Below, piece by piece: positions 1 to 64,000 of a stretch of 64,000 nucleotides of DNA. Position 1 is the stretch's first letter. Every line of letters begins with the position of its first letter. The notes beneath the pieces are model-generated. The model was not told where the DNA came from, ran no database searches, and worked only from the letters and a program-made list of their open reading frames with translations. This DNA comes from Halodesulfurarchaeum formicicum (GTDB lineage: Archaea > Halobacteriota > Halobacteria > Halobacteriales > Halobacteriaceae), in contig NZ_CP016804.1 in assembly GCF_001886955.1 (NCBI RefSeq), positions 1,798,001-1,862,000 of the forward strand, read 5' to 3'. The position numbers and the translations under genes were made by a program.

Positions 1-222
1 GTCGCCACCCTGGAGGATCACTACGAGATCGCGCCCTCCGACGCCCCGTTCCTCCTGCTGGAAGTCGATGGTTCGGTGGCCGACCTCCTCGCGGCGGCCC
101 GCGAGCGCGGAATCGTCCTCCGGGACGCCCGGACCTTCCGCGGCCTGGATGCACACGTCAGGGCAGCGGTCCGACTCCCCAGCGAGAACCGGCGGCTGGA
201 GGAGGTGCTCCTGGATGTTTGA
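1..222 (+). CDS. cobD: L-threonine-O-3-phosphate decarboxylase, C-terminal part
   Basis: The first 73 codons seen are the end of a PLP-dependent class I aminotransferase-fold protein; the beginning lies outside the window. The reading GIVLRDARTFRGLDAHVR followed by AVRLPSENRRL is the small-domain ending typical of histidinol-phosphate aminotransferase and CobD relatives. CobD makes the aminopropanol phosphate used in the lower loop of cobalamin. The next two genes (cbiZ, cbiP) are cobalamin genes, so CobD is preferred over HisC. The stop overlaps the cbiZ start by eight bases, implying translational coupling. Confidence 0.75.
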   Translation, partial: VATLEDHYEIAPSDAPFLLLEVDGSVADLLAAARERGIVLRDARTFRGLDAHVRAAVRLPSENRRLEEVLLDV

Positions 223-916
223 GACGACGATCCGGGATGGCGTCCTCCAGGCGAACTACCCTGGCGCTCGCTGGCTGCTCACGGGCTGGAGCGGGGGGTA
301 CACCAACAGCGACGCCGTCTACAACGTCTCCGTTCCGGAGGGCTGGGAGCGGACGGACCTAGATACCTACGTCGAGGAGCGTCGCCAGGCGGCCGGCTTC
401 GAGACGACCGGTCCGGGGCTGCTGACTGGCGTCGAGTTACAACACGCCGCCGGGGCCGCACGGGATGGAGTGCGAGCGGTCGCGACGGTCGGACTCTCGA
501 ATCCCGCGTCGCTCCCGCTGCACCCGGACGGCAGCGAGCCAGCCGGGCTCGCCGAGGCCGCTGGGGAACCGGGGACGATCAACCTCCTGGTCGGCACCGA
601 CCGGGCACTCGAAGACGGCGCGCTGGCCACCTTGCTGGCCGCGGTGGTCGAGGCCAAGACCGCGACCGTCCAGGCCCACACGGGCTTCACCGGGACGACC
701 TCGGACGCGGTGGCTGTCGCCACCGATCCCACGGGGGACCCGAGTGCGTTCGCAGGCAGCGCGACTGCGGTGGGTGATGCGGCCCGGTCGGCGGTTCGCC
801 GGGCGGTCACGGACAGCCTCGCCTCGCGGATGGCCGAGTCCCCACCTCCGGAGACCGTCGAGGCGGCCGAGGCAGGCATCGTCACCAGCCAGGACGCGGA
901 CCCATTCGACCCATGA
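215..916 (+). CDS. cbiZ: adenosylcobinamide amidohydrolase CbiZ
   Basis: A 233-residue protein of the CbiZ family, which removes the aminopropanol side chain from salvaged adenosylcobinamide to give adenosylcobyric acid. Supporting features are the early [16 protein letters not shown] stretch and the middle [18 protein letters not shown] stretch, both characteristic of the family. The ATG at 215 is chosen because a GGAGGTG ribosome-binding site lies eight bases upstream and because the protein aligns from there; an upstream in-frame start would run through cobD. It overlaps cobD by eight bases and cbiP by four (ATGA), so the three form one operon. Confidence 0.9.
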
Positions 917-2451
917 CAGACCACCCACACTCGGACGACGCGGCGACCATCCTCGTGGCGGGCACCGCGAGCCACGTCGGCAAATCCGTCGTGACCGCGG
1001 GCCTGGCCCGCCTGCTCGCGAATCGCGGGGTCGCCGTCGCCCCCTACAAGGCACAGAACATGAGCAACAACGCCCGGGTCGTCGTATCACCGGAGGCAGA
1101 CGGCACGGGCGCGGAGTACGGCGAGATCGGGGTCTCCCAGTACGTCCAGGCCCGGGCGGCAAACGTGACCCCGACGACGGACATGAATCCGGTCCTTCTG
1201 AAGCCACGTGGCGACGGGGAGAGCCAACTCGTGATTCATGGGCAAGCCGACGAGCATCTCGATCCTGGGGCGTACTACGACGACCACTGGGAGACCGCCC
1301 GAGAGGCCGCGATCGCCTCACATCGGCGACTCGCGACCGAGTACGACGTGCTGGTCGCGGAAGGCGCGGGCAGCGTCGCCGAGATCAACCTCCAGGACCG
1401 GGACCTCGCCAACGTCGAGACCGCTCGCTTTGCCGACGCCGACGTGGTCCTGGTCGGGGACATCGAGCGCGGCGGGGTCTTCGCCAGCCTCTATGGCACC
1501 CTGGAACTGATGCCCGAAGACGTCCGCGAGCAGGTCGAAGGGATGGTCATCAACAAGTTCCGGGGCACGCTGTCGGTCCTCGAACCCGGGATCGAACAGT
1601 TCGAGGAACTGACCGGCGTGCCGGTGCTGGGAGTGCTGCCCGCCGACGATCCGGGCCTGCCAGCGGAGGACAGCGTCTCGCTGCCGAGTGTGGGCGAGCA
1701 CACCGTCTTCGGCGCCGAAGACGGCGTTCCGGAGGCGGCGTCGGTCACCGTCGCGGTGCCACGCATCCCCTTCATCTCGAACTTCACGGACCTCGAACCG
1801 CTCGCGATGGAGCCGGGCGTGCGGGTGGAGTACGTCCCGTTGGACGTGAATTTGGCCGAGTTCGACGCGGTGGTCCTCCCCGGCTCGAAGAACACCGTCG
1901 ATGATTTGCTCGCACTCCAGGAGGCCGGGTTCGACAGTGAACTCCGGGCGTTTTCGGGGCCGGTCGTGGGCATCTGTGGGGGGTACCAGATGCTGGGCGA
2001 CCGGATCGAGGACGCCGGCATCGAGAGCACGGCCGTCGAGGGGACCATCGACGCGCTTGGCGTGCTCCCCGTGGTGACGACCTTCTCCGCCGAGAAGGAA
2101 GTCACCCGCACGACCTGCCAGGTCGAGGGGCAGGGCCCGATCGCCGGTGCGGCCGGCTCGGCCGCGGGCTACGAGATCCACATGGGGGCGACGGCGTTTC
2201 GCGAAGCGCTTTCCCACCCACTCGAACCCACGAGTGCCCAGCAAGGCGACGTGCTCGGCACGTACCTCCACGGGCTCTTCGAGAACGAATCAGTACGTGA
2301 GGCGTTCGTCGAGTTACTCTTCGAGCGGGCCGGGCTGGATCGCCCCGCGGGTGGCGAGCGGGCCGCCTCCCCCTACGAGCGGGCCGCCACGCTGTTGGAG
2401 ACCAATCTCGATCTCGGAGCCGTCGACGGGCTCGCGCCGTTTTTCGACTAG
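913..2451 (+). CDS. cbiP: cobyric acid synthase (glutamine-hydrolysing)
   Basis: A 512-residue CobQ/CbiP protein that amidates adenosylcobyrinic acid a,c-diamide to adenosylcobyric acid using glutamine and ATP. Residues 17-25 (GTASHVGKS) form the P-loop-like nucleotide site; [10 protein letters not shown] follows. The C-terminal half is a class I glutamine amidotransferase with the nucleophile motif [10 protein letters not shown] near residue 355 and YLHGLFE near the end. Length fits the family. The ATG overlaps the cbiZ stop (ATGA). The stop TAG at 2449-2451 shares a CTAG with the stop of the convergent next gene. Confidence 0.95.
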
Positions 2452-3407
2452 AACAGGTGGGTCGTCGCGGCCCGCACACCACCACCGACCCGCCAGGTCC
2501 GGGTCGGGATGGATTTAGCTTCGATCGCTTTCCGAACGGTCTCGACGTGTTCGGCTGTCGTGTTCAGATAGGCCGTCGCGCCGGTGTCCGCCGAGAAGTA
2601 CACCGGGACGCCTTCCTCTCGAAGTGAGCGGGCGATGTCGAGCACGGTGAGGGTTTCGGGCCGCCAGTACAGCCAGCCGTCCGGGCCCGTCATCGTCACC
2701 CCGAGGAGTTCGATCGACTCCCGCTCGGCGATCCCGAAGGTGGTCTGAAAGTCCCCGGACCGGATCGCCGTCCGCAGGTCCGCAGTCGTCTCGGGCACGC
2801 CAGCCAGCCGCCCCTCGAAGTACGGCGACTCGGGGGTGGTGGTGTGCGCGCGAGAGGTGTACTTTCGCTCGGGCAGCGAGGCGATCACGATCCGCAGGTC
2901 CTGGTCGAACCCGGACGGAATCGGCGAGGCGACGGCAGCAGCCGGAGCCGTCGCCGTGTGCAAGTGTGCGAAGCCACCGACGACACTCCGGGCGGCCGAG
3001 GCCGCACCCCGGCGGGCGAGCCGGGAGAGTTCGTCCCGGGAGAGATCCAGCCCGGCGGCGTCCACGGCGGCTTTCGCCAGGGCCGCGTAGGCCGAGGCAG
3101 AGGCCCCCAGGCCGACGTTCGACTCGAAGGTATTCTCCGAGACCACCCTGGCCCCGGATTCGATCCCCGCCCGCTCACGCACCAGATCCAGCACCTCCCG
3201 CGCCCGGTCGGCCCCCTCCTCGTCGATCGGTTCGTCGTCGACCGTGACCTGATCTATCTCGTGGCCGAACGCCACGGTCGTCGTGGTCCGCGAGGGGGCC
3301 GTACAGACCGAAATCGAGTCGTGGGCCGGGACGTTTCGCTCCCGATCGCGAAAGCCGTGGTACTTCAACAGGCCCTGGATCGGGTGCGCGACGGCGGTGG
3401 CCTTCAT
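2448..3407 (-). CDS. mvaD: phosphomevalonate/diphosphomevalonate decarboxylase
   Basis: A GHMP-fold decarboxylase of about 319 residues. Motifs are [12 protein letters not shown] near the N-terminus, [18 protein letters not shown] (ATP-binding glycine/serine loop), and [10 protein letters not shown]. In haloarchaea this family acts on mevalonate 5-phosphate, giving isopentenyl phosphate in the modified mevalonate pathway for isoprenoid lipids; acting on the diphosphate cannot be excluded. The start at 3407 (MKATAV) is preferred over an in-frame start at 3419 because the TATA-like element at 3437-3443 predicts transcription starting near 3412. Confidence 0.85.
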
Positions 3408-3431
3408 TCCCTTGCCCACGCAAAAGCCGAC

Positions 3432-3445
3432 CAGCCAATAACCAC
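3432..3445 (-). promoter_or_regulatory. TATA-like promoter element of mvaD
   Basis: On the minus strand the sequence reads TGGTTATTGGCTGG. The AT-rich core at 3437-3443 is about 26 bases before the predicted transcription start near 3412, giving an almost leaderless mRNA starting at ATG 3407. Confidence 0.4.
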
Positions 3446-3506
3446 TTCCGGTCTCGCCGACTGGAAGTATGCGTACTGTTATCAGGTCAGCAGTCCAAGC
3501 TATCCT

Positions 3507-4397
3507 ATGAACGTTCTCGTCACCGGCGCGACTGGCTTCGTCGGGAGCAACCTCGTTCCCGATCTCCTAGAACACGGATACGAGGTCCGAGCGCTCACCC
3601 GTGACCGATCGAAGGGGGAAAAACGGCTGGACGACCGCGTCGAAGTCGTCGAAGGCGACGTCCTCGACCCCGAAACCCTCGATGGGGTTTTCGAGGACAT
3701 CGACGTGGCCTACTACCTGGTTCACTCCCTGGGAATCGGCGGCGAGTTCGAGGAACGGGACAACCAGGCGGCGGAGAACTTCGCGACGGCGGCCAGCGAG
3801 GCCGGCGTCGACCGGGTGATCTACCTCGGCGGGCTCGGCGAAACCGGCCCGGATCTGTCCCCCCATCTCCGATCACGGCGAGAGGTCGAAAATTTGCTCC
3901 GGGAGGGGGAGTACGACCTGACGAGCTTCCGGGCGGCGATCATCGTGGGTGCCGGCAGCGCGAGTTTCGAGATGGTCCGACAGATGGTCTCCCGACTTCC
4001 GGTGATGATCACGCCCAAATGGGTTCGAACCCCCTCCCAGCCCATCGCGATCGCGGACGTGATCGAGTACCTGCGGCGGGCGATCGAGATCCCCGAGACC
4101 GCCGGTGAAACCCTGGAGATCGGTGGGCCGGAGGTGCTCAGCTACCAGGAGATGATGGAGCGGACGGCTGCAGCCCTGGGCCGTCGCCTCTATGTCATCC
4201 CGGTGCCGGTCCTCACGCCGAAACTCTCGGTCTACTGGATCGACCTGGTGACCGACACGCCGAAACACATCTCCCACCCGCTGATCGAGGGGCTCAGGAA
4301 CCCAGTCGTGGTGACCGACGACCGGGCCGAAGAACTCATCCCGATGGAGTTGACCCCCTTCGACGAGGCCCTCCGTCGCGCCATCGAAACCGAATGA
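3507..4397 (+). CDS. NAD(P)-binding SDR-family protein (atypical/NmrA-like)
   Basis: A 296-residue Rossmann protein beginning MNVLVTGATGFVGSNL, with the glycine-rich TGxxGxxG nucleotide loop at residues 7-14 and then RALTRDR, which suggests NADP preference. YLVHSLG and VIYLGGLGE resemble the atypical SDR group related to complex I NDUFA9-like and YbjT-like proteins. The classical YxxxK catalytic pair is not evident, so a non-catalytic or quinone/lipid-related role is possible. It is followed by a membrane protein gene with an ATGA overlap, suggesting a functional pair. Substrate unknown. Confidence 0.8.
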   Translation: MNVLVTGATGFVGSNLVPDLLEHGYEVRALTRDRSKGEKRLDDRVEVVEGDVLDPETLDGVFEDIDVAYYLVHSLGIGGEFEERDNQAAENFATAASEAGVDRVIYLGGLGETGPDLSPHLRSRREVENLLREGEYDLTSFRAAIIVGAGSASFEMVRQMVSRLPVMITPKWVRTPSQPIAIADVIEYLRRAIEIPETAGETLEIGGPEVLSYQEMMERTAAALGRRLYVIPVPVLTPKLSVYWIDLVTDTPKHISHPLIEGLRNPVVVTDDRAEELIPMELTPFDEALRRAIETE

Positions 4398-5092
4398 GCG
4401 GCCATCGTCCAGCCGGGGACGCGTGGGTCTACGAGAGCATCATCCGGAGCGTGCCGGGCGTGAATGCCTCCCGGGCCGTCGCCCTCGCTGTGCAGTTCGT
4501 CGGCTTCGAGGCGGCGGTGCTGCTCCTGGGGTGGTATCACGGGCTCACCCAGGCGGCGGTCGCCGGGACAGTCGGGGTGCTCGTGGCCGTCGCCGGCAGT
4601 GCGTTCATGCTCCATCTCTCCCGGGGATTCAGGGCCGACCGCGAGCCGCGTCGCTACCTCGATTTGCTCTTTGGCTCCCGGATCGAACTCGTGCTGGGGC
4701 TGGTCTCCTTTAACCTGCTGCTGGTCTACGTGTTCGTCTACGACCCACAGCAGGCCGGTCCCGCGCTCGTGACCAGTCTGTTGGGCGAGCGGCCACCGCT
4801 TGCGTACAGCTTCGTTCTCCTCCTGATCGGCTGGGACGTGGCCTACCGCATCGGGGTCGGCTGGTGGGCCTGTGTCACGGGCTTCTGGCGCTCGATCACG
4901 TACGGGGACGAACTCGACCCGGCAACTCGGGCGCGGTTTGCTCGCCTGGACCTGACGACGATCGCCTTCGCGTCCCTGCAACTGCCGATCGTCCCCGTGC
5001 TGTCGGGTCATCCGCTCCTCCAGCTGACGGTGCTCGGTCACGTCCTCGCCGTGGCGCTGGTCTCCGGCGCTTCGGTCGCCCTGCTTCGCTAA
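4394..5092 (+). CDS. uncharacterised polytopic membrane protein
   Basis: A 232-residue protein with about six hydrophobic segments, for example around AVALAVQFVGFEAAVLLLG, AGTVGVLVAVAGSAFML, IELVLGLVSFNLLLVYVFV, FVLLLIGWDVAYRIG and a C-terminal pair. A polar stretch GDELDPATRARFARLD separates the last helices. I do not recognise a characterised family. The start overlaps the stop of the preceding SDR gene by four bases, so the two are probably co-translated and may act together at the membrane. Confidence 0.75.
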   Translation: MSGHRPAGDAWVYESIIRSVPGVNASRAVALAVQFVGFEAAVLLLGWYHGLTQAAVAGTVGVLVAVAGSAFMLHLSRGFRADREPRRYLDLLFGSRIELVLGLVSFNLLLVYVFVYDPQQAGPALVTSLLGERPPLAYSFVLLLIGWDVAYRIGVGWWACVTGFWRSITYGDELDPATRARFARLDLTTIAFASLQLPIVPVLSGHPLLQLTVLGHVLAVALVSGASVALLR

Positions 5093-5132
5093 CCGTCAGC
5101 GGTTTTGGTTTCGCAGGCCGAATGATGGACCG

Positions 5133-5606
5133 ATGAACCTCGGGTGGCGGCACGGACTCGTGGGGCTGGCGGTCCTCCTGCTCCTGCTGGCGGCCGTCGG
5201 CGGCGGGCCACAGGTCGGGACCGACTCGGAGCCGCCGGATCGGGCGACCCTTACCTTCGTCGACGAGACGGGAACCGAACTGGGGACCGTCGACGCCACG
5301 ATCGCCGCGGGCTTCTTCGAGCGCTATACTGGCCTGAGCGAGACCGACCGGCTCGGCCCCGATGCAGGGATGGTCTTCGTCTACCCGGAAGCGGGCGAGC
5401 GAACCTTCGTGATGCGGAACATGTCCTTCCCGATCGACATGATCTTCGTCGGAGCCGACGGGGAGATCACGGCGGTTCACCACGCCGCGCCCGAGGATGA
5501 CCGGGAGTTCTCCGGGCAGGCTCGCTGGGTCATCGAGGTCAATCGCGGGTACACAGACGCCCACGAAATCGACGTTGGTGACTCGGTCAGGGGACTCCCC
5601 CGGTAG
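5133..5606 (+). CDS. DUF192 family exported protein
   Basis: A 157-residue protein with an N-terminal hydrophobic signal or anchor (HGLVGLAVLLLLLAAVGG, residues 6-23) followed by a DUF192 domain. Family marks are FFERYTGLSETDRLGPDAGMVF, FVMRNMSFPIDMIFV and WVIEVNRGYTDAH. The function of DUF192 is not established; the domain is small, all-beta and usually outside the membrane. The start ATG at 5133 directly precedes the signal. It is 40 bases after the previous membrane protein gene and may share its transcript. Confidence 0.85.
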   Translation: MNLGWRHGLVGLAVLLLLLAAVGGGPQVGTDSEPPDRATLTFVDETGTELGTVDATIAAGFFERYTGLSETDRLGPDAGMVFVYPEAGERTFVMRNMSFPIDMIFVGADGEITAVHHAAPEDDREFSGQARWVIEVNRGYTDAHEIDVGDSVRGLPR

Positions 5607-5657
5607 TCCGCTACCGATTCGGCAACCCTTTTGCCCGGAGACGACCCCAGGACAGAT

Positions 5658-7583
5658 ATGGCACCCGCCGCGGAGGACGACCCGTTCGAGGACGTCCGCG
5701 ACCAGGCGTCGAATCCCATGCGGCGGCTCTTCGTCGGCTACGGGCGGGCCTACGTCCCCTACTTCCTGATCGGCGTGCTGACGAGCATGGTGGCCCGGGT
5801 GCTCGACCTGTTGCCGCCGGTCCTCCTGGGGATCGCGATCGACTCCGTCTTCCGGGAGGACGTCCCCTTCGACGCCCGCATTCCCTTCAGCTGGCTCCCC
5901 GAGGCCTGGGTCCCGGCGACCCAGACGGGCAAGTTCTGGTTCACCGCGGGCGTGATCGGACTCAGTTTCCTCGGCGCGGCCGGCTTTCACTGGACCCGCA
6001 ACTGGGGCTGGAACGCCTTCGCCCAGAAGATCCAGCACGACGTCCGGACGGACACCTACGACGAGATGCAGCGCCTGGACATGGGCTTTTTCGCCGACAA
6101 GCAGACCGGGGAGCTCATGTCGATCCTCTCGAATGACGTGAATCAGCTCGAACGCTTCCTCAACGAGGGGATGAACAGCGCCCTCCGGATGGGCGTGATG
6201 GTGCTGGCGATCGGCGGCGTGCTGTTCTCGCTGAACTGGCAGTTAGCCCTGGTCGCGCTGCTGCCAGTTCCCCTGATCGCCGGGTTCACGTACATCTTCG
6301 TGGGCATCATCCAGCCCAAGTACGCTGCCGTCCGGTCCTCGGTCGGGACGCTCAACTCCCGGCTCGAAAATAACCTCGGCGGGATCTCGGTGATCAAGAG
6401 CGCGAACACCGAACCCTACGAGTCCGAACGGGTGGAGGACGTCTCCTTTTCCTATTTCGATGCCAACTGGGACGCCATCCGCACCCGGATCACTTTCTTC
6501 CCCGCGCTCCGCGTGCTCGCCGGCATCGGATTCGTGACGACCTTCACCGTCGGCGGCCTCTGGGTCTTCCGCGGGACGGCCCCGGGCCCGTTCACTGGCA
6601 CGCTGGAGACGGGCGCGTTCGTCACCTTCATCCTGCTGACCCAGCAGTTCATCTGGCCGATGGCCCAGTTCGGCCAGATCATCAACATGTACCAGCGCGC
6701 CCGGGCCTCGGCCGAGCGGATCTTCGGGCTCATGGACGAACCAAACCGCATCGCCGAGGCCCCGGACGCCCAGGAGTTGACGGTGACCGAGGGCGAGGTC
6801 GTCTTCGACTCGGTCACCTTCGGCTACGAAGCGGAGCCGATCGTCGAGGACCTCTCCTTCCGGGCCGAGAGCGGCGACACCCTGGCCCTGGTCGGACCCA
6901 CGGGCGCGGGGAAGTCCACGGCGCTCAAACTCCTGCTCCGGATGTACGACGTGGACGAGGGGGCGATCCGCATCGACGGCCAGGACATCCGGGACGTCAC
7001 CATCGCCAGCCTGCGCGAGCAGATCGGCTACGTCAGTCAGGACACCTTCCTCTTCTTCGGGACGGTCGCGGAGAACATCGGCTATGGCGTCCCCGACCCG
7101 GAAGACGAAGCCGTCATCGAGGCCGCGAAGGCGGCCCACGCCCACGAGTTCATCACGGAACTCCCCGAAGGCTATGACACCAAGGTCGGGGAGCGCGGGG
7201 TCAAACTCTCCGGCGGGCAGCGCCAGCGGATCGCCATCGCCCGTGCGATCCTGGCCGATCCCGAGATCCTGATCCTCGATGAGGCGACCTCGGACGTGGA
7301 CACCGAAACGGAGATGCTCATCCAGCGGAGCCTCCAGGCGCTCACCGCGGACCGGACCACCTTCGCGATCGCCCACCGGCTCTCGACGGTCAAGGACGCC
7401 GAGACGATCGTGGTGCTCGATGAGGGACGGGTCGTCGAGCAGGGTACCCACGAGGACCTGCTTGCCGAAGGCGGGCTCTACGCCAACCTCTGGGGCGTGC
7501 AGGCCGGCGAGATCGAGGACCTGCCCGAGACCTTCGTCGAGCGGGCTCGGGAGCGACTCGCTGACGTGCCCGCCGAAGACTGA
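5658..7583 (+). CDS. ABC exporter, fused transmembrane and ATPase domains
   Basis: A 641-residue type I (ABCB/MsbA-like) half-transporter. The N-terminal half carries six transmembrane helices; the coupling region includes IQHDVRTDTYDEMQRLDMGFF. The ATPase domain has Walker A GPTGAGKST near residue 413, signature LSGGQRQR near 517 and Walker B ILILDEATSDVD. It works as a dimer and exports a hydrophobic molecule such as lipid or drug; substrate unknown. The ATG at 5658 is chosen because it directly follows a TATA-like TTTTGCC region at the correct distance; an in-frame start 27 bases upstream would lie inside that promoter. Confidence 0.92.
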   Translation: MAPAAEDDPFEDVRDQASNPMRRLFVGYGRAYVPYFLIGVLTSMVARVLDLLPPVLLGIAIDSVFREDVPFDARIPFSWLPEAWVPATQTGKFWFTAGVIGLSFLGAAGFHWTRNWGWNAFAQKIQHDVRTDTYDEMQRLDMGFFADKQTGELMSILSNDVNQLERFLNEGMNSALRMGVMVLAIGGVLFSLNWQLALVALLPVPLIAGFTYIFVGIIQPKYAAVRSSVGTLNSRLENNLGGISVIKSANTEPYESERVEDVSFSYFDANWDAIRTRITFFPALRVLAGIGFVTTFTVGGLWVFRGTAPGPFTGTLETGAFVTFILLTQQFIWPMAQFGQIINMYQRARASAERIFGLMDEPNRIAEAPDAQELTVTEGEVVFDSVTFGYEAEPIVEDLSFRAESGDTLALVGPTGAGKSTALKLLLRMYDVDEGAIRIDGQDIRDVTIASLREQIGYVSQDTFLFFGTVAENIGYGVPDPEDEAVIEAAKAAHAHEFITELPEGYDTKVGERGVKLSGGQRQRIAIARAILADPEILILDEATSDVDTETEMLIQRSLQALTADRTTFAIAHRLSTVKDAETIVVLDEGRVVEQGTHEDLLAEGGLYANLWGVQAGEIEDLPETFVERARERLADVPAED

Positions 7584-7625
7584 CCGAACGGGAGTGTTTT
7601 GGGGCTCGACCGTCGGATCACAGAT

Positions 7626-8360
7626 ATGGATCTCCACGAGCACACCTGGACCGAGGCCGACGAGGCCGAGACCGATCTCGCGCTGCTCCCAGTGGGGAGT
7701 ACCGAACAGCACGGCCCCCACGATCCGATGGGCACGGACTTCCTCGCGGCCGAGACCGTCGCCAGCGAGACCGCCGAAAAGGTAGAACAGGACGTGATGG
7801 TCGCCCCGCCCGTGCCAGTCGGGATCTCCGAGGAACACCGGCAGTTCACCGGCTCGCTCTGGGTCTCGCCGGACACGTTTCGGTCCTACGTGCGTGAGAT
7901 CGCCGAGTCGCTGATCCATCACGGCTGGAACCGGATCGTCCTCGTCAACGGCCACGGCGGGAACGTCTCGGCCCTCGGGGAGGTCGCCGCCAGGCTCTCC
8001 CGCGCCGAGGAGGCGATCGTCGTCCCGTTCACGTGGTTCGACGCCGCGGACTCGACCTTCGACATGGGCCATGCCGGGCCACTGGAGACCTCCTTCCTGC
8101 TGCATGCCTATCCCGAACTCGTCCGCGAGGACCGCCTCGAAGCCGGCGCGGCGCAGGGTGCCGAACGCTGGGGCGACTGGACCTGCGGGCAGAACCTGGC
8201 CCACGACACCGCCGAGTTCACGGAGAACGGCACGGTCGGCGACCCGACCAAAGCCACCGCGGCAGAGGGCGAGCACCTCCTCGATTCCGCCACCGACCGC
8301 CTGGCCGAGTTACTCGCGGCCGTGCGCACCCGACCGCTTACGAACCCCCCGCACAAGTGA
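7626..8360 (+). CDS. creatininase-family amidohydrolase, possibly ArfB formamide hydrolase
   Basis: A 244-residue metal-dependent amidohydrolase. Metal and active-site motifs are LLPVGSTEQHGPHDPMGTD, GISEEHRQFTG, VNGHGGN and DMGHAGPLETS. In archaea one branch (ArfB) deformylates the product of archaeal GTP cyclohydrolase III in riboflavin and F420 synthesis; others are creatininases or peptide-maturation enzymes. The single-gene context does not settle which. The start at 7626 lies about 30 bases after a TTTTGG element, consistent with a leaderless message. Confidence 0.85.
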   Translation: MDLHEHTWTEADEAETDLALLPVGSTEQHGPHDPMGTDFLAAETVASETAEKVEQDVMVAPPVPVGISEEHRQFTGSLWVSPDTFRSYVREIAESLIHHGWNRIVLVNGHGGNVSALGEVAARLSRAEEAIVVPFTWFDAADSTFDMGHAGPLETSFLLHAYPELVREDRLEAGAAQGAERWGDWTCGQNLAHDTAEFTENGTVGDPTKATAAEGEHLLDSATDRLAELLAAVRTRPLTNPPHK

Positions 8361-8367
8361 CCAGCCG

Positions 8368-9123
8368 ATGAGTCTCCGCCAGTTCGTTCCCGAGCGGGAG
8401 GACACCGCCCACTCGCTCGTACTGGTGAACAGCACGGCCCCCGCGCCGGTCCGGGAGATGCTCGTCGATCTCTTCGAGGACCAGCCAATCACCGTCGAGG
8501 AGATCGAGGACGAGTCCTACGAGACGGACACCATCCTGCTCGTCAAGAACGGCTCGGTCATCGCGACCTCCCCGCTCCACGCCGTTCAGAACGCGGTGCT
8601 GCTGGTCAACTCCGATCTCTTCGTTACGGGCACCCGCGGGCTCGAGGACCTGGCGGTGCCCGACGTAATCGAGGGGCTCGAGGGGGTGCCGTTCACTCTC
8701 ACCGGCTATCCCGAATCGGACACCGAGAAGCTCCTGTTGATCCTGATCTCCCGACTGATCGAGCGACGGGCGGTTCGGGCTGACGAGGGGACCCTTCGGG
8801 CCTCGTTTCAGCGACTCTCCCGGATCAAGGACGAACAGGGCACCAAGACCGTCTACGAGCAACTCGGCGAAAGCTCGGTGGACACCCACGTCTACGGCGA
8901 GCCCGACTGGATCCCGTCCCACGAATACGACGTGGTGACTCACGGCGGGAACGGGGAAAACTTCCAGAAAGCGTGGTTCGTGCTCTTCGAGCCCACTGGC
9001 TACCCCGACGCCGCGCTGGGGCTTTTGGCCTACGAGATCAGCCCCCGGCGCTGGGAGGGGTTCTACGCACTCGGTGAGGGCGAACTGGCCGCGGTGTCGA
9101 CACACGTCACGCGGCGGATGTGA
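8368..9123 (+). CDS. DICT sensory domain protein
   Basis: A 251-residue cytoplasmic protein beginning MSLRQFVPEREDT. The PVREMLVDLFEDQPITVEEI stretch, the hydrophobic strand LVKNGSVIATSPLHAVQNAVLLVNSD and the C-terminal GLLAYEISPRRWEGFY fit the DICT domain, a sensory module found with diguanylate cyclases and two-component systems in bacteria and standing alone in haloarchaea. The central LLILISRLIERRAVRADEGTLRASFQRLSRIKDE region looks like a wH-type linker. No output domain is visible. The ligand is unknown. The stop is directly adjacent to the convergent mptD stop. Confidence 0.75.
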   Translation: MSLRQFVPEREDTAHSLVLVNSTAPAPVREMLVDLFEDQPITVEEIEDESYETDTILLVKNGSVIATSPLHAVQNAVLLVNSDLFVTGTRGLEDLAVPDVIEGLEGVPFTLTGYPESDTEKLLLILISRLIERRAVRADEGTLRASFQRLSRIKDEQGTKTVYEQLGESSVDTHVYGEPDWIPSHEYDVVTHGGNGENFQKAWFVLFEPTGYPDAALGLLAYEISPRRWEGFYALGEGELAAVSTHVTRRM

Positions 9124-9459
9124 CTATTCCACGGTTTCGAGACACATTAGCGGATAGCCGTCGACCATCTCCATCGTTCCGGTGGCCCGCGTGCCGGCCT
9201 CCTCGACGACGATCTCGACCTCGAGGTGGCGACCCGCCAGGCCGGTATAGCCGTAGGGGCCGATGTCCGCCGCAAGAGCCTCTCGATCGACCGTGACCGT
9301 GACCGACTCGGTGTACGGCTGGTTCTCGATCGATTCCTCGATCGCCGTCGCCAGACTCGCCGCGCTCTCCTCGCTGACCGGCGTGCCGACGAACTGGTGA
9401 AAGAGCGCCCCGAACTTGATGCCGAGTTCGAAACTCGCATGCTCCCCGTCGCTTGACAT
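9124..9459 (-). CDS. mptD: archaeal dihydroneopterin aldolase MptD
   Basis: A 111-residue protein with the archaeal aldolase hallmark ELGIKFGALFHQFVGTPV near its N-terminus and GPYGYTGLAGRHLEVEI later. MptD cleaves 7,8-dihydroneopterin to 6-hydroxymethyl-dihydropterin and glycolaldehyde in tetrahydrofolate/methanopterin synthesis, and works with MptA, whose gene is at 61152. The start at 9459 (MSSDGEH) matches the usual length; an upstream GTG at 9507 would add 16 unsupported residues. It is divergent from azf. Confidence 0.85.
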   Translation of the reverse strand: MSSDGEHASFELGIKFGALFHQFVGTPVSEESAASLATAIEESIENQPYTESVTVTVDREALAADIGPYGYTGLAGRHLEVEIVVEEAGTRATGTMEMVDGYPLMCLETVE

Positions 9460-9543
9460 GTCTGTCTGGAGGTCCGAGGCGCGCAAAGCGTTTTGGATTC
9501 GAACCACATCCTACTTATTCGGGTCTCCCTACTACACAGCTGA

Positions 9544-10308
9544 ATGGACGAACCGGTCCTGTTGACGGGAGCTGCCGGGCGGGTGGGCACCGCGATCCGG
9601 GAGGGCATCGGCGAGGCTCACGAGTTCCGGCTGCTCGATCGCGAGCCGCCCACCGGCCCCGTCGACCACGAACTCTACGTCGGGGACATCACCGACAGGG
9701 AGCTCCTCGAAGACGCCATGGAAGACGTGGCCGTCGTCATCCACCTGGCCGGAGACCCCCGGACTGACGCCCCCTGGGAGAGTGTGCTCCGGAACAACAT
9801 CGACGGCACCCAGACCGTCTTCGAGGTCGCCGTCGAACAGGACGTGGAAAAGGTGGTCTTTGCCTCCTCGAACCACGCGGTCGGTCACTACGAAACCGAA
9901 CGAAAACCCGACATCTATCGCACTGAGGAGGAGTTCCGCCTGGATGGCACCGAACTCCCCCGGCCGAGCAACCTCTACGGCGTGAGCAAGGCCACCGGCG
10001 AGATTTTGGGTCGGTACTACCACGACGAGTACGGCATCTCGGTGTTGAACGTCCGGATCGGGAACCTCACCAAGGAGCACCCCCCACGCAACTACGAGCG
10101 CGGGCAGGCGATGTGGCTCTCCCACCGGGACTGTGCCCACCTCTTCGATCGGGCCATCGAGGCCGAGTACGGCTACGAGATCGTCTATGGCATCTCGGAC
10201 AACGATCGCAAGTACTACTCCATCGAGCGCGCCCGAGAGATTCTGGCGTATGACCCCCAGGACAACTCCGCGGAGTACACCTTCGACGGCGAGCCGAAAA
10301 CGGACTGA
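9544..10308 (+). CDS. azf: NAD+-dependent glucose-6-phosphate dehydrogenase Azf
   Basis: A 254-residue extended SDR. The nucleotide loop is LLTGAAGRVG (residues 6-15), the serine region ASSNHAVGHYE and the catalytic YGVSK (YxxxK). Segments such as VLRNNIDGTQTVFE, TELPRPSNLYGVSK, ISVLNVRIGNLTKEHPP and YGISDNDRKYYSIERAR closely match what I recall of the Haloferax archaeal zwischenferment, which starts the oxidative pentose phosphate pathway in haloarchaea. Related uronate dehydrogenases and UDP-sugar epimerases are the alternatives; the length favours Azf. A TATA-like CTTATTC lies about 28 bases before the ATG. Confidence 0.82.
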   Translation: MDEPVLLTGAAGRVGTAIREGIGEAHEFRLLDREPPTGPVDHELYVGDITDRELLEDAMEDVAVVIHLAGDPRTDAPWESVLRNNIDGTQTVFEVAVEQDVEKVVFASSNHAVGHYETERKPDIYRTEEEFRLDGTELPRPSNLYGVSKATGEILGRYYHDEYGISVLNVRIGNLTKEHPPRNYERGQAMWLSHRDCAHLFDRAIEAEYGYEIVYGISDNDRKYYSIERAREILAYDPQDNSAEYTFDGEPKTD

Positions 10309-10309
10309 C

Positions 10310-11692
10310 TCAGGCCAGAAAGACGTGTCGCGGTCGATCGGCCAGGATTTCTCGCCCCGTCGCGACCGTCTCGTGGAAGGCCTCGGATTCGAAGAAGTCC
10401 ATCGCGTCGCGCCGTGAGTCCCACTGGCTTGCGATGAACATGTCGTTCTCGTCGGCCACGTTCACCAGGAGATCCGACTCCCGGTGGCCCGAGATGTCTG
10501 CAAGCGTGTCCGCGACGCCGTCAAAGGTATCCAGGAACGCTTCGCGGTGGTCGGGTTCGACGGTGTAGAACATCCCCATCGTGCCCCAACCATCGGGGGC
10601 GTCACCCGGCTGGCCCACGATCTCCGGCAGGTCACGCAGGAAGCCACTCGCGGTCTCGGCGGCCGACTGGGTGTCCCAGATGCTGACGATTGCGTTTGGC
10701 CCCTCGCCACGTGAGCGATAGACGTCCGTGGAGACGTGGGTGTCATAATGCTCGAAGTTCTCCCGCAGCCCGTCGATTTCCGCGGCCAGGGCGTCCGAAT
10801 CGGCCACGGAGTAAAGCGCCACGGCAAACACGTCCTCGCCGTGGGGCTGGCCGGCGTAGACGTCTTCCTCGGCCAGCGAGTCACGGATCGACTCGCCCTC
10901 GTCCGCGGCGGTATCCGCTTTGTCGGTGGGCACCGCCTCGCCGGCCATGTAGGCGGCCAGATCGCCGACGGGGAACCGCCGACCCACGAAGAAGGAGCCG
11001 AACTCGCCGTACTTGGCGGTGGCCTCGTCGAAACGCATCTCGTAGACGATCTCCTTGAGCGCGGTCGCTTCGGTGCTGAAGAGGGTCACGCCCCACTCCC
11101 AGTCGTCGAAACCGAAGGCGGAGGTGACATACTGGGTGACGGTGCCGGCATACCCCTTCCCGGTCTCGCCGTGTTCGGCCATCATCTCGGCCCGCTCGTC
11201 CATCGGGGTGTCATACCAGTTGTACTCCGGGTCGCGCCGTTTGGCCATCGGGTAGAAGGAGACGTAGACATCCTCCGGGATCGACGGGTAGAGCTTCGAG
11301 TTCATGTACCGCTCGAGCCCGGGGTCGACGCTCTCGGGGTCCTCGAAGTAGTCCCGGGAGGTGTAGCCGCCGATCTCGGTCACCGAGACGAAGGAGCGGG
11401 ACTGCTCGGTGAACTGCCCGAATGGGGTTCGATCGAACTGTCGCTCGGCCTGCTCGATTTCGTCGAGGGTGGGACGGAGATGGAGGACCAGCAGGTCGGC
11501 CTCGTGCCCGGCGATCGTGAAGATCGCGGTGTCACCGTCGCCGGTCGCGGGGGCGTCTGCCAACACGTCGACAGCGCTCTCGATCGCCCGCTCGCGGCGG
11601 TGGGTCGGTGTGTCCTGCCAGGCGGCCCAGTCGACGGTGCGAAAATCGTGGAGCACGAACCAGCCTTCGTCTGTCGGGGGCGGATTGGCCAT
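10310..11692 (-). CDS. pitA: PitA-type fusion: chlorite dismutase/HemQ-like domain plus ABM domain
   Basis: A 460-residue two-domain protein. Residues about 1-240 are a chlorite dismutase/HemQ-like domain with YPMAKRRDPEYNWYDTP, MMAEHGETGKGYAGTV and DDWEWGVTLF; the His in AEHG matches the proximal haem ligand region of HemQ. Residues about 290-460 are antibiotic-biosynthesis-monooxygenase-like (YSVADSDALAAEI and SQWDSRRDAMDFFESEAF). Such fusions are described in Haloferax as PitA. A role in coproheme decarboxylation is likely by family, but not shown. The start at 11692 (MANPPP) fits homolog length; the open frame extends further upstream without support. Confidence 0.85.
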   Translation of the reverse strand: MANPPPTDEGWFVLHDFRTVDWAAWQDTPTHRRERAIESAVDVLADAPATGDGDTAIFTIAGHEADLLVLHLRPTLDEIEQAERQFDRTPFGQFTEQSRSFVSVTEIGGYTSRDYFEDPESVDPGLERYMNSKLYPSIPEDVYVSFYPMAKRRDPEYNWYDTPMDERAEMMAEHGETGKGYAGTVTQYVTSAFGFDDWEWGVTLFSTEATALKEIVYEMRFDEATAKYGEFGSFFVGRRFPVGDLAAYMAGEAVPTDKADTAADEGESIRDSLAEEDVYAGQPHGEDVFAVALYSVADSDALAAEIDGLRENFEHYDTHVSTDVYRSRGEGPNAIVSIWDTQSAAETASGFLRDLPEIVGQPGDAPDGWGTMGMFYTVEPDHREAFLDTFDGVADTLADISGHRESDLLVNVADENDMFIASQWDSRRDAMDFFESEAFHETVATGREILADRPRHVFLA

Positions 11693-11818
11693 CGACGGTG
11701 AATTGGCGTGGGCCAGTAAGTGTCTTCGCGGACCGGCACGGCTCACGGGTTTCGGCGATGCCTGTAACACTGACCCGAATCGAAAGGGCCTACTTCCCAA
11801 CTGCGTGATAATCTCTCA

Positions 11819-12322
11819 ATGGAAGCAGACAGCCGCTTTGATCTCGACGCGACGGCCGTCGCATTCAGTGCGGTCGTCGGAGCCGCCGTCGCAGTCGCCA
11901 CGCTATTTACCCGAATTCCAGTCGGTATTGGATATCTCAACTTCGGAGAAGTGATTATCTACACCGGTGCCTTTCTCTTCGGCGGAACAGTCGGGGGCCT
12001 TTCGGGCGGGATCGGCGCGGCCGCTGCTGATGTCGTCTCGGGGTATGTCTTCTTTGCGCCAGTAACCCTCATCGCTAAAGGCACCGAAGGCTACGTCGTT
12101 GGTCGGCTCGCGGGCGATAGTCTCAAGAGCAAAGCCATCGCCGTCGCCGTGGGCGCGCCATTCATGATCGTGGCATACGTCCTCGCTGTTGCCTATCTGG
12201 AAGGAGTACCGTTGGCGCTCGCAAAGGAACTCCCGGTCGACATCCTCCAGGCCGTCGTCGGGTTCGCCATCGCCGTCCCGCTCACGAAGGTCCTGGAGGA
12301 CCGGATTCCGGAGCTGCGATGA
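11819..12322 (+). CDS. ECF transporter substrate-binding (S) component
   Basis: A 167-residue membrane protein with five or six hydrophobic helices, beginning near TAVAFSAVVGAAVAVATLFTR. The stretch VGIGYLNFGEVIIYTGAFLFGG followed by GGLSGGIGAAAADVVSGY is the pattern of small ECF S components of the HmpT/ThiT-like type. It captures the vitamin or related solute; the substrate is not evident. It is the first of four overlapping genes encoding a full transporter. I saw no riboswitch in the 126 bases upstream. Confidence 0.85.
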   Translation: MEADSRFDLDATAVAFSAVVGAAVAVATLFTRIPVGIGYLNFGEVIIYTGAFLFGGTVGGLSGGIGAAAADVVSGYVFFAPVTLIAKGTEGYVVGRLAGDSLKSKAIAVAVGAPFMIVAYVLAVAYLEGVPLALAKELPVDILQAVVGFAIAVPLTKVLEDRIPELR

Positions 12323-13062
12323 GCGTCGTCACCGCCCAGGACCTTCGTGTCGAGGATCGCGAGGGGGCCCGGCTCCTCGACGATCTCTCGCTGTCGATCG
12401 ACGCCGGGGAAACAGTCCTGTTGGCGGGGCCCTCCGGCAGCGGAAAGTCCCTGCTCGGGATGACCCTGGGCGGGTTGCTCAAGAATCGGTCCGGACTCAC
12501 GGTGTCGGGGACCGTCGATAGGTCCGGGTCGGTTGGCGTGCTCCTGCAGAACCCCAGCACCCAGCTGGTCAGAGCAGGCGTGCGCTCTGACGTGGCCTTC
12601 GGGCTGGAGAATCGTGGGATCCCGCCAGCGACCATCCACGAACGCATCGAGTCCTGGGCCGAGCGACTCGACGCGACTCACCTGCTCGACCGCTCGATCG
12701 ACGCGCTCTCCCGCGGCGAGACGACCCTGGTGGCGCTCCTGGGGACGCTGGTGACCGAACCGGATCTGATCGTCCTCGACGAACCGCTCACGGCGCTTGA
12801 CGCGACCAATCGCGACCTCGTGCTCGGGGCCATCGAGGAACTCCAGGGAGACACTGGCCTCCTCGTAACTGAACACGACGCGGGGCCGTTTCTGCAGCGG
12901 GCCGACCGCGCGCTCGTCCTGGAATCGGGGCGGATTGCCGCGAGTGGCGAGCCACGAGCCGTCCTCGAATCGCTTCGGGAGGCGGGGGTGACCCTCCCCT
13001 TCGGAACCGAAGTGGCCCTGGAACGTGGGATACCCGTCGACCGGGTCCCGCTATCGGGGTGA
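12319..13062 (+). CDS. ecfA1: ECF transporter ATPase (first)
   Basis: A 247-residue ABC ATPase, CbiO/EcfA type. Walker A is LLAGPSGSGKSLL (about residues 34-46), the Q-loop VLLQNPSTQLVRAGVRSD is typical of EcfA, Walker B is DLIVLDEPLTALDA. The signature motif is the divergent ALSRGETT rather than LSGGQ. It pairs with the next ATPase to energise uptake. The ATG overlaps the S-component stop by four bases. Confidence 0.9.
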   Translation: MSVVTAQDLRVEDREGARLLDDLSLSIDAGETVLLAGPSGSGKSLLGMTLGGLLKNRSGLTVSGTVDRSGSVGVLLQNPSTQLVRAGVRSDVAFGLENRGIPPATIHERIESWAERLDATHLLDRSIDALSRGETTLVALLGTLVTEPDLIVLDEPLTALDATNRDLVLGAIEELQGDTGLLVTEHDAGPFLQRADRALVLESGRIAASGEPRAVLESLREAGVTLPFGTEVALERGIPVDRVPLSG

Positions 13063-13066
13063 GACC

Positions 13067-13828
13067 GTGATCGACGTCACCGACCTGTCCTTCGAGTACG
13101 ACGACGGTCCGCGGGTCTTCGAGGACCTTTCCCTCACGATCCCGGAGGGCGAGACCGTCGCCGTGCTGGGGGCAAACGGCACGGGCAAGACGACGTTTCT
13201 CCGGTTACTCGCGGGGCTGTTGACACCCACGAACGGCGAGATTCGGATCGATGGGGACCAGGACCCGACCGTTGGACTGACCCCCGAAATCCCCGCCGAC
13301 GGGCTCTTCGCCGCGACGGTCAGCGAGGAAGTCGCCTTCTTCCCGGAGAACCGTGGGCTGGCCGTCGAAACGCAGGTAACTCAGGCCCTCGAAGCCCTGG
13401 GCATAACTCACCTCGCCGACCGAATCCCACAGGCACTCTCGGAGGGCGAAAAGCGGCTGGTGACCATCGCCTCGGTGCTTTCGGGCGATCCGGACGTGAT
13501 CGGGCTCGACGAACCGACGAGCGGGCTGGATGAGTCGGGCTGGCGACGGCTCGGGGAACGACTCGCGGCCCTCGACCGGACCGTCGTGCTGGTGACCCAC
13601 GACACCGATTTCGCGTGGCGGTATGCCGACTCAGCGGTCGTGCTGACTGACTCCGGCGTGGATCGAGAGGGGCCGATCCGGGAGATCCTCGCGGACTCCA
13701 CCTACGACCTGGCAGGCGTGGGGTTGACCACACCCGAACCGGTCGTCTGGGCCCGCGAACGCGGGATCGAGGAGCCACCGCGGACAGTCGCGGCGGCCGT
13801 CGAGTTGATCGAGGGCGAGGAGCCATGA
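13067..13828 (+). CDS. ecfA2: ECF transporter ATPase (second)
   Basis: A 253-residue ABC ATPase starting at GTG 13067 (VIDVTDLSFEYDDG), four bases after the previous stop. Walker A is VLGANGTGKTTFL, the signature is the divergent ALSEGEKRLV, and Walker B is DVIGLDEPTSGLDE. The Q-loop region VGLTPEIPADGLFAATV lacks the usual QNP motif, making this the more divergent partner. An earlier in-frame codon would start inside ecfA1 and is not needed. Confidence 0.9.
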   Translation: MIDVTDLSFEYDDGPRVFEDLSLTIPEGETVAVLGANGTGKTTFLRLLAGLLTPTNGEIRIDGDQDPTVGLTPEIPADGLFAATVSEEVAFFPENRGLAVETQVTQALEALGITHLADRIPQALSEGEKRLVTIASVLSGDPDVIGLDEPTSGLDESGWRRLGERLAALDRTVVLVTHDTDFAWRYADSAVVLTDSGVDREGPIREILADSTYDLAGVGLTTPEPVVWARERGIEEPPRTVAAAVELIEGEEP

Positions 13829-14568
13829 CCGGGGCCGAGCAACGGTTCGACCCGCGGTCAAAACTCGCGGTCGCCCTCGCGTTCGTCCTGGCCGGGTTCC
13901 TGACGGGGACGATCCGTGGGCAACTGCTGTTTTTCGCCCTGCTGGGAGTGGTCGTGCTGGTCCTGGGCGAGGTGTCGATCCGTGACTGGCTGGGGGCGCT
14001 CAAACCCCTCGCCGTGCTGGTGGTCCTTTTGCTGGTCCTCAACACCCCATTCTACGCCTCGGGGCCGGCCTGGTACGCGGTCCAGATCGGGCCGGTCGAA
14101 TTGGCGGTGACACCCGGCGGAGCCCAGACAGCCGGGCTGATCGCTGCTCGGCTGGTGCTAGTCGCTGGCGCGGCGGCGTGGTTCGCGCTGGGGACCGCAC
14201 CCGAGCGCTTCGAGGCGGCGCTCGTCGAACTCGGGCTCCCCTGGTCGTTTGCGTTCCTGCTCTCGCTCACGATCGGGCTGGTTCCGGAGATGCGCAAGCG
14301 CTTTCGGACGATCGAGGAGTCCCAGCGCACCCGCGGGCTCGACCTCTCGGGCGGCCCGATCGCCAGGACGCGGGCCCGACTGCCGATGCTCGTCCCATTC
14401 CTGGCGGCGGTCATCCGCTATGGCTATGACCTCTCGACGGCCCTCACAGCACGCGGCTTCGACGAGCCAGGGCCCCGAACGTCGATCACGACGGTCGATC
14501 ACACCCGTCGAGATCTGGGCCTCTACCTGCTCGCCGTCGGCGTGGTGTCGGTCGGACTGGTGCTATAA
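13825..14568 (+). CDS. ecfT: ECF transporter transmembrane (T) component
   Basis: A 247-residue protein with about five transmembrane helices and the EcfT/CbiQ coupling signature, two Ala-Arg-Gly-like motifs: IEESQRTRGLDL near residue 170 and ALTARGFDE near residue 213, which bind the two ATPases. It starts by an ATGA overlap with ecfA2 and completes the S-A-A-T operon. No metabolic gene is attached to hint at the solute. Confidence 0.9.
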   Translation: MTGAEQRFDPRSKLAVALAFVLAGFLTGTIRGQLLFFALLGVVVLVLGEVSIRDWLGALKPLAVLVVLLLVLNTPFYASGPAWYAVQIGPVELAVTPGGAQTAGLIAARLVLVAGAAAWFALGTAPERFEAALVELGLPWSFAFLLSLTIGLVPEMRKRFRTIEESQRTRGLDLSGGPIARTRARLPMLVPFLAAVIRYGYDLSTALTARGFDEPGPRTSITTVDHTRRDLGLYLLAVGVVSVGLVL

Positions 14569-14734
14569 GCAGCACTGTCCGGCAAGGCATATGCGCTCGA
14601 TAGACTACGAGAGAATTCTTCAAGTGCCAACTCGTATCCCGAAACCAACCCGGGACTCAGCCGACTGTCCTAAGATTGTATAGCGGGGTAGAAGACAGCG
14701 CAATGGCACAGTGTAGTAGAGTCAACCCGAGTGA

Positions 14735-16651
14735 TTATCGAGCCGCCCTTCGACCGAGAATGAATACGAAGAGGGCAAGCAACACGGCTCCAAGTCCCGT
14801 CTCGATAGTGGTCAAGGCTCGTCCGAATCCAACGGGTTTGAAATCGCCGAATCCGAGCGCCGTGAACGTCAGGGTGGAGTAGTAGACAGAGTTGAGGATT
14901 TCGGCGGGGTTGGACATGATCTGCGCGTAGGTAATGGGGTCCCCGCCTTCGGGTTTCATCCATCCACCGAGTGGGAACAGCATCGCAAATCCGAGAATGA
15001 AACTGAGACTGTATCCGATAACTCGCCACGGGCTCTCACCGTAGAGGAGAGTCGCTCGTGCCACCTTCGCTCGACTCCACCGAGCGCCCGCTATAAGTCG
15101 TTCTTCGAGTGAGGCCTCGTTAGCTGTCGCATCATCCCAGTAGTTCTTCTTCTGGAGGTCCTGACGTCGAACGAACGAGCGACTCTGTAAGCGAGGGCGG
15201 GCGTGTTTTCCGCCGAGTTCCTCCAGCGCTCGATAGACGCTTTTTGCTTTGTCCGCGTCTTCCTGTTCACCATCACCCTCGTAGGAAGGGTCATAGACAC
15301 AGGCTGGTCGTGAGCGGATAGCCGCGAAGGTATGTGGTGAGGTGTCGACGTCTTCAGAGGGAGATCCGAGGAATCGCGTCCTGTCGTCGATGCGAACATC
15401 ACCAAGGACTGCCCCACTGAGTTTTGCTCCTCGGAGGTCTGCATCAAAGAATGTTGCTCGGCTTAGCAGGGCTGACTCGAAATTCGTATTGCGAAGACTT
15501 GTGCCAGTAAAAGTCGCATCCGTCAGGTCCCCGCCATTGAATTGAGTCCCGTCGAGAGTTAGGTCTGCGAAAATAGAGCCCTCCTCAAACGCTACGCCTC
15601 TAAACACAGGAGCATTGCCCTCGAACGATGAGCCCCTGAAGTCAGCTTCGCCCCAGAACTCTGCCCCCTTGAATCCGACTTCTTCCTCGAACTCTACTCC
15701 TTCAAAATCGGCCCCGCCTCCAAACTCTGCCTCATTGAAGTCAGCCGCTCCCCCAAACTCTGCACTCTCGAAGTCGGCCAGTTCCCCGAACTCTGCTAAC
15801 ATGAAATTGGCACGTTTTCCGAACTCTGCTAACATGAAGTTGGTCCGTCCGCCAAACTCTGCATTCCCGAACTTGGCCTGTCTTTCGAACTCTGCCCCCA
15901 TGAATGCCCAATCTCCTGCCTGTACTGCGTTGAAATTGGCCAATCCCTCGAACGTTGTTTTCCGGAAGTCAGCCAGTCCCTCGAACGTTACTGCCTTGAA
16001 GATGGCTCGCCCCCCGAACTCCGCACCCCCGAAGGCGGCCTGTCCCTTGAACTCTGTTGTCCTGAGGTCTGCCTCTTCCCTGAACTCCACTGCCTCGAAC
16101 TCGGCGATTCGTTCGAACTCTGCACCGCTGAAGTTGGCCACACCCCTGAACTCTGCGCCCTTGAAACTGGCCACTCCCCCGAACTCCGTGCCTTGGAAAC
16201 GGGTATCGGCACCAAAATTTATTCCGTTGAAAGTTATTTTCTGCAGCTCAAGTATCGTCTCAGACCAGTCAAATACACCTGCAACAGTGGCGTAGTCCAT
16301 CACAAGCCAGCCGTCTCCAGCTGTGAGATCCACGGGGTTCTCACTCAGGTCAAACGCACCGAACTTCGCACCGACAAACTCCAGCTGTCGCCTTTCAGCA
16401 CAGTCACTGGCGTTAGCTTCGCCGACTACATCCAGGAACGCATCAACGACATTTTCATCATCTTTCTCAACGAGAGGTTGATGAAAAAGACAGCGGTTTT
16501 TGCCCGGTTCAGCTTCGTGTGGACAAGTCCAAACACCATCTTCGTTCAGAATTTCCTCGCCAACGTCGCACTCCTCCCTATGCAACCCGCCCCACGTTTC
16601 GGGGTCTTCCGGGTCAAGGACGTACTCGCAGGTTCCGTCACCGTCTGACAT
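14735..16651 (-). CDS. pentapeptide-repeat protein fused to a C-terminal K+ channel pore
   Basis: A protein of about 638 residues. N-terminal residues 1-70 are Cys/His rich (CEYVLDPEDPETWGG, then VWTCPHEAEPG and CLFHQPL), possibly metal-binding. From about residue 115 to 420 it has pentapeptide repeats of the form AEFxxxAxFxx, which would build a right-handed beta-helix. The last 110 residues hold two transmembrane helices around a pore loop YYSTLTFTALGFGDFKP, a K+-selectivity-filter-like GFGDF. Codon and base use are clearly lower in GC than the neighbours. ATG 16651 is used; a GTG at 16759 behind a TTTATC element is an alternative start. Confidence 0.82.
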   Translation of the reverse strand: MSDGDGTCEYVLDPEDPETWGGLHREECDVGEEILNEDGVWTCPHEAEPGKNRCLFHQPLVEKDDENVVDAFLDVVGEANASDCAERRQLEFVGAKFGAFDLSENPVDLTAGDGWLVMDYATVAGVFDWSETILELQKITFNGINFGADTRFQGTEFGGVASFKGAEFRGVANFSGAEFERIAEFEAVEFREEADLRTTEFKGQAAFGGAEFGGRAIFKAVTFEGLADFRKTTFEGLANFNAVQAGDWAFMGAEFERQAKFGNAEFGGRTNFMLAEFGKRANFMLAEFGELADFESAEFGGAADFNEAEFGGGADFEGVEFEEEVGFKGAEFWGEADFRGSSFEGNAPVFRGVAFEEGSIFADLTLDGTQFNGGDLTDATFTGTSLRNTNFESALLSRATFFDADLRGAKLSGAVLGDVRIDDRTRFLGSPSEDVDTSPHTFAAIRSRPACVYDPSYEGDGEQEDADKAKSVYRALEELGGKHARPRLQSRSFVRRQDLQKKNYWDDATANEASLEERLIAGARWSRAKVARATLLYGESPWRVIGYSLSFILGFAMLFPLGGWMKPEGGDPITYAQIMSNPAEILNSVYYSTLTFTALGFGDFKPVGFGRALTTIETGLGAVLLALFVFILGRRAAR

Positions 16652-16903
16652 ACCCCGCCCAAGCACGGGTGTCTTCTTGAAACTGGGTGTCGAGCTGCCA
16701 TTGACATGGATGGTAGGTGTTGTGTTGAATACAGTTGTCCTCTCAGTCAGGTCGACCACGCCATCGATACGAGGTAACTCGATAAACAGTAAGTCTCGGA
16801 CAATACAGCTATTTAATCACCACCACCTGTTTTCTGGGCCTTCGTCATCGAGCGTCGCCCTTATCGGAGACGAAGAACACCCCCCATAGCGGGAGAACAG
16901 TAT
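16652..16903. other. intergenic region upstream of the pentapeptide-channel gene
   Basis: This AT-richer stretch holds no convincing gene. On the minus strand, TATA-like elements occur at 16781-16787 (GTTTATC) and 16806-16818 (GATTAAATAG) and may drive the pentapeptide-channel gene with a leader of roughly 100 bases or more. Confidence 0.4.
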
Positions 16904-16966
16904 CGTCCTGACGGAGTCCCCGAGAGCGAAGCGATCGGGGGCCCGTCAGGTCGCGAACGAAGTGAA
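16904..16966 (-). repeat. partial inverted and direct copies of the tRNA-Arg 3' end
   Basis: Reading away from the tRNA (leftward), the 3' end CCGTCAGGACG is followed by a short loop, then its inverse CCTGACGG (plus-strand ccgtcagg at 16943-16950), then a second direct copy (plus-strand cgtcctgacgg at 16904-16914). A second hairpin with arms cccccgat / atcgggg lies between. The same layout follows two other tRNAs in this window. Confidence 0.7.
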
Positions 16967-17039
16967 CGTCCTGACGGCGATTTGAACGCCGGTCCCTGGC
17001 TCCGCAAGCCAGGAGGATAGTCCACTACCCTATCAGGAC
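16967..17039 (-). tRNA. tRNA-Arg (anticodon GCG)
   Basis: On the minus strand a full cloverleaf can be drawn over 73 bases. The acceptor stem pairs GTCCTGA with TCAGGAC; the D arm is GGGTAGTGGACTATCC; the anticodon stem CTGGC/GCCAG closes a seven-base loop TTGCGGA with anticodon GCG (reads CGC/CGU, Arg); the T arm is CGGCG-TTCAAAT-CGCCG. The discriminator base is G and CCA is not encoded. Its 3' end is followed by inverted and direct partial copies (16904-16950). Confidence 0.92.
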
Positions 17040-17149
17040 TCACCTTCGCTTTGGGCCACGCTGGTATATCCGTTACGGACCTGGGCTGGTCGTGCCCATC
17101 CCCAACGACAACCCTGGAGTGGGTCGGGCCCCAAGGGACGCCAACACCC

Positions 17150-17743
17150 ATGCCCGTCGAGGAACTGGCCCACCCGACCGCGGCCCACGAACACCTGCAG
17201 ACCGATCCAACGATGGCCGAACTGGTGTCCCAGCACGGCTATCTCGGCGTCGAGCCCGCTGCGGACCCGTTTCGACGGCTGCTCAAATCGATCGTCCGCC
17301 AGCAGGTCTCGATGGCCGCGGCCGAGGCGACCTGGGAGCGACTGACCGCGGCGTTCGAGGTGACCCCCGCGGCGATGCTGGCAGCCGAGCCGGCGGCCCT
17401 CCAGGCTGTCGGCCTCTCCGAAGCGAAAAGCGAGTACGTCCGGAGCGTGGCCCGGGTCTTCCAGGATCGGGGCTGGTCCAGGTCCAGCTTCGAGAAGCTA
17501 GACAATCGTGCCGTGATGGACTCGCTGACCGACATCCGGGGCATCGGGCCCTGGACCGCGAAAATGTTTCTCCAATTCGGACTGGGCAGAGAAGACGTGT
17601 TCCCGGTCGAGGATCTGGGCGTTCGACGGGCCATGACCGAGCTGTACGGCGACGAAACGCGAGATGCAATGACCGAGCGAACCACCACGTGGGCCCCGTA
17701 TCGATCGATCGGGTCGCTGTACCTGTGGCGAGCCCAGGACTGA
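17150..17743 (+). CDS. HhH-GPD DNA glycosylase, AlkA/3-methyladenine type
   Basis: A 197-residue base-excision repair glycosylase. SIVRQQVSMAAAEATW is the substrate-pocket helix; the helix-hairpin-helix is DIRGIGPWTAKMFLQF (residues 128-143); the catalytic Asp is D155 in FPVEDLGVRRAM. It lacks the cysteine cluster of MutY/endonuclease III, supporting an AlkA-like alkylbase glycosylase. The start at 17150 is chosen by family length; a TATA-like GGTATATCC at 17063-17071 suggests a leader of about 55 bases. Confidence 0.88.
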   Translation: MPVEELAHPTAAHEHLQTDPTMAELVSQHGYLGVEPAADPFRRLLKSIVRQQVSMAAAEATWERLTAAFEVTPAAMLAAEPAALQAVGLSEAKSEYVRSVARVFQDRGWSRSSFEKLDNRAVMDSLTDIRGIGPWTAKMFLQFGLGREDVFPVEDLGVRRAMTELYGDETRDAMTERTTTWAPYRSIGSLYLWRAQD

Positions 17744-17782
17744 GGGACAACGTTTAGGAGCGAACCCGCGGAGGAATAGCGT

Positions 17783-18184
17783 ATGAGACGGCCCCGTTTC
17801 CGCCCTGCCGACGTCGCCCAGCAGATCGTCGGCGGACTACTGCTGGCGGGCCCCTTCGTGGTCACCGAGGAGGTCTGGGTCCTCGCCGAATCGATGTCGT
17901 CCCTGCAGACGAGCCTCCTGATCGCGGGCGTCGTCGTCGTGGGCTACAGCGCGCTCTACAAGGCGGACAAGGACCGGGACGTCGATATCGAGGCGAAGTT
18001 CCTCGGAATCCCGCTGCGTTTTGTCTCCCTGCTCACCGTCGCCTTCGGGGCGGTCACGGTCATGAGCTTCCTGCTCGCCGCGCCGCGGACCTTCGGGGCG
18101 AGTCCCATGGGGACACTCACGGCGATCAGCATCGGCTCCATGTTCTCCATCGTGGGGGCCGCTGCCGCGGACTCGCTCTTCTAG
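17783..18184 (+). CDS. DUF2391-like integral membrane protein
   Basis: A 133-residue protein with four hydrophobic helices: QIVGGLLLAGPFVVTEEVW, LLIAGVVVVGYSALY, FVSLLTVAFGAVTVMSFLLA and a C-terminal GSMFSIVGAAAADSLF. The DVAQQIVGGLLLAGPFVVTE pattern resembles the DUF2391 family, whose function is unknown. It sits 39 bases after the glycosylase and before rpa, on the same strand. Confidence 0.72.
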   Translation: MRRPRFRPADVAQQIVGGLLLAGPFVVTEEVWVLAESMSSLQTSLLIAGVVVVGYSALYKADKDRDVDIEAKFLGIPLRFVSLLTVAFGAVTVMSFLLAAPRTFGASPMGTLTAISIGSMFSIVGAAAADSLF

Positions 18185-18232
18185 TCACCAACGGCAAGGT
18201 TCAAGAGCGAGAACGCGGCCTAGTTTCACGTA

Positions 18233-19645
18233 ATGGGCGATATCGAGACGATCTACGAGGATCTCGACACGGAGGAGGTCTCCCTCGAGGAGTTCCGGGC
18301 GGCCGTCGAGTCCAAAGTCGAGCAGATGGGCGGGCTCGCGGACGAGGAGACGGCCGCGATGCTCATCGCCCACGAACTCGAAGATGGGCAGGTATCGGGA
18401 CTCGCGGACGTCGAACCCGGGATGGACGAGGTCTCGGTCACCGCGAAGGTCATCAACGTCGGGGAGTTGCGGACCTTCGAGCGGGACGATCCCGACCAGC
18501 CCGAGGGCCAGGTGATCAACGCCGACGTGGCCGACGAGACGGGCCGACTCCGGGTCTCGTTCTGGGACGAGATGGCGAGTGCGGCCGAATCGGACCTCGA
18601 AGCAGGGCAAGTACTCAACATCAACGGCCGGCCGAAGGATGGCTACGACGGCGTGGAGGTCACCGTCGACCAGGTCGAACCGGCACCCGACACGGAGATC
18701 GAGGTCACGCTCACCGAGGAGTACCGCGTCTCGGATCTCACGCTCGGCGCGTCGGATGTCACCCTGCTGGGCGAAGTCCTGGCGACCGAGCCCGTCCGGA
18801 CCTTCGACCGGGACGACGGCTCGGAGGGGAAGGTCTCGAACGTGCTGGTCGGCGACGAGACGGGTCGGGTCCGGGTCACTCTCTGGGACGACCAGGCCGA
18901 CCAGGCCGAGGCCTTCGAGCCCCACGATGTCGTCGAGATCATCGACGGCTACGTCCGAGAGCGGGACGGCCGACTGGAACTGCACGTGGGCGACCGGGGC
19001 GCCATCAATCGAACTGACACAGAGGTGTCCTACGTCCCCGACACGACGGACATCGAGGCCGTCGAACTCGACGACACCGTCGACATCTCGGGGGTCGTGC
19101 GCTCCGCGGACCCGAAACGCACCTTCGACCGGGACGACGGCTCCGAGGGCCAGGTCCGGAACGTCCGCGTGCAGGACGAGACAGACGACATCCGGGTCGC
19201 ACTCTGGGGCGAGAAGGCGGACCTGGACCTCGGCCCGGGCGACGAGGTGCTGTTCGTGGACGTGGCGATCCAGGACGGCTGGCAGGACGACCTGGAGGCC
19301 TCCGCGAACTGGCAGTCCACCATCGTGTTGCTGGAGGACGGGGTCGAGTCCGATGACGGGGCCACCGAGAGCGAGCCAACGGGCGAAACCGACACCGGGC
19401 TCTCGGCCTTCGCCGACGGCTCCTCACCAGCCACGAGCACCGAGTCGGCCACCGAGAACGAGGCTCAGGATGGGGAGGAAGTCGAGTTCACGGGTGTGGT
19501 CGTGCAGGCCAGGGACCCGGTCATCCTGGACGACGGGGAACGGACCGTGACGCTGCGAACCGAGGTTGACGCCGAACTCGGCGAGGAACTGACAGTTCGT
19601 GGGGAACTCGCGGACGGAACACTCGATCCCGACGCCGTCGAGTGA
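18233..19645 (+). CDS. rpa2: replication factor A, multi-OB single-strand DNA-binding protein
   Basis: A 470-residue RPA-like protein. After an N-terminal helical region it has three OB folds (about residues 65-165, 172-270 and 280-375), each with a repeated RTFDRDDGSEGxVxNVxVxDETxxxRVxLW-like core, then an acidic Ser/Thr/Glu linker and a short C-terminal beta module. No zinc finger is seen. It binds single-stranded DNA in replication and repair. The histone and CCA genes that follow are its usual haloarchaeal neighbours as far as I recall. Confidence 0.9.
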   Translation: MGDIETIYEDLDTEEVSLEEFRAAVESKVEQMGGLADEETAAMLIAHELEDGQVSGLADVEPGMDEVSVTAKVINVGELRTFERDDPDQPEGQVINADVADETGRLRVSFWDEMASAAESDLEAGQVLNINGRPKDGYDGVEVTVDQVEPAPDTEIEVTLTEEYRVSDLTLGASDVTLLGEVLATEPVRTFDRDDGSEGKVSNVLVGDETGRVRVTLWDDQADQAEAFEPHDVVEIIDGYVRERDGRLELHVGDRGAINRTDTEVSYVPDTTDIEAVELDDTVDISGVVRSADPKRTFDRDDGSEGQVRNVRVQDETDDIRVALWGEKADLDLGPGDEVLFVDVAIQDGWQDDLEASANWQSTIVLLEDGVESDDGATESEPTGETDTGLSAFADGSSPATSTESATENEAQDGEEVEFTGVVVQARDPVILDDGERTVTLRTEVDAELGEELTVRGELADGTLDPDAVE

Positions 19646-19683
19646 GGAAACAGTTAAGCCAGTGACCGCCCGGGATTTCGGGT

Positions 19684-20115
19684 ATGAGTGTCGAGCTTCC
19701 CTTCTCCCCCGTCGATTCGCTGATCAGGACCCAGGCGGGAGACCTCCGTGTCAGTGCCGGTGCGGCCGAGGCACTCGCCCGGGAGATCCAACAGATCGGG
19801 GCGGCAATCGCTTCCGAGGCGGCCCAACGGGCGGCCGCCGCTGACCGCAAGACGATCATGGTCTCGGATTTCGGGGACATCTCGGTCCCCGAACGAGACA
19901 CGGTGACGTTGCCCATTGCCCCCGTCGATCGAATCGCGCGCCTGGAGATCGACGACCAGTTCCGCGTGGCCGAGGACGCCAGACTCGCACTTGCGGGACT
20001 GCTCGAATCCCGCGCAAAGCGGATCGCAAACGGTGCGAGAGAACTCGCCGAGCACGCGGGCCGGCGGACGATTCAGGCCGAAGACATCGAGTTGTTCGTC
20101 TCGCTCTGTGACTGA
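19684..20115 (+). CDS. archaeal histone with two histone folds in one chain
   Basis: A 143-residue protein holding two histone folds in tandem. The first runs from PFSPVDSLIRTQAGDLRVS through KTIMVSDF; the second from PIAPVDRIARLEIDDQFRV to RRTIQAEDIELFVSL. Each has the N-terminal P(V)DxL helix, the central long helix and the T/R-IxxxDI loop that contacts DNA. Fusion gives an intramolecular dimer, as in other haloarchaea. It is 38 bases after rpa, behind its own GTTAAGCC TATA-like element, and convergent with cca. Confidence 0.95.
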   Translation: MSVELPFSPVDSLIRTQAGDLRVSAGAAEALAREIQQIGAAIASEAAQRAAAADRKTIMVSDFGDISVPERDTVTLPIAPVDRIARLEIDDQFRVAEDARLALAGLLESRAKRIANGARELAEHAGRRTIQAEDIELFVSLCD

Positions 20116-20116
20116 C

Positions 20117-21472
20117 TCACGGCGTCGGGTGGAAGTACGCCGCGAGTTCCGGGCCAAAGCCCTCGGCTAAGACCGCCACGTCAGTCCCCGAGTGCAGCAC
20201 GAATCCGTCTTCGAGCACCGGTTCGATCTGCGCGCCGAGGGCCACCGTCGTGAGCCGTTCGGCGACGAACTGCTCGGCGCTCGTAATTTCCCGGGGTCGC
20301 TCGACGACGTACCGGTCGCCGTCGATGAACGGGCCGATCGCCTCGCTGTCGACGTAGGTCTCGTAAAAGCGCTCGGCGTGGGGCTGGGCGTGGACTGGCG
20401 GCCCCTCGTGACGCTCGATCGCGGGCAGGTCGGCCACCGAGAGTTCGACGAACAGGACCGCCCGATCACGCGCCCACGTTTCGCTCCGAAGCACGTCGAA
20501 ACCCGCGTTTTCGAGCCCCCGGACCAGTCCCGCGAGCGATCGGCGGAGCTGGGGGTAGAGCTGATCCGCCACGAGATCCGGGGGGTCGAAAACGACGGCT
20601 AGCGGCGTCGTGTCCCGCTCCTGAATCGCTCTCCGAGCCGCGTCTTCGTCCATCGGCGACCTCGCCGGCGGGAAGAAAAAATCCACGCCAGGATCGGTCA
20701 GGAACTGCCTGGCGTGGTGGGTAAGCCGGGCGACGTGTGCATTCGAGACGACGGCGGCGACGTTTCGCTCCGGGTCGGTCGGATCGACGACGACCAGCGG
20801 ATCGTCGAAGGACCGGGTGCCATGTTCGGCCGGGTCGAGATGGACCGGCGGGTGCCACTCGCTCGCCGCCTGAAGGGTCTCCCGAAAGCCACCGTATTCG
20901 AGGACGAGGAGTTCGGCGATGTACCCCGAGTAACCCTCGGTTCGGAGGTCACTGCCGTAGGAGCCGATTCCCTTGAGGAACTGCTTGAAGAGCCGAACCG
21001 CCCCCGCGAGTTCCTCATCGAGGCGCGCTTTCAGGTAGGCGTTGTGAAAGGGGGTGCGATCGACCGCGGACTGGATCTGGGTGGCGTCCGGAACGGCATA
21101 ACAGGGAACCAGATCGACCGCGAACCCGCGGAACTCCCCGGTGACGTAGGGGTGCTCGGCAAATTCGGTGTGGCCATCCGGGAGCACGTCCCGGCCGACC
21201 TGGAGCCCGAGGCGTTCCAAGTCCGCCCGGGGCAACTCGGGGTCGAACTGCACGAAGACGTCGATGTCCCGATCACCGCTCACCCAGGTCCCCCGGGCCG
21301 TCGAGCCGACCTGGAGGACACTCGCCTCGACGTCGAGATCCGCCAGGGCCGCCTCAGTCCGTTCCACCAGGGAGTCGACGGCGGCTTCGAGGGCGGCTCG
21401 TTCACCCGGATCGGGATCGACCCGCTCGCGAACGGTCTCGATCACCGCCTCGGGGTCACGAGAAGTGGTCAT
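20117..21472 (-). CDS. cca: CCA-adding tRNA nucleotidyltransferase (class I, archaeal)
   Basis: A 451-residue enzyme that adds or repairs the CCA end of tRNAs. The catalytic signature is VGSTARGTWVSGDRDIDVFV with GS at 56-57 and carboxylates D69/D71, followed by DLVPCY. The layout and length match archaeal class I enzymes. None of the four tRNA genes in this window encodes CCA, so the enzyme is required. Its stop is one base from the convergent histone stop. Confidence 0.95.
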   Translation of the reverse strand: MTTSRDPEAVIETVRERVDPDPGERAALEAAVDSLVERTEAALADLDVEASVLQVGSTARGTWVSGDRDIDVFVQFDPELPRADLERLGLQVGRDVLPDGHTEFAEHPYVTGEFRGFAVDLVPCYAVPDATQIQSAVDRTPFHNAYLKARLDEELAGAVRLFKQFLKGIGSYGSDLRTEGYSGYIAELLVLEYGGFRETLQAASEWHPPVHLDPAEHGTRSFDDPLVVVDPTDPERNVAAVVSNAHVARLTHHARQFLTDPGVDFFFPPARSPMDEDAARRAIQERDTTPLAVVFDPPDLVADQLYPQLRRSLAGLVRGLENAGFDVLRSETWARDRAVLFVELSVADLPAIERHEGPPVHAQPHAERFYETYVDSEAIGPFIDGDRYVVERPREITSAEQFVAERLTTVALGAQIEPVLEDGFVLHSGTDVAVLAEGFGPELAAYFHPTP

Positions 21473-21514
21473 GCCCTGTGATTACCGGGGGCACCCCGAA
21501 AGCATGTCGATCGG

Positions 21515-22312
21515 TCAGATCATCGCGAGCGGGACCATCACGCCGACACCGACGACGATTCCCGCGAGTAGCTCCGGCCATCCGCGGTTGTCAAGGTCCG
21601 CCCCCTGATCGAGGGCTTCGGGAATGAACTCGGTCACCACCAGGTACACCATCGCGCCGGCGGCAAAGCCAAAGCCGAAGGGGAGGAATTCCCGGGCGTA
21701 CCGGACAAAGGCAAAGGCCAGCACCGCGCCGATCGGCTGGGGCAGGCTGGAGAAGATCGACCACCAGACCATCCGCCACTTGGAGACGCCCATCGCCCGC
21801 AGCGGGATCGAGATCGCGGTCCCTTCCGGGACGTTGTGAATCGAGATGGCGACGGTCATGAAGATCGCGAGCACCGGAACGGTGAACCCGAGGAACATGG
21901 GGCCGGTCCCGAGGTTCAGATCCGCGAAGGAGACCCCGACCGCCACGCCCTCGGGGAAGCTGTGGACGGTGAGGATCCCCAGAATCAGGACGAGTTTCTT
22001 GAAGTCGGCCTCGGTGTACTCCCGCGGGTCGACGTTCGCGTGGGTGATGACACGATGGCTCACGACCACGAGCAGGACCCCCACCAGCACCCCGGGGAGG
22101 AGTTCCTGGACGGTCCCGGCGGCAAGTCCCTCTTTGAGGAGCCCGAAAACCGAGGCCGCGACCATGATTCCCGACGCGAGCCCCCAGAGCAGCACGTTCC
22201 ACCGGCGGGGGATATCATCGACCAGGAAGAAGGGGAGGGCCCCGACACCGGTCGCAATCGCTGTCACGAGCCCCGCGAAGAAGACCAGGAGCAGGTTGGC
22301 GAGCAGGCTCAT
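21515..22312 (-). CDS. ZIP-family divalent metal transporter
   Basis: A 265-residue membrane protein with eight helices. Metal-site motifs are HSFPEGVAVGVSF in helix IV and IHNVPEGTAISIPL in helix V, and a short charged loop (HANVDPREYTEADF) precedes helix IV. It probably imports zinc, iron or manganese. A candidate metal-regulator site lies upstream at 22372-22391. Confidence 0.9.
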   Translation of the reverse strand: MSLLANLLLVFFAGLVTAIATGVGALPFFLVDDIPRRWNVLLWGLASGIMVAASVFGLLKEGLAAGTVQELLPGVLVGVLLVVVSHRVITHANVDPREYTEADFKKLVLILGILTVHSFPEGVAVGVSFADLNLGTGPMFLGFTVPVLAIFMTVAISIHNVPEGTAISIPLRAMGVSKWRMVWWSIFSSLPQPIGAVLAFAFVRYAREFLPFGFGFAAGAMVYLVVTEFIPEALDQGADLDNRGWPELLAGIVVGVGVMVPLAMI

Positions 22313-22371
22313 CCGTCGTATGGACCGACGGGCTTCCGGGAGTTAAAATTTCGGAAGAAAAGTTTGTGAAA

Positions 22372-22391
22372 CCTAAATTAGTCTTTCCTAA
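22372..22391 (-). promoter_or_regulatory. candidate DtxR-type operator upstream of the ZIP transporter
   Basis: The plus strand reads CCTAAATTAGTCTTTCCTAA, holding two CCTAA half-motifs and the small palindrome CTAA-A-TTAG. It lies 60-79 bases before the ZIP start, upstream of a TATA-like AAATTTTAACT element near 22341-22352. DtxR/SirR family sites in archaea are rich in TTAGG/CCTAA, so metal control is plausible but the match is loose. Confidence 0.35.
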
Positions 22392-22496
22392 TGCGTATGG
22401 GGTGGATCAGTTCGTTCCACGGTGGGCGAGGCGGCGGGGCGGGACCCCCAGCCGAAACGAAAGCCCTATCAAAAGTAGCCAAGTACGGTAACCCAA

Positions 22497-22569
22497 GCCG
22501 CCGTAGCTCAGCTGGTAGAGCACTCCGCTGTTAACGGAGTTGTCCCAGGTTCGAGCCCTGGCGGCGGCG
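22497..22569 (+). tRNA. tRNA-Asn (anticodon GTT)
   Basis: The acceptor stem pairs GCCGCCG with CGGCGGC; the D arm is GCTCAGCTGGTAGAGC; the anticodon stem CTCCG/CGGAG closes loop CTGTTAA with anticodon GTT (Asn); the T arm is CCAGG-TTCGAGC-CCTGG. Length 73 with discriminator G; CCA not encoded. Unlike the other three tRNAs here, no 3' fragment copies follow. Confidence 0.96.
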
Positions 22570-22655
22570 CTTCTCTCTGCTTACCTACCACACCCAGTGA
22601 ACCAGCGGTCTCGTAATTCCGGAACTTTTTGGCAGGATACAAAAAACGGTCCCCT

Positions 22656-23117
22656 ATGGTAGATGCCGCTGGCAGATTCGAAGCCCTCAACGAACCACAA
22701 CTCAAGGGACAGGCGACAGAGGCCATCGTGAAATCCGAATTCGTCGTGCGGGACTACAGTCTGCTCGAACCGGCTTACGACAACGAAGCATACGATTTCG
22801 TCGTTGATTCGGAAGACAAATTCGTTAGGGTGCAGGTGAAAACGGCCCGAGAAACTGGAACCGGAACAGTTCAGTTCGAAACTGTAAGTACAAAGGCAAG
22901 AAGCGACGGCTACGTGAGAGACGATTATGCCGGAGAAATAGACTATTTCGCCGTATTTGCGCCATCATTGGAAGAGACGTATCTAGTGCCCATCGAGAAG
23001 GCGGCAAAAGGGAAGATGGAATTACGCTTTGAAGAGCCCGGAAACAACCAGTGGGCCGGAGTGAATTGGCACGAAGATTTCATGCTGGATCACGTTCTCA
23101 AGAAAAGGCTTAGCTGA
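22656..23117 (+). CDS. PD-(D/E)XK nuclease-like protein between two tRNA genes
   Basis: A 153-residue protein resembling the group I intron-associated PD-(D/E)XK endonuclease family. It begins with a helix QLKGQATEAIVKSEFVV (Glu-22), then D47 in NEAYDFVV and Q60-V-K62 in FVRVQVKTAR, which together would form the E...D...QxK metal site. Its GC is visibly below that of the surrounding genes. It lies between tRNA-Asn and tRNA-Met, a typical landing zone for mobile DNA. No intron is seen in either tRNA. Activity is unproven. Confidence 0.7.
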   Translation: MVDAAGRFEALNEPQLKGQATEAIVKSEFVVRDYSLLEPAYDNEAYDFVVDSEDKFVRVQVKTARETGTGTVQFETVSTKARSDGYVRDDYAGEIDYFAVFAPSLEETYLVPIEKAAKGKMELRFEEPGNNQWAGVNWHEDFMLDHVLKKRLS

Positions 23118-23172
23118 AACGGACTACGAGGAAGGTAACGCTCAAGGCGGAGCCACGGGTACGCACGGGCAG

Positions 23173-23247
23173 GGCCCTTAGCTCAGTCTGGTTAGAGCGC
23201 GCGGCTCATAACCGCGTCGTCAGTGGTTCAAATCCGCTAGGGCCCAT
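23173..23247 (+). tRNA. tRNA-Met (anticodon CAT; Ile2 possible)
   Basis: The acceptor stem pairs GGGCCCT with AGGGCCC; the D arm is GCTCAGTCTGGTTAGAGC; the anticodon stem CGCGG/CCGCG closes loop CTCATAA with anticodon CAT; the T loop is TTCAAAT. The discriminator base is A. CAT may mean elongator Met or, if the C is modified to agmatidine, Ile2 reading AUA; sequence alone does not decide. It is not an initiator, which would carry GGG/CCC in the anticodon stem. The 3' end seeds the repeat array that follows. Confidence 0.92.
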
Positions 23248-23522
23248 TTCTTCGAGCGAAGCGAGATGAAATGGGCGACGGATTTGAATCAGGGAACGAG
23301 CAAAGCGAAGTGACCGAGGTTCGAATCCGCCAGGGCCCATTTCTTCGAGCGAAGCGAGATGAAATGGGCGGCGGATTCGAGCCCTGGAAGACGAGCGAGG
23401 GACGAGCGACGTCTTCCTCAGGTTCAAATCCGCTAGGGCCCATTGCTCCGGAGGGCGCTCGAACCGCCAGCAGCGTGTTCGAGCGCGGAGAGGGCCAGCG
23501 GATTTGCAACCCAGGAAACCGA
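23225..23522 (+). repeat. array of direct and inverted copies of the tRNA-Met 3' end
   Basis: The T arm plus acceptor 3' strand of the tRNA (23225-23247) is repeated directly at 23317-23339 and 23420-23442, each ending AGGGCCCA. After the first two copies comes CCCATTTC, a loop with gagcgaagcgag, GAAATGGG, and an inverted T-arm copy (cggatttgaa near 23275, cggattcgag near 23382), so each copy can fold into a long hairpin. A decayed inverted copy (cagcggatttg) lies near 23503-23513, and GCGCTCGAAC/GTTCGAGCGC arms lie at 23455-23486. No protein gene is supported here or up to 23653. Confidence 0.85.
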
Positions 23523-23653
23523 GTCCAACGCACACACCGTGTTTGATCGTGGAGCGCCCGATTGGGGTCCAACGGGCACTATGATACGATTCGCGGAGTG
23601 CTACCAATCACGTGGGGCGCCAACTCATACTCGGTGAACCCCTACCATATAGT

Positions 23654-24151
23654 ATGAGTACACAACCAAGTGATTCCTCGGCCGTCGAGCCGAGTGAGCA
23701 GACCGGGTCGATCGCAGCGGAACTCAGGACCCTTGACCAGCGAGTGACCGGCTGGATGGCGGACAACGGGCTCCAGGCCGCACGGCTGGCTCTCGGGATC
23801 GTCTTCGTCTGGTTCGGCGCTCTGAAAGTCATCGGCGTGAGCCCGGCGGCCCCGCTGGTGGCCGAGGCCGTGTGGTTCCTGCCGGCCGGGATCTTCGTCC
23901 CGGTGCTGGGAATCTGGGAGATGCTGATCGGACTGGGATTTCTCTACCGGCCCTGGACCCGGATCGGGCTGGTGCTCCTGGCCCTCCAGATGCCCGGGAC
24001 GTTCCTGCCGGTCGTCCTCGTGCCGGAGGCCGTGTTCACGGCATTTCCCTACGGCCTCACCCTGGAGGGACAGTACATCGTCAAGAACTTCGTGATAATC
24101 GGGGCGGCACTGATCATCGGCGGAAGCCTGCGGGACACGGATCGGCCCTAG
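23654..24151 (+). CDS. DoxX-like membrane protein
   Basis: A 165-residue protein with four helices. After a polar N-terminus of about 45 residues come ARLALGIVFVWFGALKVIG, FLPAGIFVPVLGIWEMLIG, IGLVLLALQMPGTFLPVVLV and FVIIGAALIIGG. WFGALKVIGVSP and LGIWEMLIGLGF are typical of the DoxX/YkgB group, linked in other organisms to quinone or redox-stress functions. The ATG at 23654 opens the conserved part. Confidence 0.78.
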   Translation: MSTQPSDSSAVEPSEQTGSIAAELRTLDQRVTGWMADNGLQAARLALGIVFVWFGALKVIGVSPAAPLVAEAVWFLPAGIFVPVLGIWEMLIGLGFLYRPWTRIGLVLLALQMPGTFLPVVLVPEAVFTAFPYGLTLEGQYIVKNFVIIGAALIIGGSLRDTDRP

Positions 24152-24278
24152 TCCCGCCTGATCGATTTCTCCGGTCCCCCGGTGGATGTCATGCACGCTG
24201 TAAACCACCACGGCTCGAATCAATGGGATCCCCGCCACATTCGATCGGAAACCGACAGAACCCGCCAGCGAAGAACCA

Positions 24279-24290
24279 CGAATATGTTCG
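24279..24290. promoter_or_regulatory. palindromic operator before the YwiC-like gene
   Basis: CGAATATGTTCG, the exact reverse complement of the site at 25611-25622. It ends 39 bases before the ATG of the YwiC-like gene, where an activator site next to the BRE/TATA of a leaderless message would sit. Confidence 0.6.
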
Positions 24291-24329
24291 GGCAAGGGCG
24301 TACAACTGCAGCCGGAGAAAAATCCCACA

Positions 24330-25121
24330 ATGCGTCTTCGCGAATTGCGCCCACCGCTACCACCCGAACACGGAGCGCGATCGCTGCTGATCGTCGGTCT
24401 GCTGACCCCCATGAGCGTCGCCCTCGGAGCGGGCGTATCGCCGACGGGCACGGTGCTCGTGTCGGTGCTCCTCTTTTGGGTGTTGGCCGTCGGCGCTATG
24501 CTCTTCCGGGAGGCCGTTCGCCGACACGGGGCCGCCGCGGGCCACGAGAAGCGGCGGTACGCCGTGGTCGGCGCGGTCGAGGCCCTGCTCGTCAGCCTGG
24601 CTATCGGCGGGCTCGGGGTCTTGCAGGGACCGATCTGGGCACTCGGGGTGCTCGCCGTTCCCGCCGTCCTTCTAGAACTCCGCTACCGGGGCCAGGGCGG
24701 AGCCGGTCGGCTTCGGGGTGTGGCCGCCGGCGTGCTGGGACTCTCGGTGGTCGCCCCCGCAGGCGTCCACCTCCTCGGGGTCACCGATCCCGCCCTTCTG
24801 GGGATGCTGTATGCCCTCTTCGCCGGCTACCACCTGCTCGCCACCTACCGGGTGAAACTGGTCGTGACCCGCAGGCAAACCGAGCCGTCGCTCGCGACCG
24901 CTCGATGGCTGCTCGTCCCCGTCGGGGCGTTGCTTTCCGTGCTCGGCGGCTGGTCGGTGGGTTTGATCGGCCCGGCAGGGCCAGCGCTCTTCGGGCTTTC
25001 GACAGCCAGAACCGTACAACTGGCGATGAGCAGTGACACCCCCGCGATGAAACGACTGGGCAAGACCGAAGCCCTGCTCTCGGTCCTGTTCGTACTCGGT
25101 GGACCGTGGCTACTGCCCTGA
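24330..25121 (+). CDS. YwiC-like polytopic membrane protein
   Basis: A 263-residue protein with about eight hydrophobic helices. It opens with PPLPPEHGARSLLIVGLLTP, matching the PxEHGAW-type start of the YwiC family. The function is unknown; in Bacillus ywiC lies beside fnr and nitrate reductase genes, which fits the anaerobic/nitrosative context here (hcp, Bat-type regulator). It has one copy of the shared palindrome upstream. Confidence 0.75.
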   Translation: MRLRELRPPLPPEHGARSLLIVGLLTPMSVALGAGVSPTGTVLVSVLLFWVLAVGAMLFREAVRRHGAAAGHEKRRYAVVGAVEALLVSLAIGGLGVLQGPIWALGVLAVPAVLLELRYRGQGGAGRLRGVAAGVLGLSVVAPAGVHLLGVTDPALLGMLYALFAGYHLLATYRVKLVVTRRQTEPSLATARWLLVPVGALLSVLGGWSVGLIGPAGPALFGLSTARTVQLAMSSDTPAMKRLGKTEALLSVLFVLGGPWLLP

Positions 25122-25130
25122 CCGAACCCG

Positions 25131-25541
25131 TCAGGTCAGTTCCCGCTCGACGTAATCGAACTGATCGGTGAACTCGCCCGTTCGCTGGGTCTTGATCAAC
25201 GAGTTGTCAAGCACCGGTCCGAGCACACCGCCCAGCGTGAACTCCGTCGTCGCGACGAGTTCGGCCCCCTCGGGGGCGCTTTGAACCCGATAGCACGTCC
25301 ACATGTCCTCGAAGATGCCCTCGGTCTGTTCGAATTCGAGGACGTGCTCGCTCTCGATTCGCGTGAGTGTCAACTCGAGGGTCGCCACGCCGATGGTCCG
25401 GGAGACGGTGTAGGCCTCGCCCTCGACGGTCACGGCGTCGAAGCCGGAGGCCCGGATGAACGCGGGGACGTCGGCATGGATCAGCGAGCGGACCGCGTCC
25501 GGGGACGCCGCGATGGTTCGCGTGGCGGTCACCGTGGCCAT
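25131..25541 (-). CDS. SRPBCC-fold (START-like) protein
   Basis: A 136-residue small-molecule-binding protein of the polyketide cyclase/START superfamily, starting MATVTATRTIAASPDAV, the usual first strand and helix. VLEFEQTEGIFEDMWTCYRVQ and AELVATTEFTLGGVLGPVLD fit the helix-grip fold. The ligand is unknown. It is divergent from the Bat-type regulator and has its own copy of the shared palindrome (25579-25590) just upstream of a CCTTTTGGAA TATA-like element at 25563-25572. The start at 25541 is fixed by this promoter. Confidence 0.8.
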   Translation of the reverse strand: MATVTATRTIAASPDAVRSLIHADVPAFIRASGFDAVTVEGEAYTVSRTIGVATLELTLTRIESEHVLEFEQTEGIFEDMWTCYRVQSAPEGAELVATTEFTLGGVLGPVLDNSLIKTQRTGEFTDQFDYVERELT

Positions 25542-25578
25542 ACATCGTCCTCGCAAGGCGCGTTCCAAAAGGTTCCGG

Positions 25579-25590
25579 CGAACACGTTCG
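25579..25590. promoter_or_regulatory. palindromic operator before the SRPBCC gene
   Basis: CGAACACGTTCG with CGAAC/GTTCG arms. It lies 38-49 bases before the SRPBCC start, directly upstream of its TATA-like element, and 32 bases (about three helical turns) from the next site. Confidence 0.6.
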
Positions 25591-25610
25591 GGGCTACCCC
25601 CGCGGGAATC

Positions 25611-25622
25611 CGAACATATTCG
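25611..25622. promoter_or_regulatory. palindromic operator before the Bat-type regulator gene
   Basis: CGAACATATTCG, ending 30 bases before ATG 25653. Its position next to the regulator gene's own promoter suggests autoregulation. Confidence 0.6.
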
Positions 25623-25652
25623 AGCCGTGAGGAGAAAGTCCATCCGAACGGA

Positions 25653-26300
25653 ATGGTCCATGCAATCCTCTCGATCGAGATTCCGGACAGCCTCTGGATC
25701 GGCGCGATCTCGCGGGCCTACCCCGAGGCAGAGATCAGGGTCCTCTCGGCGGTCGCGGGCGCGGACACTGGCGTCGGACTCGTCGAGATCACCTGTTCGG
25801 CCCTCGATGCGATGGTCGCGGAGATCGAAACTGTCGAGGAGACCCGTGACCTGACGGTACTGGGCCAGGCGGGTGACACCGGGCTGGTCCAGTTCGAGAC
25901 GACCGAACCGACGCTGCTCTTTCCGATCGTCGGGTCGGGCATCCCCCTGGAGATGCCCTTCGATCTGCAGGACGGGGCGGCGACCTGGGAGATCACGACC
26001 TCACGGGAGCGGCTCTCCCAATTGGGCGAAGAGCTCTCGGCGTTCCAGATTACCTACACCGTCGAGGAGGTCCGCGAACGGCTGAAAACGGGCTCCCTTC
26101 TGACCGACCGACAGCGAGCGCTCGTCGAGACCGCCCACGAGATGGGGTACTACGATTCGCCTCGGAACGCGACCCTGACTGACGTTGCGGCGGCGGCCGA
26201 CATCGCAAAATCGACCTGCAGCGAGACGCTCAAACGCGCCGAAGGCCGGATCATCGGCGAATACCTCGCCGAGCAAAGCGCGGACGCGGATTTCTCCTAG
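25653..26300 (+). CDS. Bat-type HTH_10 transcriptional regulator
   Basis: A 215-residue regulator. The N-terminal half (MVHAILSIEIPDSLW onward) is the beta-rich sensory region seen in haloarchaeal bacterio-opsin-activator-like proteins. The C-terminal HTH_10 domain spans LTDRQRALVETAHEMGYY to AAAADIAKSTCSETLKRAE. The cysteine cluster of NarO-type sensors is absent (only two Cys), so if it senses nitric oxide or redox it must do so another way. It is convergent with hcp, sharing a CTAG for both stops, and flanked by copies of the shared palindrome. Confidence 0.85.
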   Translation: MVHAILSIEIPDSLWIGAISRAYPEAEIRVLSAVAGADTGVGLVEITCSALDAMVAEIETVEETRDLTVLGQAGDTGLVQFETTEPTLLFPIVGSGIPLEMPFDLQDGAATWEITTSRERLSQLGEELSAFQITYTVEEVRERLKTGSLLTDRQRALVETAHEMGYYDSPRNATLTDVAAAADIAKSTCSETLKRAEGRIIGEYLAEQSADADFS

Positions 26301-27991
26301 TCTGACATCGCGGGCTGGGTCGGCTCTCCGTCGATCGTGGCGAGGATCTCCTGGATGTCGGATTCGACGGTATCGATCGGTTTGATTCCGAACTCCTCGA
26401 CGAGCAGGTCGGTCACGCCCGCAGAGAGGAAGCCGGGCAGTGTGGGACCCAGCCGGATGTCCTCGACACCCTGGCTCAGGAGGGCCAGAAGCACGGTGAC
26501 GGCCTTCTGCTCGTACCAGGCGATGTCGAAGGCGATCGGGAGGTCGTTGATGTCCTCGACGTCGAGGGCGTCCTGGAGCGCCGTCGCGATCCGGATGAGC
26601 GAGTAGGAGTCGTTACACTGGCCGGCGTCCAGCACCCGCGGGATGCCGTTGATATCCCCCAGATCCAGCTTGTTGTACCGATACTTGGCACACCCGGCCG
26701 TGAGAATGATCACGTCCTCCGGGAATTCCTTTGCCATCTCGGTGTAGTAGTTCCGCTCGGCGTGCCGACCGTCACAGCCGCCCATGACCACGAAGCCACG
26801 GATGTCGCCGGCCTGGATGCCCGCGATGATCTCGTCGGCCCGGTCGAGGACCGACTTGTGCGCGAAGCCGTTGGGAATCGTGCCGGATTCGATCTGTTCG
26901 GGCGGCTCCGTGCCCGTCGCGGCCTCAATGAGTGGCGAGAAGTCCTTGGGTTCGCCGTCCTCGCGACCGTCGATGTGGGGGACCTCCGGGAACCCGACGA
27001 CGCCCGTGGTGTACACGCGGTCGGCATAGGAGTCCGACGGCGGGACCAGGCAGTTCGTCGTCAGGAGGACCGGGCCGTTGAACGCCTCGAACTCGCGGTG
27101 CTGTTCCCACCAGGCGTTGCCGTAGTTGCCCACGAAGTGGTCGTACTCCTTGAACGCCGGGTAGGCGTTCGCCGGCAGCATCTCGCCGTGAGTGTACACG
27201 TCCACACCCTCGCCTTCGGTCTGTTCGAGGAGTTCCTCCATGTCCTTCATGTCGTGCCCGCTGATCAGGATCCCCGGCCGGTCGCCCACGCCGATGTCGA
27301 CCTCGGTCGGCTCGGGGTGGCCGTAGGTGTCGGTGTGAGCCGTATCGAGGATCTCCATGACCTCGACACCCACCTCGCCCGCCTCCAGGACGAGGTTCGT
27401 CAGCTCCTCCGCGTCGTAGCGATCGTCCACCGTCGCGGCCAGCCCACGAGTGACGAAGGCAAAGACCTCGTCTTTGGTTTCGCCCAGGGCATAGGCGTGA
27501 TCGGCATACGAGGCGATTCCCTTCAGCCCGTAGGTGAGCAGTTCCCTGAGCGAGCGCAGGTCCTCGTCTTCGGTGCGCAACGCGCCGACCGTGGATGGGT
27601 CGGCCTTCTCGTGGAAGTCTGTGGGGTCCTCGCCGGTCCAGGTCGCTGCCTCGGGCAACGAAGAGTCGTCTAGCTCGCCGACCTCGCGCTCGTAGGTCTC
27701 CCGCAATGCCGCGCGTCGACGCTGGGTCTCGGCGATTCGGTCTTCGAACCACTCGGGGTCGAAGTTGACGTTCGTGATCGTCGAGAAGAGACTCTCGGCG
27801 ACGAAGACATCGAGGGCTTCGTCAGTGATTCCTTCCGCCCGTGCCCGCTCGGCGATGGCGGACAGGCCCTTGAGCTCCCAGACCAGGAGGTCCTGGAGGT
27901 TGCTCGTCTCGGCGTCTTTCCCACAGACGCCCACGTCGGTACAGGCCTCGTTGGCCGCGGTCTCCTGGCACTGATAGCAGAACATGCTCAT
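26297..27991 (-). CDS. hcp: hybrid cluster protein (hydroxylamine/NO reductase)
   Basis: A protein of about 564 residues. The N-terminal cluster-binding motif is CYQCQETAANEACTDVGVC (C-x2-C-x8-C-x5-C). Hybrid-cluster ligands lie in HGEMLPANAYP, TTNCLVPP, LTAGCAKYRYN and VLDAGQCNDSYS. Hcp reduces hydroxylamine in vitro and nitric oxide in vivo, and also takes part in protein S-nitrosylation in bacteria. The start at 27991 (MSMFCYQC) is used; 27985 is possible. A perfect copy of the shared palindrome lies upstream at 28106-28117. Confidence 0.95.
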   Translation of the reverse strand: MSMFCYQCQETAANEACTDVGVCGKDAETSNLQDLLVWELKGLSAIAERARAEGITDEALDVFVAESLFSTITNVNFDPEWFEDRIAETQRRRAALRETYEREVGELDDSSLPEAATWTGEDPTDFHEKADPSTVGALRTEDEDLRSLRELLTYGLKGIASYADHAYALGETKDEVFAFVTRGLAATVDDRYDAEELTNLVLEAGEVGVEVMEILDTAHTDTYGHPEPTEVDIGVGDRPGILISGHDMKDMEELLEQTEGEGVDVYTHGEMLPANAYPAFKEYDHFVGNYGNAWWEQHREFEAFNGPVLLTTNCLVPPSDSYADRVYTTGVVGFPEVPHIDGREDGEPKDFSPLIEAATGTEPPEQIESGTIPNGFAHKSVLDRADEIIAGIQAGDIRGFVVMGGCDGRHAERNYYTEMAKEFPEDVIILTAGCAKYRYNKLDLGDINGIPRVLDAGQCNDSYSLIRIATALQDALDVEDINDLPIAFDIAWYEQKAVTVLLALLSQGVEDIRLGPTLPGFLSAGVTDLLVEEFGIKPIDTVESDIQEILATIDGEPTQPAMSD

Positions 27992-28105
27992 GCCGACCAC
28001 CGTCGAGAGTCACAGATTGTTCGACACGACCCGACTGGGCTCGCTCGTGACGTAACTGAATGCATGCACCCGGATTTTCGCCACGAACCGGCGAAGGGGT
28101 TCTGA

Positions 28106-28117
28106 CGAACATGTTCG
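28106..28117. promoter_or_regulatory. palindromic operator upstream of hcp
   Basis: CGAACATGTTCG, a perfect 12-base palindrome and the best-formed of the four sites. It lies about 115 bases before the hcp start, implying either a leader of some 60 bases or looping; a TTGTTCG half-site sits closer at 28016-28022. Confidence 0.6.
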
Positions 28118-28197
28118 TTCGGCCCGGCGACCGCTCACTCGCCCCAGTCGACCAGTCGCTTTTCGCCCTCCAGACTCCGAACGTCAAAACCGCCTGA

Positions 28198-28770
28198 TCA
28201 CTCGCGTCGATCAGCGTCGAAAAGTGATGCGGCCGCGTTCTCGGCCGCCGCGACCCGGTCCGCCAGTCGATCGCGGGCCGGCCCCTCCAGAAAGTCGAGG
28301 TTCCCCGACGCCGTGGCCAGCGCCGCCCGGAGAGCCCCCGTTAGGAGCATGCGACCCGTCTGCAGGTCCTGTCCCACGCTGTCGATGGCAAGTGACGAGA
28401 GCTCACTGGCCCCTGAAAGCACGTTCAGACACGTCTCGGCGATGGCGAGTGGGATCGCGACGAGCTGTTCCTGGACGTGCCGATCGAGAGCGGGCGTGCC
28501 ACCAAAGGCGGATTCGACGAGTCTGGCGTCCGCGTCGGCGAGGGCGAGGAGGAGTGCACGATCGGCGGCCAGCCGCTCACCGATTCCCTCGACCTGGGCT
28601 TCCTGGTGTCCGGCCGCGGCCGTGTGGACGGCGGCCATCTCCGCGAGTGCCGCACCGATCGCGCCGACAGTCGCGGCCCCGGAACCGCCCGCCGGCGCCA
28701 CGTCTCGCGAGGCGATGGCGTCGAGAAACGCCCCCAACTCGGTGCTGATGGACGTATCGCTCCCCGTCAC
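28198..28770 (-). CDS. cyclodeaminase/cyclohydrolase family protein (FTCD_C-like)
   Basis: A 190-residue helical protein with the start ELGAFLDAIASRDVAPAGGSGAA, matching the SFLDxLASxxPxPGGGSAAA signature of formiminotransferase-cyclodeaminase C-terminal domains. Such proteins act as methenyl-tetrahydrofolate cyclohydrolase in one-carbon metabolism; the usual PGGG is APAGGSG here. Translation begins at a GTG. It lies between hcp and a dehydrogenase, with no clear operon partner. Confidence 0.78.
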   Translation of the reverse strand: MTGSDTSISTELGAFLDAIASRDVAPAGGSGAATVGAIGAALAEMAAVHTAAAGHQEAQVEGIGERLAADRALLLALADADARLVESAFGGTPALDRHVQEQLVAIPLAIAETCLNVLSGASELSSLAIDSVGQDLQTGRMLLTGALRAALATASGNLDFLEGPARDRLADRVAAAENAAASLFDADRRE

Positions 28771-28903
28771 CGTTCCTCCAGCGTGCCGGGCCGAGTCAAC
28801 AGGACCGATTCAGGATCGACTGGGGCGTCCATGTCCGGTCGTGATCGGCCCACCGAAAAGAGCCTTCCCCCGAACTTTTCTCCTCGCCCCGTGATGGGAA
28901 GGC

Positions 28904-29950
28904 ATGCGCGCCGCCGTCTACCGCGGGCCGGGCGAGATCGAGATCGAGGAGGTGCCACGGCCCCAGGTCGAGTCCCCGACCGACGCCGTCATCCGAGTTA
29001 CCCACACCGCGATCTGTGGCTCTGACCTCTGGTTCTACCGCGGCCTGAGCGATCGGGAGGTCGGCTCGCGAGTGGGCCACGAACCGATGGGCATCGTCGA
29101 AGAGGTGGGCGAGGCAGTCACCTCGGTCGAACCTGGTGACCGGGTCATCGCCCCCTTCGCGATTAGCTGTGGCGAGTGTGAGTTCTGTCGGAAGGGGCTG
29201 TACACCTCCTGTGAAGAGGAGGCCTCCTGGGGCGAGGCCAACGGCGGCGGACAGGGCGAGTACGTCAAAACCCCGTTCGCCGATGGGCATCTGGTTCGCG
29301 TGCCGGACCGCCACGCAGACGACGAAGACACCCTGCGCTCGCTCCTCCCGCTGACCGACGTGCTGGGCACCGGCCACCACGCGGCGGTGAGCGCTGGTGT
29401 CGACGCGGGCGATACGGTCGTGGTCATCGGCGACGGGGCGGTTGGCTTGAGCGGGGTGCTCGCCGCCCAGCGACTGGGTGCCGAGCGCATCATCGCGATG
29501 GGACACCACGAAGATCGGTTGGCCCTCGCCGAGGACTTCGGCGCGACCGAAACGATCGCCGCCCGCGGGGAGACCGCCGTCGAGCGGGCCAGGGAGCTGA
29601 CCTACGGCGGGGCCAACCACGTCATGGAGTGTGTAGGGGCCGGATCGGCCATGGACACCGCCATCGACGTGGCTCGTGACGGGGGCACGATCGGCTACGT
29701 CGGCGTGCCCCACGGCGTCGAGGAAGCGGGCCTGGACATTCACGGGCTCTTCCGTGGGAACGTGACCCTCCAGGGCGGGGTCGCACCGGTCCGGGACTAC
29801 GCCGAAGAACTCATGGCCGACGTCGTGGGCGGGACCCTCGACCCCGCGCCGATCTTCACGAAAACCGTCGATCTGGACGGTGTGCCGGAGGGGTATCGCG
29901 CCATGGACGACCGCGAGGCGATCAAAGTGCTCGTCAAACCCTGGGACTGA
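28904..29950 (+). CDS. zinc-dependent alcohol dehydrogenase family protein
   Basis: A 348-residue medium-chain dehydrogenase. Catalytic zinc ligands are C38 (TAICGSD) and H59-E60 (VGHEP). Structural zinc cysteines are C89, C92, C95 and C103. The nucleotide loop is VVIGDGAVGLSGVLAA, with a GxGxxG-like pattern. The overall pattern (AISCGECEFCRKGLYTSC, CFVxx-type ending VPEGYRAMDDREAIKVLVKP) resembles threonine/sorbitol or IMP-dehydrogenase-like haloarchaeal MDRs; the substrate is not determined. Its stop abuts that of convergent ribB. Confidence 0.87.
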   Translation: MRAAVYRGPGEIEIEEVPRPQVESPTDAVIRVTHTAICGSDLWFYRGLSDREVGSRVGHEPMGIVEEVGEAVTSVEPGDRVIAPFAISCGECEFCRKGLYTSCEEEASWGEANGGGQGEYVKTPFADGHLVRVPDRHADDEDTLRSLLPLTDVLGTGHHAAVSAGVDAGDTVVVIGDGAVGLSGVLAAQRLGAERIIAMGHHEDRLALAEDFGATETIAARGETAVERARELTYGGANHVMECVGAGSAMDTAIDVARDGGTIGYVGVPHGVEEAGLDIHGLFRGNVTLQGGVAPVRDYAEELMADVVGGTLDPAPIFTKTVDLDGVPEGYRAMDDREAIKVLVKPWD

Positions 29951-30622
29951 TCAGGTGAAAGCCGCGATCAGATCTTTGCCGTCCACGTAGGGAATGCCGT
30001 GTTTCTCGGCGTAGGCCCGGGCGTCCTCGGTCTGCAGGGCCTCGCCAGTCTCGTCGTCGAGCATCTCACAGACGACCGCGGCCGGCGGGCGGCCGGCCTC
30101 GTGAGCCAGCGCGACGCCCATCTCGGTGTGCCCCTTCCGGTCGGAGAGGCCATAGCGTGAGGCCCGAAGCAGATGGACGTGGCCCGGTGCACGAAACTCC
30201 CTGGGGAAATCGACCGCCTCCGGATCGGCCGCGGCCTCGCCCAGCCGGCTGATCGTCAGGGCCCGATCCGCGTCCGTGATCCCGGTGTAGGTGTCCCGGT
30301 GGTTGACCGTGAGCGAGAACGAGGAGCGCTCGTCATAGCCCAGGTGATCGCTCTCCGCGACGGGGTGATCGATCTCGTCGGCCAGGAACGGCAACTCGAA
30401 GGCGTCTGCCACCTCCGGACCGAGCGCGACACAGATCAGGCCACCCGCGTCGTTGCGGAGCCGCGAGACTGCCGCCGAGTCCACGTCCCCCGCCGGGTAG
30501 ACCATATCGACCTCGCCCTCCCGGTCGTCGAAGTCGTGGATCAACACCGGCTGGCCGGCGGCAAACGCCTCGACGGCGGCCGCGACCGTCCCGGTCGACG
30601 TGGACTTATGCTGACTCGACAT
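29951..30622 (-). CDS. ribB: 3,4-dihydroxy-2-butanone-4-phosphate synthase
   Basis: A 223-residue RibB that converts ribulose 5-phosphate to dihydroxybutanone phosphate and formate in riboflavin synthesis. Key motifs are DFDDREGEVDMVYPAG (acidic metal site), TGITDADRALTI, FREFRAPGHVHLLRAS and HTEMGVALAHEAG. There is no fused GTP cyclohydrolase II domain, as expected in archaea. ATG 30622 overlaps the end of the upstream riboflavin kinase gene by 17 bases, so the two are co-translated. Confidence 0.95.
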   Translation of the reverse strand: MSSQHKSTSTGTVAAAVEAFAAGQPVLIHDFDDREGEVDMVYPAGDVDSAAVSRLRNDAGGLICVALGPEVADAFELPFLADEIDHPVAESDHLGYDERSSFSLTVNHRDTYTGITDADRALTISRLGEAAADPEAVDFPREFRAPGHVHLLRASRYGLSDRKGHTEMGVALAHEAGRPPAAVVCEMLDDETGEALQTEDARAYAEKHGIPYVDGKDLIAAFT

Positions 30623-31313
30623 AGACACTCACCTCGTCACCGTCTAACAGCCCCAGTTCGTCCCGGACCCGCTCGGGCGCGATGATCTCTAGCTCCGCCG
30701 TGTCGTGGTGGGTCCGGTCTGGCTCGATGACGTGGGCCCGCTCGAAGGTGTGCCCGTCCGTGGACTCGATGACCGCCGGATAGCAGGTCGCCCCGCCGTA
30801 GGTCCGTTCCTCGTCCTCCCAGGCGGTGATGTCCACACCCTCCAGGGAGGCCATCCCGGAGCGCTCGCGCTTGCTCGCGGCCGAGAGCGTGACGTTGAGC
30901 GTGCCCGGATAGGGATCGTAGCCCAGTTTCTCCTCGAACTGGACCTTGTACCCCGGAAGCGTGACGTAGTGCCGTCCCTCGCCCATCCCGGTGGTGATCG
31001 TCCCCGCCAGGCTCAGACTCCCCTTCTGCTCGAAGATAGCCCGGTAGTCCTCGTACTCGCGTTTGAGCAGCCCGATCCCCGTCTCGGTGAGTTCGACGAA
31101 CTGGCCGTCCCCGACCTTCTCCCGGCTGATGCACTCGGCGTCCTCAAGGGCCTGAAGCCGCCGGGAGGCAGTCTGTGTCGAGACCCCGAGGTCCTCCCCG
31201 AGGGACCGACACGAGACTTTCACCTCCCCGCGATGAGCCCCATCGAGGGCCAGGCGTTTCAGCACGGCTAGCTCGTCAAAGCCGACGGCAAGCGTGCCGG
31301 CGTCGACTGACAT
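30606..31313 (-). CDS. rbkR: archaeal CTP-dependent riboflavin kinase with HTH (RbkR)
   Basis: A 235-residue bifunctional protein. Residues about 10-95 are a winged HTH (CRSLGEDLGVSTQTASRRLQ and ALEDAECISREKVG). The rest is archaeal riboflavin kinase with GTITTGMGEGRHYVTLPGY and GYDPYPGTLNVTL. The family uses CTP to make FMN and also regulates riboflavin genes. It heads an operon with ribB. A TATA-like element (31336-31346) and a palindrome (31355-31368) precede the start, fitting autoregulation. Confidence 0.93.
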   Translation of the reverse strand: MSVDAGTLAVGFDELAVLKRLALDGAHRGEVKVSCRSLGEDLGVSTQTASRRLQALEDAECISREKVGDGQFVELTETGIGLLKREYEDYRAIFEQKGSLSLAGTITTGMGEGRHYVTLPGYKVQFEEKLGYDPYPGTLNVTLSAASKRERSGMASLEGVDITAWEDEERTYGGATCYPAVIESTDGHTFERAHVIEPDRTHHDTAELEIIAPERVRDELGLLDGDEVSVYVESA

Positions 31314-31335
31314 ACGCCAAAGTTGGGCCCTCGGG

Positions 31336-31347
31336 CGCATAAGAATA
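31336..31347 (-). promoter_or_regulatory. TATA-like element of the rbkR-ribB operon
   Basis: The minus strand reads TATTCTTATGCG, centred about 28 bases before ATG 31313, indicating a leaderless transcript. Confidence 0.5.
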
Positions 31348-31354
31348 CCGGAAC

Positions 31355-31368
31355 TGGAATGAATTCCA
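31355..31368. promoter_or_regulatory. palindrome upstream of rbkR, candidate RbkR operator
   Basis: TGGAATGAATTCCA, with perfect TGGAAT/ATTCCA arms around two bases. It lies immediately upstream of the TATA-like element of the rbkR-ribB operon and eleven bases or more from the end of taw1. The position suits a regulator that blocks or aids TFB/TBP binding. Confidence 0.5.
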
Positions 31369-31379
31369 AAAATGGAACG

Positions 31380-32300
31380 CTACTCGGCCAGTTCCGGGAC
31401 GACCGTCTCGGGGTCGGTCGAAAGCATGGCCACGTTCGAGGGCGGGGCTTCGCGGAACACGTCGTAGGCCGGGAGATGGTCCTGGACCGAGCGGGCGAAG
31501 TCGACGACTTCCTCGTGGTCGGGCATCGCCGAGCGGTCGAGCCGGTCCCTGGAGGTGCCGACGTGCATGTACCCCTTGATCTCGATGAAATCCGGGGCCG
31601 CCCGGCGGTACAGGTCGGCGTAGGCCGCCGGATCATGCATGTTCTCGCCGGCGACCAGCGTGGTCCGAATCGTCGTTCGGGAGTCGTGGGCCGCGAGCAC
31701 GTCCAGGGATTCGTCGAGGGCGTCCCAGGCGGCCTCCTCACGCGGCCGGACGACCGACTCGTAGGTCTCCCGGTCGGGGGCGTCGACACTCACGTACAGC
31801 TGGGTCGGTTCGGCCGCTTCGAGGACGGTCGGTCGGGTCCCGTTGCTCACCAGGAAGGTGGTGAACCCCCGGTCGTGATAGGCCTCGATGAGTTCCGGGA
31901 GATGGGGATAGAGGGTCGGTTCGCCGTCCAGACTGATGGCGACGTGCTGGGGATCGAGGGCTTCCTCGAGCCGTTCATCGGGCACGTCGTCGTTGCCACC
32001 AAAGCCCGAGAGCAGTTCGCGCTGGAGGTCGATCGAGGCCTCGACGACGGCTTCGGGGGACTGCCAGTCGACACCGTCCAGTTCGTAGGTGTGGCCGGCG
32101 TGATCCCGCCAGCAGAAGACACAGCGTTCGTTACAGCGGACGACGGGGGTCATCTGGACACACCGGTGTGAGCGGATGCCGTAGAAGCGCTGTTTGTAGC
32201 AGGTGCCCTCGCCGCGGAGGGCGTTTTTCGTCCAGCCACAGGTCTGGACCGCCGTGTGATCGACCGTGTGGTAGTTCGGCCCGGATACCTGCTGGGTCAT
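31380..32300 (-). CDS. taw1: 4-demethylwyosine synthase, radical SAM (TYW1/Taw1)
   Basis: A 306-residue radical SAM enzyme that uses pyruvate to build the tricyclic base of wyosine at position 37 of tRNA-Phe. The SAM cluster is CNERCVFC (CX3CX2C); a second cluster uses cysteines in QTCGWTK, GTCYKQ and [17 protein letters not shown] and [10 protein letters not shown] are family motifs. ATG 32300 is chosen; the frame continues upstream but lacks homology. It is divergent from argS. Confidence 0.93.
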
Positions 32301-32389
32301 CGAGCCTGTTTGGCCGTGGGCGGGCAAAAGCGTACTGCCCCCGACCGACATGCAGAACCCCTATAGGCCGTGCCCGACACCCAACGCGT

Positions 32390-34144
32390 ATGTTGATTGA
32401 CTTCCGCGAGGAGGTCGAGTCCGCACTCGCCGGCGCGCTCGATTCCCTCGACTTGCCGGGCGAGGACCTCGGCATCGAGACCCCGCCCGAGGACGTCTCC
32501 GCGATTCTGGCTTCGAGTGTCGCCTTCCGACTCGCCGGTGTGGCAGAGCGCCCACCCCCCGCCGTCGCAGAGGACATCGCCGCGGCGATCGACGCCACGG
32601 ATCTGACCTACGTCGGATCGGTCGACACCCAGGGCCCGTACGTGAACTTCCACCCCGCCGAGGCCTACTACGAGGAGACCCTGGACACAGCCCAGTCAGC
32701 GAGTTACGGGCACCGACCCGAGAAGGGCGAGTCGGTCGTGGTCGAGCACACCAGCGCGAACCCGACGGGGCCGGTCCACGTCGGTCGCGCCCGGAACCCG
32801 ATTCTCGGGGACGCCATCGCCCGGATCATGGACCTGGCGGGCTACGACGTCGACACCCACTACTACGTGAACGACGCCGGCCGCCAGATCGCCGTCTTCA
32901 CCTGGGCCTACGAGACCTTCGAGGAATCGGAGTTGCCCGAACCGGAGCGAGACAGCCCCGAATACGAGATGGTACGGTACTACCGCCGGGGGAACACGTT
33001 CCTGGAGGAGGGACCCGAGGAGGAGGTCGAGGCCGCCGAGGCGGAGATCCAGTCGCTCATGCAGGGGCTGGAACGCGGGGACGAGACGGCCTACGAACGG
33101 GTGAGCGAGGTCGTCGACACGGTCCTCGCCGGGATGCAGCGCTGTCTCGAACGGCTCCCCGCGACCTTCGAGGAGTTCGTCAAGGAGACCCGATTCATCA
33201 AGGACGGGAGCACCGAGTCCGTCGCCACCCGCCTGCAGGAGAGCGGGCTGGCCTACGAGGACGAGGGCGCCTGGCACCTGGATCTGGCCGATCGCGGGTT
33301 CGAGAAGGACCTGGTCTTCATGCGGTCCGATGGGACGAGTCTGTACACGACCCGTGATCTGGCCCACCACGAGTGGAAATTCGAGAACTACGATCGGGCG
33401 GTGACCGTCCTCGGCGAGGATCACAAGCTCCAGGCCAGACAGCTCCAGGCCGCCCTGGACGTGCTGGGCAAGGACCCCACCCAGCTCACCGACGTGATCT
33501 ACTCCTACGTGAACCTCCCCACGGGGAAGATGAGCACGCGGGCCGGGACGGGCGTGGACCTGGACGATCTACTCGACGAGGCCGTCGATCGAGCCAGAGA
33601 GGCCGTCGAATCCCGCATGGGCGATCGGATCCGGGACGACGAGTTGACCGAGTCGGACGTAACGAGAATCGCCGAGCAGGTCGGGATCGGCGCGGTCCGG
33701 TATGACATCGTCTCGAAACAGCCCAGCAAGCCGATCACGTTCAAGTGGGACGACGCCCTGGACTTCGAGGGCCAGAGTGCCCCCTACGTGCAGTACGCCC
33801 ACGCCCGGACCTGCGGGATCGTCGACGAGGCGGCCGACACAGTGGCGCCAGCCCCGGACGCCTCGTTGCTGGGGACGGAAGCGGAGCGGGAACTCCTGGA
33901 ACGGATCGCCGCGTTCCCGGCCCGGATCGAGGAGAGCGCCCAGGATCTCGAGCCACATACGATCGCGACCTACGCCCGCGAGCTGGCGGATGCTGTCAAC
34001 GTCTTCTACCGGGAGTGTCCGGTGCTGGGCGATGGCGTCGACCCGGACCGGTCAGCGGCCCGGTTGGCCCTGGTCGTCGCGGCCCGCAACACACTCGCGA
34101 ACGCGCTCTCGGCACTGGGAATCGCCGCCCCGGAGTCGATGTAA
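32390..34144 (+). CDS. argS: arginyl-tRNA synthetase
   Basis: A 584-residue class I synthetase. After an N-terminal Add1 region comes the HIGH-type motif in [19 protein letters not shown], then [10 protein letters not shown], the KMSK-type loop GKMSTRAG, and an anticodon-binding helical C-terminus ending [11 protein letters not shown]. Length fits. A CTATAGG element at 32371-32377 is close to the start. Its partner tRNA-Arg(GCG) is at 16967. Confidence 0.96.
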
Positions 34145-35086
34145 TCAGCCCAGCAAGCCGCCAGTCAACCGCGAGAGAATAGATCGGTCGTTCGCCTCGT
34201 TTTCTTCAGTCTCCGGTTGTGATGCAGTCGATCCGCCGTTCGACGCGGTACCGTTTGACTCCTCGACCGATTCGATGGTTGCGGCGATGCCGCTCTGGGG
34301 GTGTTCGGCCGGCTTTCCAGGCTGCTTCGTCTCCGAATCGACAGTCTGGTCCGGCGACGAATCGCCCCAGGTGCGGGGCAACGGCTCGTCGAGCAGGCCG
34401 TAGGCGACCTCCCGGTAGGCCTGGGCTGCGGGGCTCTCCCGGTCGATCGTCACGAGCGGGGTGCCTTCCCGCTCGCTCATCTGGACAGCCCCGTCCTCCG
34501 GCACCGAACCGAGCAGTGGAGCACCGATTCGCTCCGCGACCGCCTCCGGAGTCTGTTCGCCCGCCCCACCAGTACGGGTCACGAGGACCCCCTCGATCTC
34601 GCCCAGCCGGTCGACGAGATCGCGGGTCTTGACCGCGTTCGTGATCGCCGCCTCGGTGGGGGTGCTCACCAGTACGACGCCGTCCGCCAACCCGAGCGGG
34701 ACGGTCACGTCGTGGCTCAGGCCCCCACCCCCGTCGAGCACGACCACGTCGTACTGAGTTCGTAACGTCTCGATTACCGCGCCGAGCCCGGCGGGGTCGG
34801 CCTGACCGAAGGCCGCGAGGTCACGGCTGCCGAGGACGACGTCGAACTCGCCCGCGTCCGTGATTGTGGCCTCGATTTCGGCCTCGCCGGCCAGCACGTC
34901 GTGGAGCGTGGGCCCCGAAGAAGGGACGTCGAGCAGGTCGGCCAGATTCGCCATCCCCAGGTCGACATCGACCACCACGACCGACTGACCGGCCTCGACG
35001 AACGCCGCCCCGAGGTTGATCGCGGTCGTGGTCTTGCCCACCCCGCCCTTGCCACTCGCCACGGCGTACACGTCGCCATCGGTCAT
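34145..35086 (-). CDS. minD: MinD/ParA-family ATPase with C-terminal membrane helix
   Basis: A 313-residue deviant Walker ATPase. It has VASGKGGVGKTTTAINLG (deviant Walker A with signature Lys), VVDVDLGMANLADLL and VVLDGGGGLSHDV, where the usual DTPAG is replaced by DGGGG. After an acidic linker rich in Glu/Ser/Thr, the last residues RSILSRLTGGLLG can form an amphipathic helix like the MinD membrane-targeting sequence. Haloarchaeal MinD homologs position surface machinery rather than FtsZ. A TTTATA box at 35111-35117 makes ATG 35086 leaderless. Confidence 0.87.
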   Translation of the reverse strand: MTDGDVYAVASGKGGVGKTTTAINLGAAFVEAGQSVVVVDVDLGMANLADLLDVPSSGPTLHDVLAGEAEIEATITDAGEFDVVLGSRDLAAFGQADPAGLGAVIETLRTQYDVVVLDGGGGLSHDVTVPLGLADGVVLVSTPTEAAITNAVKTRDLVDRLGEIEGVLVTRTGGAGEQTPEAVAERIGAPLLGSVPEDGAVQMSEREGTPLVTIDRESPAAQAYREVAYGLLDEPLPRTWGDSSPDQTVDSETKQPGKPAEHPQSGIAATIESVEESNGTASNGGSTASQPETEENEANDRSILSRLTGGLLG

Positions 35087-35108
35087 CGGAGAATACTCCA
35101 CGTCTTCG

Positions 35109-35118
35109 ACGTATAAAG
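35109..35118 (-). promoter_or_regulatory. TATA box of the MinD-like gene
   Basis: The minus strand reads CTTTATACG, about 28 bases before ATG 35086. Confidence 0.55.
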
Positions 35119-35185
35119 GATGGGGCCGATCGGCCCCTGAACAGGCCACAGCACCGCTGAATTGTCGGTATGTACTATTGTCGAG

Positions 35186-36346
35186 TCACTGTTCGCCGCC
35201 GAGCACTGCAAAAAGTCGGTCGCTGAACTCCGCCGACGAGACCCCATCCGAGGGGCCGAGCCCGTTCATGTGCTCGATGGAGAGTTGGCCCCCGCCCATC
35301 CGGGAGTGGCCACCGGCCCCCGCCATCGGAATGTCCGCCACGGCCTCCTGGAGGGCCCGCCCCATGTGGACGCGGTCGTCCCGCGAGCGGCCCGAGAGGT
35401 GCAACGTGCCGTTCTTCTGCCCCATGACGACGACGGCGGTCACGCCCTCCAGGTTGAGCAGTTCGTCTGCGGCCTGCGGGATGGCGTCCACGTTCGAGAG
35501 TTCGCCGACGTCGCTCACCGCGAACGGCCCCTGGACCTCGCGGCTCTCGATCGCCCGGGCCTTCACGTCGAGGACCTCCGCGTCGACCTCGGGGTGGGCG
35601 ACCCGGTCGAGGGTGTCCTCGTCGATCGCGGGATAGAGAAACGCGCTCGCGTCGAATTCGGCCTCCGAACAGCCCCGCGTGAGGTGGTCGGTGTCCGAGA
35701 GCACGCCGTAGAGCAGGCCCGTCGCCACCTCGGTCGGAAGTGGCCGCTCGGCGTCCTCGGTCGCCGGTTCGAACCCCGCCGCCTGGAGGTATTCGACGAG
35801 AATCGTCGCGGCGGCCCCATACTCCGGGCGGACGTCCGTGAATCGGCGTCCGGTACCGTCTCCGGGGTGGTGATCGATCACGGCGATTGGGTCGATGTCG
35901 CTTGCGCCGTCGAACCCCCGGGCCGTGTTGTGATCGACGAGAACCACGTCCTCGGGCAGGTCGGCGGCCGTCTCGATCGGATCGACCTGCACGTCGAGGA
36001 CGGTGCGAAAGGCTCGGTTCTCCTGGTGGCGGATCTCCCCGGGATACCGGAGGTCGGTTTCGACTCCCAGGTCCGCAGCGAGGAGTTCGACCCCCATCGC
36101 GGTGGCCATCGCGTCCGGATCGGGGTTCGGGTGCATGAGCACGGCAACCCGATCGCGACCCGACAGCACCCGTTTCAATTTGAGCCCGGCCGCTCGGCGG
36201 GAGCGAACCAAGCGATACACGCCACCACCGAAAACGACGAGCGCGAGGACCGCGAGGCCGGCCGCCGCCGGTGGGTTCGCCTCGACGAACCGCAACACCG
36301 AGTCGGTGAGAGCACGAACCGCGCCCGGTAGCAGCGCTCCAGGCAT
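35186..36346 (-). CDS. membrane-anchored DHH-family phosphoesterase
   Basis: A 386-residue protein with one transmembrane helix (about residues 28-44) and a cytoplasmic DHH/DHHA1 module. Metal motifs are HPNPDPDAMATA (72-83), VDHN (137-140) and DHHPGDGT (158-165); the DHHA1 substrate motif is GAGGHSRMGGGQ. Relatives degrade nano-RNA, pAp or cyclic dinucleotides; the membrane anchor with a DHH domain is reminiscent of GdpP but without its PAS/GGDEF parts. It precedes the MinD-like gene on the same strand. Confidence 0.85.
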   Translation of the reverse strand: MPGALLPGAVRALTDSVLRFVEANPPAAAGLAVLALVVFGGGVYRLVRSRRAAGLKLKRVLSGRDRVAVLMHPNPDPDAMATAMGVELLAADLGVETDLRYPGEIRHQENRAFRTVLDVQVDPIETAADLPEDVVLVDHNTARGFDGASDIDPIAVIDHHPGDGTGRRFTDVRPEYGAAATILVEYLQAAGFEPATEDAERPLPTEVATGLLYGVLSDTDHLTRGCSEAEFDASAFLYPAIDEDTLDRVAHPEVDAEVLDVKARAIESREVQGPFAVSDVGELSNVDAIPQAADELLNLEGVTAVVVMGQKNGTLHLSGRSRDDRVHMGRALQEAVADIPMAGAGGHSRMGGGQLSIEHMNGLGPSDGVSSAEFSDRLFAVLGGEQ

Positions 36347-36424
36347 CTGTGTACAGTCTCACGCTACCCCATAATGAAGGTTGACGCATTCCGTTGGTGG
36401 CCGGACGCTCGCCCATTCCGGCCC

Positions 36425-36434
36425 TTTATTTATC
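36425..36434 (+). promoter_or_regulatory. TATA box of the aRF1 gene
   Basis: TTTATTTATC lies about 35 bases before ATG 36465, predicting a leader of around ten bases. Confidence 0.5.
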
Positions 36435-36464
36435 TCCGTCGTGGAGATTCAAGCAACTGATCAC

Positions 36465-37718
36465 ATGAGCGATGACTCCACCGGGGGCGAGGAACACGCC
36501 GACCGCCGGAAATACGAGTTCCGAAAGGTCATCGAGGACCTGGAGGACCACACCGGCAGCGGCACGCAACTCGTGAGTATCTACGTCCCGCCGGATATGC
36601 AGATCTCCGACGTGGTCGCCCACGTCACCCAGGAGTACAGCGAGGCCTCGAACATCAAGTCAAAGCAGACCCGAACGAACGTCCAGGACGCCCTCTCCTC
36701 GATCAAGGCGCGGCTGAAGTACTACGACACGCCACCCGAACGCGGCATGGTCCTGTTCTCCGGCGCCGTCGACGAGGGCGGGGGCCAGACGGACATGGTC
36801 ACCGAAGTGCTGGAGAATCCGCCGGACCCGATCGAGTCCTTCCGCTATCACTGTGACTCGGCGTTTCTCACAGAACCCCTGGAGCACATGCTCGCGGACA
36901 AGGGCCTCTACGGGCTCATCGTCCTCGACCGCCGCGAGGCAAACGTCGGCTGGCTCAAGGGCAAGCGCGTCGAGCCGGTCAAGTCCGCCTCCTCGCTGGT
37001 CCCGGGCAAGCAGCGCAAAGGGGGGCAGTCCGCCCAGCGGTTCGCCCGCCTGCGCCTGGAGGCCATCGACAACTTCTACCAGGAGATCGCCGAGATGGCC
37101 GACGAGCTCTTTGTCCCCAAACGCCACGAGCTGGACGGCATCCTGGTGGGCGGCCCCTCGCCGACCAAAGACGAGTTCCTCGACGGCGACTATCTCCACC
37201 ACGAACTCCAGGAGAAGGTCCTCGGCAAGTTCGACGTGGCCTACACCGACGAGTCCGGGCTCTACGACCTGGTCGACAAGGGCCAGGAGGCCCTGGCCGA
37301 CGCCGAACTCACCCAGGACAAAAACGACATGGAGGAGTTCTTCAAGGAACTCCACGGCGGCGAACTCGCGACCTACGGCTTCGGCCCGACTCGCGAGAAC
37401 CTCGTGATGGGGTCGGTCGAAACGTTGCTCCTCTCGGAGGACCTGCGCAAGGAGGTCGTCACCTATACGTGCCCGAACGGGCACTCCGACCGCGAACTGA
37501 TCGACCCGCGCCACGAAACGCCCGAGCACACCTGTACGGAGTGTGGCGAACCGCCGGAGTCGACCGAACGCGAGGACGCCATCGAACATCTCATGGGAAT
37601 CGCCGAACAGCGCGGCACCGAGACCCACTTCATCTCGACGGACTTCGAGAAGGGCGAGCAGTTGCTCACCGCCTTCGGCGGGATCGCCGGTATTCTGCGC
37701 TACCAGACCGGCGTCTGA
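36465..37718 (+). CDS. prf1: peptide chain release factor aRF1
   Basis: A 417-residue release factor that recognises all three stop codons. The stop-codon recognition motif NIKS is at residues 63-66 and the peptidyl-hydrolysis motif GGQ at 186-188. The C-terminal domain has a zinc-binding-like set of cysteines (YTCPNGH and HTCTECGEPP). The start MSDDSTGGEE is preferred over an earlier in-frame codon because the TATA box lies between them. Confidence 0.97.
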   Translation: MSDDSTGGEEHADRRKYEFRKVIEDLEDHTGSGTQLVSIYVPPDMQISDVVAHVTQEYSEASNIKSKQTRTNVQDALSSIKARLKYYDTPPERGMVLFSGAVDEGGGQTDMVTEVLENPPDPIESFRYHCDSAFLTEPLEHMLADKGLYGLIVLDRREANVGWLKGKRVEPVKSASSLVPGKQRKGGQSAQRFARLRLEAIDNFYQEIAEMADELFVPKRHELDGILVGGPSPTKDEFLDGDYLHHELQEKVLGKFDVAYTDESGLYDLVDKGQEALADAELTQDKNDMEEFFKELHGGELATYGFGPTRENLVMGSVETLLLSEDLRKEVVTYTCPNGHSDRELIDPRHETPEHTCTECGEPPESTEREDAIEHLMGIAEQRGTETHFISTDFEKGEQLLTAFGGIAGILRYQTGV

Positions 37719-37730
37719 TCGGGATCGCTT

Positions 37731-40418
37731 TCAGTCCGGACGGGAGACGCCCCGAAATTCGAACCGGGCCCCACCAGCCTCGCTCTCGGTTACCGCAAGC
37801 TCCCAGCCGTGGGCGTCCGCGATCTGGGTGACGATCGAGAGCCCCAGGCCGTTTCCACTCGCCGATTCCGTGTGGCCGGTCTCGAACACCGCGTTTTGCT
37901 CCGCTTCGGGAATGCCAGCCCCGTCGTCCGCGACGTAAAAGCCGTCCTCGAGATCCCCGACGGTCACGGTGACCGCCTCGCCGCCGTGTTCGACGGCGTT
38001 CCGGAAGAGGTTCTCGAGCAGTTGCCGAAACCGGCTCCGATCGGCCAGGATGGTTCCAGTCGCCTCGACGGTGAGCGCTGCGGGGTCCGTGTCCACCTGC
38101 GTCCAGCAGGTCGCAGCGAACTCGGAGAGGGCGACGGGTTCCGCCTCGCTCGCCCCCTCACCGGCCCGGGCGAGTGCCAGCATGTCCTCGATGAGTTCCA
38201 GACTGCGGTCGACGCCGTCTTTCGCGGCGGTGAGGTGGTCGGTCGAGCCGGTCTCCCGGGCGAGTTCGATCCGGCCCTGGGCCACGTTCAGCGGGTTGCG
38301 AAGGTCATGCGAGACCACGCTGGCGAACTCCTCCAGACGGGCGTTCTGTCGGCGAAGCCGGTCTGCCTGGGCTTTGCGCTCGGTCACGTCCCGCACGATC
38401 GAGAGGACGGCCGGCTCGCCACGGAACGTGATCCGGCTGGCACTGACCTCGACCGGAAACGTCTCCCCAGTGGCAGTCCGGTGTTCGGTCTCGAAGACGT
38501 ACTCCCCCTGGGTCGTGACCGTCTCGATTCGCTCCTCGACGTGTTCGGCTTCCGCCGGCACGTCCAGATCTGCCGGCGTCATCTCGGCGAGGTCGGCCTC
38601 GGTGTAGCCATAGCGTTCACAGGCCGCCTGGTTGACAAAGAGGAACGGTCCGTCCGTGGCGTGAACGAACACCGCGTCGTTCATCCGCTCGAGCACCGTT
38701 TCGAGTTCCCGCTGGCGCTCGCGCCGGTCGGTGATCTCCCGGTAGACCCAGAGATGGCCCCGACCCTCCGGGAGTTCGAGCGGGCGGTAGCTCCGTTCGA
38801 GCGTTCGGCCGTCGGCCAGCGTGAGTTCCTCGTGATCGACCGGCGTTCGGTTCCCGACCAGTTCGGTGATCCGGTCGGCAAACGTCTCGGGGGTGTCGAA
38901 CTGTCCCTTGACTTCCTCGATCAGCGCCTCGCAATCCGCTCCCTCGACCTCGGTCGGTGAGCCCGGCATATCGAGCAGCGAGAAGAGTCGCTGGTTTGTC
39001 ACCAGAACCGACCGGGACTCGTCCTCGACGAGGATCCCCTGGGGGAGGGTCTCGACCAGCTTCGAGAGGACCGCGTTCGTCCGTTTGAGATCTTCCTCCC
39101 GGGCTTTGGTGTCAGTGATGTCCTGGAGGGTTCCACGAACGCGGGTGACTGTTCCATCTTCGAGCTGCGGTTCGCCCCGCGCCCGGACCCACTTGTGTTC
39201 GCCCTGTTCGTCAACGACCCGGAGTTCGAGGTCGTACGGTTCGCCCTGGTCGATGGCCCGCTCGTAGGCCTCCCTGATCGTCTCCCGGTCCTCAGGGTGG
39301 AAGTACTCGATCCCCTCCCCGGGATCGGGTTCGTAATCGAGGGGCAGGCCGTAGATGCGGCTGACCTGCTCGGTCCACCAGCCCGTCTCGGCCAAAACAT
39401 CGGTCTCCCAGGCCCCCAGATCGGCGATCGACTGGGCCTGGTCGAACAGGTCCGTGAGCCGCTCTAGCTGGTCGATCTGGGTGGCGTTGCGTTCCTGCAT
39501 CGACACCCGATGGTACGCATGGGCGATCGACTCCCCCAGGTCGGAGAGCAGCGTGACCTCCCGGGTGTCGAAGGCGTTCGGCCGGTCGGCATACACGTTC
39601 AGCACCCCGTACTGGGTGTCCTCGTAGGTCAACGGGATCGCCGCGCTCGACCGAAAACCCTGTTCGAGGGCCGTCTCGCGCCAGGGCTCGTAGTCGGGAT
39701 CCTCGCTGATGTCCTGGACGACGGTCAGTTCATCTTCACGCAGGGCGCGAGCCGTCGGTCCCTGGGCGAGGTCGCCGCCCTCGGCCGCGATATCGATCGA
39801 CGAGAGATACGCAGACTCAGTCCCGGCCGTCGAGCGCGGCTCGATGGTGTCGGTCGTCTCATCGAGGTCGCCGATCCAGGCAAACCGGTACGGATCCGCC
39901 GCGCTGAGGATCGAACAGACCTGTTCGTCGATCTCGGCCCGTGTTTCGGCCCGGACGAGTGCCTCGTTTACCTTCCGAACGACGACGTTGATCCGTCGGG
40001 CCGCGGCCGCCTGGCGTTCGGCCCGGACCTGCTCGACCGCGTTTCGGATGCGATTGGCCAAAAGCGAGAACCGGTTCTCGCCGGGCCGTTTTTTCAGGTA
40101 GTCGGTGACACCGGCTCGGATCGCTTCGCTAGCGATGACTTCCGAGCCCTCGCCCGTAAAGAGGAGGAATGGGAGATCCGGCTCGGACTCCCGGACGGCC
40201 GCCAGGAGTTCGAGCCCGTCCATCCCGGGTAGTTTGTAGTCACTGACGACACAATCGAACTGCCCGTCCCCGAGCCTATCGAGGGCCGCAGCCCCGTTGG
40301 CAGCGGTTTCGATCCTGAACCGGTCGTCCGTGGCTTCGAGTGCCTCCCGAAGCAGTGAGCCGAAATTCGGGTCGTCGTCGACGTGAAGCACGACGATCTC
40401 CGGACTCGGCTCGGCCAT
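37731..40418 (-). CDS. hybrid histidine kinase: REC-GAF-PAS-PAS-PAS-HisKA-HATPase
   Basis: An 895-residue cytoplasmic sensor kinase. A receiver domain comes first (VLHVDDDP, phospho-acceptor D60 in SDYKLPGMDG). A bacterio-opsin-activator-type GAF follows (about 140-310), then three PAS modules (about 330-440, 445-570, 575-690). The H-box is VVSHDLRNPL with H704. The ATPase has NLFRNAVEHGG, DDGAGIP and GNGLGLSI. No transmembrane segment is seen, so the signal is intracellular. No response regulator gene is adjacent. A symmetrical AGTTATATAACT promoter element lies at 40437-40448. Confidence 0.92.
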   Translation of the reverse strand: MAEPSPEIVVLHVDDDPNFGSLLREALEATDDRFRIETAANGAAALDRLGDGQFDCVVSDYKLPGMDGLELLAAVRESEPDLPFLLFTGEGSEVIASEAIRAGVTDYLKKRPGENRFSLLANRIRNAVEQVRAERQAAAARRINVVVRKVNEALVRAETRAEIDEQVCSILSAADPYRFAWIGDLDETTDTIEPRSTAGTESAYLSSIDIAAEGGDLAQGPTARALREDELTVVQDISEDPDYEPWRETALEQGFRSSAAIPLTYEDTQYGVLNVYADRPNAFDTREVTLLSDLGESIAHAYHRVSMQERNATQIDQLERLTDLFDQAQSIADLGAWETDVLAETGWWTEQVSRIYGLPLDYEPDPGEGIEYFHPEDRETIREAYERAIDQGEPYDLELRVVDEQGEHKWVRARGEPQLEDGTVTRVRGTLQDITDTKAREEDLKRTNAVLSKLVETLPQGILVEDESRSVLVTNQRLFSLLDMPGSPTEVEGADCEALIEEVKGQFDTPETFADRITELVGNRTPVDHEELTLADGRTLERSYRPLELPEGRGHLWVYREITDRRERQRELETVLERMNDAVFVHATDGPFLFVNQAACERYGYTEADLAEMTPADLDVPAEAEHVEERIETVTTQGEYVFETEHRTATGETFPVEVSASRITFRGEPAVLSIVRDVTERKAQADRLRRQNARLEEFASVVSHDLRNPLNVAQGRIELARETGSTDHLTAAKDGVDRSLELIEDMLALARAGEGASEAEPVALSEFAATCWTQVDTDPAALTVEATGTILADRSRFRQLLENLFRNAVEHGGEAVTVTVGDLEDGFYVADDGAGIPEAEQNAVFETGHTESASGNGLGLSIVTQIADAHGWELAVTESEAGGARFEFRGVSRPD

Positions 40419-40436
40419 GGTAGAAGTTCAGCGGCC

Positions 40437-40448
40437 AGTTATATAACT
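40437..40448 (-). promoter_or_regulatory. TATA box of the hybrid kinase gene
   Basis: AGTTATATAACT, a perfect palindrome whose centre is about 25 bases before ATG 40418. Confidence 0.55.
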
Positions 40449-40498
40449 CGACTGGGAGCGGCCCACGGGACCGCTTTCGACGGCTCCGGGTATCTCAC

Positions 40499-40888
40499 CT
40501 ACAGCAGTTGATCGAGCTGATGGCCTCGTCGATCGATGTCGAAGTGGGGCTGGATCCGGCCGCTCGCGTCGAGCCGATCGAGCAACAGGAACACGTCCAC
40601 ACCCGCCTCTTCGGCCAGCGCGGCGAGCCCTTCGATCTCGCCGCGGTAGAGCGCGAGTGAGTCGAGCAGTCCCAACAGTGACGCCGCGATCGCCCCGGCC
40701 TCGCCGGCAGGGAAATCGGTGAGGACGGCGTCGAAATCGGGCGGGTCGGTCGGCGGCTCCGCCAGTGGAGTAACCGTCAAACAGTCGGCACAGATCTCGG
40801 CCCCGGCGCGCTCGTCGGGACAGTGTGTGCGGGCACGATCCGGGATAGGGTAGGCGACTGTCGGGCCGCCACAGTTCGGACAGGACAT
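40499..40888 (-). CDS. small zinc-ribbon protein, DUF6276-like
   Basis: A 129-residue haloarchaeal protein. The N-terminus MSCPNCGGPTVAYPIPDRAR and a second pair ICADCLTVTPL form a CPxC...CxxC zinc ribbon. The middle DFPAGEAGAIAASLLGLLDSLALYR and the C-terminal GVDVFLLLDRLDASG are helical. It resembles DUF6276 proteins of unknown function. It may be co-transcribed with the hybrid kinase, since it precedes it on the same strand by 80 bases. Confidence 0.72.
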   Translation of the reverse strand: MSCPNCGGPTVAYPIPDRARTHCPDERAGAEICADCLTVTPLAEPPTDPPDFDAVLTDFPAGEAGAIAASLLGLLDSLALYRGEIEGLAALAEEAGVDVFLLLDRLDASGRIQPHFDIDRRGHQLDQLL

Positions 40889-40925
40889 AACAAAGGGAAA
40901 CCGCCGCGCGGGAAAACCCCGTTGT

Positions 40926-41594
40926 TCAGGACTCGGCTTCGGCCGCCGCCTGCTCTGCTTCCTTCTCGGCGGCCTCCTTGTTCGCCTTGATCTTTTTCAT
41001 CCGGAAGATCTCTTCTCGCTCCTGCTCCTCGAGTTTCGACTCGATGTAATCTTTGGACTCATAAAGGTCGGGGAGCAGGGTGAACTCAAGGGCGTTGACC
41101 CGGCGCTTGGTGGTCTCGATCTCCGTGAGCATCTTCTTCATCGCGGTCTCGACCTCCGCGGCCAGGACGACCTGCTCCAGGAGGTCCTCGAAGGCCTCGG
41201 CGGTTTCATCAATTCGACCGCTCGTGCCCAGCAGGCCGTAACCCCGTTCGTTCAGGTCCTTGCGAACCTTCGTGGACTCGATCTGCGGGACGACCACGCC
41301 CATGATGTTCTTCGATTCCATCGTGATCTCGGGATGTTCCCGGATCGCCGCCGCGGCCCCGCGGACCGCGACGTCGCCCTCCATCGCCCGGGCCATGTCG
41401 ATTTTCCCCTGGGCGTCCTGGTACTGGGTTTCCATGTCCGCCCGCACGTCCTGGGCCTGGTCGAGGATGTCCATGAACTCCATGATGAGGCCGTCACGCT
41501 TCTGTTCGAGCGTGTCGTGGCCCCGCTCGGAGAGGTCGATGCGGTCCTCGATCCGCATCAAGTTCTTCCGGGTGGGAGTGACGTCTGTGGCCAT
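40926..41594 (-). CDS. atpD: A-type ATP synthase subunit D
   Basis: A 222-residue central-stalk subunit with long coiled-coil helices at both ends. [21 protein letters not shown] at the start and the [16 protein letters not shown] region are diagnostic for subunit D. It turns within the A3B3 head. It ends the operon, separated from atpB by an inserted metE-like gene. The last residues are an acidic Ala/Glu tail. Confidence 0.95.
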
Positions 41595-41617
41595 ACGTGT
41601 TCTCCTTGCGCGAAGGG

Positions 41618-42673
41618 TTAACCGTTTTCGGACCGGTCCGTCCCAGCGGCCTCGATGTCACCGGCATCGAGTGCGGCCTCGACGTTCGCGGCGGCGGTGA
41701 CCATGTGTTCGAGCTTCGTGGTCGCCGGCTCACGTTCGAGGGGCTTTAGCCCGCAGTCCGGGGAGACGGTCAGTTGCTCGGGCGGGATGTACTGCAGCCC
41801 TTCCTCGATCCGGGCCTCGATCTCCGCGACGGATTCGGCCTCGCGGGACTGTGTGTCGATCACGCCGAAACCGATGTCCATCTCGAAGTCCCGGCCCTCG
41901 AAGACCTCGGCGGGGTCGTCGGCGTCGGGACTGGCAAACTCCAGGTCGAGTTCGTCGACGGGGAACGCGGCCATCTCGTCGGCCAGGTTCGAATAGTTGC
42001 CCGAGCAGACGTGGGTCCCAAAGCGGACGTCATCGGGGACTTCCGCGGCGACCCGCGAGAGACACTCCTGGGCCAGTTCGCCGTGCGGGGACATCCCCAG
42101 CCCGGGTTCGTCGAGCTGGATCCAGTCCGCGCCGGCCTCGGCCAGCCGGCGGACTTCCACCGCGATCAGGTCCGCAAAATCAAGCGCCAGGTCCTCGATC
42201 GAGTCATAGACCTCCGGGCTCGCGAACGTCGCCAGGGTGAACGGGCCGGTCATCGTGACCTTCACCGGCCGGGTGGCGACGCGGTCAGCGAACTCGAAGT
42301 CCGCGACGAGCCAGGGTTCGGCCGTCGAGACTTCCGCGGTGACCCGGGGCATGCTCGCGTTCCAGTCTGCATCGTCCCCCTCGCCGTCCGGGGCGTCATA
42401 GCCCGTGATCACGTTCGTGAAGTAATCGACCATCCCCTCCCGTCGCATCTCGCCGTCCGTGATCACGTCCAGGCCCGCGTGCTGCTGGTCGAGGATCGCA
42501 GCCCGGGTCGCGTCGTCCTCGGCCTCCTCGCGGTCGGCCGGCTCCAGGTCCCCGGCCTCAGCGCCCGCCCGGACGTAGTCTAGCCAGTCCGGCTGAGGGT
42601 AACTCCCGACGACGGTCTTCAGGAGGAAGTGATCGTGATCGTGATGTGGCGGTCGGAACTGCTCGCGTGTCAT
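41618..42673 (-). CDS. MetE-core methionine synthase-type methyltransferase
   Basis: A 351-residue protein of the cobalamin-independent methionine synthase catalytic barrel. Zinc ligands are likely His and Cys in [12 protein letters not shown], a Glu later, and Cys in [12 protein letters not shown]. The substrate strand is [10 protein letters not shown]. Archaeal short MetE uses a methylcobalamin or methylated pterin donor rather than polyglutamyl folate. It lies inside the ATP synthase operon between atpB and atpD, 45 bases after atpB and 23 before atpD. ATG 42673 is used. Confidence 0.87.
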
Positions 42674-42718
42674 CTGCCCATGGCTACGCGAGGACCGGCA
42701 CAAAAAGGTTCGCGTGGA

Positions 42719-44119
42719 CTAGGCCTCGACTTCGCCGACGTCCTCGCGGTAGTACTCCTCGATGAACTCCTCGTCGATCCGGTTGAGTTCGGCCTTCGGG
42801 AACATCGACACCAGCTCCCAGCCGATATCCAGGGTCTCTTCGATGGAGCGGTCGGTGTCGAATCCCTGGTCGACGAACTCGTCCTCGAAGCGGTCCGCGA
42901 AGTCGAGATAGGTGTTGTCCCGATCCGAGAGCGCTTCGCGACCGACGATGTTCACCAGGTCACGAAGGTCCTCGCCCTCCGCATAAGCCGCATACAGCTG
43001 ATCGGAGAGGTCACCGTGGTCCTTGCGGGTGAGTCCTTCGCCGATCCCCTCGTCCATCAGCCGGGAGAGACTCGGGAGCACGTCGACCGGTGGCTCGATA
43101 CCCTGGGAGTTGAGCGAGCGATCGACGTAGATCTGTCCCTCGGTGATGTACCCCGTGAGGTCCGGGATCGGGTGGGTGTCGTCGTCACCGGGCATCGTGA
43201 GAATCGGGATCTGGGTGATCGACCCCTCCCGGCCCTCGATGCGGCCGGCCCGCTCGTAGAGCTGGGCCAGGTCGGTGTACATGTACCCGGGGTAGCCACG
43301 TCGACCCGGAACCTCCTCGCGGGCCGCGCCGATCTCCCGCAGGGCCTCACAGTAGTTGGTCATGTCCGTGAGGATGACCAGAATGTGATAGCCCTTCTCG
43401 AAGGCCAGGTACTCCGCGGTGGTCAGGGCCAGGCGTGGCGTGATCGTCCGCTCGACTGCCGGGTCGTCCGCGAGGTTCAAGAAGAGCGTCGAGCGCTCAA
43501 GGGCGCCCGTGCGCTCGAAGTCGTTGATGAACTCGTTTGCCTCCTCGCGCGTGATTCCCATCGCGCCGAAGACGACGGCGAACTCCGATTCGCCCTCGCT
43601 CTCCTCCTCTTCTGGCACCGTCGCCTGGCGAGCGATCTGCAGGGCGAGATCGTTGTGCGGGAGCCCGGAACCGGAGAAAAGCGGCAGCTTCTGGCCACGA
43701 ACGAGCGTGTTCATGCCGTCCAGCGCGGAGATTCCCGTCTGGATGAACTCGCGTGGATACTCCCGGGCGTAGGGGTTCATCGCCGCGCCGACGATGTCCT
43801 GGCGCTTGTCCGGAACGATCTCCGGCCCGCCGTCGATCGGCCGCCCCGAACCGTCCAGCACACGACCGAGAAGCCCCTCGGTTACGGGCATCTTGAGTGT
43901 CTCACCCAGGAAGCGAACCGACGCGTCCCGGCCGATCCCCTCGGTGCCCTCCATGACCTGGATGGCGACGACCTCGCCGGATGTCTCCAGTACCTGTCCC
44001 CGCTTTACCTCCCCGTCCGGCGTCTCGATCTCGACGATCTCGTCGTAGCCGATCGGCTCGTCGGTCTCGACGAACACCAGCGGGCCGCTCACGTCCGTGA
44101 TAGTACGATATTCCTTCAT
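42719..44119 (-). CDS. atpB: A-type ATP synthase subunit B
   Basis: The 466-residue regulatory head subunit. It begins [17 protein letters not shown]; the P-loop region is replaced by [15 protein letters not shown], as expected for the non-catalytic subunit. [14 protein letters not shown] and [18 protein letters not shown] are diagnostic. The start overlaps the atpA stop by one base. The open frame extends upstream inside atpA without homology. Confidence 0.97.
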
Positions 44120-45864
44120 CAGTACAGCTCCTCGAGTTGCGTGGTGATTTCCTCCTCGACCTCCTCGATGAACGGCTCCCAGTCCTCGGACGTGTTCATC
44201 CGGTTGAGTCGAGGCAGCGACTCGATGTCGGTGATCTCTTCGACGGGCACGCCGGCCTCCAGGGCGTCGAAGGCGGCCTCGTCGAAGGTGTTGATCGCCT
44301 GTAGCATTCGGTAGGTCTTCTCCGGCGTACAGGAGGTGTCCACGTCGTGGAACGCGTTCTGCTGGAGCCAGGCCTCCCGGATGTACCGGGCGATCTCCAG
44401 GGTGAGTTGCTGGTCCTCCGGCAGAGCGTCCTTGCCCACGAGCTGCACGATCTCCTGGAGTTCGGTCTCCTCGTCGAGCGTGTCGATCGCCCACTGTCGA
44501 AGCTCCGGGAAGTCCCGGGCCACGTTCTCCTCGTACCAGGGGTCGAGCTGGTCGCGATACAGCGAATAGGACTCGTTCCAGTTGATCGCCGGGAAGTGCC
44601 GGCGCTCGGCGAGATCGGCGTCGAGCGCCCAGAAGACGTTCACGATGCGGAGGGTGTTCTGGGTGACCGGCTCGGAGAAGTCACCGCCGGGCGGCGAGAC
44701 CGCCCCGATGACCGAGACCGAGCCCTCGGTCCCGTTGATGTTCTCGAAGTAGCCGGCCCGTTCGTAGAACTGGGCCAGCCGCGAACCGAGGTAGGCGGGA
44801 TAGCCCTCTTCGCCCGGCATCTCCTCCAGCCGGGAGGAGATCTCGCGCATGGCCTCGGCCCACCGGGAGGTGGAGTCGGCCATCAGGGCGACGTTGTAGC
44901 CCATGTCCCGGAAGTACTCGGCCATCGTGATCCCCGTGTAGACCGAGGATTCGCGGGCCGCGACCGGCATGTTGGAAGTGTTCGCGATCAGCGTGGTGCG
45001 AGCCATCAGCGGGTTGCCCGAGATCGGGTCCTCCAGCTCCGGGAAGTCCTCGATGACCTCGGTCATCTCGTTCCCGCGCTCGCCACAGCCGACGTAGACG
45101 ACGATGTCGGCGTCGGCCCACTTCGCAAGTTGGTGCTGTGTCACCGTTTTTCCCGAACCGAAGGGGCCCGGAATCGCCGCCGTCCCGCCCTTCGCGAGCG
45201 GGAAGAGCCCGTCGAGGATGCGCTGCCGGGAGATCAGCGGCGTCGTCGGCGTCTGCTTTTCCGCACTCGGCCGGGCGGTCCGAACCGGCCACTCCTGGTG
45301 CATCGTGACCTCCTCGCCGTTGTCCAGGGTCACGACCGGCTCGTCGACGGTGTAGGTGCCCGCCTCGACGGCAGTTACCTCGCCGCCCTCGTAGTCCGGC
45401 GGCACCATGATCTTGTGCTCGATGGAGACGGTCTCCTCGACGATCCCGACCACGTCACCGGGCTCGACCTCGTCGCCTTCCTCGACGGTGGGCTCGAATT
45501 CCCAGGTCTCATCCAGGTCGATCCCCGGGGCGTCGACCCCGCGGTCGAGGAACGCACCCATCTCCGCTTCGAGGATCTCCAGGGGGCGCTGGACACCGTC
45601 GTAGATCGAGTCGAGCAGTCCCGGCCCCAGATCGACCGTGAGCGGTTCCCCCGTCGACTCCACCGGTTCGCCCGGTCGAACCCCGGAGGTCTCCTCGTAA
45701 ACCTGGATCGTCGTCACGTCGCCTTCGATCTCGATGACCTCGCCCATCAGCCCTTCCTCGCCGACGTATACGACGTCGTTCATCTGGGCGTCGAGGCCCG
45801 TGGCGGTCACGACTGGACCGCTCACGCTGTTGATTTGACCGTGTGCTGTCGTTGTGTCACTCAT
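44119..45864 (-). CDS. atpA: A-type ATP synthase catalytic subunit A
   Basis: A 581-residue catalytic subunit. The P-loop is [19 protein letters not shown]; the catalytic-site region has [34 protein letters not shown] follows. The A-type non-homologous insert is present between residues about 115 and 200. No intein is present, unlike some archaeal homologs. It overlaps atpF by four bases. Confidence 0.98.
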
Positions 45865-46196
45865 TGGGAATCCTCCTCGTCCATCAGGTCGATACCGATC
45901 GCGCGTTTGATCTGTTCGCGCAGGCCCGTCGCGCCCGCTGCCCCGCCTCCGAGCGTGACGAAGGTCGGTTCGATACTCTCGGAGACGATCTGCCGGGTGT
46001 TCGCGGAGAGGTGATCGAGGTCCTCGGCGTGCATGATGATAATGCCGACGTCCTCCCGATCGTAAACCGCTTCGACGGCGTCGTCGAGGCGATCGTCTTT
46101 CTCCCCGTCCCTGACGTTCTCGAAGATTCGGACCCCGGCCAGCCGGAAGCCGGTCGTGAACTCGGGGGCCCCAATGACGGCGATCTCCTGGCTCAT
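45861..46196 (-). CDS. atpF: A-type ATP synthase subunit F
   Basis: A 111-residue central-stalk subunit. [21 protein letters not shown] and [17 protein letters not shown] are typical; the C-terminus [12 protein letters not shown] forms the regulatory helix. It overlaps both neighbours by four bases. Confidence 0.95.
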
Positions 46197-47239
46197 AGCA
46201 TCACCAGTTCGTTCTCGATCGTCGACCGGTCAAGTCCGGTCTCCTTGCCGTGGGCGATAGCCCGAATGTTGTCCACTTCACGCTCCTTGGCGAGGATGTA
46301 GGCCAGGACCGGACAGACCGAAAGCGGGTAGACATGCGAGAGACGATCCGCAAAGGAGAGCAGCGCCTCGTCGAGTGCCCGTTCGAACTGGGTGAGGTTG
46401 GCCTCGGCATCGAGGGAGTCGATCGCCGGCCCGAGATGCTTGCCGTATCGGCTCTCCCGGAGGTGGGTGATCAACTGGTCCTGGTCGGTCGCCAACTGTG
46501 CGATCTCCTCGCTGTCGAAAAGTTGGCCACCCTCGATGAAGTACTCGCGAGGGTCGATCTCCGCGCCGGAGCGGACGATTCGGAGGACGTTTCGCACGTT
46601 CCGGAAGTCGATCTCGGTCCTGAGGAACTCGGCGTAGAGCGCCATCGGCCCCTCATCCGGGATCTGGTCCTCCAGCAGGCCCTCGTAGTACGCCCGGTCG
46701 ATCGCGTTTTCCAGGGGTGTGAGCAGCCCAGTCTCCTCGTAATCGGGGTAGGCCTCGACGACCGCGTCACCGAAGGTCGTCTCCTCGATGATCTCGACGA
46801 TGGCCTCGATGTCGGGGGCCGCGATCAGGCGGTCCAGAAACTCCGGTTCGAGTTCGCCGGCGTCGATGAGGTTCTCCTCGATCTCCTCGTCCTCGGCGTC
46901 GGAAAACCGACCCCGGAGGACCGTCTTCAGGTTCCAGGCGTCGAACTTCCGCAGGTACCGGGCCACCAGTTCGTACAGTTCTCCCTCCGAGAACCGGAGC
47001 AAGTCGTCGAACGCCCGGGCGAGGTTCCGGTTCAGGGCGTACTCGATCAACTGGACGCCGCTGTACCGAGCCCCGAGATCGTTGATCTCGGCCTGGTAGG
47101 GGGACTCCTCCATGAAACGGGCGATGCCGCCCAGTCCCATCCCGAGTAGCTTCCGATAGTCCTCCTCGGCGAACAGGGAGGCACGTCGGTGCCGAACGCG
47201 GGCGACGACGTACTCGTAGTTGGCCGAGCGGTTCGTCAT
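46193..47239 (-). CDS. atpC: A-type ATP synthase subunit C
   Basis: A 348-residue subunit (V-ATPase d type) linking the rotor ring to the central stalk. It begins with [17 protein letters not shown], and [11 protein letters not shown] and [18 protein letters not shown] are characteristic. It overlaps atpE and atpF. Confidence 0.96.
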
Positions 47240-47811
47240 TGCTCCTCGAAGAGCACGTCACTCAACTCTTTCAGGTGCTCGTCCCAGACAGTCTCCAGGG
47301 TCGAGTCGAAGGTGTTGTCGACCCGGATCCGTCCGTCGCTGCCTTCGAGCACCACACCGCCGAGACAGTCAGTCTCGCCGGCGAGTTCGAACCCGTCGTA
47401 GTCCTCGAGGAGGTCCTCGACGAGCGATTCGTCCTCGGCCCGGCAGTAGACAGCAGCCTCGTCGAACTCCGTGACGGCGTCGGCCAGCAACGCCTCCGTG
47501 AGTTCGCGACGGTCCGCCTCGGGCAGGTCCTCGATCGCGTCCTCGACCCGCTCGCGAACCGTCCCCAGCACGTCCCGTCTGGCCTCGAGTCGCTGCTGTT
47601 TGGCCTCGAGTTTCGCGCTCGAGAGACGTTGCTCGCGAAGGCGAGCGATCTCGTTCTCGGCTTCGGCTTCGGCCGTCTCGTGGATCTCCGCCGCCTCGGT
47701 CTCGGCCTCGGCCCGGATGGCCTCGGCCTCCGCCTCGGCATCAGCGAGGATCTGTTCGGCCTGATCCTCGGCTTCCTCCCGGATGTCCGCGACGACCGTA
47801 TCAAGACTCAT
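47236..47811 (-). CDS. atpE: A-type ATP synthase subunit E
   Basis: A 191-residue peripheral-stalk subunit. The first 95 residues are a long Ala/Glu/Arg coiled coil that pairs with subunit H; the C-terminal part (AVYCRAEDESLVEDLL and CLGGVVLEGSDGRIRVDNTF) is the globular domain that touches the head. It overlaps atpC by four bases. Confidence 0.95.
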   Translation of the reverse strand: MSLDTVVADIREEAEDQAEQILADAEAEAEAIRAEAETEAAEIHETAEAEAENEIARLREQRLSSAKLEAKQQRLEARRDVLGTVRERVEDAIEDLPEADRRELTEALLADAVTEFDEAAVYCRAEDESLVEDLLEDYDGFELAGETDCLGGVVLEGSDGRIRVDNTFDSTLETVWDEHLKELSDVLFEEQ

Positions 47812-47820
47812 TGGTTGGCC

Positions 47821-48063
47821 TTAGACCACGAAGATCGTGACGAGTGCCAGAATCACCAGCGTCTCGGGAATGACCGTCAGGATCAGGCCCTGCCCGAAGA
47901 GGTCCTCGTCCTCGGCGATGGCCCCCATCGCGGCGGCCCCGATACTGCGCTCGGCCATCCCGGCACCGATTGTTGCAAGCCCGACTGCCAGCGCGGCAGC
48001 AGCCGTCGGGGAGATCAGTTCCTGTGCGAGTAGACCGGCGACGTTTGTGAGTGCTTCTAGCAT
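47821..48063 (-). CDS. atpK: A-type ATP synthase rotor subunit K
   Basis: An 80-residue proteolipid with two transmembrane helices, AAAALAVGLATIGAGMAERSIG and LILTVIPETLVILALVTIFVV. The ion-binding Glu is in VIPETLVIL of the second helix. No Na+-type glutamine signature is seen in helix 1, suggesting proton coupling. A single hairpin, not a duplicated one. Confidence 0.95.
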   Translation of the reverse strand: MLEALTNVAGLLAQELISPTAAAALAVGLATIGAGMAERSIGAAAMGAIAEDEDLFGQGLILTVIPETLVILALVTIFVV

Positions 48064-48070
48064 GGGTTAC

Positions 48071-50263
48071 TCAGTCCGTAGTCGTATACCGGCGGGTGTA
48101 TCCGAACGGGTTGTAGTTCGCCCCACCGCCTTCATAAAACTTCCCAAAGAACTCAACATACTCCAGGCGAACGGCCTGGAGACCGGCGCTCGTGATGCCC
48201 AGCGCGAGCACCAGGAGGTGCCCGACGAACAGCACGAGGAGGCCGCCCAGCCAGCCGATCGGGCCCATATTGACCAGGCCCTCGAAGAGGACTGACGCCC
48301 CCTCGGGCGCGTGGGCGTGCCCGCCGATCACCAGGAAGTGGAACAGACCCTCGGGGTCCTGGTAGGCCCCGAAGAAGAGCAGATTCACCACGAAGGCCAT
48401 CCCGGCCTTCGCGAGCAGGACGGCCGCGATCCGGGTGTAGGAGAGCACGTTCACCAGCACGTTGAGACTCTCCAGCGCGCCGATACCGCCCTCACCCAGG
48501 AGCAAAAGCGTCAGGCCGATTCCGGCCAGCGCCAGCCCGACCAGCCCCACAGTCTCGGGGAACCCACCGAATCCGAGGCCGAAGGCCACCTGATCGGCGG
48601 TGAGCGTCGTGCCCGACGGGATCGTCGCGCCGGCTCGGTTGAAAACCGTATAGAGCAGGTCGGGCTTCGCGCCGGCGGCGTGAGTGCTGAAGATCCACAG
48701 CCACATGCCGCCCATCAGGACGACCCAGGAGCCCTTCTCCAGGAAGGCGTCCTTGAGCCCGTGGCCCAGCAGGTTGACGAACCCGAAGACATAGCCCGCT
48801 GTCAGGTGGAAGAGCCCGACGAAGAGACTCAGGAACAGCCAGGCCTGTGCGTAGGCCAGGAAGTTCGGCTGGAGTCCCTTATGGAGCGGCGGGTGGCCAC
48901 CCCAGACCACGTCACCGAGCCCGTGGAGCCCGAATATCTCGCCGTAGAGCACGCCAAAGAGCATCGTGAAGACGCCGGCCCAGACGGCGATCCCGCCCAG
49001 GCTCCGGAGTCCGTCGCTGTCGACCCGCGAGACGATCAGGTACCCGATACCGGCATAGAGCGCACCGTAGCCCAGGTCGCCGATCATGAAGCCGAACATG
49101 ATCGGGAAGGTGAGCAGGATCGGGATCGTCGGGTCGAGTTCCCAGTAGGTCGGTCGGTTGATCGCCTTGACGAGCAGTTCGAAGGGCTTGGCGAAGGCGG
49201 GATTATCGAGGACCACCGGCGGGGAGTCCCCGGATTCGAGTTCGACGTTGCCACCGTCCGCGGCCACGTCCTCGGCCGGGCTCTCCGCAGTGGGTTCTTC
49301 GCCGTCAGCTTCGTGGTCGTCGTGTGTGGGCACGTACTCGCCGTGCTCGGCGACCTCCATCTGGTCGATCGCGACCCGTCCCGAAGCCGCCTCACTGACC
49401 GCGGTCTCGAAGGTCTCGAACTCCTCGGCCGGGAGCCAGCCCTCGGCCACGAAGGCGTGCTCGGTCGTCGCGAACCGCAGCGGCGCTTCCCCCTTCTGAA
49501 CGTCGATACTCAGGGCCTCCTCGACGGCCAGAAGGAACTCGGCGTGTTCCTCGCGAGCCGCGTCGAGGTCGGCTTCGACCGATTCGAGGTCGGCTTCGAG
49601 CTCCGCTTGCCGTGCTTCGAGCTGCTCCAGGTAGGCCTCGGGTTCGCCCTCGCCGTCCGGAATCTCGTACTCCGTGAACTCCACCCCGACCAGGGCGTCC
49701 TCCAGGGACGGCTCGCTGGGGTAGGCAAAGACCGCGAGCACGTCCGTCCCGGCAAAGACCTCGAAGGCCTCGATCTCCTCGGCGTCCGCGAGCGTGTCTT
49801 CGACGGCCTCGCGATCACCCGTGCCGACCATCACCGAGAGGTTCTCGTAGCCCCGGAGGAGATCGAAATCGATCCCCAGATCGACGAAGGGGTCGACCGA
49901 GTCCATCTCGTCCCGGACCCGGGTAAGCTCCGATCGGATCTCCGAGCGACGATCGTCCAGGTCCGTCACCGTCTCCCGGATCGACTCCAGACGGTCGGGA
50001 ACGGTCTCCCGGTCGAGGATCCGCTTCTGGTCCACCGCTGCCCCCTCGATGTCGAGCATGGACTGCAGGGACCGAACGGTGACCAGTTGATCCGCCGCGG
50101 ACTCGGCCCCCGAGAGCGGGGCCCCCGTCTCGAAGCCCTCGATCTGGCCTTCGTACTCCGAGAGGTGGACGAGTTCGAGGTCGTGGATGGCTTCGATGAC
50201 CGGCTCGATGACCTGGGTCGAGCCCGCCACCGAGACTTTGCTCATTCGCTCAGGTCTGAGCAT
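48071..50263 (-). CDS. atpI: A-type ATP synthase subunit I (a)
   Basis: A 730-residue membrane subunit carrying the ion path. The first half is a cytoplasmic coiled coil with an acidic insert rich in Asp and Glu (about 310-350). The second half has about seven helices, beginning PILLTFPIMFGFMIGDLGYG and including LNVLVNVLSYTRIAAVLLAKAG, which holds the essential Arg. The start MLRPERMSK overlaps atpH; an internal Met at 50245 is possible. Confidence 0.96.
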   Translation of the reverse strand: MLRPERMSKVSVAGSTQVIEPVIEAIHDLELVHLSEYEGQIEGFETGAPLSGAESAADQLVTVRSLQSMLDIEGAAVDQKRILDRETVPDRLESIRETVTDLDDRRSEIRSELTRVRDEMDSVDPFVDLGIDFDLLRGYENLSVMVGTGDREAVEDTLADAEEIEAFEVFAGTDVLAVFAYPSEPSLEDALVGVEFTEYEIPDGEGEPEAYLEQLEARQAELEADLESVEADLDAAREEHAEFLLAVEEALSIDVQKGEAPLRFATTEHAFVAEGWLPAEEFETFETAVSEAASGRVAIDQMEVAEHGEYVPTHDDHEADGEEPTAESPAEDVAADGGNVELESGDSPPVVLDNPAFAKPFELLVKAINRPTYWELDPTIPILLTFPIMFGFMIGDLGYGALYAGIGYLIVSRVDSDGLRSLGGIAVWAGVFTMLFGVLYGEIFGLHGLGDVVWGGHPPLHKGLQPNFLAYAQAWLFLSLFVGLFHLTAGYVFGFVNLLGHGLKDAFLEKGSWVVLMGGMWLWIFSTHAAGAKPDLLYTVFNRAGATIPSGTTLTADQVAFGLGFGGFPETVGLVGLALAGIGLTLLLLGEGGIGALESLNVLVNVLSYTRIAAVLLAKAGMAFVVNLLFFGAYQDPEGLFHFLVIGGHAHAPEGASVLFEGLVNMGPIGWLGGLLVLFVGHLLVLALGITSAGLQAVRLEYVEFFGKFYEGGGANYNPFGYTRRYTTTD

Positions 50264-50582
50264 GCACCGCCTCCGTGAACCGTTCGAGTGCGAGGTCCAC
50301 GGCGTCCTCGATGTGGGCCTCGGCGTCCGCTTTCAGTTGTTCGCGCTCCTCGGCGCCGGCTTCGAGGATCTCCTCGCGCTCGGATTCGACCGCCTCGCGA
50401 GCCGCCTCGAGTTCTTCCTCCCGGTGCGCCCGGGCCTCGGATTCCGCCTCGGAGACGATCTCCTCGGCGTCGCGCCTGGCTTGGGCGAGAATCTCCTCGG
50501 CCTCCTCCCGGGCGGCGGCGACGCGTTCCTCGGCGTCCGATTCAGCCGCCTTGATCGATTCGAGAACCTCTGGCCTCGGCAT
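50250..50582 (-). CDS. atpH: A-type ATP synthase subunit H
   Basis: A 110-residue, almost wholly coiled-coil protein (MPRPEVLESIKAAESDAEER, then Ala/Glu/Arg heptads), the peripheral-stalk partner of subunit E. It is the first gene of the leftward operon H-I-K-E-C-F-A-B-(metE)-D. ATG 50582 is chosen; upstream sequence in frame has no family similarity. Confidence 0.93.
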   Translation of the reverse strand: MPRPEVLESIKAAESDAEERVAAAREEAEEILAQARRDAEEIVSEAESEARAHREEELEAAREAVESEREEILEAGAEEREQLKADAEAHIEDAVDLALERFTEAVHAQT

Positions 50583-50708
50583 CTGATATCTAGGGAGTGG
50601 TACCAAGAGCGCGTATTTGGGAGTTGCGGAACCACGACAGCGCACCCGGCCAGGATCGGCTGTCCGGAAAGCAAGCGCTAAAGGGAGCCACCGCCCTATC
50701 GGGGCACA

Positions 50709-51332
50709 ATGGGCGTCCTGGAGGACAAGACCCGAGCGCGGTACTTCTACAAGTACCTCTCGAAGGTGTACGACCGGGTCAACGCGTTCGTCTTTACCGA
50801 ACCGATGCGCGCGGAGGCGCTGGAACTGCTCGATCTGGAACCGACAGACCGGGTCATCGACGTGGGCTGTGGCACCGGTTTCGGCACCGAGGGGCTCAAG
50901 CAGACGACTGATAACATCCTGGGCGTCGACCAGAGCCCCCACCAGATGGCAAAGGCCCGGGAACGCCTGGACGAGCGCGAGCTACTCGGGTTCACCATGG
51001 GCGACGCCGAGAACCTCCCCGTCCGGTCGAACACCTTCGATCACGCCTGGTCCTCCGGCTCGATCGAGTACTGGCCCAACCCCGTCCAGGGGCTGGCCGA
51101 GATGCGCCGGGTCGTCAAACCGGGCGGACGGGTCGTGGTCGTCGGCCCGTACTACCCCGACTCCTGGATCGGCCGGCGGATCGTGGACGCGATCATGCTC
51201 TTCTACGACGAGGCAGAAGCCGAGGAGATGTTCCAGGCCGCCGGGTTCGAAGAGACCCGCCACGAGGTCGTCGGCTCGAAGTACAAGTCAAACCTCGCCA
51301 TCGTCTCCGTCGGCGTCGTCCCCGAGCACTGA
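50709..51332 (+). CDS. SAM-dependent methyltransferase, quinone-type
   Basis: A 207-residue class I methyltransferase. The SAM loop is VIDVGCGTGFGTEGL; GVDQSPHQMAKAR and FTMGDAENLPVRSNTFD follow. SSGSIEYWPNP and VKPGGRVVVVGPYYP resemble MPBQ/MSBQ and menaquinone methyltransferases, so a role in quinone synthesis is a reasonable guess. Its last 45 bases overlap the convergent pilin gene. Confidence 0.82.
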   Translation: MGVLEDKTRARYFYKYLSKVYDRVNAFVFTEPMRAEALELLDLEPTDRVIDVGCGTGFGTEGLKQTTDNILGVDQSPHQMAKARERLDERELLGFTMGDAENLPVRSNTFDHAWSSGSIEYWPNPVQGLAEMRRVVKPGGRVVVVGPYYPDSWIGRRIVDAIMLFYDEAEAEEMFQAAGFEETRHEVVGSKYKSNLAIVSVGVVPEH

Positions 51333-51806
51333 ACTGCTGGCACTACCGAGGGGGCGCCCGTCCCGAACGAGTTCGACCTGCACAGTGTCACCGACTGCGA
51401 GCGACGGCTCGTTCGACCCGGAGACGGTGAGCGAGGCCTGCTCGCCGATCGACCAGGTCGGGTCCGCAGCGGAGTTAAACGGCCCCGTCGGCCCCGGCTC
51501 GAAGCCCGCCGTCGAGAAGAAGGGGACCGGCGGTTGCTCCTGCAGTGGCGTTCCGTCCACAGTGATGTGAACCGAGGCATGGGACAGGTCGACCGGGTCA
51601 CCGCCCTCGTGTGTGAGGGTGATCTCACCGTCAGCGGTCGCAGTAGCGGAGAGCCGGACGAAGTTCGTGGCGTCGCCGGCGTCCGGGCCGGCCACGACGC
51701 CACCGAGCGAGGCCGCACCGAGCGTACTGACCAGGACGGCGACGAGCACGACGGTGATCGCGGTCAGCAGGAGTGTCCCGAGGATCGGAGAGACGGCACG
51801 AGTCAT
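51288..51806 (-). CDS. archaeal type IV pilin-like protein
   Basis: A 172-residue secreted protein. The N-terminus MTRAVSPILGTLLLTAITVVL has a short basic leader, a PibD-type cleavage site after RA, and a hydrophobic stem, as in the haloarchaeal pilin N-terminal domain family (PF07790). The mature part is beta-rich with LTHEGGDPVDLSHASVHIT, common to these pilins. It may be a minor pilin or surface adhesin. It overlaps the convergent methyltransferase by 45 bases. Confidence 0.87.
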   Translation of the reverse strand: MTRAVSPILGTLLLTAITVVLVAVLVSTLGAASLGGVVAGPDAGDATNFVRLSATATADGEITLTHEGGDPVDLSHASVHITVDGTPLQEQPPVPFFSTAGFEPGPTGPFNSAADPTWSIGEQASLTVSGSNEPSLAVGDTVQVELVRDGRPLGSASSSVLGDDADGDDGEV

Positions 51807-51843
51807 GGGCCGGGTTGGCCCGGTCCCCCGACTTAAACCTAGG

Positions 51844-53010
51844 CTAGCGAGGATCCACGTCGAGTTCGAGTTCCTGATCGTCGGCCTCGGCGGTCACTGT
51901 GAAGTTCTCGGGTGGGGCGAGCGTCCAGACACTCGATTCGGGCCCGGTCTGGCCCGCGTAGGTGCCGTTTATCGATACCGATGCCGGCACCTGGCCCCCG
52001 GACTCGTTTGTCACTTGCACCCGCAGCGGCGATCCGGGATCGGCAGCCGAAACCCGGAGTGTCAGGTTCCCGGCAGTCGTCGACGGCCCGGGCGCGACGG
52101 GGAGGGTTGCGAGGGACTTCTGCTGGACCTCGCGGTAGACGTTCCCCGAGGAGGTGTCGAGCAGACTGTTCAGTCGCCCGTGGTCGTGTGAGAGCTGGAA
52201 TCGGAAGACATCGGCACCGACGGTGTTGATGCTGACGTCGCCTTTGTTCGTCCAGGCCCAGGGGTAGAGTTCACCGATCCGGTCCTGGGCGGCCCCCAGG
52301 TCGATCGTGCCGACGGTCCCGTCCCGGGCATCGGTCCGGGTGGCCTCCCGGACGTACTGCCCGCCTCGGAGCCCGCCGAGGACGACCCCGTGGTCCGCGG
52401 CGGCGACGTAGATCCGGTCGGTCTCGGGCCCGCCGGCAACTGCACTCCCCACCGCGTCCGCGATCGGCCCGACGTATCGAGCAGTGTCGGTCTGGAGGGC
52501 GCGGACGCGGTCCTGCAGACTCTCGTTCTGGGCACGCGTCTCGAAGTGATCGAGGGAGGACTCGATGGCGTGGGCCTCGCGGTTCACCGAACCCAGCACC
52601 GCGAGATACTGTTCCATCTCGATTTCGCCCGCGCGAAAGCGGTCACGAGCACGTTGTTCCCGGGTTTCGAGGGCCACGATTCGGTCCGCCGAGACCGCGA
52701 TCGCCTCGTCGAGGGCCCGTTCACCCGCCGACGGCGAGTTTTCGAACTCCTGGGCCACCGCGTACTGGGTAAGGGTCGCCGCCCCCGCGCCCGCCTCGCT
52801 CCCCACCGCGGCTGTCACGGATGTCGAGGCCGTGCCGAACCCGCGCCGATCGGCCGTATCGAGGTGCAGCATGCGTGTGGTGTTCGAAGCCGCACCCTCG
52901 ACCGGGGCCAGTCGCTCGTTCGTGGTGGCCTGGGCGGCCACGCCGGGGACCGAAAGCACGCTCGTCACGAGCAAAAGCCCCGCGAGGATCGCGATGAGCG
53001 GGCGATTCAT
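51844..53010 (-). CDS. secreted haloarchaeal protein (DUF7096-like)
   Basis: A 388-residue protein with signal peptide MNRPLIAILAGLLLVTSVLSVPGVAAQ. A helical region with LDTADRRGFGTASTSV and ALETREQRARDRFRAGEIE is followed by a C-terminal beta region ending in an immunoglobulin-like LRVQVTNESGGQVPASVSING. This layout is common in haloarchaea and is of unknown function. It is divergent from the membrane-anchored HTH gene, 122 bases apart, suggesting a common process at the cell surface. Confidence 0.8.
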   Translation of the reverse strand: MNRPLIAILAGLLLVTSVLSVPGVAAQATTNERLAPVEGAASNTTRMLHLDTADRRGFGTASTSVTAAVGSEAGAGAATLTQYAVAQEFENSPSAGERALDEAIAVSADRIVALETREQRARDRFRAGEIEMEQYLAVLGSVNREAHAIESSLDHFETRAQNESLQDRVRALQTDTARYVGPIADAVGSAVAGGPETDRIYVAAADHGVVLGGLRGGQYVREATRTDARDGTVGTIDLGAAQDRIGELYPWAWTNKGDVSINTVGADVFRFQLSHDHGRLNSLLDTSSGNVYREVQQKSLATLPVAPGPSTTAGNLTLRVSAADPGSPLRVQVTNESGGQVPASVSINGTYAGQTGPESSVWTLAPPENFTVTAEADDQELELDVDPR

Positions 53011-53132
53011 ACGCCCCACTTTGGCATCGGCCGTCAAAAACAATGCGGAGCGCCAGACGACGAGTTGATCGACTTCGATCGGCGTCGTACCAATGGAAAG
53101 TTCTTTGCCCGTCCCCGGGCCAGCACCAGACG

Positions 53133-54158
53133 ATGCGACGGGCCCTCCTGGTCGGTGTCCTCCTCGCCCTCCTGCTCGGTGTGGCCGCCCCAGCCGCGGC
53201 GACTCCCACCCACGAGGAGACGACCTTCGCCGTCGAGATCCAGGAGACGGGTGATGCCGTCTGGACGGTCTCGACGAGCTACACCCTCGAATCCGACGCC
53301 GACCGGGCGGCCTTCGACCAGCTCCGGTCCGAGTTCGAGGCGGGCACCGGGCCGGGCCCGAGCGTGGACACCTTCCGGAGCGCGGCCGACCAGGTGGCCG
53401 CACAGACAGACCGGGACATGGAGATCACGGCAGTCGATCGATCGAGTTCGGTGACCGAGTCCGAGAACGTCACCGGGACGCTCACCCTCACGTTCACCTG
53501 GACGAACTTCGCCGTGGTCACCGAAAAGCAGGTGTCAGTCGAGTCGGCCTTCGCCGGGGGCTGGTTCGGTGACCTCGCGGCCGACCAGACCCTCACTATC
53601 GAGCCGCCCTCCGGCTATCGGGTCCAGACGGCCACCCCCTCCACGGACATCGTGGACGGCGCACTGTGCTGGAACGGGCCCCAGCAGTTCGAGGCGGGCG
53701 AGCCGGGAGTCGTCTTCGAGACGGTCACGGTCCCCGGCATCGGCCTCGATCCGATGGTAGCCCTGGGCCTGCTGGCAGCCGTGGTCGGCGGCGGTCTGCT
53801 CCTCCTGGGGTGGCGAAACGACTATCTCGGCGGGCTGGGGATCGGGACCGCGGCGCCGGAAGAGTCCGACGAGACGACCCCGCCGACCGACGAACCGCCG
53901 GCTGCTGGGGCGGGCGAGCAGTCCGAGTCCGACACGGCGGCCGTCGATACTGACCTGTTGAGCGACGAGGAGCGGGTCGAGCGGCTGCTCAGGGAGAACG
54001 ACGGCCGGATGAAACAGGCCCGGATCGTCGAGGAGACCCGCTGGTCGAACGCCAAGGTCTCCCAGTTGCTCTCAGCGATGGAAGCCGCGGGCCGGGTCGA
54101 GAAACTCCGGATCGGGCGGGAGAACCTGATCTCCCTGCCCGAGGAATCCGAAGAGTAG
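53133..54158 (+). CDS. membrane-anchored protein with outside sensor and inside HTH
   Basis: A 341-residue protein. A signal peptide (RRALLVGVLLALLLGVAAPAAA) leads to an extracellular beta-rich domain of about 185 residues; a transmembrane helix is at about 208-228 (MVALGLLAAVVGGGLLLLGW). After a Pro/Glu/Thr linker, the last 65 residues form a winged HTH (EERVERLLRENDGRMKQARI and SNAKVSQLLSAMEAAGRVEK). It resembles DUF7345/DUF7343 proteins. The topology suggests a one-component transmembrane regulator. Confidence 0.82.
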   Translation: MRRALLVGVLLALLLGVAAPAAATPTHEETTFAVEIQETGDAVWTVSTSYTLESDADRAAFDQLRSEFEAGTGPGPSVDTFRSAADQVAAQTDRDMEITAVDRSSSVTESENVTGTLTLTFTWTNFAVVTEKQVSVESAFAGGWFGDLAADQTLTIEPPSGYRVQTATPSTDIVDGALCWNGPQQFEAGEPGVVFETVTVPGIGLDPMVALGLLAAVVGGGLLLLGWRNDYLGGLGIGTAAPEESDETTPPTDEPPAAGAGEQSESDTAAVDTDLLSDEERVERLLRENDGRMKQARIVEETRWSNAKVSQLLSAMEAAGRVEKLRIGRENLISLPEESEE

Positions 54159-54204
54159 CGCAGTTTCAGAAGGATTTACGGCAGGGGCGGAGAAGTCCCA
54201 GGTG

Positions 54205-54999
54205 ATGAAGATTCTGGTCACCTTCGCCGAGGTGGCAGCCGTCGCGGACAACTTCGAGATCGAGGACGGGGCGGTCGCCGACCGCTACCTGGAGTATGAT
54301 CTCAACGAGTGGGACGAGTACGCCCTGGAGGCGGCCGTCTCCCTCCGCGAGGAGGGGATCGCCGAGGAGGTCGTCACCGTGACCATCGGGCCGGAGCGCT
54401 CGGCGGACACCATCCGGATGGCCCTCGCGAAAGGGGCCGACCGGGCGATCCGGATCTGGGGTGATGACCTGGAAGGCGACCCCCTGGAGGACGTCTCGAC
54501 CCGCGCGGCTCTCATGGCCCCCGTCGTCGAGGCCGAAGCACCCACCCTCGTTCTCTCGGGCGTCCAGGCGGCTGACGACGGCTACGGGTCGACCGGCGTC
54601 TCGCTGGCCCGCACCCTCGGCTGGCAGTGGGGCGCGGTCGTCAACGACTTCACGCTCGATCGTGAGGCCGACTCCGTCCGGGTCAGACGGGAACTCGAGG
54701 GTGGCATCGAGGAGCTCACGACCCTCTCGCTGCCGGCGGTGCTAACCATCCAGACCGGGATCAACGACCCCCGGTACGCCAGCCTGAGAGGACTCCAGGA
54801 GGCCCAGAAACAGGAGATCGACGTACAGACCCCCGCTGAGCTGGGCGTCGGGGCCGACCGGCTCGAACCCCGGCTCGAGCGAGGTGAACTCACAGAGCCA
54901 CCGAGTCGCGGGGACACCGAGTACGTGGAGGGGGACCCACCCGAACAGGCGACGGCGATCGCAGAGCAACTCATCGAATCGGGGGTGGTCCAGGAATGA
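54205..54999 (+). CDS. etfB: electron transfer flavoprotein subunit beta
   Basis: A 264-residue EtfB. It begins MKILVTFAEVAAV; the family motif is LSGVQAADDGYGSTGVSLA, and LPAVLTIQTGINDPRYASLRG is the AMP-binding region. With EtfA it carries electrons from acyl-CoA or other dehydrogenases to the quinone pool. ATG 54205 is used; a GTG three bases earlier is possible. It overlaps etfA by four bases. Confidence 0.95.
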   Translation: MKILVTFAEVAAVADNFEIEDGAVADRYLEYDLNEWDEYALEAAVSLREEGIAEEVVTVTIGPERSADTIRMALAKGADRAIRIWGDDLEGDPLEDVSTRAALMAPVVEAEAPTLVLSGVQAADDGYGSTGVSLARTLGWQWGAVVNDFTLDREADSVRVRRELEGGIEELTTLSLPAVLTIQTGINDPRYASLRGLQEAQKQEIDVQTPAELGVGADRLEPRLERGELTEPPSRGDTEYVEGDPPEQATAIAEQLIESGVVQE

Positions 55000-55952
55000 G
55001 CGACGTGCTTGCGGTCGTCGAACACCGGCGTGGGGAGCTTCGGGATGTCAGTCTCGAACTCATCGAGGCTGGCGCGGACCTGGCCGCGGAACTGGACGGG
55101 GAGTTGCACGTGGCCGTGATCGGCGGGAACGTCGAGGCGATCGCGGATCGGCTCAACCGGGACGGCGTCGACGTGATCCACACGATCGCTGACGGGGCCG
55201 AGTTCAATCACGACGTCTACGTCCAGGCAGTCCGAGCGCTCTATGAAACACTCGAACCCGCCGTGGTGCTCGCACCCCACACCGTCAACGCGCTCGACTA
55301 CGTGCCGGCAGTCGCCGTCGATCTGGACCTGCCACTGGTGACAGACGTGATCGACGTGGAAGTCACCGAGGCGGGGCTCCGGACCACCCGCGGTCTCTAC
55401 GAGTCCAAGATCGAAGCCACCGTCACCGTCACGGAGCGCCCGTGTGTGGTGACCCTGCGGCCCGGCGAGTGGGCGCGGGCCGGGGGCGTCAGTTCGGTTC
55501 CCGTCGAGGCCTTCGAGTTCGAGATCGAGGAGTCGGCGGTCGACTCGCACGTCGAGGGCTTCGAGGAGGCGGGAGCCGGCGACGTGGACGTGACCGCCGC
55601 GGACTTCCTGATCGGCGTGGGTCGGGGCATCGGCGAGGAAGCGAACCTCTCGGTGATCGAGGACCTCGCCGAGGTGACGGATGCCACCATCGCCGCGTCC
55701 CGGCCGCTCGTGGACAACGGCTGGTTCGACACCAGCCGGCAGGTCGGCCAGTCCGGCAAGACCGTCTCTCCCGATGTGTACCTCGCCGTCGGGATCTCGG
55801 GGGCCGTCCAGCACGTGGCGGGGATCAAGGGCGCGAACACGATCATCGCCGTCAACACCGATCCCCACGCCCCGATCTTCGACATCGCGGACCAGGCCAT
55901 CGTGGGCGATCTCTTCGAAGTGATCCCGGAACTCACCGACCAGCTCCGGTGA
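54996..55952 (+). CDS. etfA: electron transfer flavoprotein subunit alpha
   Basis: A 318-residue EtfA. The FAD domain shows FLIGVGRGIGEEANL, DTSRQVGQSGKTVSPDVY, VGISGAVQHVAGIKGA and INTDP-like AVNTDPHAPIFDIADQAIVG. The N-terminal fold contains LAPHTVNALDYVPAVA. No fixC/etf-QO gene follows, so the quinone reductase must lie elsewhere. Confidence 0.96.
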   Translation: MSDVLAVVEHRRGELRDVSLELIEAGADLAAELDGELHVAVIGGNVEAIADRLNRDGVDVIHTIADGAEFNHDVYVQAVRALYETLEPAVVLAPHTVNALDYVPAVAVDLDLPLVTDVIDVEVTEAGLRTTRGLYESKIEATVTVTERPCVVTLRPGEWARAGGVSSVPVEAFEFEIEESAVDSHVEGFEEAGAGDVDVTAADFLIGVGRGIGEEANLSVIEDLAEVTDATIAASRPLVDNGWFDTSRQVGQSGKTVSPDVYLAVGISGAVQHVAGIKGANTIIAVNTDPHAPIFDIADQAIVGDLFEVIPELTDQLR

Positions 55953-55974
55953 ACGGCGTGGGGCTCCCGGCAGG

Positions 55975-55981
55975 TATTAAA
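55975..55981 (+). promoter_or_regulatory. TATA box of the prenyl synthase gene
   Basis: TATTAAA centred about 28 bases before ATG 56006, indicating a leaderless transcript. Confidence 0.5.
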
Positions 55982-56005
55982 GCCGGAGCCCCAACCCTAC
56001 GGTAG

Positions 56006-56884
56006 ATGGAGTACGTCGAGGCGCGCCGGGACGTCATCGAGGAGCGGCTTCGCGAGGTCGTCGCGGCGGTCGAACCGACTGAACTCGAAGACGAACTCGC
56101 ACACGTCGTACTCGCGGGTGGGAAACGGGTGCGACCGACGCTGACGCTGCTCGCCTGCGAAGCCGCCGGCGGGTCGGTCTGGTCGAGCGATTCGGAATCC
56201 CTGGGTCCGAACGGCCAGACGGCCCTCGATTTCGCGGTGGGCGTGGAACTCGTGCACAACGCCTCGCTGGTGGTCGATGACATCATCGACCAGTCGGCCC
56301 TTCGCCGCGGGAGCGAGAGTGCCTGGGCGGCCTACGGACACGGCCCGGCCATCGTCGCGAGCGACGGCCTGCTCGGGGAGGCGTTCGCACTCTTTTCGGC
56401 GGACTCCCGGGCCCTGGAGTCGGTCTCCCGGGCTCTGGTGGAACTCGGCGAGGGCGAGGCCGTCGAACTGGTCGATCAACCGAGTTCGGAATCCGAGTAC
56501 ATGGAACTGGCCCGGCGAAAGACGGGCGCGCTCTTCCGGACGGCCGCGGAACTCGGCGCGATCGCCGCCGACGCCGACGCGGCCACGATCGACGCCCTCG
56601 GCGAGTACGCCGAGCGAGTGGGGATTGCCTTCCAGATCCGGGACGACGTGCTGGATTCGGTGGCCGACGCCGAGGACCTGGGGAAGCCGACTGGACAGGA
56701 CGACACCATGGACCGCCCGTCGATCGTCAGAGTGACCGGCGAGGACCCGGAGACACTGACCGAACGGGCCCGCATGGAGTCGGAAGCCGCCCTCGCTGCG
56801 CTCGACCGGGTCGCAGTCGAGGACAGCGAGGCCCGCCAGTACCTCGAAGACCTCGCGACGTTCGTGGTCGACCGGGACCGCTAG
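56006..56884 (+). CDS. polyprenyl (farnesyl/geranylgeranyl-type) diphosphate synthase
   Basis: A 292-residue trans-prenyl synthase. GGKRVRPTL binds diphosphate; the first Asp motif is DDIID (91-95) followed by RRG; the second is QIRDDVLD. It extends allylic diphosphates with isopentenyl diphosphate for lipid or quinone side chains; chain length cannot be read safely. It is somewhat shorter than the usual 330-350 residues, being trimmed at the C-terminus. It is convergent with the DUF373 gene, sharing CTAG for both stops. Confidence 0.88.
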   Translation: MEYVEARRDVIEERLREVVAAVEPTELEDELAHVVLAGGKRVRPTLTLLACEAAGGSVWSSDSESLGPNGQTALDFAVGVELVHNASLVVDDIIDQSALRRGSESAWAAYGHGPAIVASDGLLGEAFALFSADSRALESVSRALVELGEGEAVELVDQPSSESEYMELARRKTGALFRTAAELGAIAADADAATIDALGEYAERVGIAFQIRDDVLDSVADAEDLGKPTGQDDTMDRPSIVRVTGEDPETLTERARMESEAALAALDRVAVEDSEARQYLEDLATFVVDRDR

Positions 56885-57966
56885 GCCTCCGCCACGTTTC
56901 GGGCCCGGACCGATTCGACGACGGCCATCGCGAGCGTACTCAGCACGCTCAGGAGCGTGCCGACCGTGAGGACTGCCGCCAGGGTCGCCAGCGCGACCCG
57001 ACCGAGGAAGAAGGCACTCATCGTATGGAGGATGGCCCCGATGGCGAGGATGTAGACCGGCGCGTTGAGATAGCGATAGCGAAAGCGCCCCGCGATGAAC
57101 TCATCAGTTATCTGGCCGAAACTCGTCGTGAGCGCCGCGGCCGCGACCCACCGGATCGCCCCGTAGAACAGCGCCGCGAGCATCGTCCCCACGTCCACGG
57201 CTGCCTCGACCCGGACCGAATCGAGGGTGGCGATGCCCTCGACCCCGCCGATGACGAGCAGCGCTGCGGCCACGATGTACGTAATGAGTGTCACCCGGCC
57301 GGTGTAGAGGCTCTCGCGGGCGCGGGAGACCCAGTCGTCGATGGCGTCTTCGAGGCCGAGTCCGCGAACGAGGGCATACAGGCCCAGCGCGCCCGATCCA
57401 ACCCCCAGGACCGAGCCGGGGAGCCCGACCATATCCGCCAGGACCGCGAGCGGATAGATCAGGAGTAGAACGCCGAGCGGGACGAGGATCGTCCCGCGAG
57501 TCTCCGGGTCATCGAGGACCTGTTTGATCGTGTAGTACATCGATTCGAGGTCCTGTGCCTGTCGGACGACGACCCGCCGGACGGAATCGATCTGCACCCG
57601 GGAGCGAATGACCGGGATCACACTCTCGTCCTGGGCCCCGTCGGTCACGACGATCACCCGGACCGCCTCGTCCGCCTGCAGTGTCGCGAGTACCTCGTCG
57701 AGTTCGCGGCCCACCGCCCGGTTCGCGGCCACTTCGCCGCGCTCCTCGCCCGTCACCGCGGCCACTTCGACTGGCTCGTCGCCCCCGGCCAGCTTGTCGT
57801 GGAGGTGGACCCCCTCGAAGAGGACGTTGACGTCGCTGTCCTCGGGGTCGGCCTCGGCCAGGGATACCGCGGCGTGCTCGATCGCGTTCCGACCCACGAC
57901 CGGCGTCGGGATCCCGGTCTTCCGACCGAGGTCGTCGTCCAGGTCCACACACAGGACCAGCAGCAT
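56881..57966 (-). CDS. DUF373 family membrane protein
   Basis: A 361-residue archaeal protein. It has a soluble N-terminal domain (LLVLCVDLDDDLGRKTGI, later VIVVTDGAQDESVIPVIRSR) and about six C-terminal helices starting at ILVPLGVLLLIYPLAVLADM. Both parts are typical of DUF373, whose function is unknown. The DLDDD and DGAQDE acids suggest metal or nucleotide binding. Confidence 0.9.
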   Translation of the reverse strand: MLLVLCVDLDDDLGRKTGIPTPVVGRNAIEHAAVSLAEADPEDSDVNVLFEGVHLHDKLAGGDEPVEVAAVTGEERGEVAANRAVGRELDEVLATLQADEAVRVIVVTDGAQDESVIPVIRSRVQIDSVRRVVVRQAQDLESMYYTIKQVLDDPETRGTILVPLGVLLLIYPLAVLADMVGLPGSVLGVGSGALGLYALVRGLGLEDAIDDWVSRARESLYTGRVTLITYIVAAALLVIGGVEGIATLDSVRVEAAVDVGTMLAALFYGAIRWVAAAALTTSFGQITDEFIAGRFRYRYLNAPVYILAIGAILHTMSAFFLGRVALATLAAVLTVGTLLSVLSTLAMAVVESVRARNVAEA

Positions 57967-58057
57967 CGGACGGAATTACGGGTGGGGTGGGGTAAGAGTC
58001 TTCGGCCCGGCTCGTTCGACCGGGCCGCTTTTGAACCGCGACGGCCAAACCCAGCCG

Positions 58058-59050
58058 ATGATATCCCGGGGTTGCGAGCAGTGTGCGCTCGGTGGGAAGC
58101 TAGTGCTTTTCGTCCACGGCTACTGTGATCACCGGGACTGCTTTTACTGCCCGCTCGGGGAGAATCGGAAGAACGTCGATCAGGTCTTCGCGAACGAGCG
58201 TCCCGTCGAGTCCGACGAGGACGTCCTGGAAGCCGCCCGGAAGATGGACGCGATGGGGAGTTCGATCACGGGCGGGGAACCCCTGGAGTCGATGGAGCGG
58301 ACGACCCACTACATCTCGCTTCTGAAAGACGAGTTCGGGGCGGACCACCACATCCACCTCTATACGGGCATCACGGGCGACCGGGAGATAATGCGGGATC
58401 TCGCCGAGGCGGGCCTGGACGAGATCCGGTTCCACCCGCCGGTGGCCCTCTGGGGGAACATCCATGGCACCTTCTGGGAGGAGATCCTCTACATCGCCCG
58501 CGAGGAGGGGCTCACGCCGGCCTTCGAGATCCCGGGGATCGAGGCCGAGACCGAGTTCCTGGAGTTCATCGAGGAGGGCGCGGTCGACTTCGTGAACGTC
58601 AACGAGTTCGAGATGAGCCAGGGGAACTACCGCCGGATGCACGAACAGGGCTACGACCGGCGCACGGACCACATGAGCGCCGTCGAGGGCGCAAGCGAGG
58701 ACGACATGGCCGAACTCGTCTCGCACCCGAAGGTGTACTTCTGTACGAGCACGTTCAAGGACGCCGCCCAGCATCGCAATCGCCTCCGGCGAACGGCTCC
58801 GAACGTCAGCCGCCCGTTCGAGGAGATCACCGACGACGGCACCCTCGTCTACGGCGTGACCGAGGCCGAGCCGGCCCGACTGGACGAACTTGGCGTTCCG
58901 GATGAGTACTACGAAGTCGTGGACGGGCAGGTGGAGATCGCCTGGTGGCTCTTGGAGGAGATGGTCGAGGAAGGCGATATCGAGGGCGGCACGATCATCG
59001 AGCAGTACCCGACCTGGGACGAGCAGGTCGTCGAAAAGACACCGCTTTGA
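58058..59050 (+). CDS. radical SAM protein with unusual CX4CX2C cluster motif
   Basis: A 330-residue archaeal radical SAM protein resembling pyruvate-formate-lyase-activating-like proteins. The cluster motif reads CDHRDCFYC, with four residues between the first two cysteines instead of three; two more cysteines lie before it in RGCEQCALGG. SITGGEPLESMERT and HIHLYTGITGDREIM are SAM-barrel motifs, and VNVNEFEMSQGNYR is conserved-looking. Substrate unknown. An IS605-like hairpin follows the stop. Confidence 0.82.
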   Translation: MISRGCEQCALGGKLVLFVHGYCDHRDCFYCPLGENRKNVDQVFANERPVESDEDVLEAARKMDAMGSSITGGEPLESMERTTHYISLLKDEFGADHHIHLYTGITGDREIMRDLAEAGLDEIRFHPPVALWGNIHGTFWEEILYIAREEGLTPAFEIPGIEAETEFLEFIEEGAVDFVNVNEFEMSQGNYRRMHEQGYDRRTDHMSAVEGASEDDMAELVSHPKVYFCTSTFKDAAQHRNRLRRTAPNVSRPFEEITDDGTLVYGVTEAEPARLDELGVPDEYYEVVDGQVEIAWWLLEEMVEEGDIEGGTIIEQYPTWDEQVVEKTPL

Positions 59051-59056
59051 CCCCCT

Positions 59057-59076
59057 CCCACGACTGAAGTCGTGGG
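59057..59076. repeat. hairpin like the right end of an IS200/IS605-type element
   Basis: CCCACGACTGAAGTCGTGGG, nine paired bases around a two-base loop, followed by GCTCTCTCCTG. This is the pattern I associate with the 3' end of haloarchaeal IS200/IS605/TnpB elements. No tnpA or tnpB remains here. It lies between two convergent genes and may now serve as a terminator. Confidence 0.5.
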
Positions 59077-59099
59077 CTCTCTCCTGTGCTCTCTGTAGC

Positions 59100-60197
59100 T
59101 CAGAAGATCGTCGCGTCCCGGTAGACCTCGATCCCGCCGCTCGTAAGCTCGTAGGGCTTGCTCTCCCGAGCGTGATTCGCGTCTCGGATCTTCTGGATCT
59201 CGACGGCAAGTCGGGTCTCCTGGAAGTCCTCCGGGCGGACGTACTGCAGGACGAACACCGCGTCGGTGAGATACTCGATGATCCCGAATCGGGAGGCATA
59301 GGCCGTCTCCTCCGACGCTTCGCTGGTCACGAGCGTGGTGACCCCGGCCCGTTTCAGCGCGTTCGCGAAGTCATAGATCTCCGTGCGCCGGGTCGCCTGG
59401 TCGTCGTACATCATCTCCAGAAGCGAGACCGAATCCAGGACCAGGCGGTCGGCCTCGAAGTCCCCGACCAGCCGGGGGAGCTCGCTGCGGATGCTCGTCA
59501 GGCTGTTGGCCATATCCACTGGATCCAGGTCCAGAACGGCGAGCGACCCGTCCGCGACGGCCGCCTCGAAGTCCCAGCCCTTCTGACTGGCGCTGCGAAG
59601 GATCCGCTCCCGGTTTTCCTCCAGCGTGATGAACACGGCCTTGCCGTCGTTTCGGAGTGCTTCCTGGAGGAACTGGAGCGCGAAGGTGGTCTTCCCGGTG
59701 CCGGCCCCGCCGATGACGGCCATAAGCGAGCGGTCGGGAACCCCCTCCTGGATCATCGCGTCCAGGCCCTCGATGCCCACGTTGATGCGGGGGATGTCCG
59801 CGTGGTATTCCTCCTCGTCGAGGCCGTCCTCAGCCCCTTCATCGAGGTCGAAACCGAAGGACTCCGTCTCGGAGACGTCGATGTCGATCACGTCCGCCTC
59901 GGCTCCGAAGGCATCCTCGGCGGGGGTCTCAGCCGCCGAATCGCCGGCTTCGGAGCCCGACTCGGCAGAGAGATCCGGGAACGCGTTTGATTCGGCCGTA
60001 TCGGACTCATCTGGCTCGGGCACCCCACTCTCATCGGTCTCCGCAGACTCATCTTGATCGGGCACCTCACCCTCATCGGCCTCCGCAGACTCATCTTGAT
60101 CGGGCACCCCACTTTCATCGGCCTCCGCAGGCTCATCTTGATCGGGTTCCTCGGCGAGGGCCCGTTCGAACCAGTCCTCCTCGGTGTCCTCGGCCAT
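59100..60197 (-). CDS. KaiC/RadA-like ATPase with acidic repeat N-terminus
   Basis: A 365-residue RecA-superfamily ATPase. Residues 1-130 are very acidic and contain a 14-residue repeat ([14 protein letters not shown]-like, about 3.5 copies). The single KaiC domain starts at [15 protein letters not shown]; Walker A is GGAGTGKTT (163-171); [12 protein letters not shown] and [15 protein letters not shown] follow. Such single-domain KaiC-like proteins are numerous in haloarchaea and serve in signalling; no circadian role is implied. Start MAEDTEEDW at 60197. Confidence 0.85.
60004..60153 (-). repeat. 42-base tandem repeat inside the KaiC-like gene
   Basis: Units begin at 60004, 60046, 60088 and 60130 with gactcatct or ggctcatct, about 3.5 copies. 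Each encodes 14 acidic residues, so copy-number change keeps the frame. Confidence 0.85.
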
Positions 60198-60280
60198 CCA
60201 GTTGCCTGGAGTTCGTCGGGTCGGCCCAAGTAGCTTTCCCGTGGAGAGCGTTTTTTGTACGCCCGGCACCCAGCCCCGGT

Positions 60281-61102
60281 ATGATCGTGGGCGTCGTCGC
60301 ACAACGGGCAAACGAGCGGGCCGTCGATCTGGCCGGGGCGGTCATCGAGCGGCTGGAGACACAGGGGATCACCGTCCGGACCGACCAGGCCACCGCCGAG
60401 AAACTCGACCGGGAGCCCTGTTCGCTCGACGCGATGGACCGCTGTGACCTCGTGGTCTCGATCGGGGGCGACGGCACCTTCCTCTATGCGGCCCGCGGGG
60501 CCGGCGCCACGCCGATCCTGGGCGTCAACCTGGGCGAAGTCGGCTTTCTCAACACGGTCGCCCCCGAAAACGCCATCGAGGCCGTCGAGACGGAGGTCGC
60601 CCAGTATCGCGAAACGGGCTCGATCCGCCACCGGGAGGTCCCCCGGGTTCGACTGAAAGGCGAGGACTGGACACTTTCCCCCGCGCTCAACGAAGTCCTC
60701 GTCCAGGGGCGACGGCGGGGTCACGCCGATGGGATCGAGGCCAGCATCCGCATCGACGAGTCCCACTACGAGGAGACCCACTGTGACGGCGTCCTCGTCG
60801 CCACTCCGACGGGAAGCACCGCGTACAATCTGAGCGAGGGGGGCCCGCTGGTCCATCCCCGGACGGACGCCTTCGTCGTGACTACCATGTCCGGCGCCAG
60901 CGCGATGCCACCGCTCGTGGTGCCCGAGAAAGCGGACATCGAGATCGAAATCACGGGCGCGGCGGAGGCGGTTGTCTCCAGTGACGGCTCGGAGCACCGG
61001 ACGATTCGGCCCCCGACCACAGTCTCGATTTCGGCGGCAGCGCCCGCGAAAGTTGCGGGTCCGGGGAGTGCGTTCTTCGAGGCGCTCGGAAAGCTGGAGT
61101 GA
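60281..61102 (+). CDS. nadK: NAD kinase
   Basis: A 273-residue NAD+ kinase making NADP+. The GGDGT motif is at residues 62-66; [33 protein letters not shown] and the ending are characteristic. ATG 60281 follows a TTTTTTGTAC stretch about 30 bases upstream. It is divergent from the KaiC-like gene. Confidence 0.94.
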
Positions 61103-61151
61103 TCGGCCGCAATGGAAAGGGTAAACGTGGGGACTCCCTAACCGAGGGTGT

Positions 61152-62084
61152 ATGAGTCACGATCTCCCGGACGTGCAGGCAACCGAGCCGGACGTCACCG
61201 TCGGACTGGAGCGGGTCGGGGTCACCGGCGTCGAGAAGCTCGTCGAGATCAACCGTGGCAGCGGTCGGCCACTCGTTCTCATGGCGGAGTTCGAGGTCTA
61301 CGTGGACCTGCCGCGCAAGCGCAAGGGACTGGACATGTCCCGCAACCTCGAGGTCATCGACGAGACCCTGGAGGATGCGGTCAGCGAACCGGTCTACCAG
61401 GTCGAAGAGATGTGTGGCGAAGTCGCCGAGCGGCTCCTCCAGAAACACGAGTACACCACCAAGGCGATGGTGCAGATGGAGGCCGAGTACATGATTCGCG
61501 ACGAGACCCCCGCCAGCGGGCGAACCACTCAGAGCCGCGTGGACTTCATCGCCAGTGCCACCGCCAGCGAGGACAGCGAGACCCGCGAGGAGATTGGGGC
61601 CCGCGTGGACGGGATGACTGTCTGTCCCTGCTCACAGGGTATGATCGAGGAGCGCGCCCGCGAGGAACTCGAGGACCTCGGCGTGGGTGAGGAGGAGGTC
61701 ACGGAGTTCCTCAGTCGCGTCCCCCAGGCCGGGCACTCCCAGCGGGGGCATGCGACCCTCACCGTCGAGTCCCCCGGCAAGCCGGACGTGGACTTCCGTG
61801 ATCTCGTCGAGATCGCGCGGGACGCCATGAGCGCCCGCATCTACAACATGGCAAAGCGCCCGGACGAGGACCACATGACCTACGCCGCTCACGCCAACGC
61901 CCGGTTCGTCGAGGACTGTGTGCGCTCGATGGCCGAGCAGGTCGTCGAGGAGTGTGACGAGATCGACGACGAGGCCGTCATCACGATGAAACAGGAGAAC
62001 GAGGAGTCCATCCACCAGCACAACGCCCACGCCGAGCGGATCGCGACGATGGACGAGTTGCGAGCAGAAGTCACCGGCGAGTAG
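61152..62084 (+). CDS. mptA: GTP cyclohydrolase MptA (FolE2 family)
   Basis: A 310-residue metal-dependent cyclohydrolase making 7,8-dihydroneopterin 2',3'-cyclic phosphate, the first step in archaeal pterin synthesis. Motifs are [36 protein letters not shown] (Cys metal ligand) and [17 protein letters not shown]. It feeds the pathway whose aldolase MptD is at 9124. Confidence 0.94.
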
Positions 62085-62131
62085 TCGGCCAGGGCCGAAG
62101 GGTTATACTTCTTAAGCCGCTATCCGGAGTC

Positions 62132-62677
62132 ATGTTGCGGTTGCTCCTGGCCGGCCTGCTCCTGATTCCCCTCGCGGACATCGCCCTCCTGGTTGTGGTC
62201 GCCGGGACGATCGGCTGGGCCCCGACCGTCGCGCTGGTCGTGCTCACGGCCCTCCTGGGGATGCTCTTTGTCAGAGCCGAAGGACGACACACACTCCGAC
62301 GGATGCAGCGTTCGCTGGCCGAGGGCGAGTTGCCGACCGACCAGGTCGTCGACGGCGGGTTGCTCATCGCTGCGGGGGCCTTCCTGCTCACGCCGGGGCT
62401 CGTGACCGACGCGGTGGGCTTTCTCCTCGCGCTCCCGCTCTCGCGAGTGCCCATCCGGATCGTGCTCAAGCGCTATGTCATCACGCCGATGATCGACAGC
62501 CGAACGGGCGGCTTCGCGACAGGGCGAGTCTACACGGCCGGCTTCCCTGGGTCCGATGGATCGGGTGGGGACGGGGCCGGCCCCTGGACGACTGGGCCGG
62601 GCTCGAATGACGGCGGATCGACGGGCGATACGATCGACCTGGGACCCGAGGAGTACGACGTCTCCGAGGAGCGCTGA
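62132..62677 (+). CDS. FxsA family membrane protein
   Basis: A 181-residue protein. Four hydrophobic segments start MLRLLLAGLLLIPLADIALL; TLLRMQRSLAEGELPTDQV-like text (HTLRRMQRSLAEGELPTDQV), then GGLLIAAGAFLLTPGLVTDA are typical of FxsA. The tail is Gly/Asp rich. FxsA in E. coli affects phage exclusion; the general role is unknown. A TTATACTTCTTAA promoter element lies at 62103-62115. Confidence 0.85.
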   Translation: MLRLLLAGLLLIPLADIALLVVVAGTIGWAPTVALVVLTALLGMLFVRAEGRHTLRRMQRSLAEGELPTDQVVDGGLLIAAGAFLLTPGLVTDAVGFLLALPLSRVPIRIVLKRYVITPMIDSRTGGFATGRVYTAGFPGSDGSGGDGAGPWTTGPGSNDGGSTGDTIDLGPEEYDVSEER

Positions 62678-62741
62678 GATCCCGTCGCCGGCCGGCGAAA
62701 GGAAACCCTTTTACTTCCCAGCGGGCAAGTCGGGGTTGTCA

Positions 62742-62815
62742 GGGCCAGTAGCTCAATTAGGTAGAGCGCCACTCTGATAAGGTGGAGGCTTGCGGTTCAA
62801 ATCCGCACTGGCCCA
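62742..62815 (+). tRNA. tRNA-Ile (anticodon GAT)
   Basis: The acceptor stem pairs GGGCCAG with CTGGCCC; the D arm is GCTCAATTAGGTAGAGC; the anticodon stem CCACT/GGTGG closes loop CTGATAA with anticodon GAT (Ile); the T arm is TGCGG-TTCAAAT-CCGCA. Discriminator A, no encoded CCA. A TTTTACTT box lies about 28 bases upstream. Copies of its 3' end follow. Confidence 0.96.
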
Positions 62816-62955
62816 TATTTTACGGCACTTCGCCGACGAGCGACGCTTGTGTCGCTCGTCGCGAATGGCGAGGCGAAATTGGGTGTGCGGATTTGAGCCC
62901 TATCACGAGCGAGCCTGCGAGCGACGTGATTTCGGTTCAAACCCGCACTGGCCCA
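62793..62955 (+). repeat. inverted and direct copies of the tRNA-Ile 3' end
   Basis: The tRNA 3' end (62793-62815) is followed by a strong hairpin (gacgagcgac / gtcgctcgtc at about 62837-62861), then an inverted copy (tgggtgtgcggatttga, 62879-62895), then a direct copy ending CGCACTGGCCCA at 62933-62955. The two direct copies are 140 bases apart. The layout is the same as after tRNA-Met and tRNA-Arg. Confidence 0.85.
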
Positions 62956-63069
62956 CTTCTCGAAGACCCACACCGTGGAGCGACCAGCTTGCTGTGTAGC
63001 GAGACGTGGCTGCAAAATTTGGACCCGCTGTCTCACACGGCCGCAGTTATCCTCGAGACATCCACGCTG

Positions 63070-63396
63070 TCAGCCATACGCGAACTTGACATCCTCCCCG
63101 CCATTAAGTGGGAGGCTTCCGCTTGCTATACGTGAGGGAGGGAGGTGACGGTCGTAGATATTCCGTCGATGGCCGACCGCCTCGACAACGAGGACGTCGT
63201 CAGCCTGATCCCACGTGACAATCGCCCGATAGTCGCCCGCTCGGAGTTTATGGTACGGATACCCAGTGAGTTTCTCGAGGCGATGGGAGGTCCAATCTTT
63301 CGCCTCGTCGAGTTTCTTGACCAGTCGCTCCTGCGCATCTTTTTCGAGCCCCGCCAGTAAATCAAGGGCTTTCGGCGTCCACTCGACCTCAGTCAT
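63070..63396 (-). CDS. RelE/ParE-family toxin with an appended C-terminal tail
   Basis: A 108-residue toxin of the RelE type, usually an mRNA-cleaving ribosome-dependent nuclease. VEWTPKALDLLAGLEKDAQERL, LRAGDYRAIVTWD and VGHRRNIYDR are the family core, which normally ends there (about residue 83). The last 25 residues (PPSRIASGSLPLNGGEDVKF) come from DNA that looks like an IS200/IS605-type end. Its start overlaps the antitoxin stop by eight bases. Confidence 0.85.
   Translation of the reverse strand: MTEVEWTPKALDLLAGLEKDAQERLVKKLDEAKDWTSHRLEKLTGYPYHKLRAGDYRAIVTWDQADDVLVVEAVGHRRNIYDRHLPPSRIASGSLPLNGGEDVKFAYG
63085..63132. repeat. IS200/IS605-like element end relic
   Basis: The plus strand reads CTTGACATCCTCCCCGCC, then attaa, then gtGGGAGG; the arms CCTCCC/GGGAGG (63093-63098 with 63110-63115) form an imperfect hairpin. 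This resembles the common GACATCCTCCCCGCC...GGCGGGGAGG ends of these elements. It lies inside the 3' end of the toxin gene. Confidence 0.45.
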
Positions 63397-63667
63397 CGAT
63401 GCCCAGACGGCCCTTCACATCGTCCTGCGAAACGGTCTCGCCCTGCTCGCGTTGTTTTCGGCTCTCGGCGAGGTGCTCCAGCGCTTCGGTCGATAGTTGC
63501 GTCGGGGGATTGACGGCACTTCGAAGGGCCTCACGGATAAATTCGGACTTGTTCGCGTAGCCGCGTTCCTCCCAGACCTCGTCGATTTGTGTCAACAGCG
63601 ACTGTGGCACCCTGACGTTGATCTTCTCCATCTTTCCGTCGCCAGCGGCGTCACTGTCGGTGCTCAT
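63389..63667 (-). CDS. ribbon-helix-helix antitoxin
   Basis: A 92-residue antitoxin. MEKINVRVPQSLLTQIDEVW and EERGYANKSEFIREALRSAV form the RHH DNA-binding domain; the charged C-terminus (EHLAESRKQREQGETVSQDD) would wrap the toxin. ATG 63667 is chosen because the operator palindrome lies just upstream; MEKINV further in is possible. First gene of the pair. Confidence 0.87.
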   Translation of the reverse strand: MSTDSDAAGDGKMEKINVRVPQSLLTQIDEVWEERGYANKSEFIREALRSAVNPPTQLSTEALEHLAESRKQREQGETVSQDDVKGRLGIDD

Positions 63668-63672
63668 GTAGT

Positions 63673-63690
63673 GTGATACATGCGTATCAC
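63673..63690. promoter_or_regulatory. palindromic operator of the toxin-antitoxin pair
   Basis: GTGATACATGCGTATCAC, with perfect GTGATAC/GTATCAC arms around four bases, 6-23 bases before the antitoxin start. It would overlap the promoter, as expected for RHH autorepression. Confidence 0.65.
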
Positions 63691-63850
63691 GTAAGTAGCT
63701 TCGGTTGAATCCGGACGGGAATTCCAAAATTGATGGTTCTACAGACATGTTGAAGCTCCCTCCCACAGTATTCCCCATTGCCAAAACCAACCGGGAAAGC
63801 GAGCATAGACGGTCTTCAAACCAGGCTGGGACGGCGTGGGACCGACTTCC

Positions 63851-64000
63851 TTAGTCCTCGGAGCCCGCAGCATCGTCGTCATCGTCCGCTTCTTCGTCAC
63901 CGTCCTCCTCGTACTCGTCATCTTCGTCGTCGTGATCGTGTTCGTCCGCCGCGTCCTCGAAGTCGACGGATAGCTCCCCGTCCCGATCCGCGTGGGTGAC
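63851..64000 (-). CDS. C-terminal end of an acidic protein (partial)
   Basis: The last 49 codons of a gene entering from the right. VTHADRDGELSVDFEDAADE is followed by a run of Asp/Glu (EHDHDDEDDEYEEDGDEE) and AAGSED-stop (TAA). Only an acidic low-complexity tail is seen, so no function can be given. Confidence 0.6.
   Translation of the reverse strand, partial: VTHADRDGELSVDFEDAADEHDHDDEDDEYEEDGDEEADDDDDAAGSED

Follow-up and report, generated by a model that had tools for sequence, protein, structure and literature searches.

Layout of the array at tRNA-Met(CAT)

The window, the 64,000-nucleotide stretch of DNA analysed here, comes from a haloarchaeal genome of 2.09 Mb on a single contig. 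Positions 23172-23523 hold a tRNA-Met(CAT) gene followed by an array of short units built of four kinds of part: D, the 20 nt that end the tRNA, from its T-loop to base 73; I, which repeats D imperfectly in inverted orientation; and A and B, which are hairpin modules. The order outward from the tRNA is D A1 I1 B1 D2 A2 I2 B2 D3 A3 I3, closed by a truncated B:

23172..23246, forward strand: tRNA-Met(CAT) gene (ARAGORN; Rfam RF00005)
23227-23246, forward strand: first D, the last 20 nt of tRNA-Met(CAT), within the tRNA
23247..23279, forward strand: A1 and the acceptor part of the inverse, TTTC / CGAGCGAAGCGAG core / GAAATGGGC (sequence, inverted repeat, core match)
23280..23288, forward strand: I1, T-loop inverse, GGATTTGAA (sequence, inverted repeat)
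23289..23319, forward strand: B1 module, TCAGGGAACGAGCAAAGCGAAGTGACCGAGG (sequence; this B class recurs at other tRNAs and in other genera)
23320..23339, forward strand: D2, second direct copy, TTCGAATCCGCCAGGGCCCA (pattern match)
23340..23372, forward strand: A2, near-identical to A1, and the acceptor part of the inverse (direct repeat; core at 23346-23358)
23373..23381, forward strand: I2, T-loop inverse, GGATTCGAG (sequence, inverted repeat)
23382..23422, forward strand: B2 module, CCCTGGAAGACGAGCG...GTCTTCCTCAGG, with self-complementary arms (sequence; class common to other tRNAs)
23423..23442, forward strand: D3, third direct copy, exact (pattern match)
23443..23499, forward strand: A3, a longer and different A module (sequence, inverted repeat)
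23500..~23523, forward strand: I3, GGATTTGCA, weakened (23500-23508), and truncated B, CCCAGGAAACCGAG, which close the array on its distal side

The three direct copies of the tRNA-Met(CAT) 3' end described in an earlier note are confirmed at 23227, 23320 and 23423, with none expected in shuffled sequence. D2 has one mismatch to the R-degenerate search pattern and D3 none, and the only other D match in the window is the end of a tRNA-Ile, with 3 mismatches. Start-to-start spacings are 93 and 103 nt; the second agrees with the earlier reading, and the first had been put one base too short, at 92. Inverses do follow the first two copies, as stated earlier (23280-23288 and 23373-23381), but a weaker one at 23500-23508 had been overlooked, so that all three D copies precede an inverse. 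The direct-inverse-direct chain is real and, as the note had argued, unlike a single integrase footprint.

Cores of sequence GAGCGAAGCGAG lie at 23254 and 23347, where 0.03 would be expected in the window, and the full form of the truncated terminal B, CCCAGGAAACCGAG, stands at tRNA-Ser(tga) and tRNA-Pro(tgg). Folded as RNA, the array reaches -189.6 kcal/mol (z = -10.6), which none of 100 shuffles equalled. An Rfam scan of the array in the window returned nothing above chance except the tRNA, and RtT was not found. The array is also crossed by a 133-amino-acid antisense open reading frame (window 23206-23607, minus strand, ending in MGPSGFEPLTTRL), which is probably repeat-derived and not a gene; such array-crossing frames may end up annotated as hypothetical proteins.

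Arrays behind the tRNA genes of the genome

The last 26 nt of each tRNA were sought in the 500 nt on either side of its gene, with shuffle controls. Direct copies of the gene's own 3' end, scoring 17-25 of 26, were found downstream of 22 of the 42 tRNA genes, that is, the Rfam tRNAs of this genome, among which a spurious 'tRNA-Ser(cga)' is not counted. Shuffles scored at most 11 and upstream flanks at most 12, bar this one spurious call, and upstream copies are essentially absent. The sole upstream exception is the ARAGORN 'tRNA-Ser(cga)', itself built of array sequence. ARAGORN reads this 'tRNA' from array sequence after another tRNA at two flanks, one of them that of tRNA-Leu(gag); arrays can produce spurious tRNA annotations.

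The D-A-I-B plan is seen in the flanks of tRNAs for about 12 amino acids, and a search of the genome for the D-I pattern gave 11 matches, spread over several tRNA genes, against none for the reversed control. Each locus has one to five units, in which D measures 20 nt and is mostly identical to the tRNA 3' end at 19-20 positions. Spacers within units are only ~70-140 nt, and the cassettes, about 80-160 bp long, are gene-free. The edges of D are sharp: across 68 copies, identity to the tRNA is 0.88-1.0 over bases 54-73 and 0.26 at base 51, and the two Gs in between hardly vary among tRNAs. Modules of both types, A and B, reappear behind different tRNAs. A second repeated element, CCCACTTTTTCCGAGGGGCTGC..GCAGCCCCTCGCAAAAACTTGGGGAAAAAGACCGCTAGCGGCTG, often behind TGCGAGGTCGAACGCAGTGAGACCTCG, is found at the ends of or inside arrays after tRNA-Gly and tRNA-Leu. 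A tail of this type was looked for at the SRP RNA and RNase P RNA genes and none was found; a general tail of stable RNAs was therefore rejected.

Inverses, core motif and predicted fold

Each I matches its own D. At T-loop base 57 the pair is A-T in 101 cases, G-C in 44 and mismatched in 8 (G-T 2, A-C 6), and in its acceptor part I is closer to the tRNA to which it belongs than to the others (p=1e-10, the effect being modest). I is hence a tracker of its own tRNA, not a generic T-loop.

The tips of A and B are built alike and read C-GA-NC-(loop)-GN-GA-G on the strand of the tRNA. Matches to the core CGA[N]C-N3-G[N]GAG number 100 distinct sites downstream in the sense orientation, 31 antisense and 12 upstream; in the 100, the middle pair is A-T in 38, G-C in 37 and C-G in 12, and it covaries strongly while the flanking GA/GA stays fixed. 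Among 148 paired sites of the broader motif Y-GA-NN-loop-NN-GA-R, loops of three dominate, 79 have GNA, and GNRA tetraloops are rare. Single mismatches in the longer stems are G.T in 48 cases and A.C in 60. Selection on an RNA fold is expected to leave more G.U than A.C, so that long stems lacking such an excess favour a hairpin at the DNA level over one of RNA. GNA triloops with C-G closure, as in d(GCGAAGC), form unusually stable DNA minihairpins, and GNA triloops occur in RNA as well. PMC5430850 lists solved structures of GCGAAGC as DNA.

The sense strand folds better than the antisense strand for both hairpin types with RNA parameters, and for I-B-D only with DNA parameters; of 97 I-B-D hairpins, 80 are more stable in the sense orientation (p about 1e-13). 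As the advantage appears under RNA and partly under DNA parameters, strand preference alone decides for neither. A K-turn or L7Ae site was weighed for the core and set aside, as the G.A pairs would be without the 3-nt bulge of that motif. An analogy to B-box or insulator function at TFIIIC sites was likewise considered and set aside, no evidence for it having been found.

Differences between species of the same genus

Turnover was read from a comparison of this genome with one species of the same genus. At tRNA-Glu(ctc) the sister species has one unit more, and the same flank (TGCGAGACACGAACG...) lies directly behind the tRNA here; at tRNA-Arg(ccg) an array is present here and absent from the sister species, the flank beyond the array being common to both. 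Whole-unit differences between the two species cut exactly at D. In 15 matched unit pairs, identity is 95% for D, 91% for A and 83% for B, which is lowest because B is at times swapped whole while A, I and D remain; at Ala(ggc), Ser(tga) and Val(cac), B has been exchanged with A kept and D unchanged. In another genome, from the same family, several 111-bp units follow one another in tandem with almost no difference in sequence.

Where the first and last D of an array are unequal, the last is the poorer copy in 14 of 17 cases (p=0.013), a small test that is partly biased because the last D stands at the border by definition. This decay looks as if cassettes enter beside the tRNA. At tRNA-Arg(tct), D copies retain T-stem bases (CCACCGTGCCCG) that are still present in the tRNA of the sister species, the tRNA here having changed; D copies can keep an older state of their tRNA.

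Islands, integrases and transposases

At two loci the array is separated from its tRNA. For tRNA-Arg(tcg), 54.8 kb (1166559-1221318), bounded by the 13-bp repeats CCTGCAACGCCCA and carrying a tyrosine integrase at their far end, lie between the gene and an array that in the sister species is directly behind the tRNA. The array of tRNA-Lys(ctt) is ~34 kb away (about 899249-933654), and here too the far end carries a tyrosine integrase. Both intervals are probable integrated islands between a tRNA and its own array, the reading being less certain for tRNA-Lys(ctt) because the tRNA flank is common to both species.

D, without the A-I-B body, serves as an attachment site for incoming elements. Integrases use D yet enter at the tRNA, so the extra D copies gave no shield, and a role as decoy attachment sites protecting the tRNA was rejected because both islands entered at the tRNA itself (n=2). 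Set against the 22 arrays, integrase genes number only 4-5 in the genome; two of these lie at the islands, and the other arrays have no adjacent integrase. The Y1 (HUH) transposase PF01797 is absent from seven genomes, all array-bearing, and a Y1/RAYT transposase as required mover was rejected on this ground.

Distribution

The pattern GTTCRAATCC-N25..55-GGATTYGA(A) was used for a survey with one genome per species; it needs an intact T-loop pair and so undercounts. It matched 21 of 26 genomes of the family, and 106 of 116 genomes (44 of 46 genera) of the class Halobacteria, with no matches for the reversed control in either set. Only three of ~240 genomes of other Halobacteriota had any match. 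Array-bearing genera include Halorhabdus, Halorubrum, Natronococcus, Halovivax, Halobellus, Natronorubrum, Halorussus and Natrinema, and arrays from distant genera agree with those here in plan and in B classes. The earlier note had proposed a search behind every tRNA and in other haloarchaea, allowing that the array might be confined to one tRNA family or to this strain; it is instead general across tRNA families and present in nearly all Halobacteria.

Viral contigs (IMG/VR) gave 103 matching stretches, and a core or cassette of the haloarchaeal type was found in none of the ~80 sequences examined. Phage and plasmid records held no similar sequence, a plasmid search matching tRNA sequence only; carriage by viruses or plasmids was rejected because no haloarchaeal-type match appeared in those records.

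In a sample of bacterial tRNAs, 43 further D copies from many phyla start near base 57/58; the sample was chosen by the D-I pattern and is biased by it. The G.A core is rare in it (6 sites, about 0.7 expected), and in diverse bacteria a terminator hairpin lies between D and an inverse. D with an inverse, resembling the tRNA-linked repeats of Escherichia coli, stands behind tRNAs of many bacterial phyla and of other archaea, with D starting near base 57/58 and not at 52-54; examples outside the class are tRNA-Pro of Nitrospira, tRNA-Tyr of Thermoplasmata (104-bp units) and tRNA-Ser of Omnitrophota.

Nature and turnover of the cassettes

Considering the observed D boundaries, tRNA-specific inverses, covarying sense-strand cores, unit differences with B swaps and class-wide spread, we think it somewhat probable that the arrays are tRNA-linked repeats made of D-bounded A-I-B-D DNA cassettes that fold at the DNA level. 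Each cassette would sit 3' of a tRNA gene and end in a copy of the last 20 nt of that tRNA; because it ends in D, gain or loss of a whole cassette would keep the tRNA intact. It may fold as single-stranded DNA, with a C(GNA)G triloop and G.A pairs in tandem. Addition of cassettes would take place mainly beside the tRNA, so that older D copies move outward, and gain, loss and module exchange could proceed by recombination at the 20-nt D and the T-loop 9-mer (TTCRAATCC/GGATTYGAA), probably without any array-encoded enzyme. The cassettes are more likely to be selfish passengers than to serve the tRNA gene. No mobility, circles or enzyme were seen, and these dynamics derive wholly from the comparison of species.

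The main competing account is that of an RNA tail, read through from the tRNA promoter, in which each internal D would act as a tRNA-like 3'-processing signal that frees small RNAs. Such a role has been suggested for the repeat resembling D in E. coli RrB, an RNA whose 3' end was mapped beside that repeat with RNase E suggested (PMC8144298), and E. coli rttR is annotated as a non-coding RNA. The core folds on the tRNA-sense strand and sense I-B-D hairpins are the more stable (80/97), a preference that is set relative to the tRNA, presumably irrespective of how replication runs, and that RNA would explain easily. Against this, G.U is not in excess of A.C in the stems or at T-loop base 57, so that the pairing statistics lend no support to the maintained tail listed as one possible origin in the earlier note; the loops are GNA triloops and not GNRA tetraloops, many A modules open with a T-run that should terminate transcription, the sister species differ freely in unit number, and the SRP RNA and RNase P RNA genes have no such tail. 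We regard an RNA tail as rather unlikely.

Still less probable is that tyrosine integrases of mobile elements, with the tRNA 3' end as attB, move the cassettes as mini-elements or scars, even though the 3' ends of tRNAs are the preferred targets of archaeal integrases, whose att sites can be very short (PMC8371274), and two islands here lie between a tRNA and its array. The 4-5 integrase genes do not adjoin the remaining arrays, the islands entered at the tRNA and not at a downstream D copy, the IMG/VR matches examined lack a haloarchaeal-type cassette and phage and plasmid records any similar sequence. Inverses and covarying cores are not predicted by such movement, and plain repeated integration, also suggested earlier, leaves the inverses unexplained. 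Fold-back template switching, in which a stable mini-hairpin primes copying back over the tRNA 3' end and the inverses are functionless by-products, would produce the alternation of direct and inverse copies with a hairpin at each turn, and would suit the terminator hairpin that separates D from an inverse in diverse bacteria. It should leave variable ends, however, whereas the T-loop boundary is where D and I stop behind almost every tRNA, and in bacteria too; random template switching, the remaining origin offered before, does not predict boundaries so sharp. Fixed G.A mismatches between covarying pairs are not an outcome of templated copying, and B modules recur at unrelated tRNAs, which makes fold-back a very improbable source.

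If the DNA-level cassette reading is true, the arrays constitute a class of tRNA-anchored cassette elements that is undescribed in the open-access literature searched. The arrays also account for the truncated tRNA hits and for the spurious tRNA calls and antisense open reading frames that recur beside haloarchaeal tRNA genes.

Comparison with known systems

Several repeat systems share part of this architecture. BIME/REPIN arrays have alternating orientation, strand-specific hairpins, two linker types and no genes, as here, but their repeat is a genome-wide REP moved by RAYT (Y1 HUH), whereas here it is the local tRNA end. Integron attC arrays have strand-specific imperfect hairpins and exact cassette-sized differences; the haloarchaeal arrays differ in having no ORF cargo, no adjacent integrase and a separate site for each tRNA, and the likeness is one of resemblance only. 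The attL/attR sites of tRNA-targeting integrases are likewise 13-20 bp repeats of tRNA 3' ends, with one repeat per insertion and neither inverse copies nor 100-bp cassettes. PATEs and small mobile repeats of Haloquadratum are gene-less, palindromic and haloarchaeal, and are not described as tied to tRNA ends (PMC3119063).

The closest counterparts are the tRNA-linked repeats (TLRs) of E. coli, 22 units at ten loci with no known function, defined by a 3' 18-19 bp identical to the upstream tRNA or rRNA (PMC8144298). They have been known since 1978, including the 178-bp tyrT repeat or rtT (Egan and Landy 1978; Rudd 1999; PMC8144298), and share the defining feature of the arrays, contrary to the earlier view that no named element has this form. 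E. coli K-12 has 19-nt D copies at tyrV, argQ and the lys operon, with bodies containing GGGCGAGCGAAGCGAGTC in lysW, lysY and lysQ, GAGACGAAGTCGAG in lysT and CGAACGTCAGTGAG in argQ; the start of D is inverted (GGGGAAGGAT) at tyrV, and a T-arm inverse, GATTCGAACCT, is found at lysQ. Like the haloarchaeal arrays, TLRs lie directly 3' of a stable-RNA gene with one to five units per locus, and each unit ends in a copy of the last 18-19 nt of the tRNA and contains an inverse of the start of D. The E. coli D starts at ATCC, whereas the haloarchaeal one takes in the complete T-loop; arrays follow about half of the tRNAs in haloarchaea (two species checked), against ten loci in E. coli; and the haloarchaeal arrays alone separate D from I by a structured A module that has inverse pairing of its own, and encode no CCA.

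At lysW, lysY and lysQ the TLRs carry a 12-nt core identical to the haloarchaeal GAGCGAAGCGAG, with no longer similarity beyond it. Homology of the bodies would accordingly be limited to this core motif, which could be convergent. A single cross-domain family of single-stranded DNA hairpins, using the tRNA 3' end as a rebuildable site, moved in trans in the manner of attC by a host recombinase and richest in haloarchaea, is a doubtful extension. No description of haloarchaeal tRNA-linked repeats was found in the open-access literature, and the TLR kind is wider than its description there. From their sequence and plan, the haloarchaeal arrays look like members of this kind in a class-wide archaeal form. 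Now that this plan, with its inverses and a shared core, is seen behind tRNA genes in almost all haloarchaeal genomes, a puzzle confined to E. coli is open to comparison.
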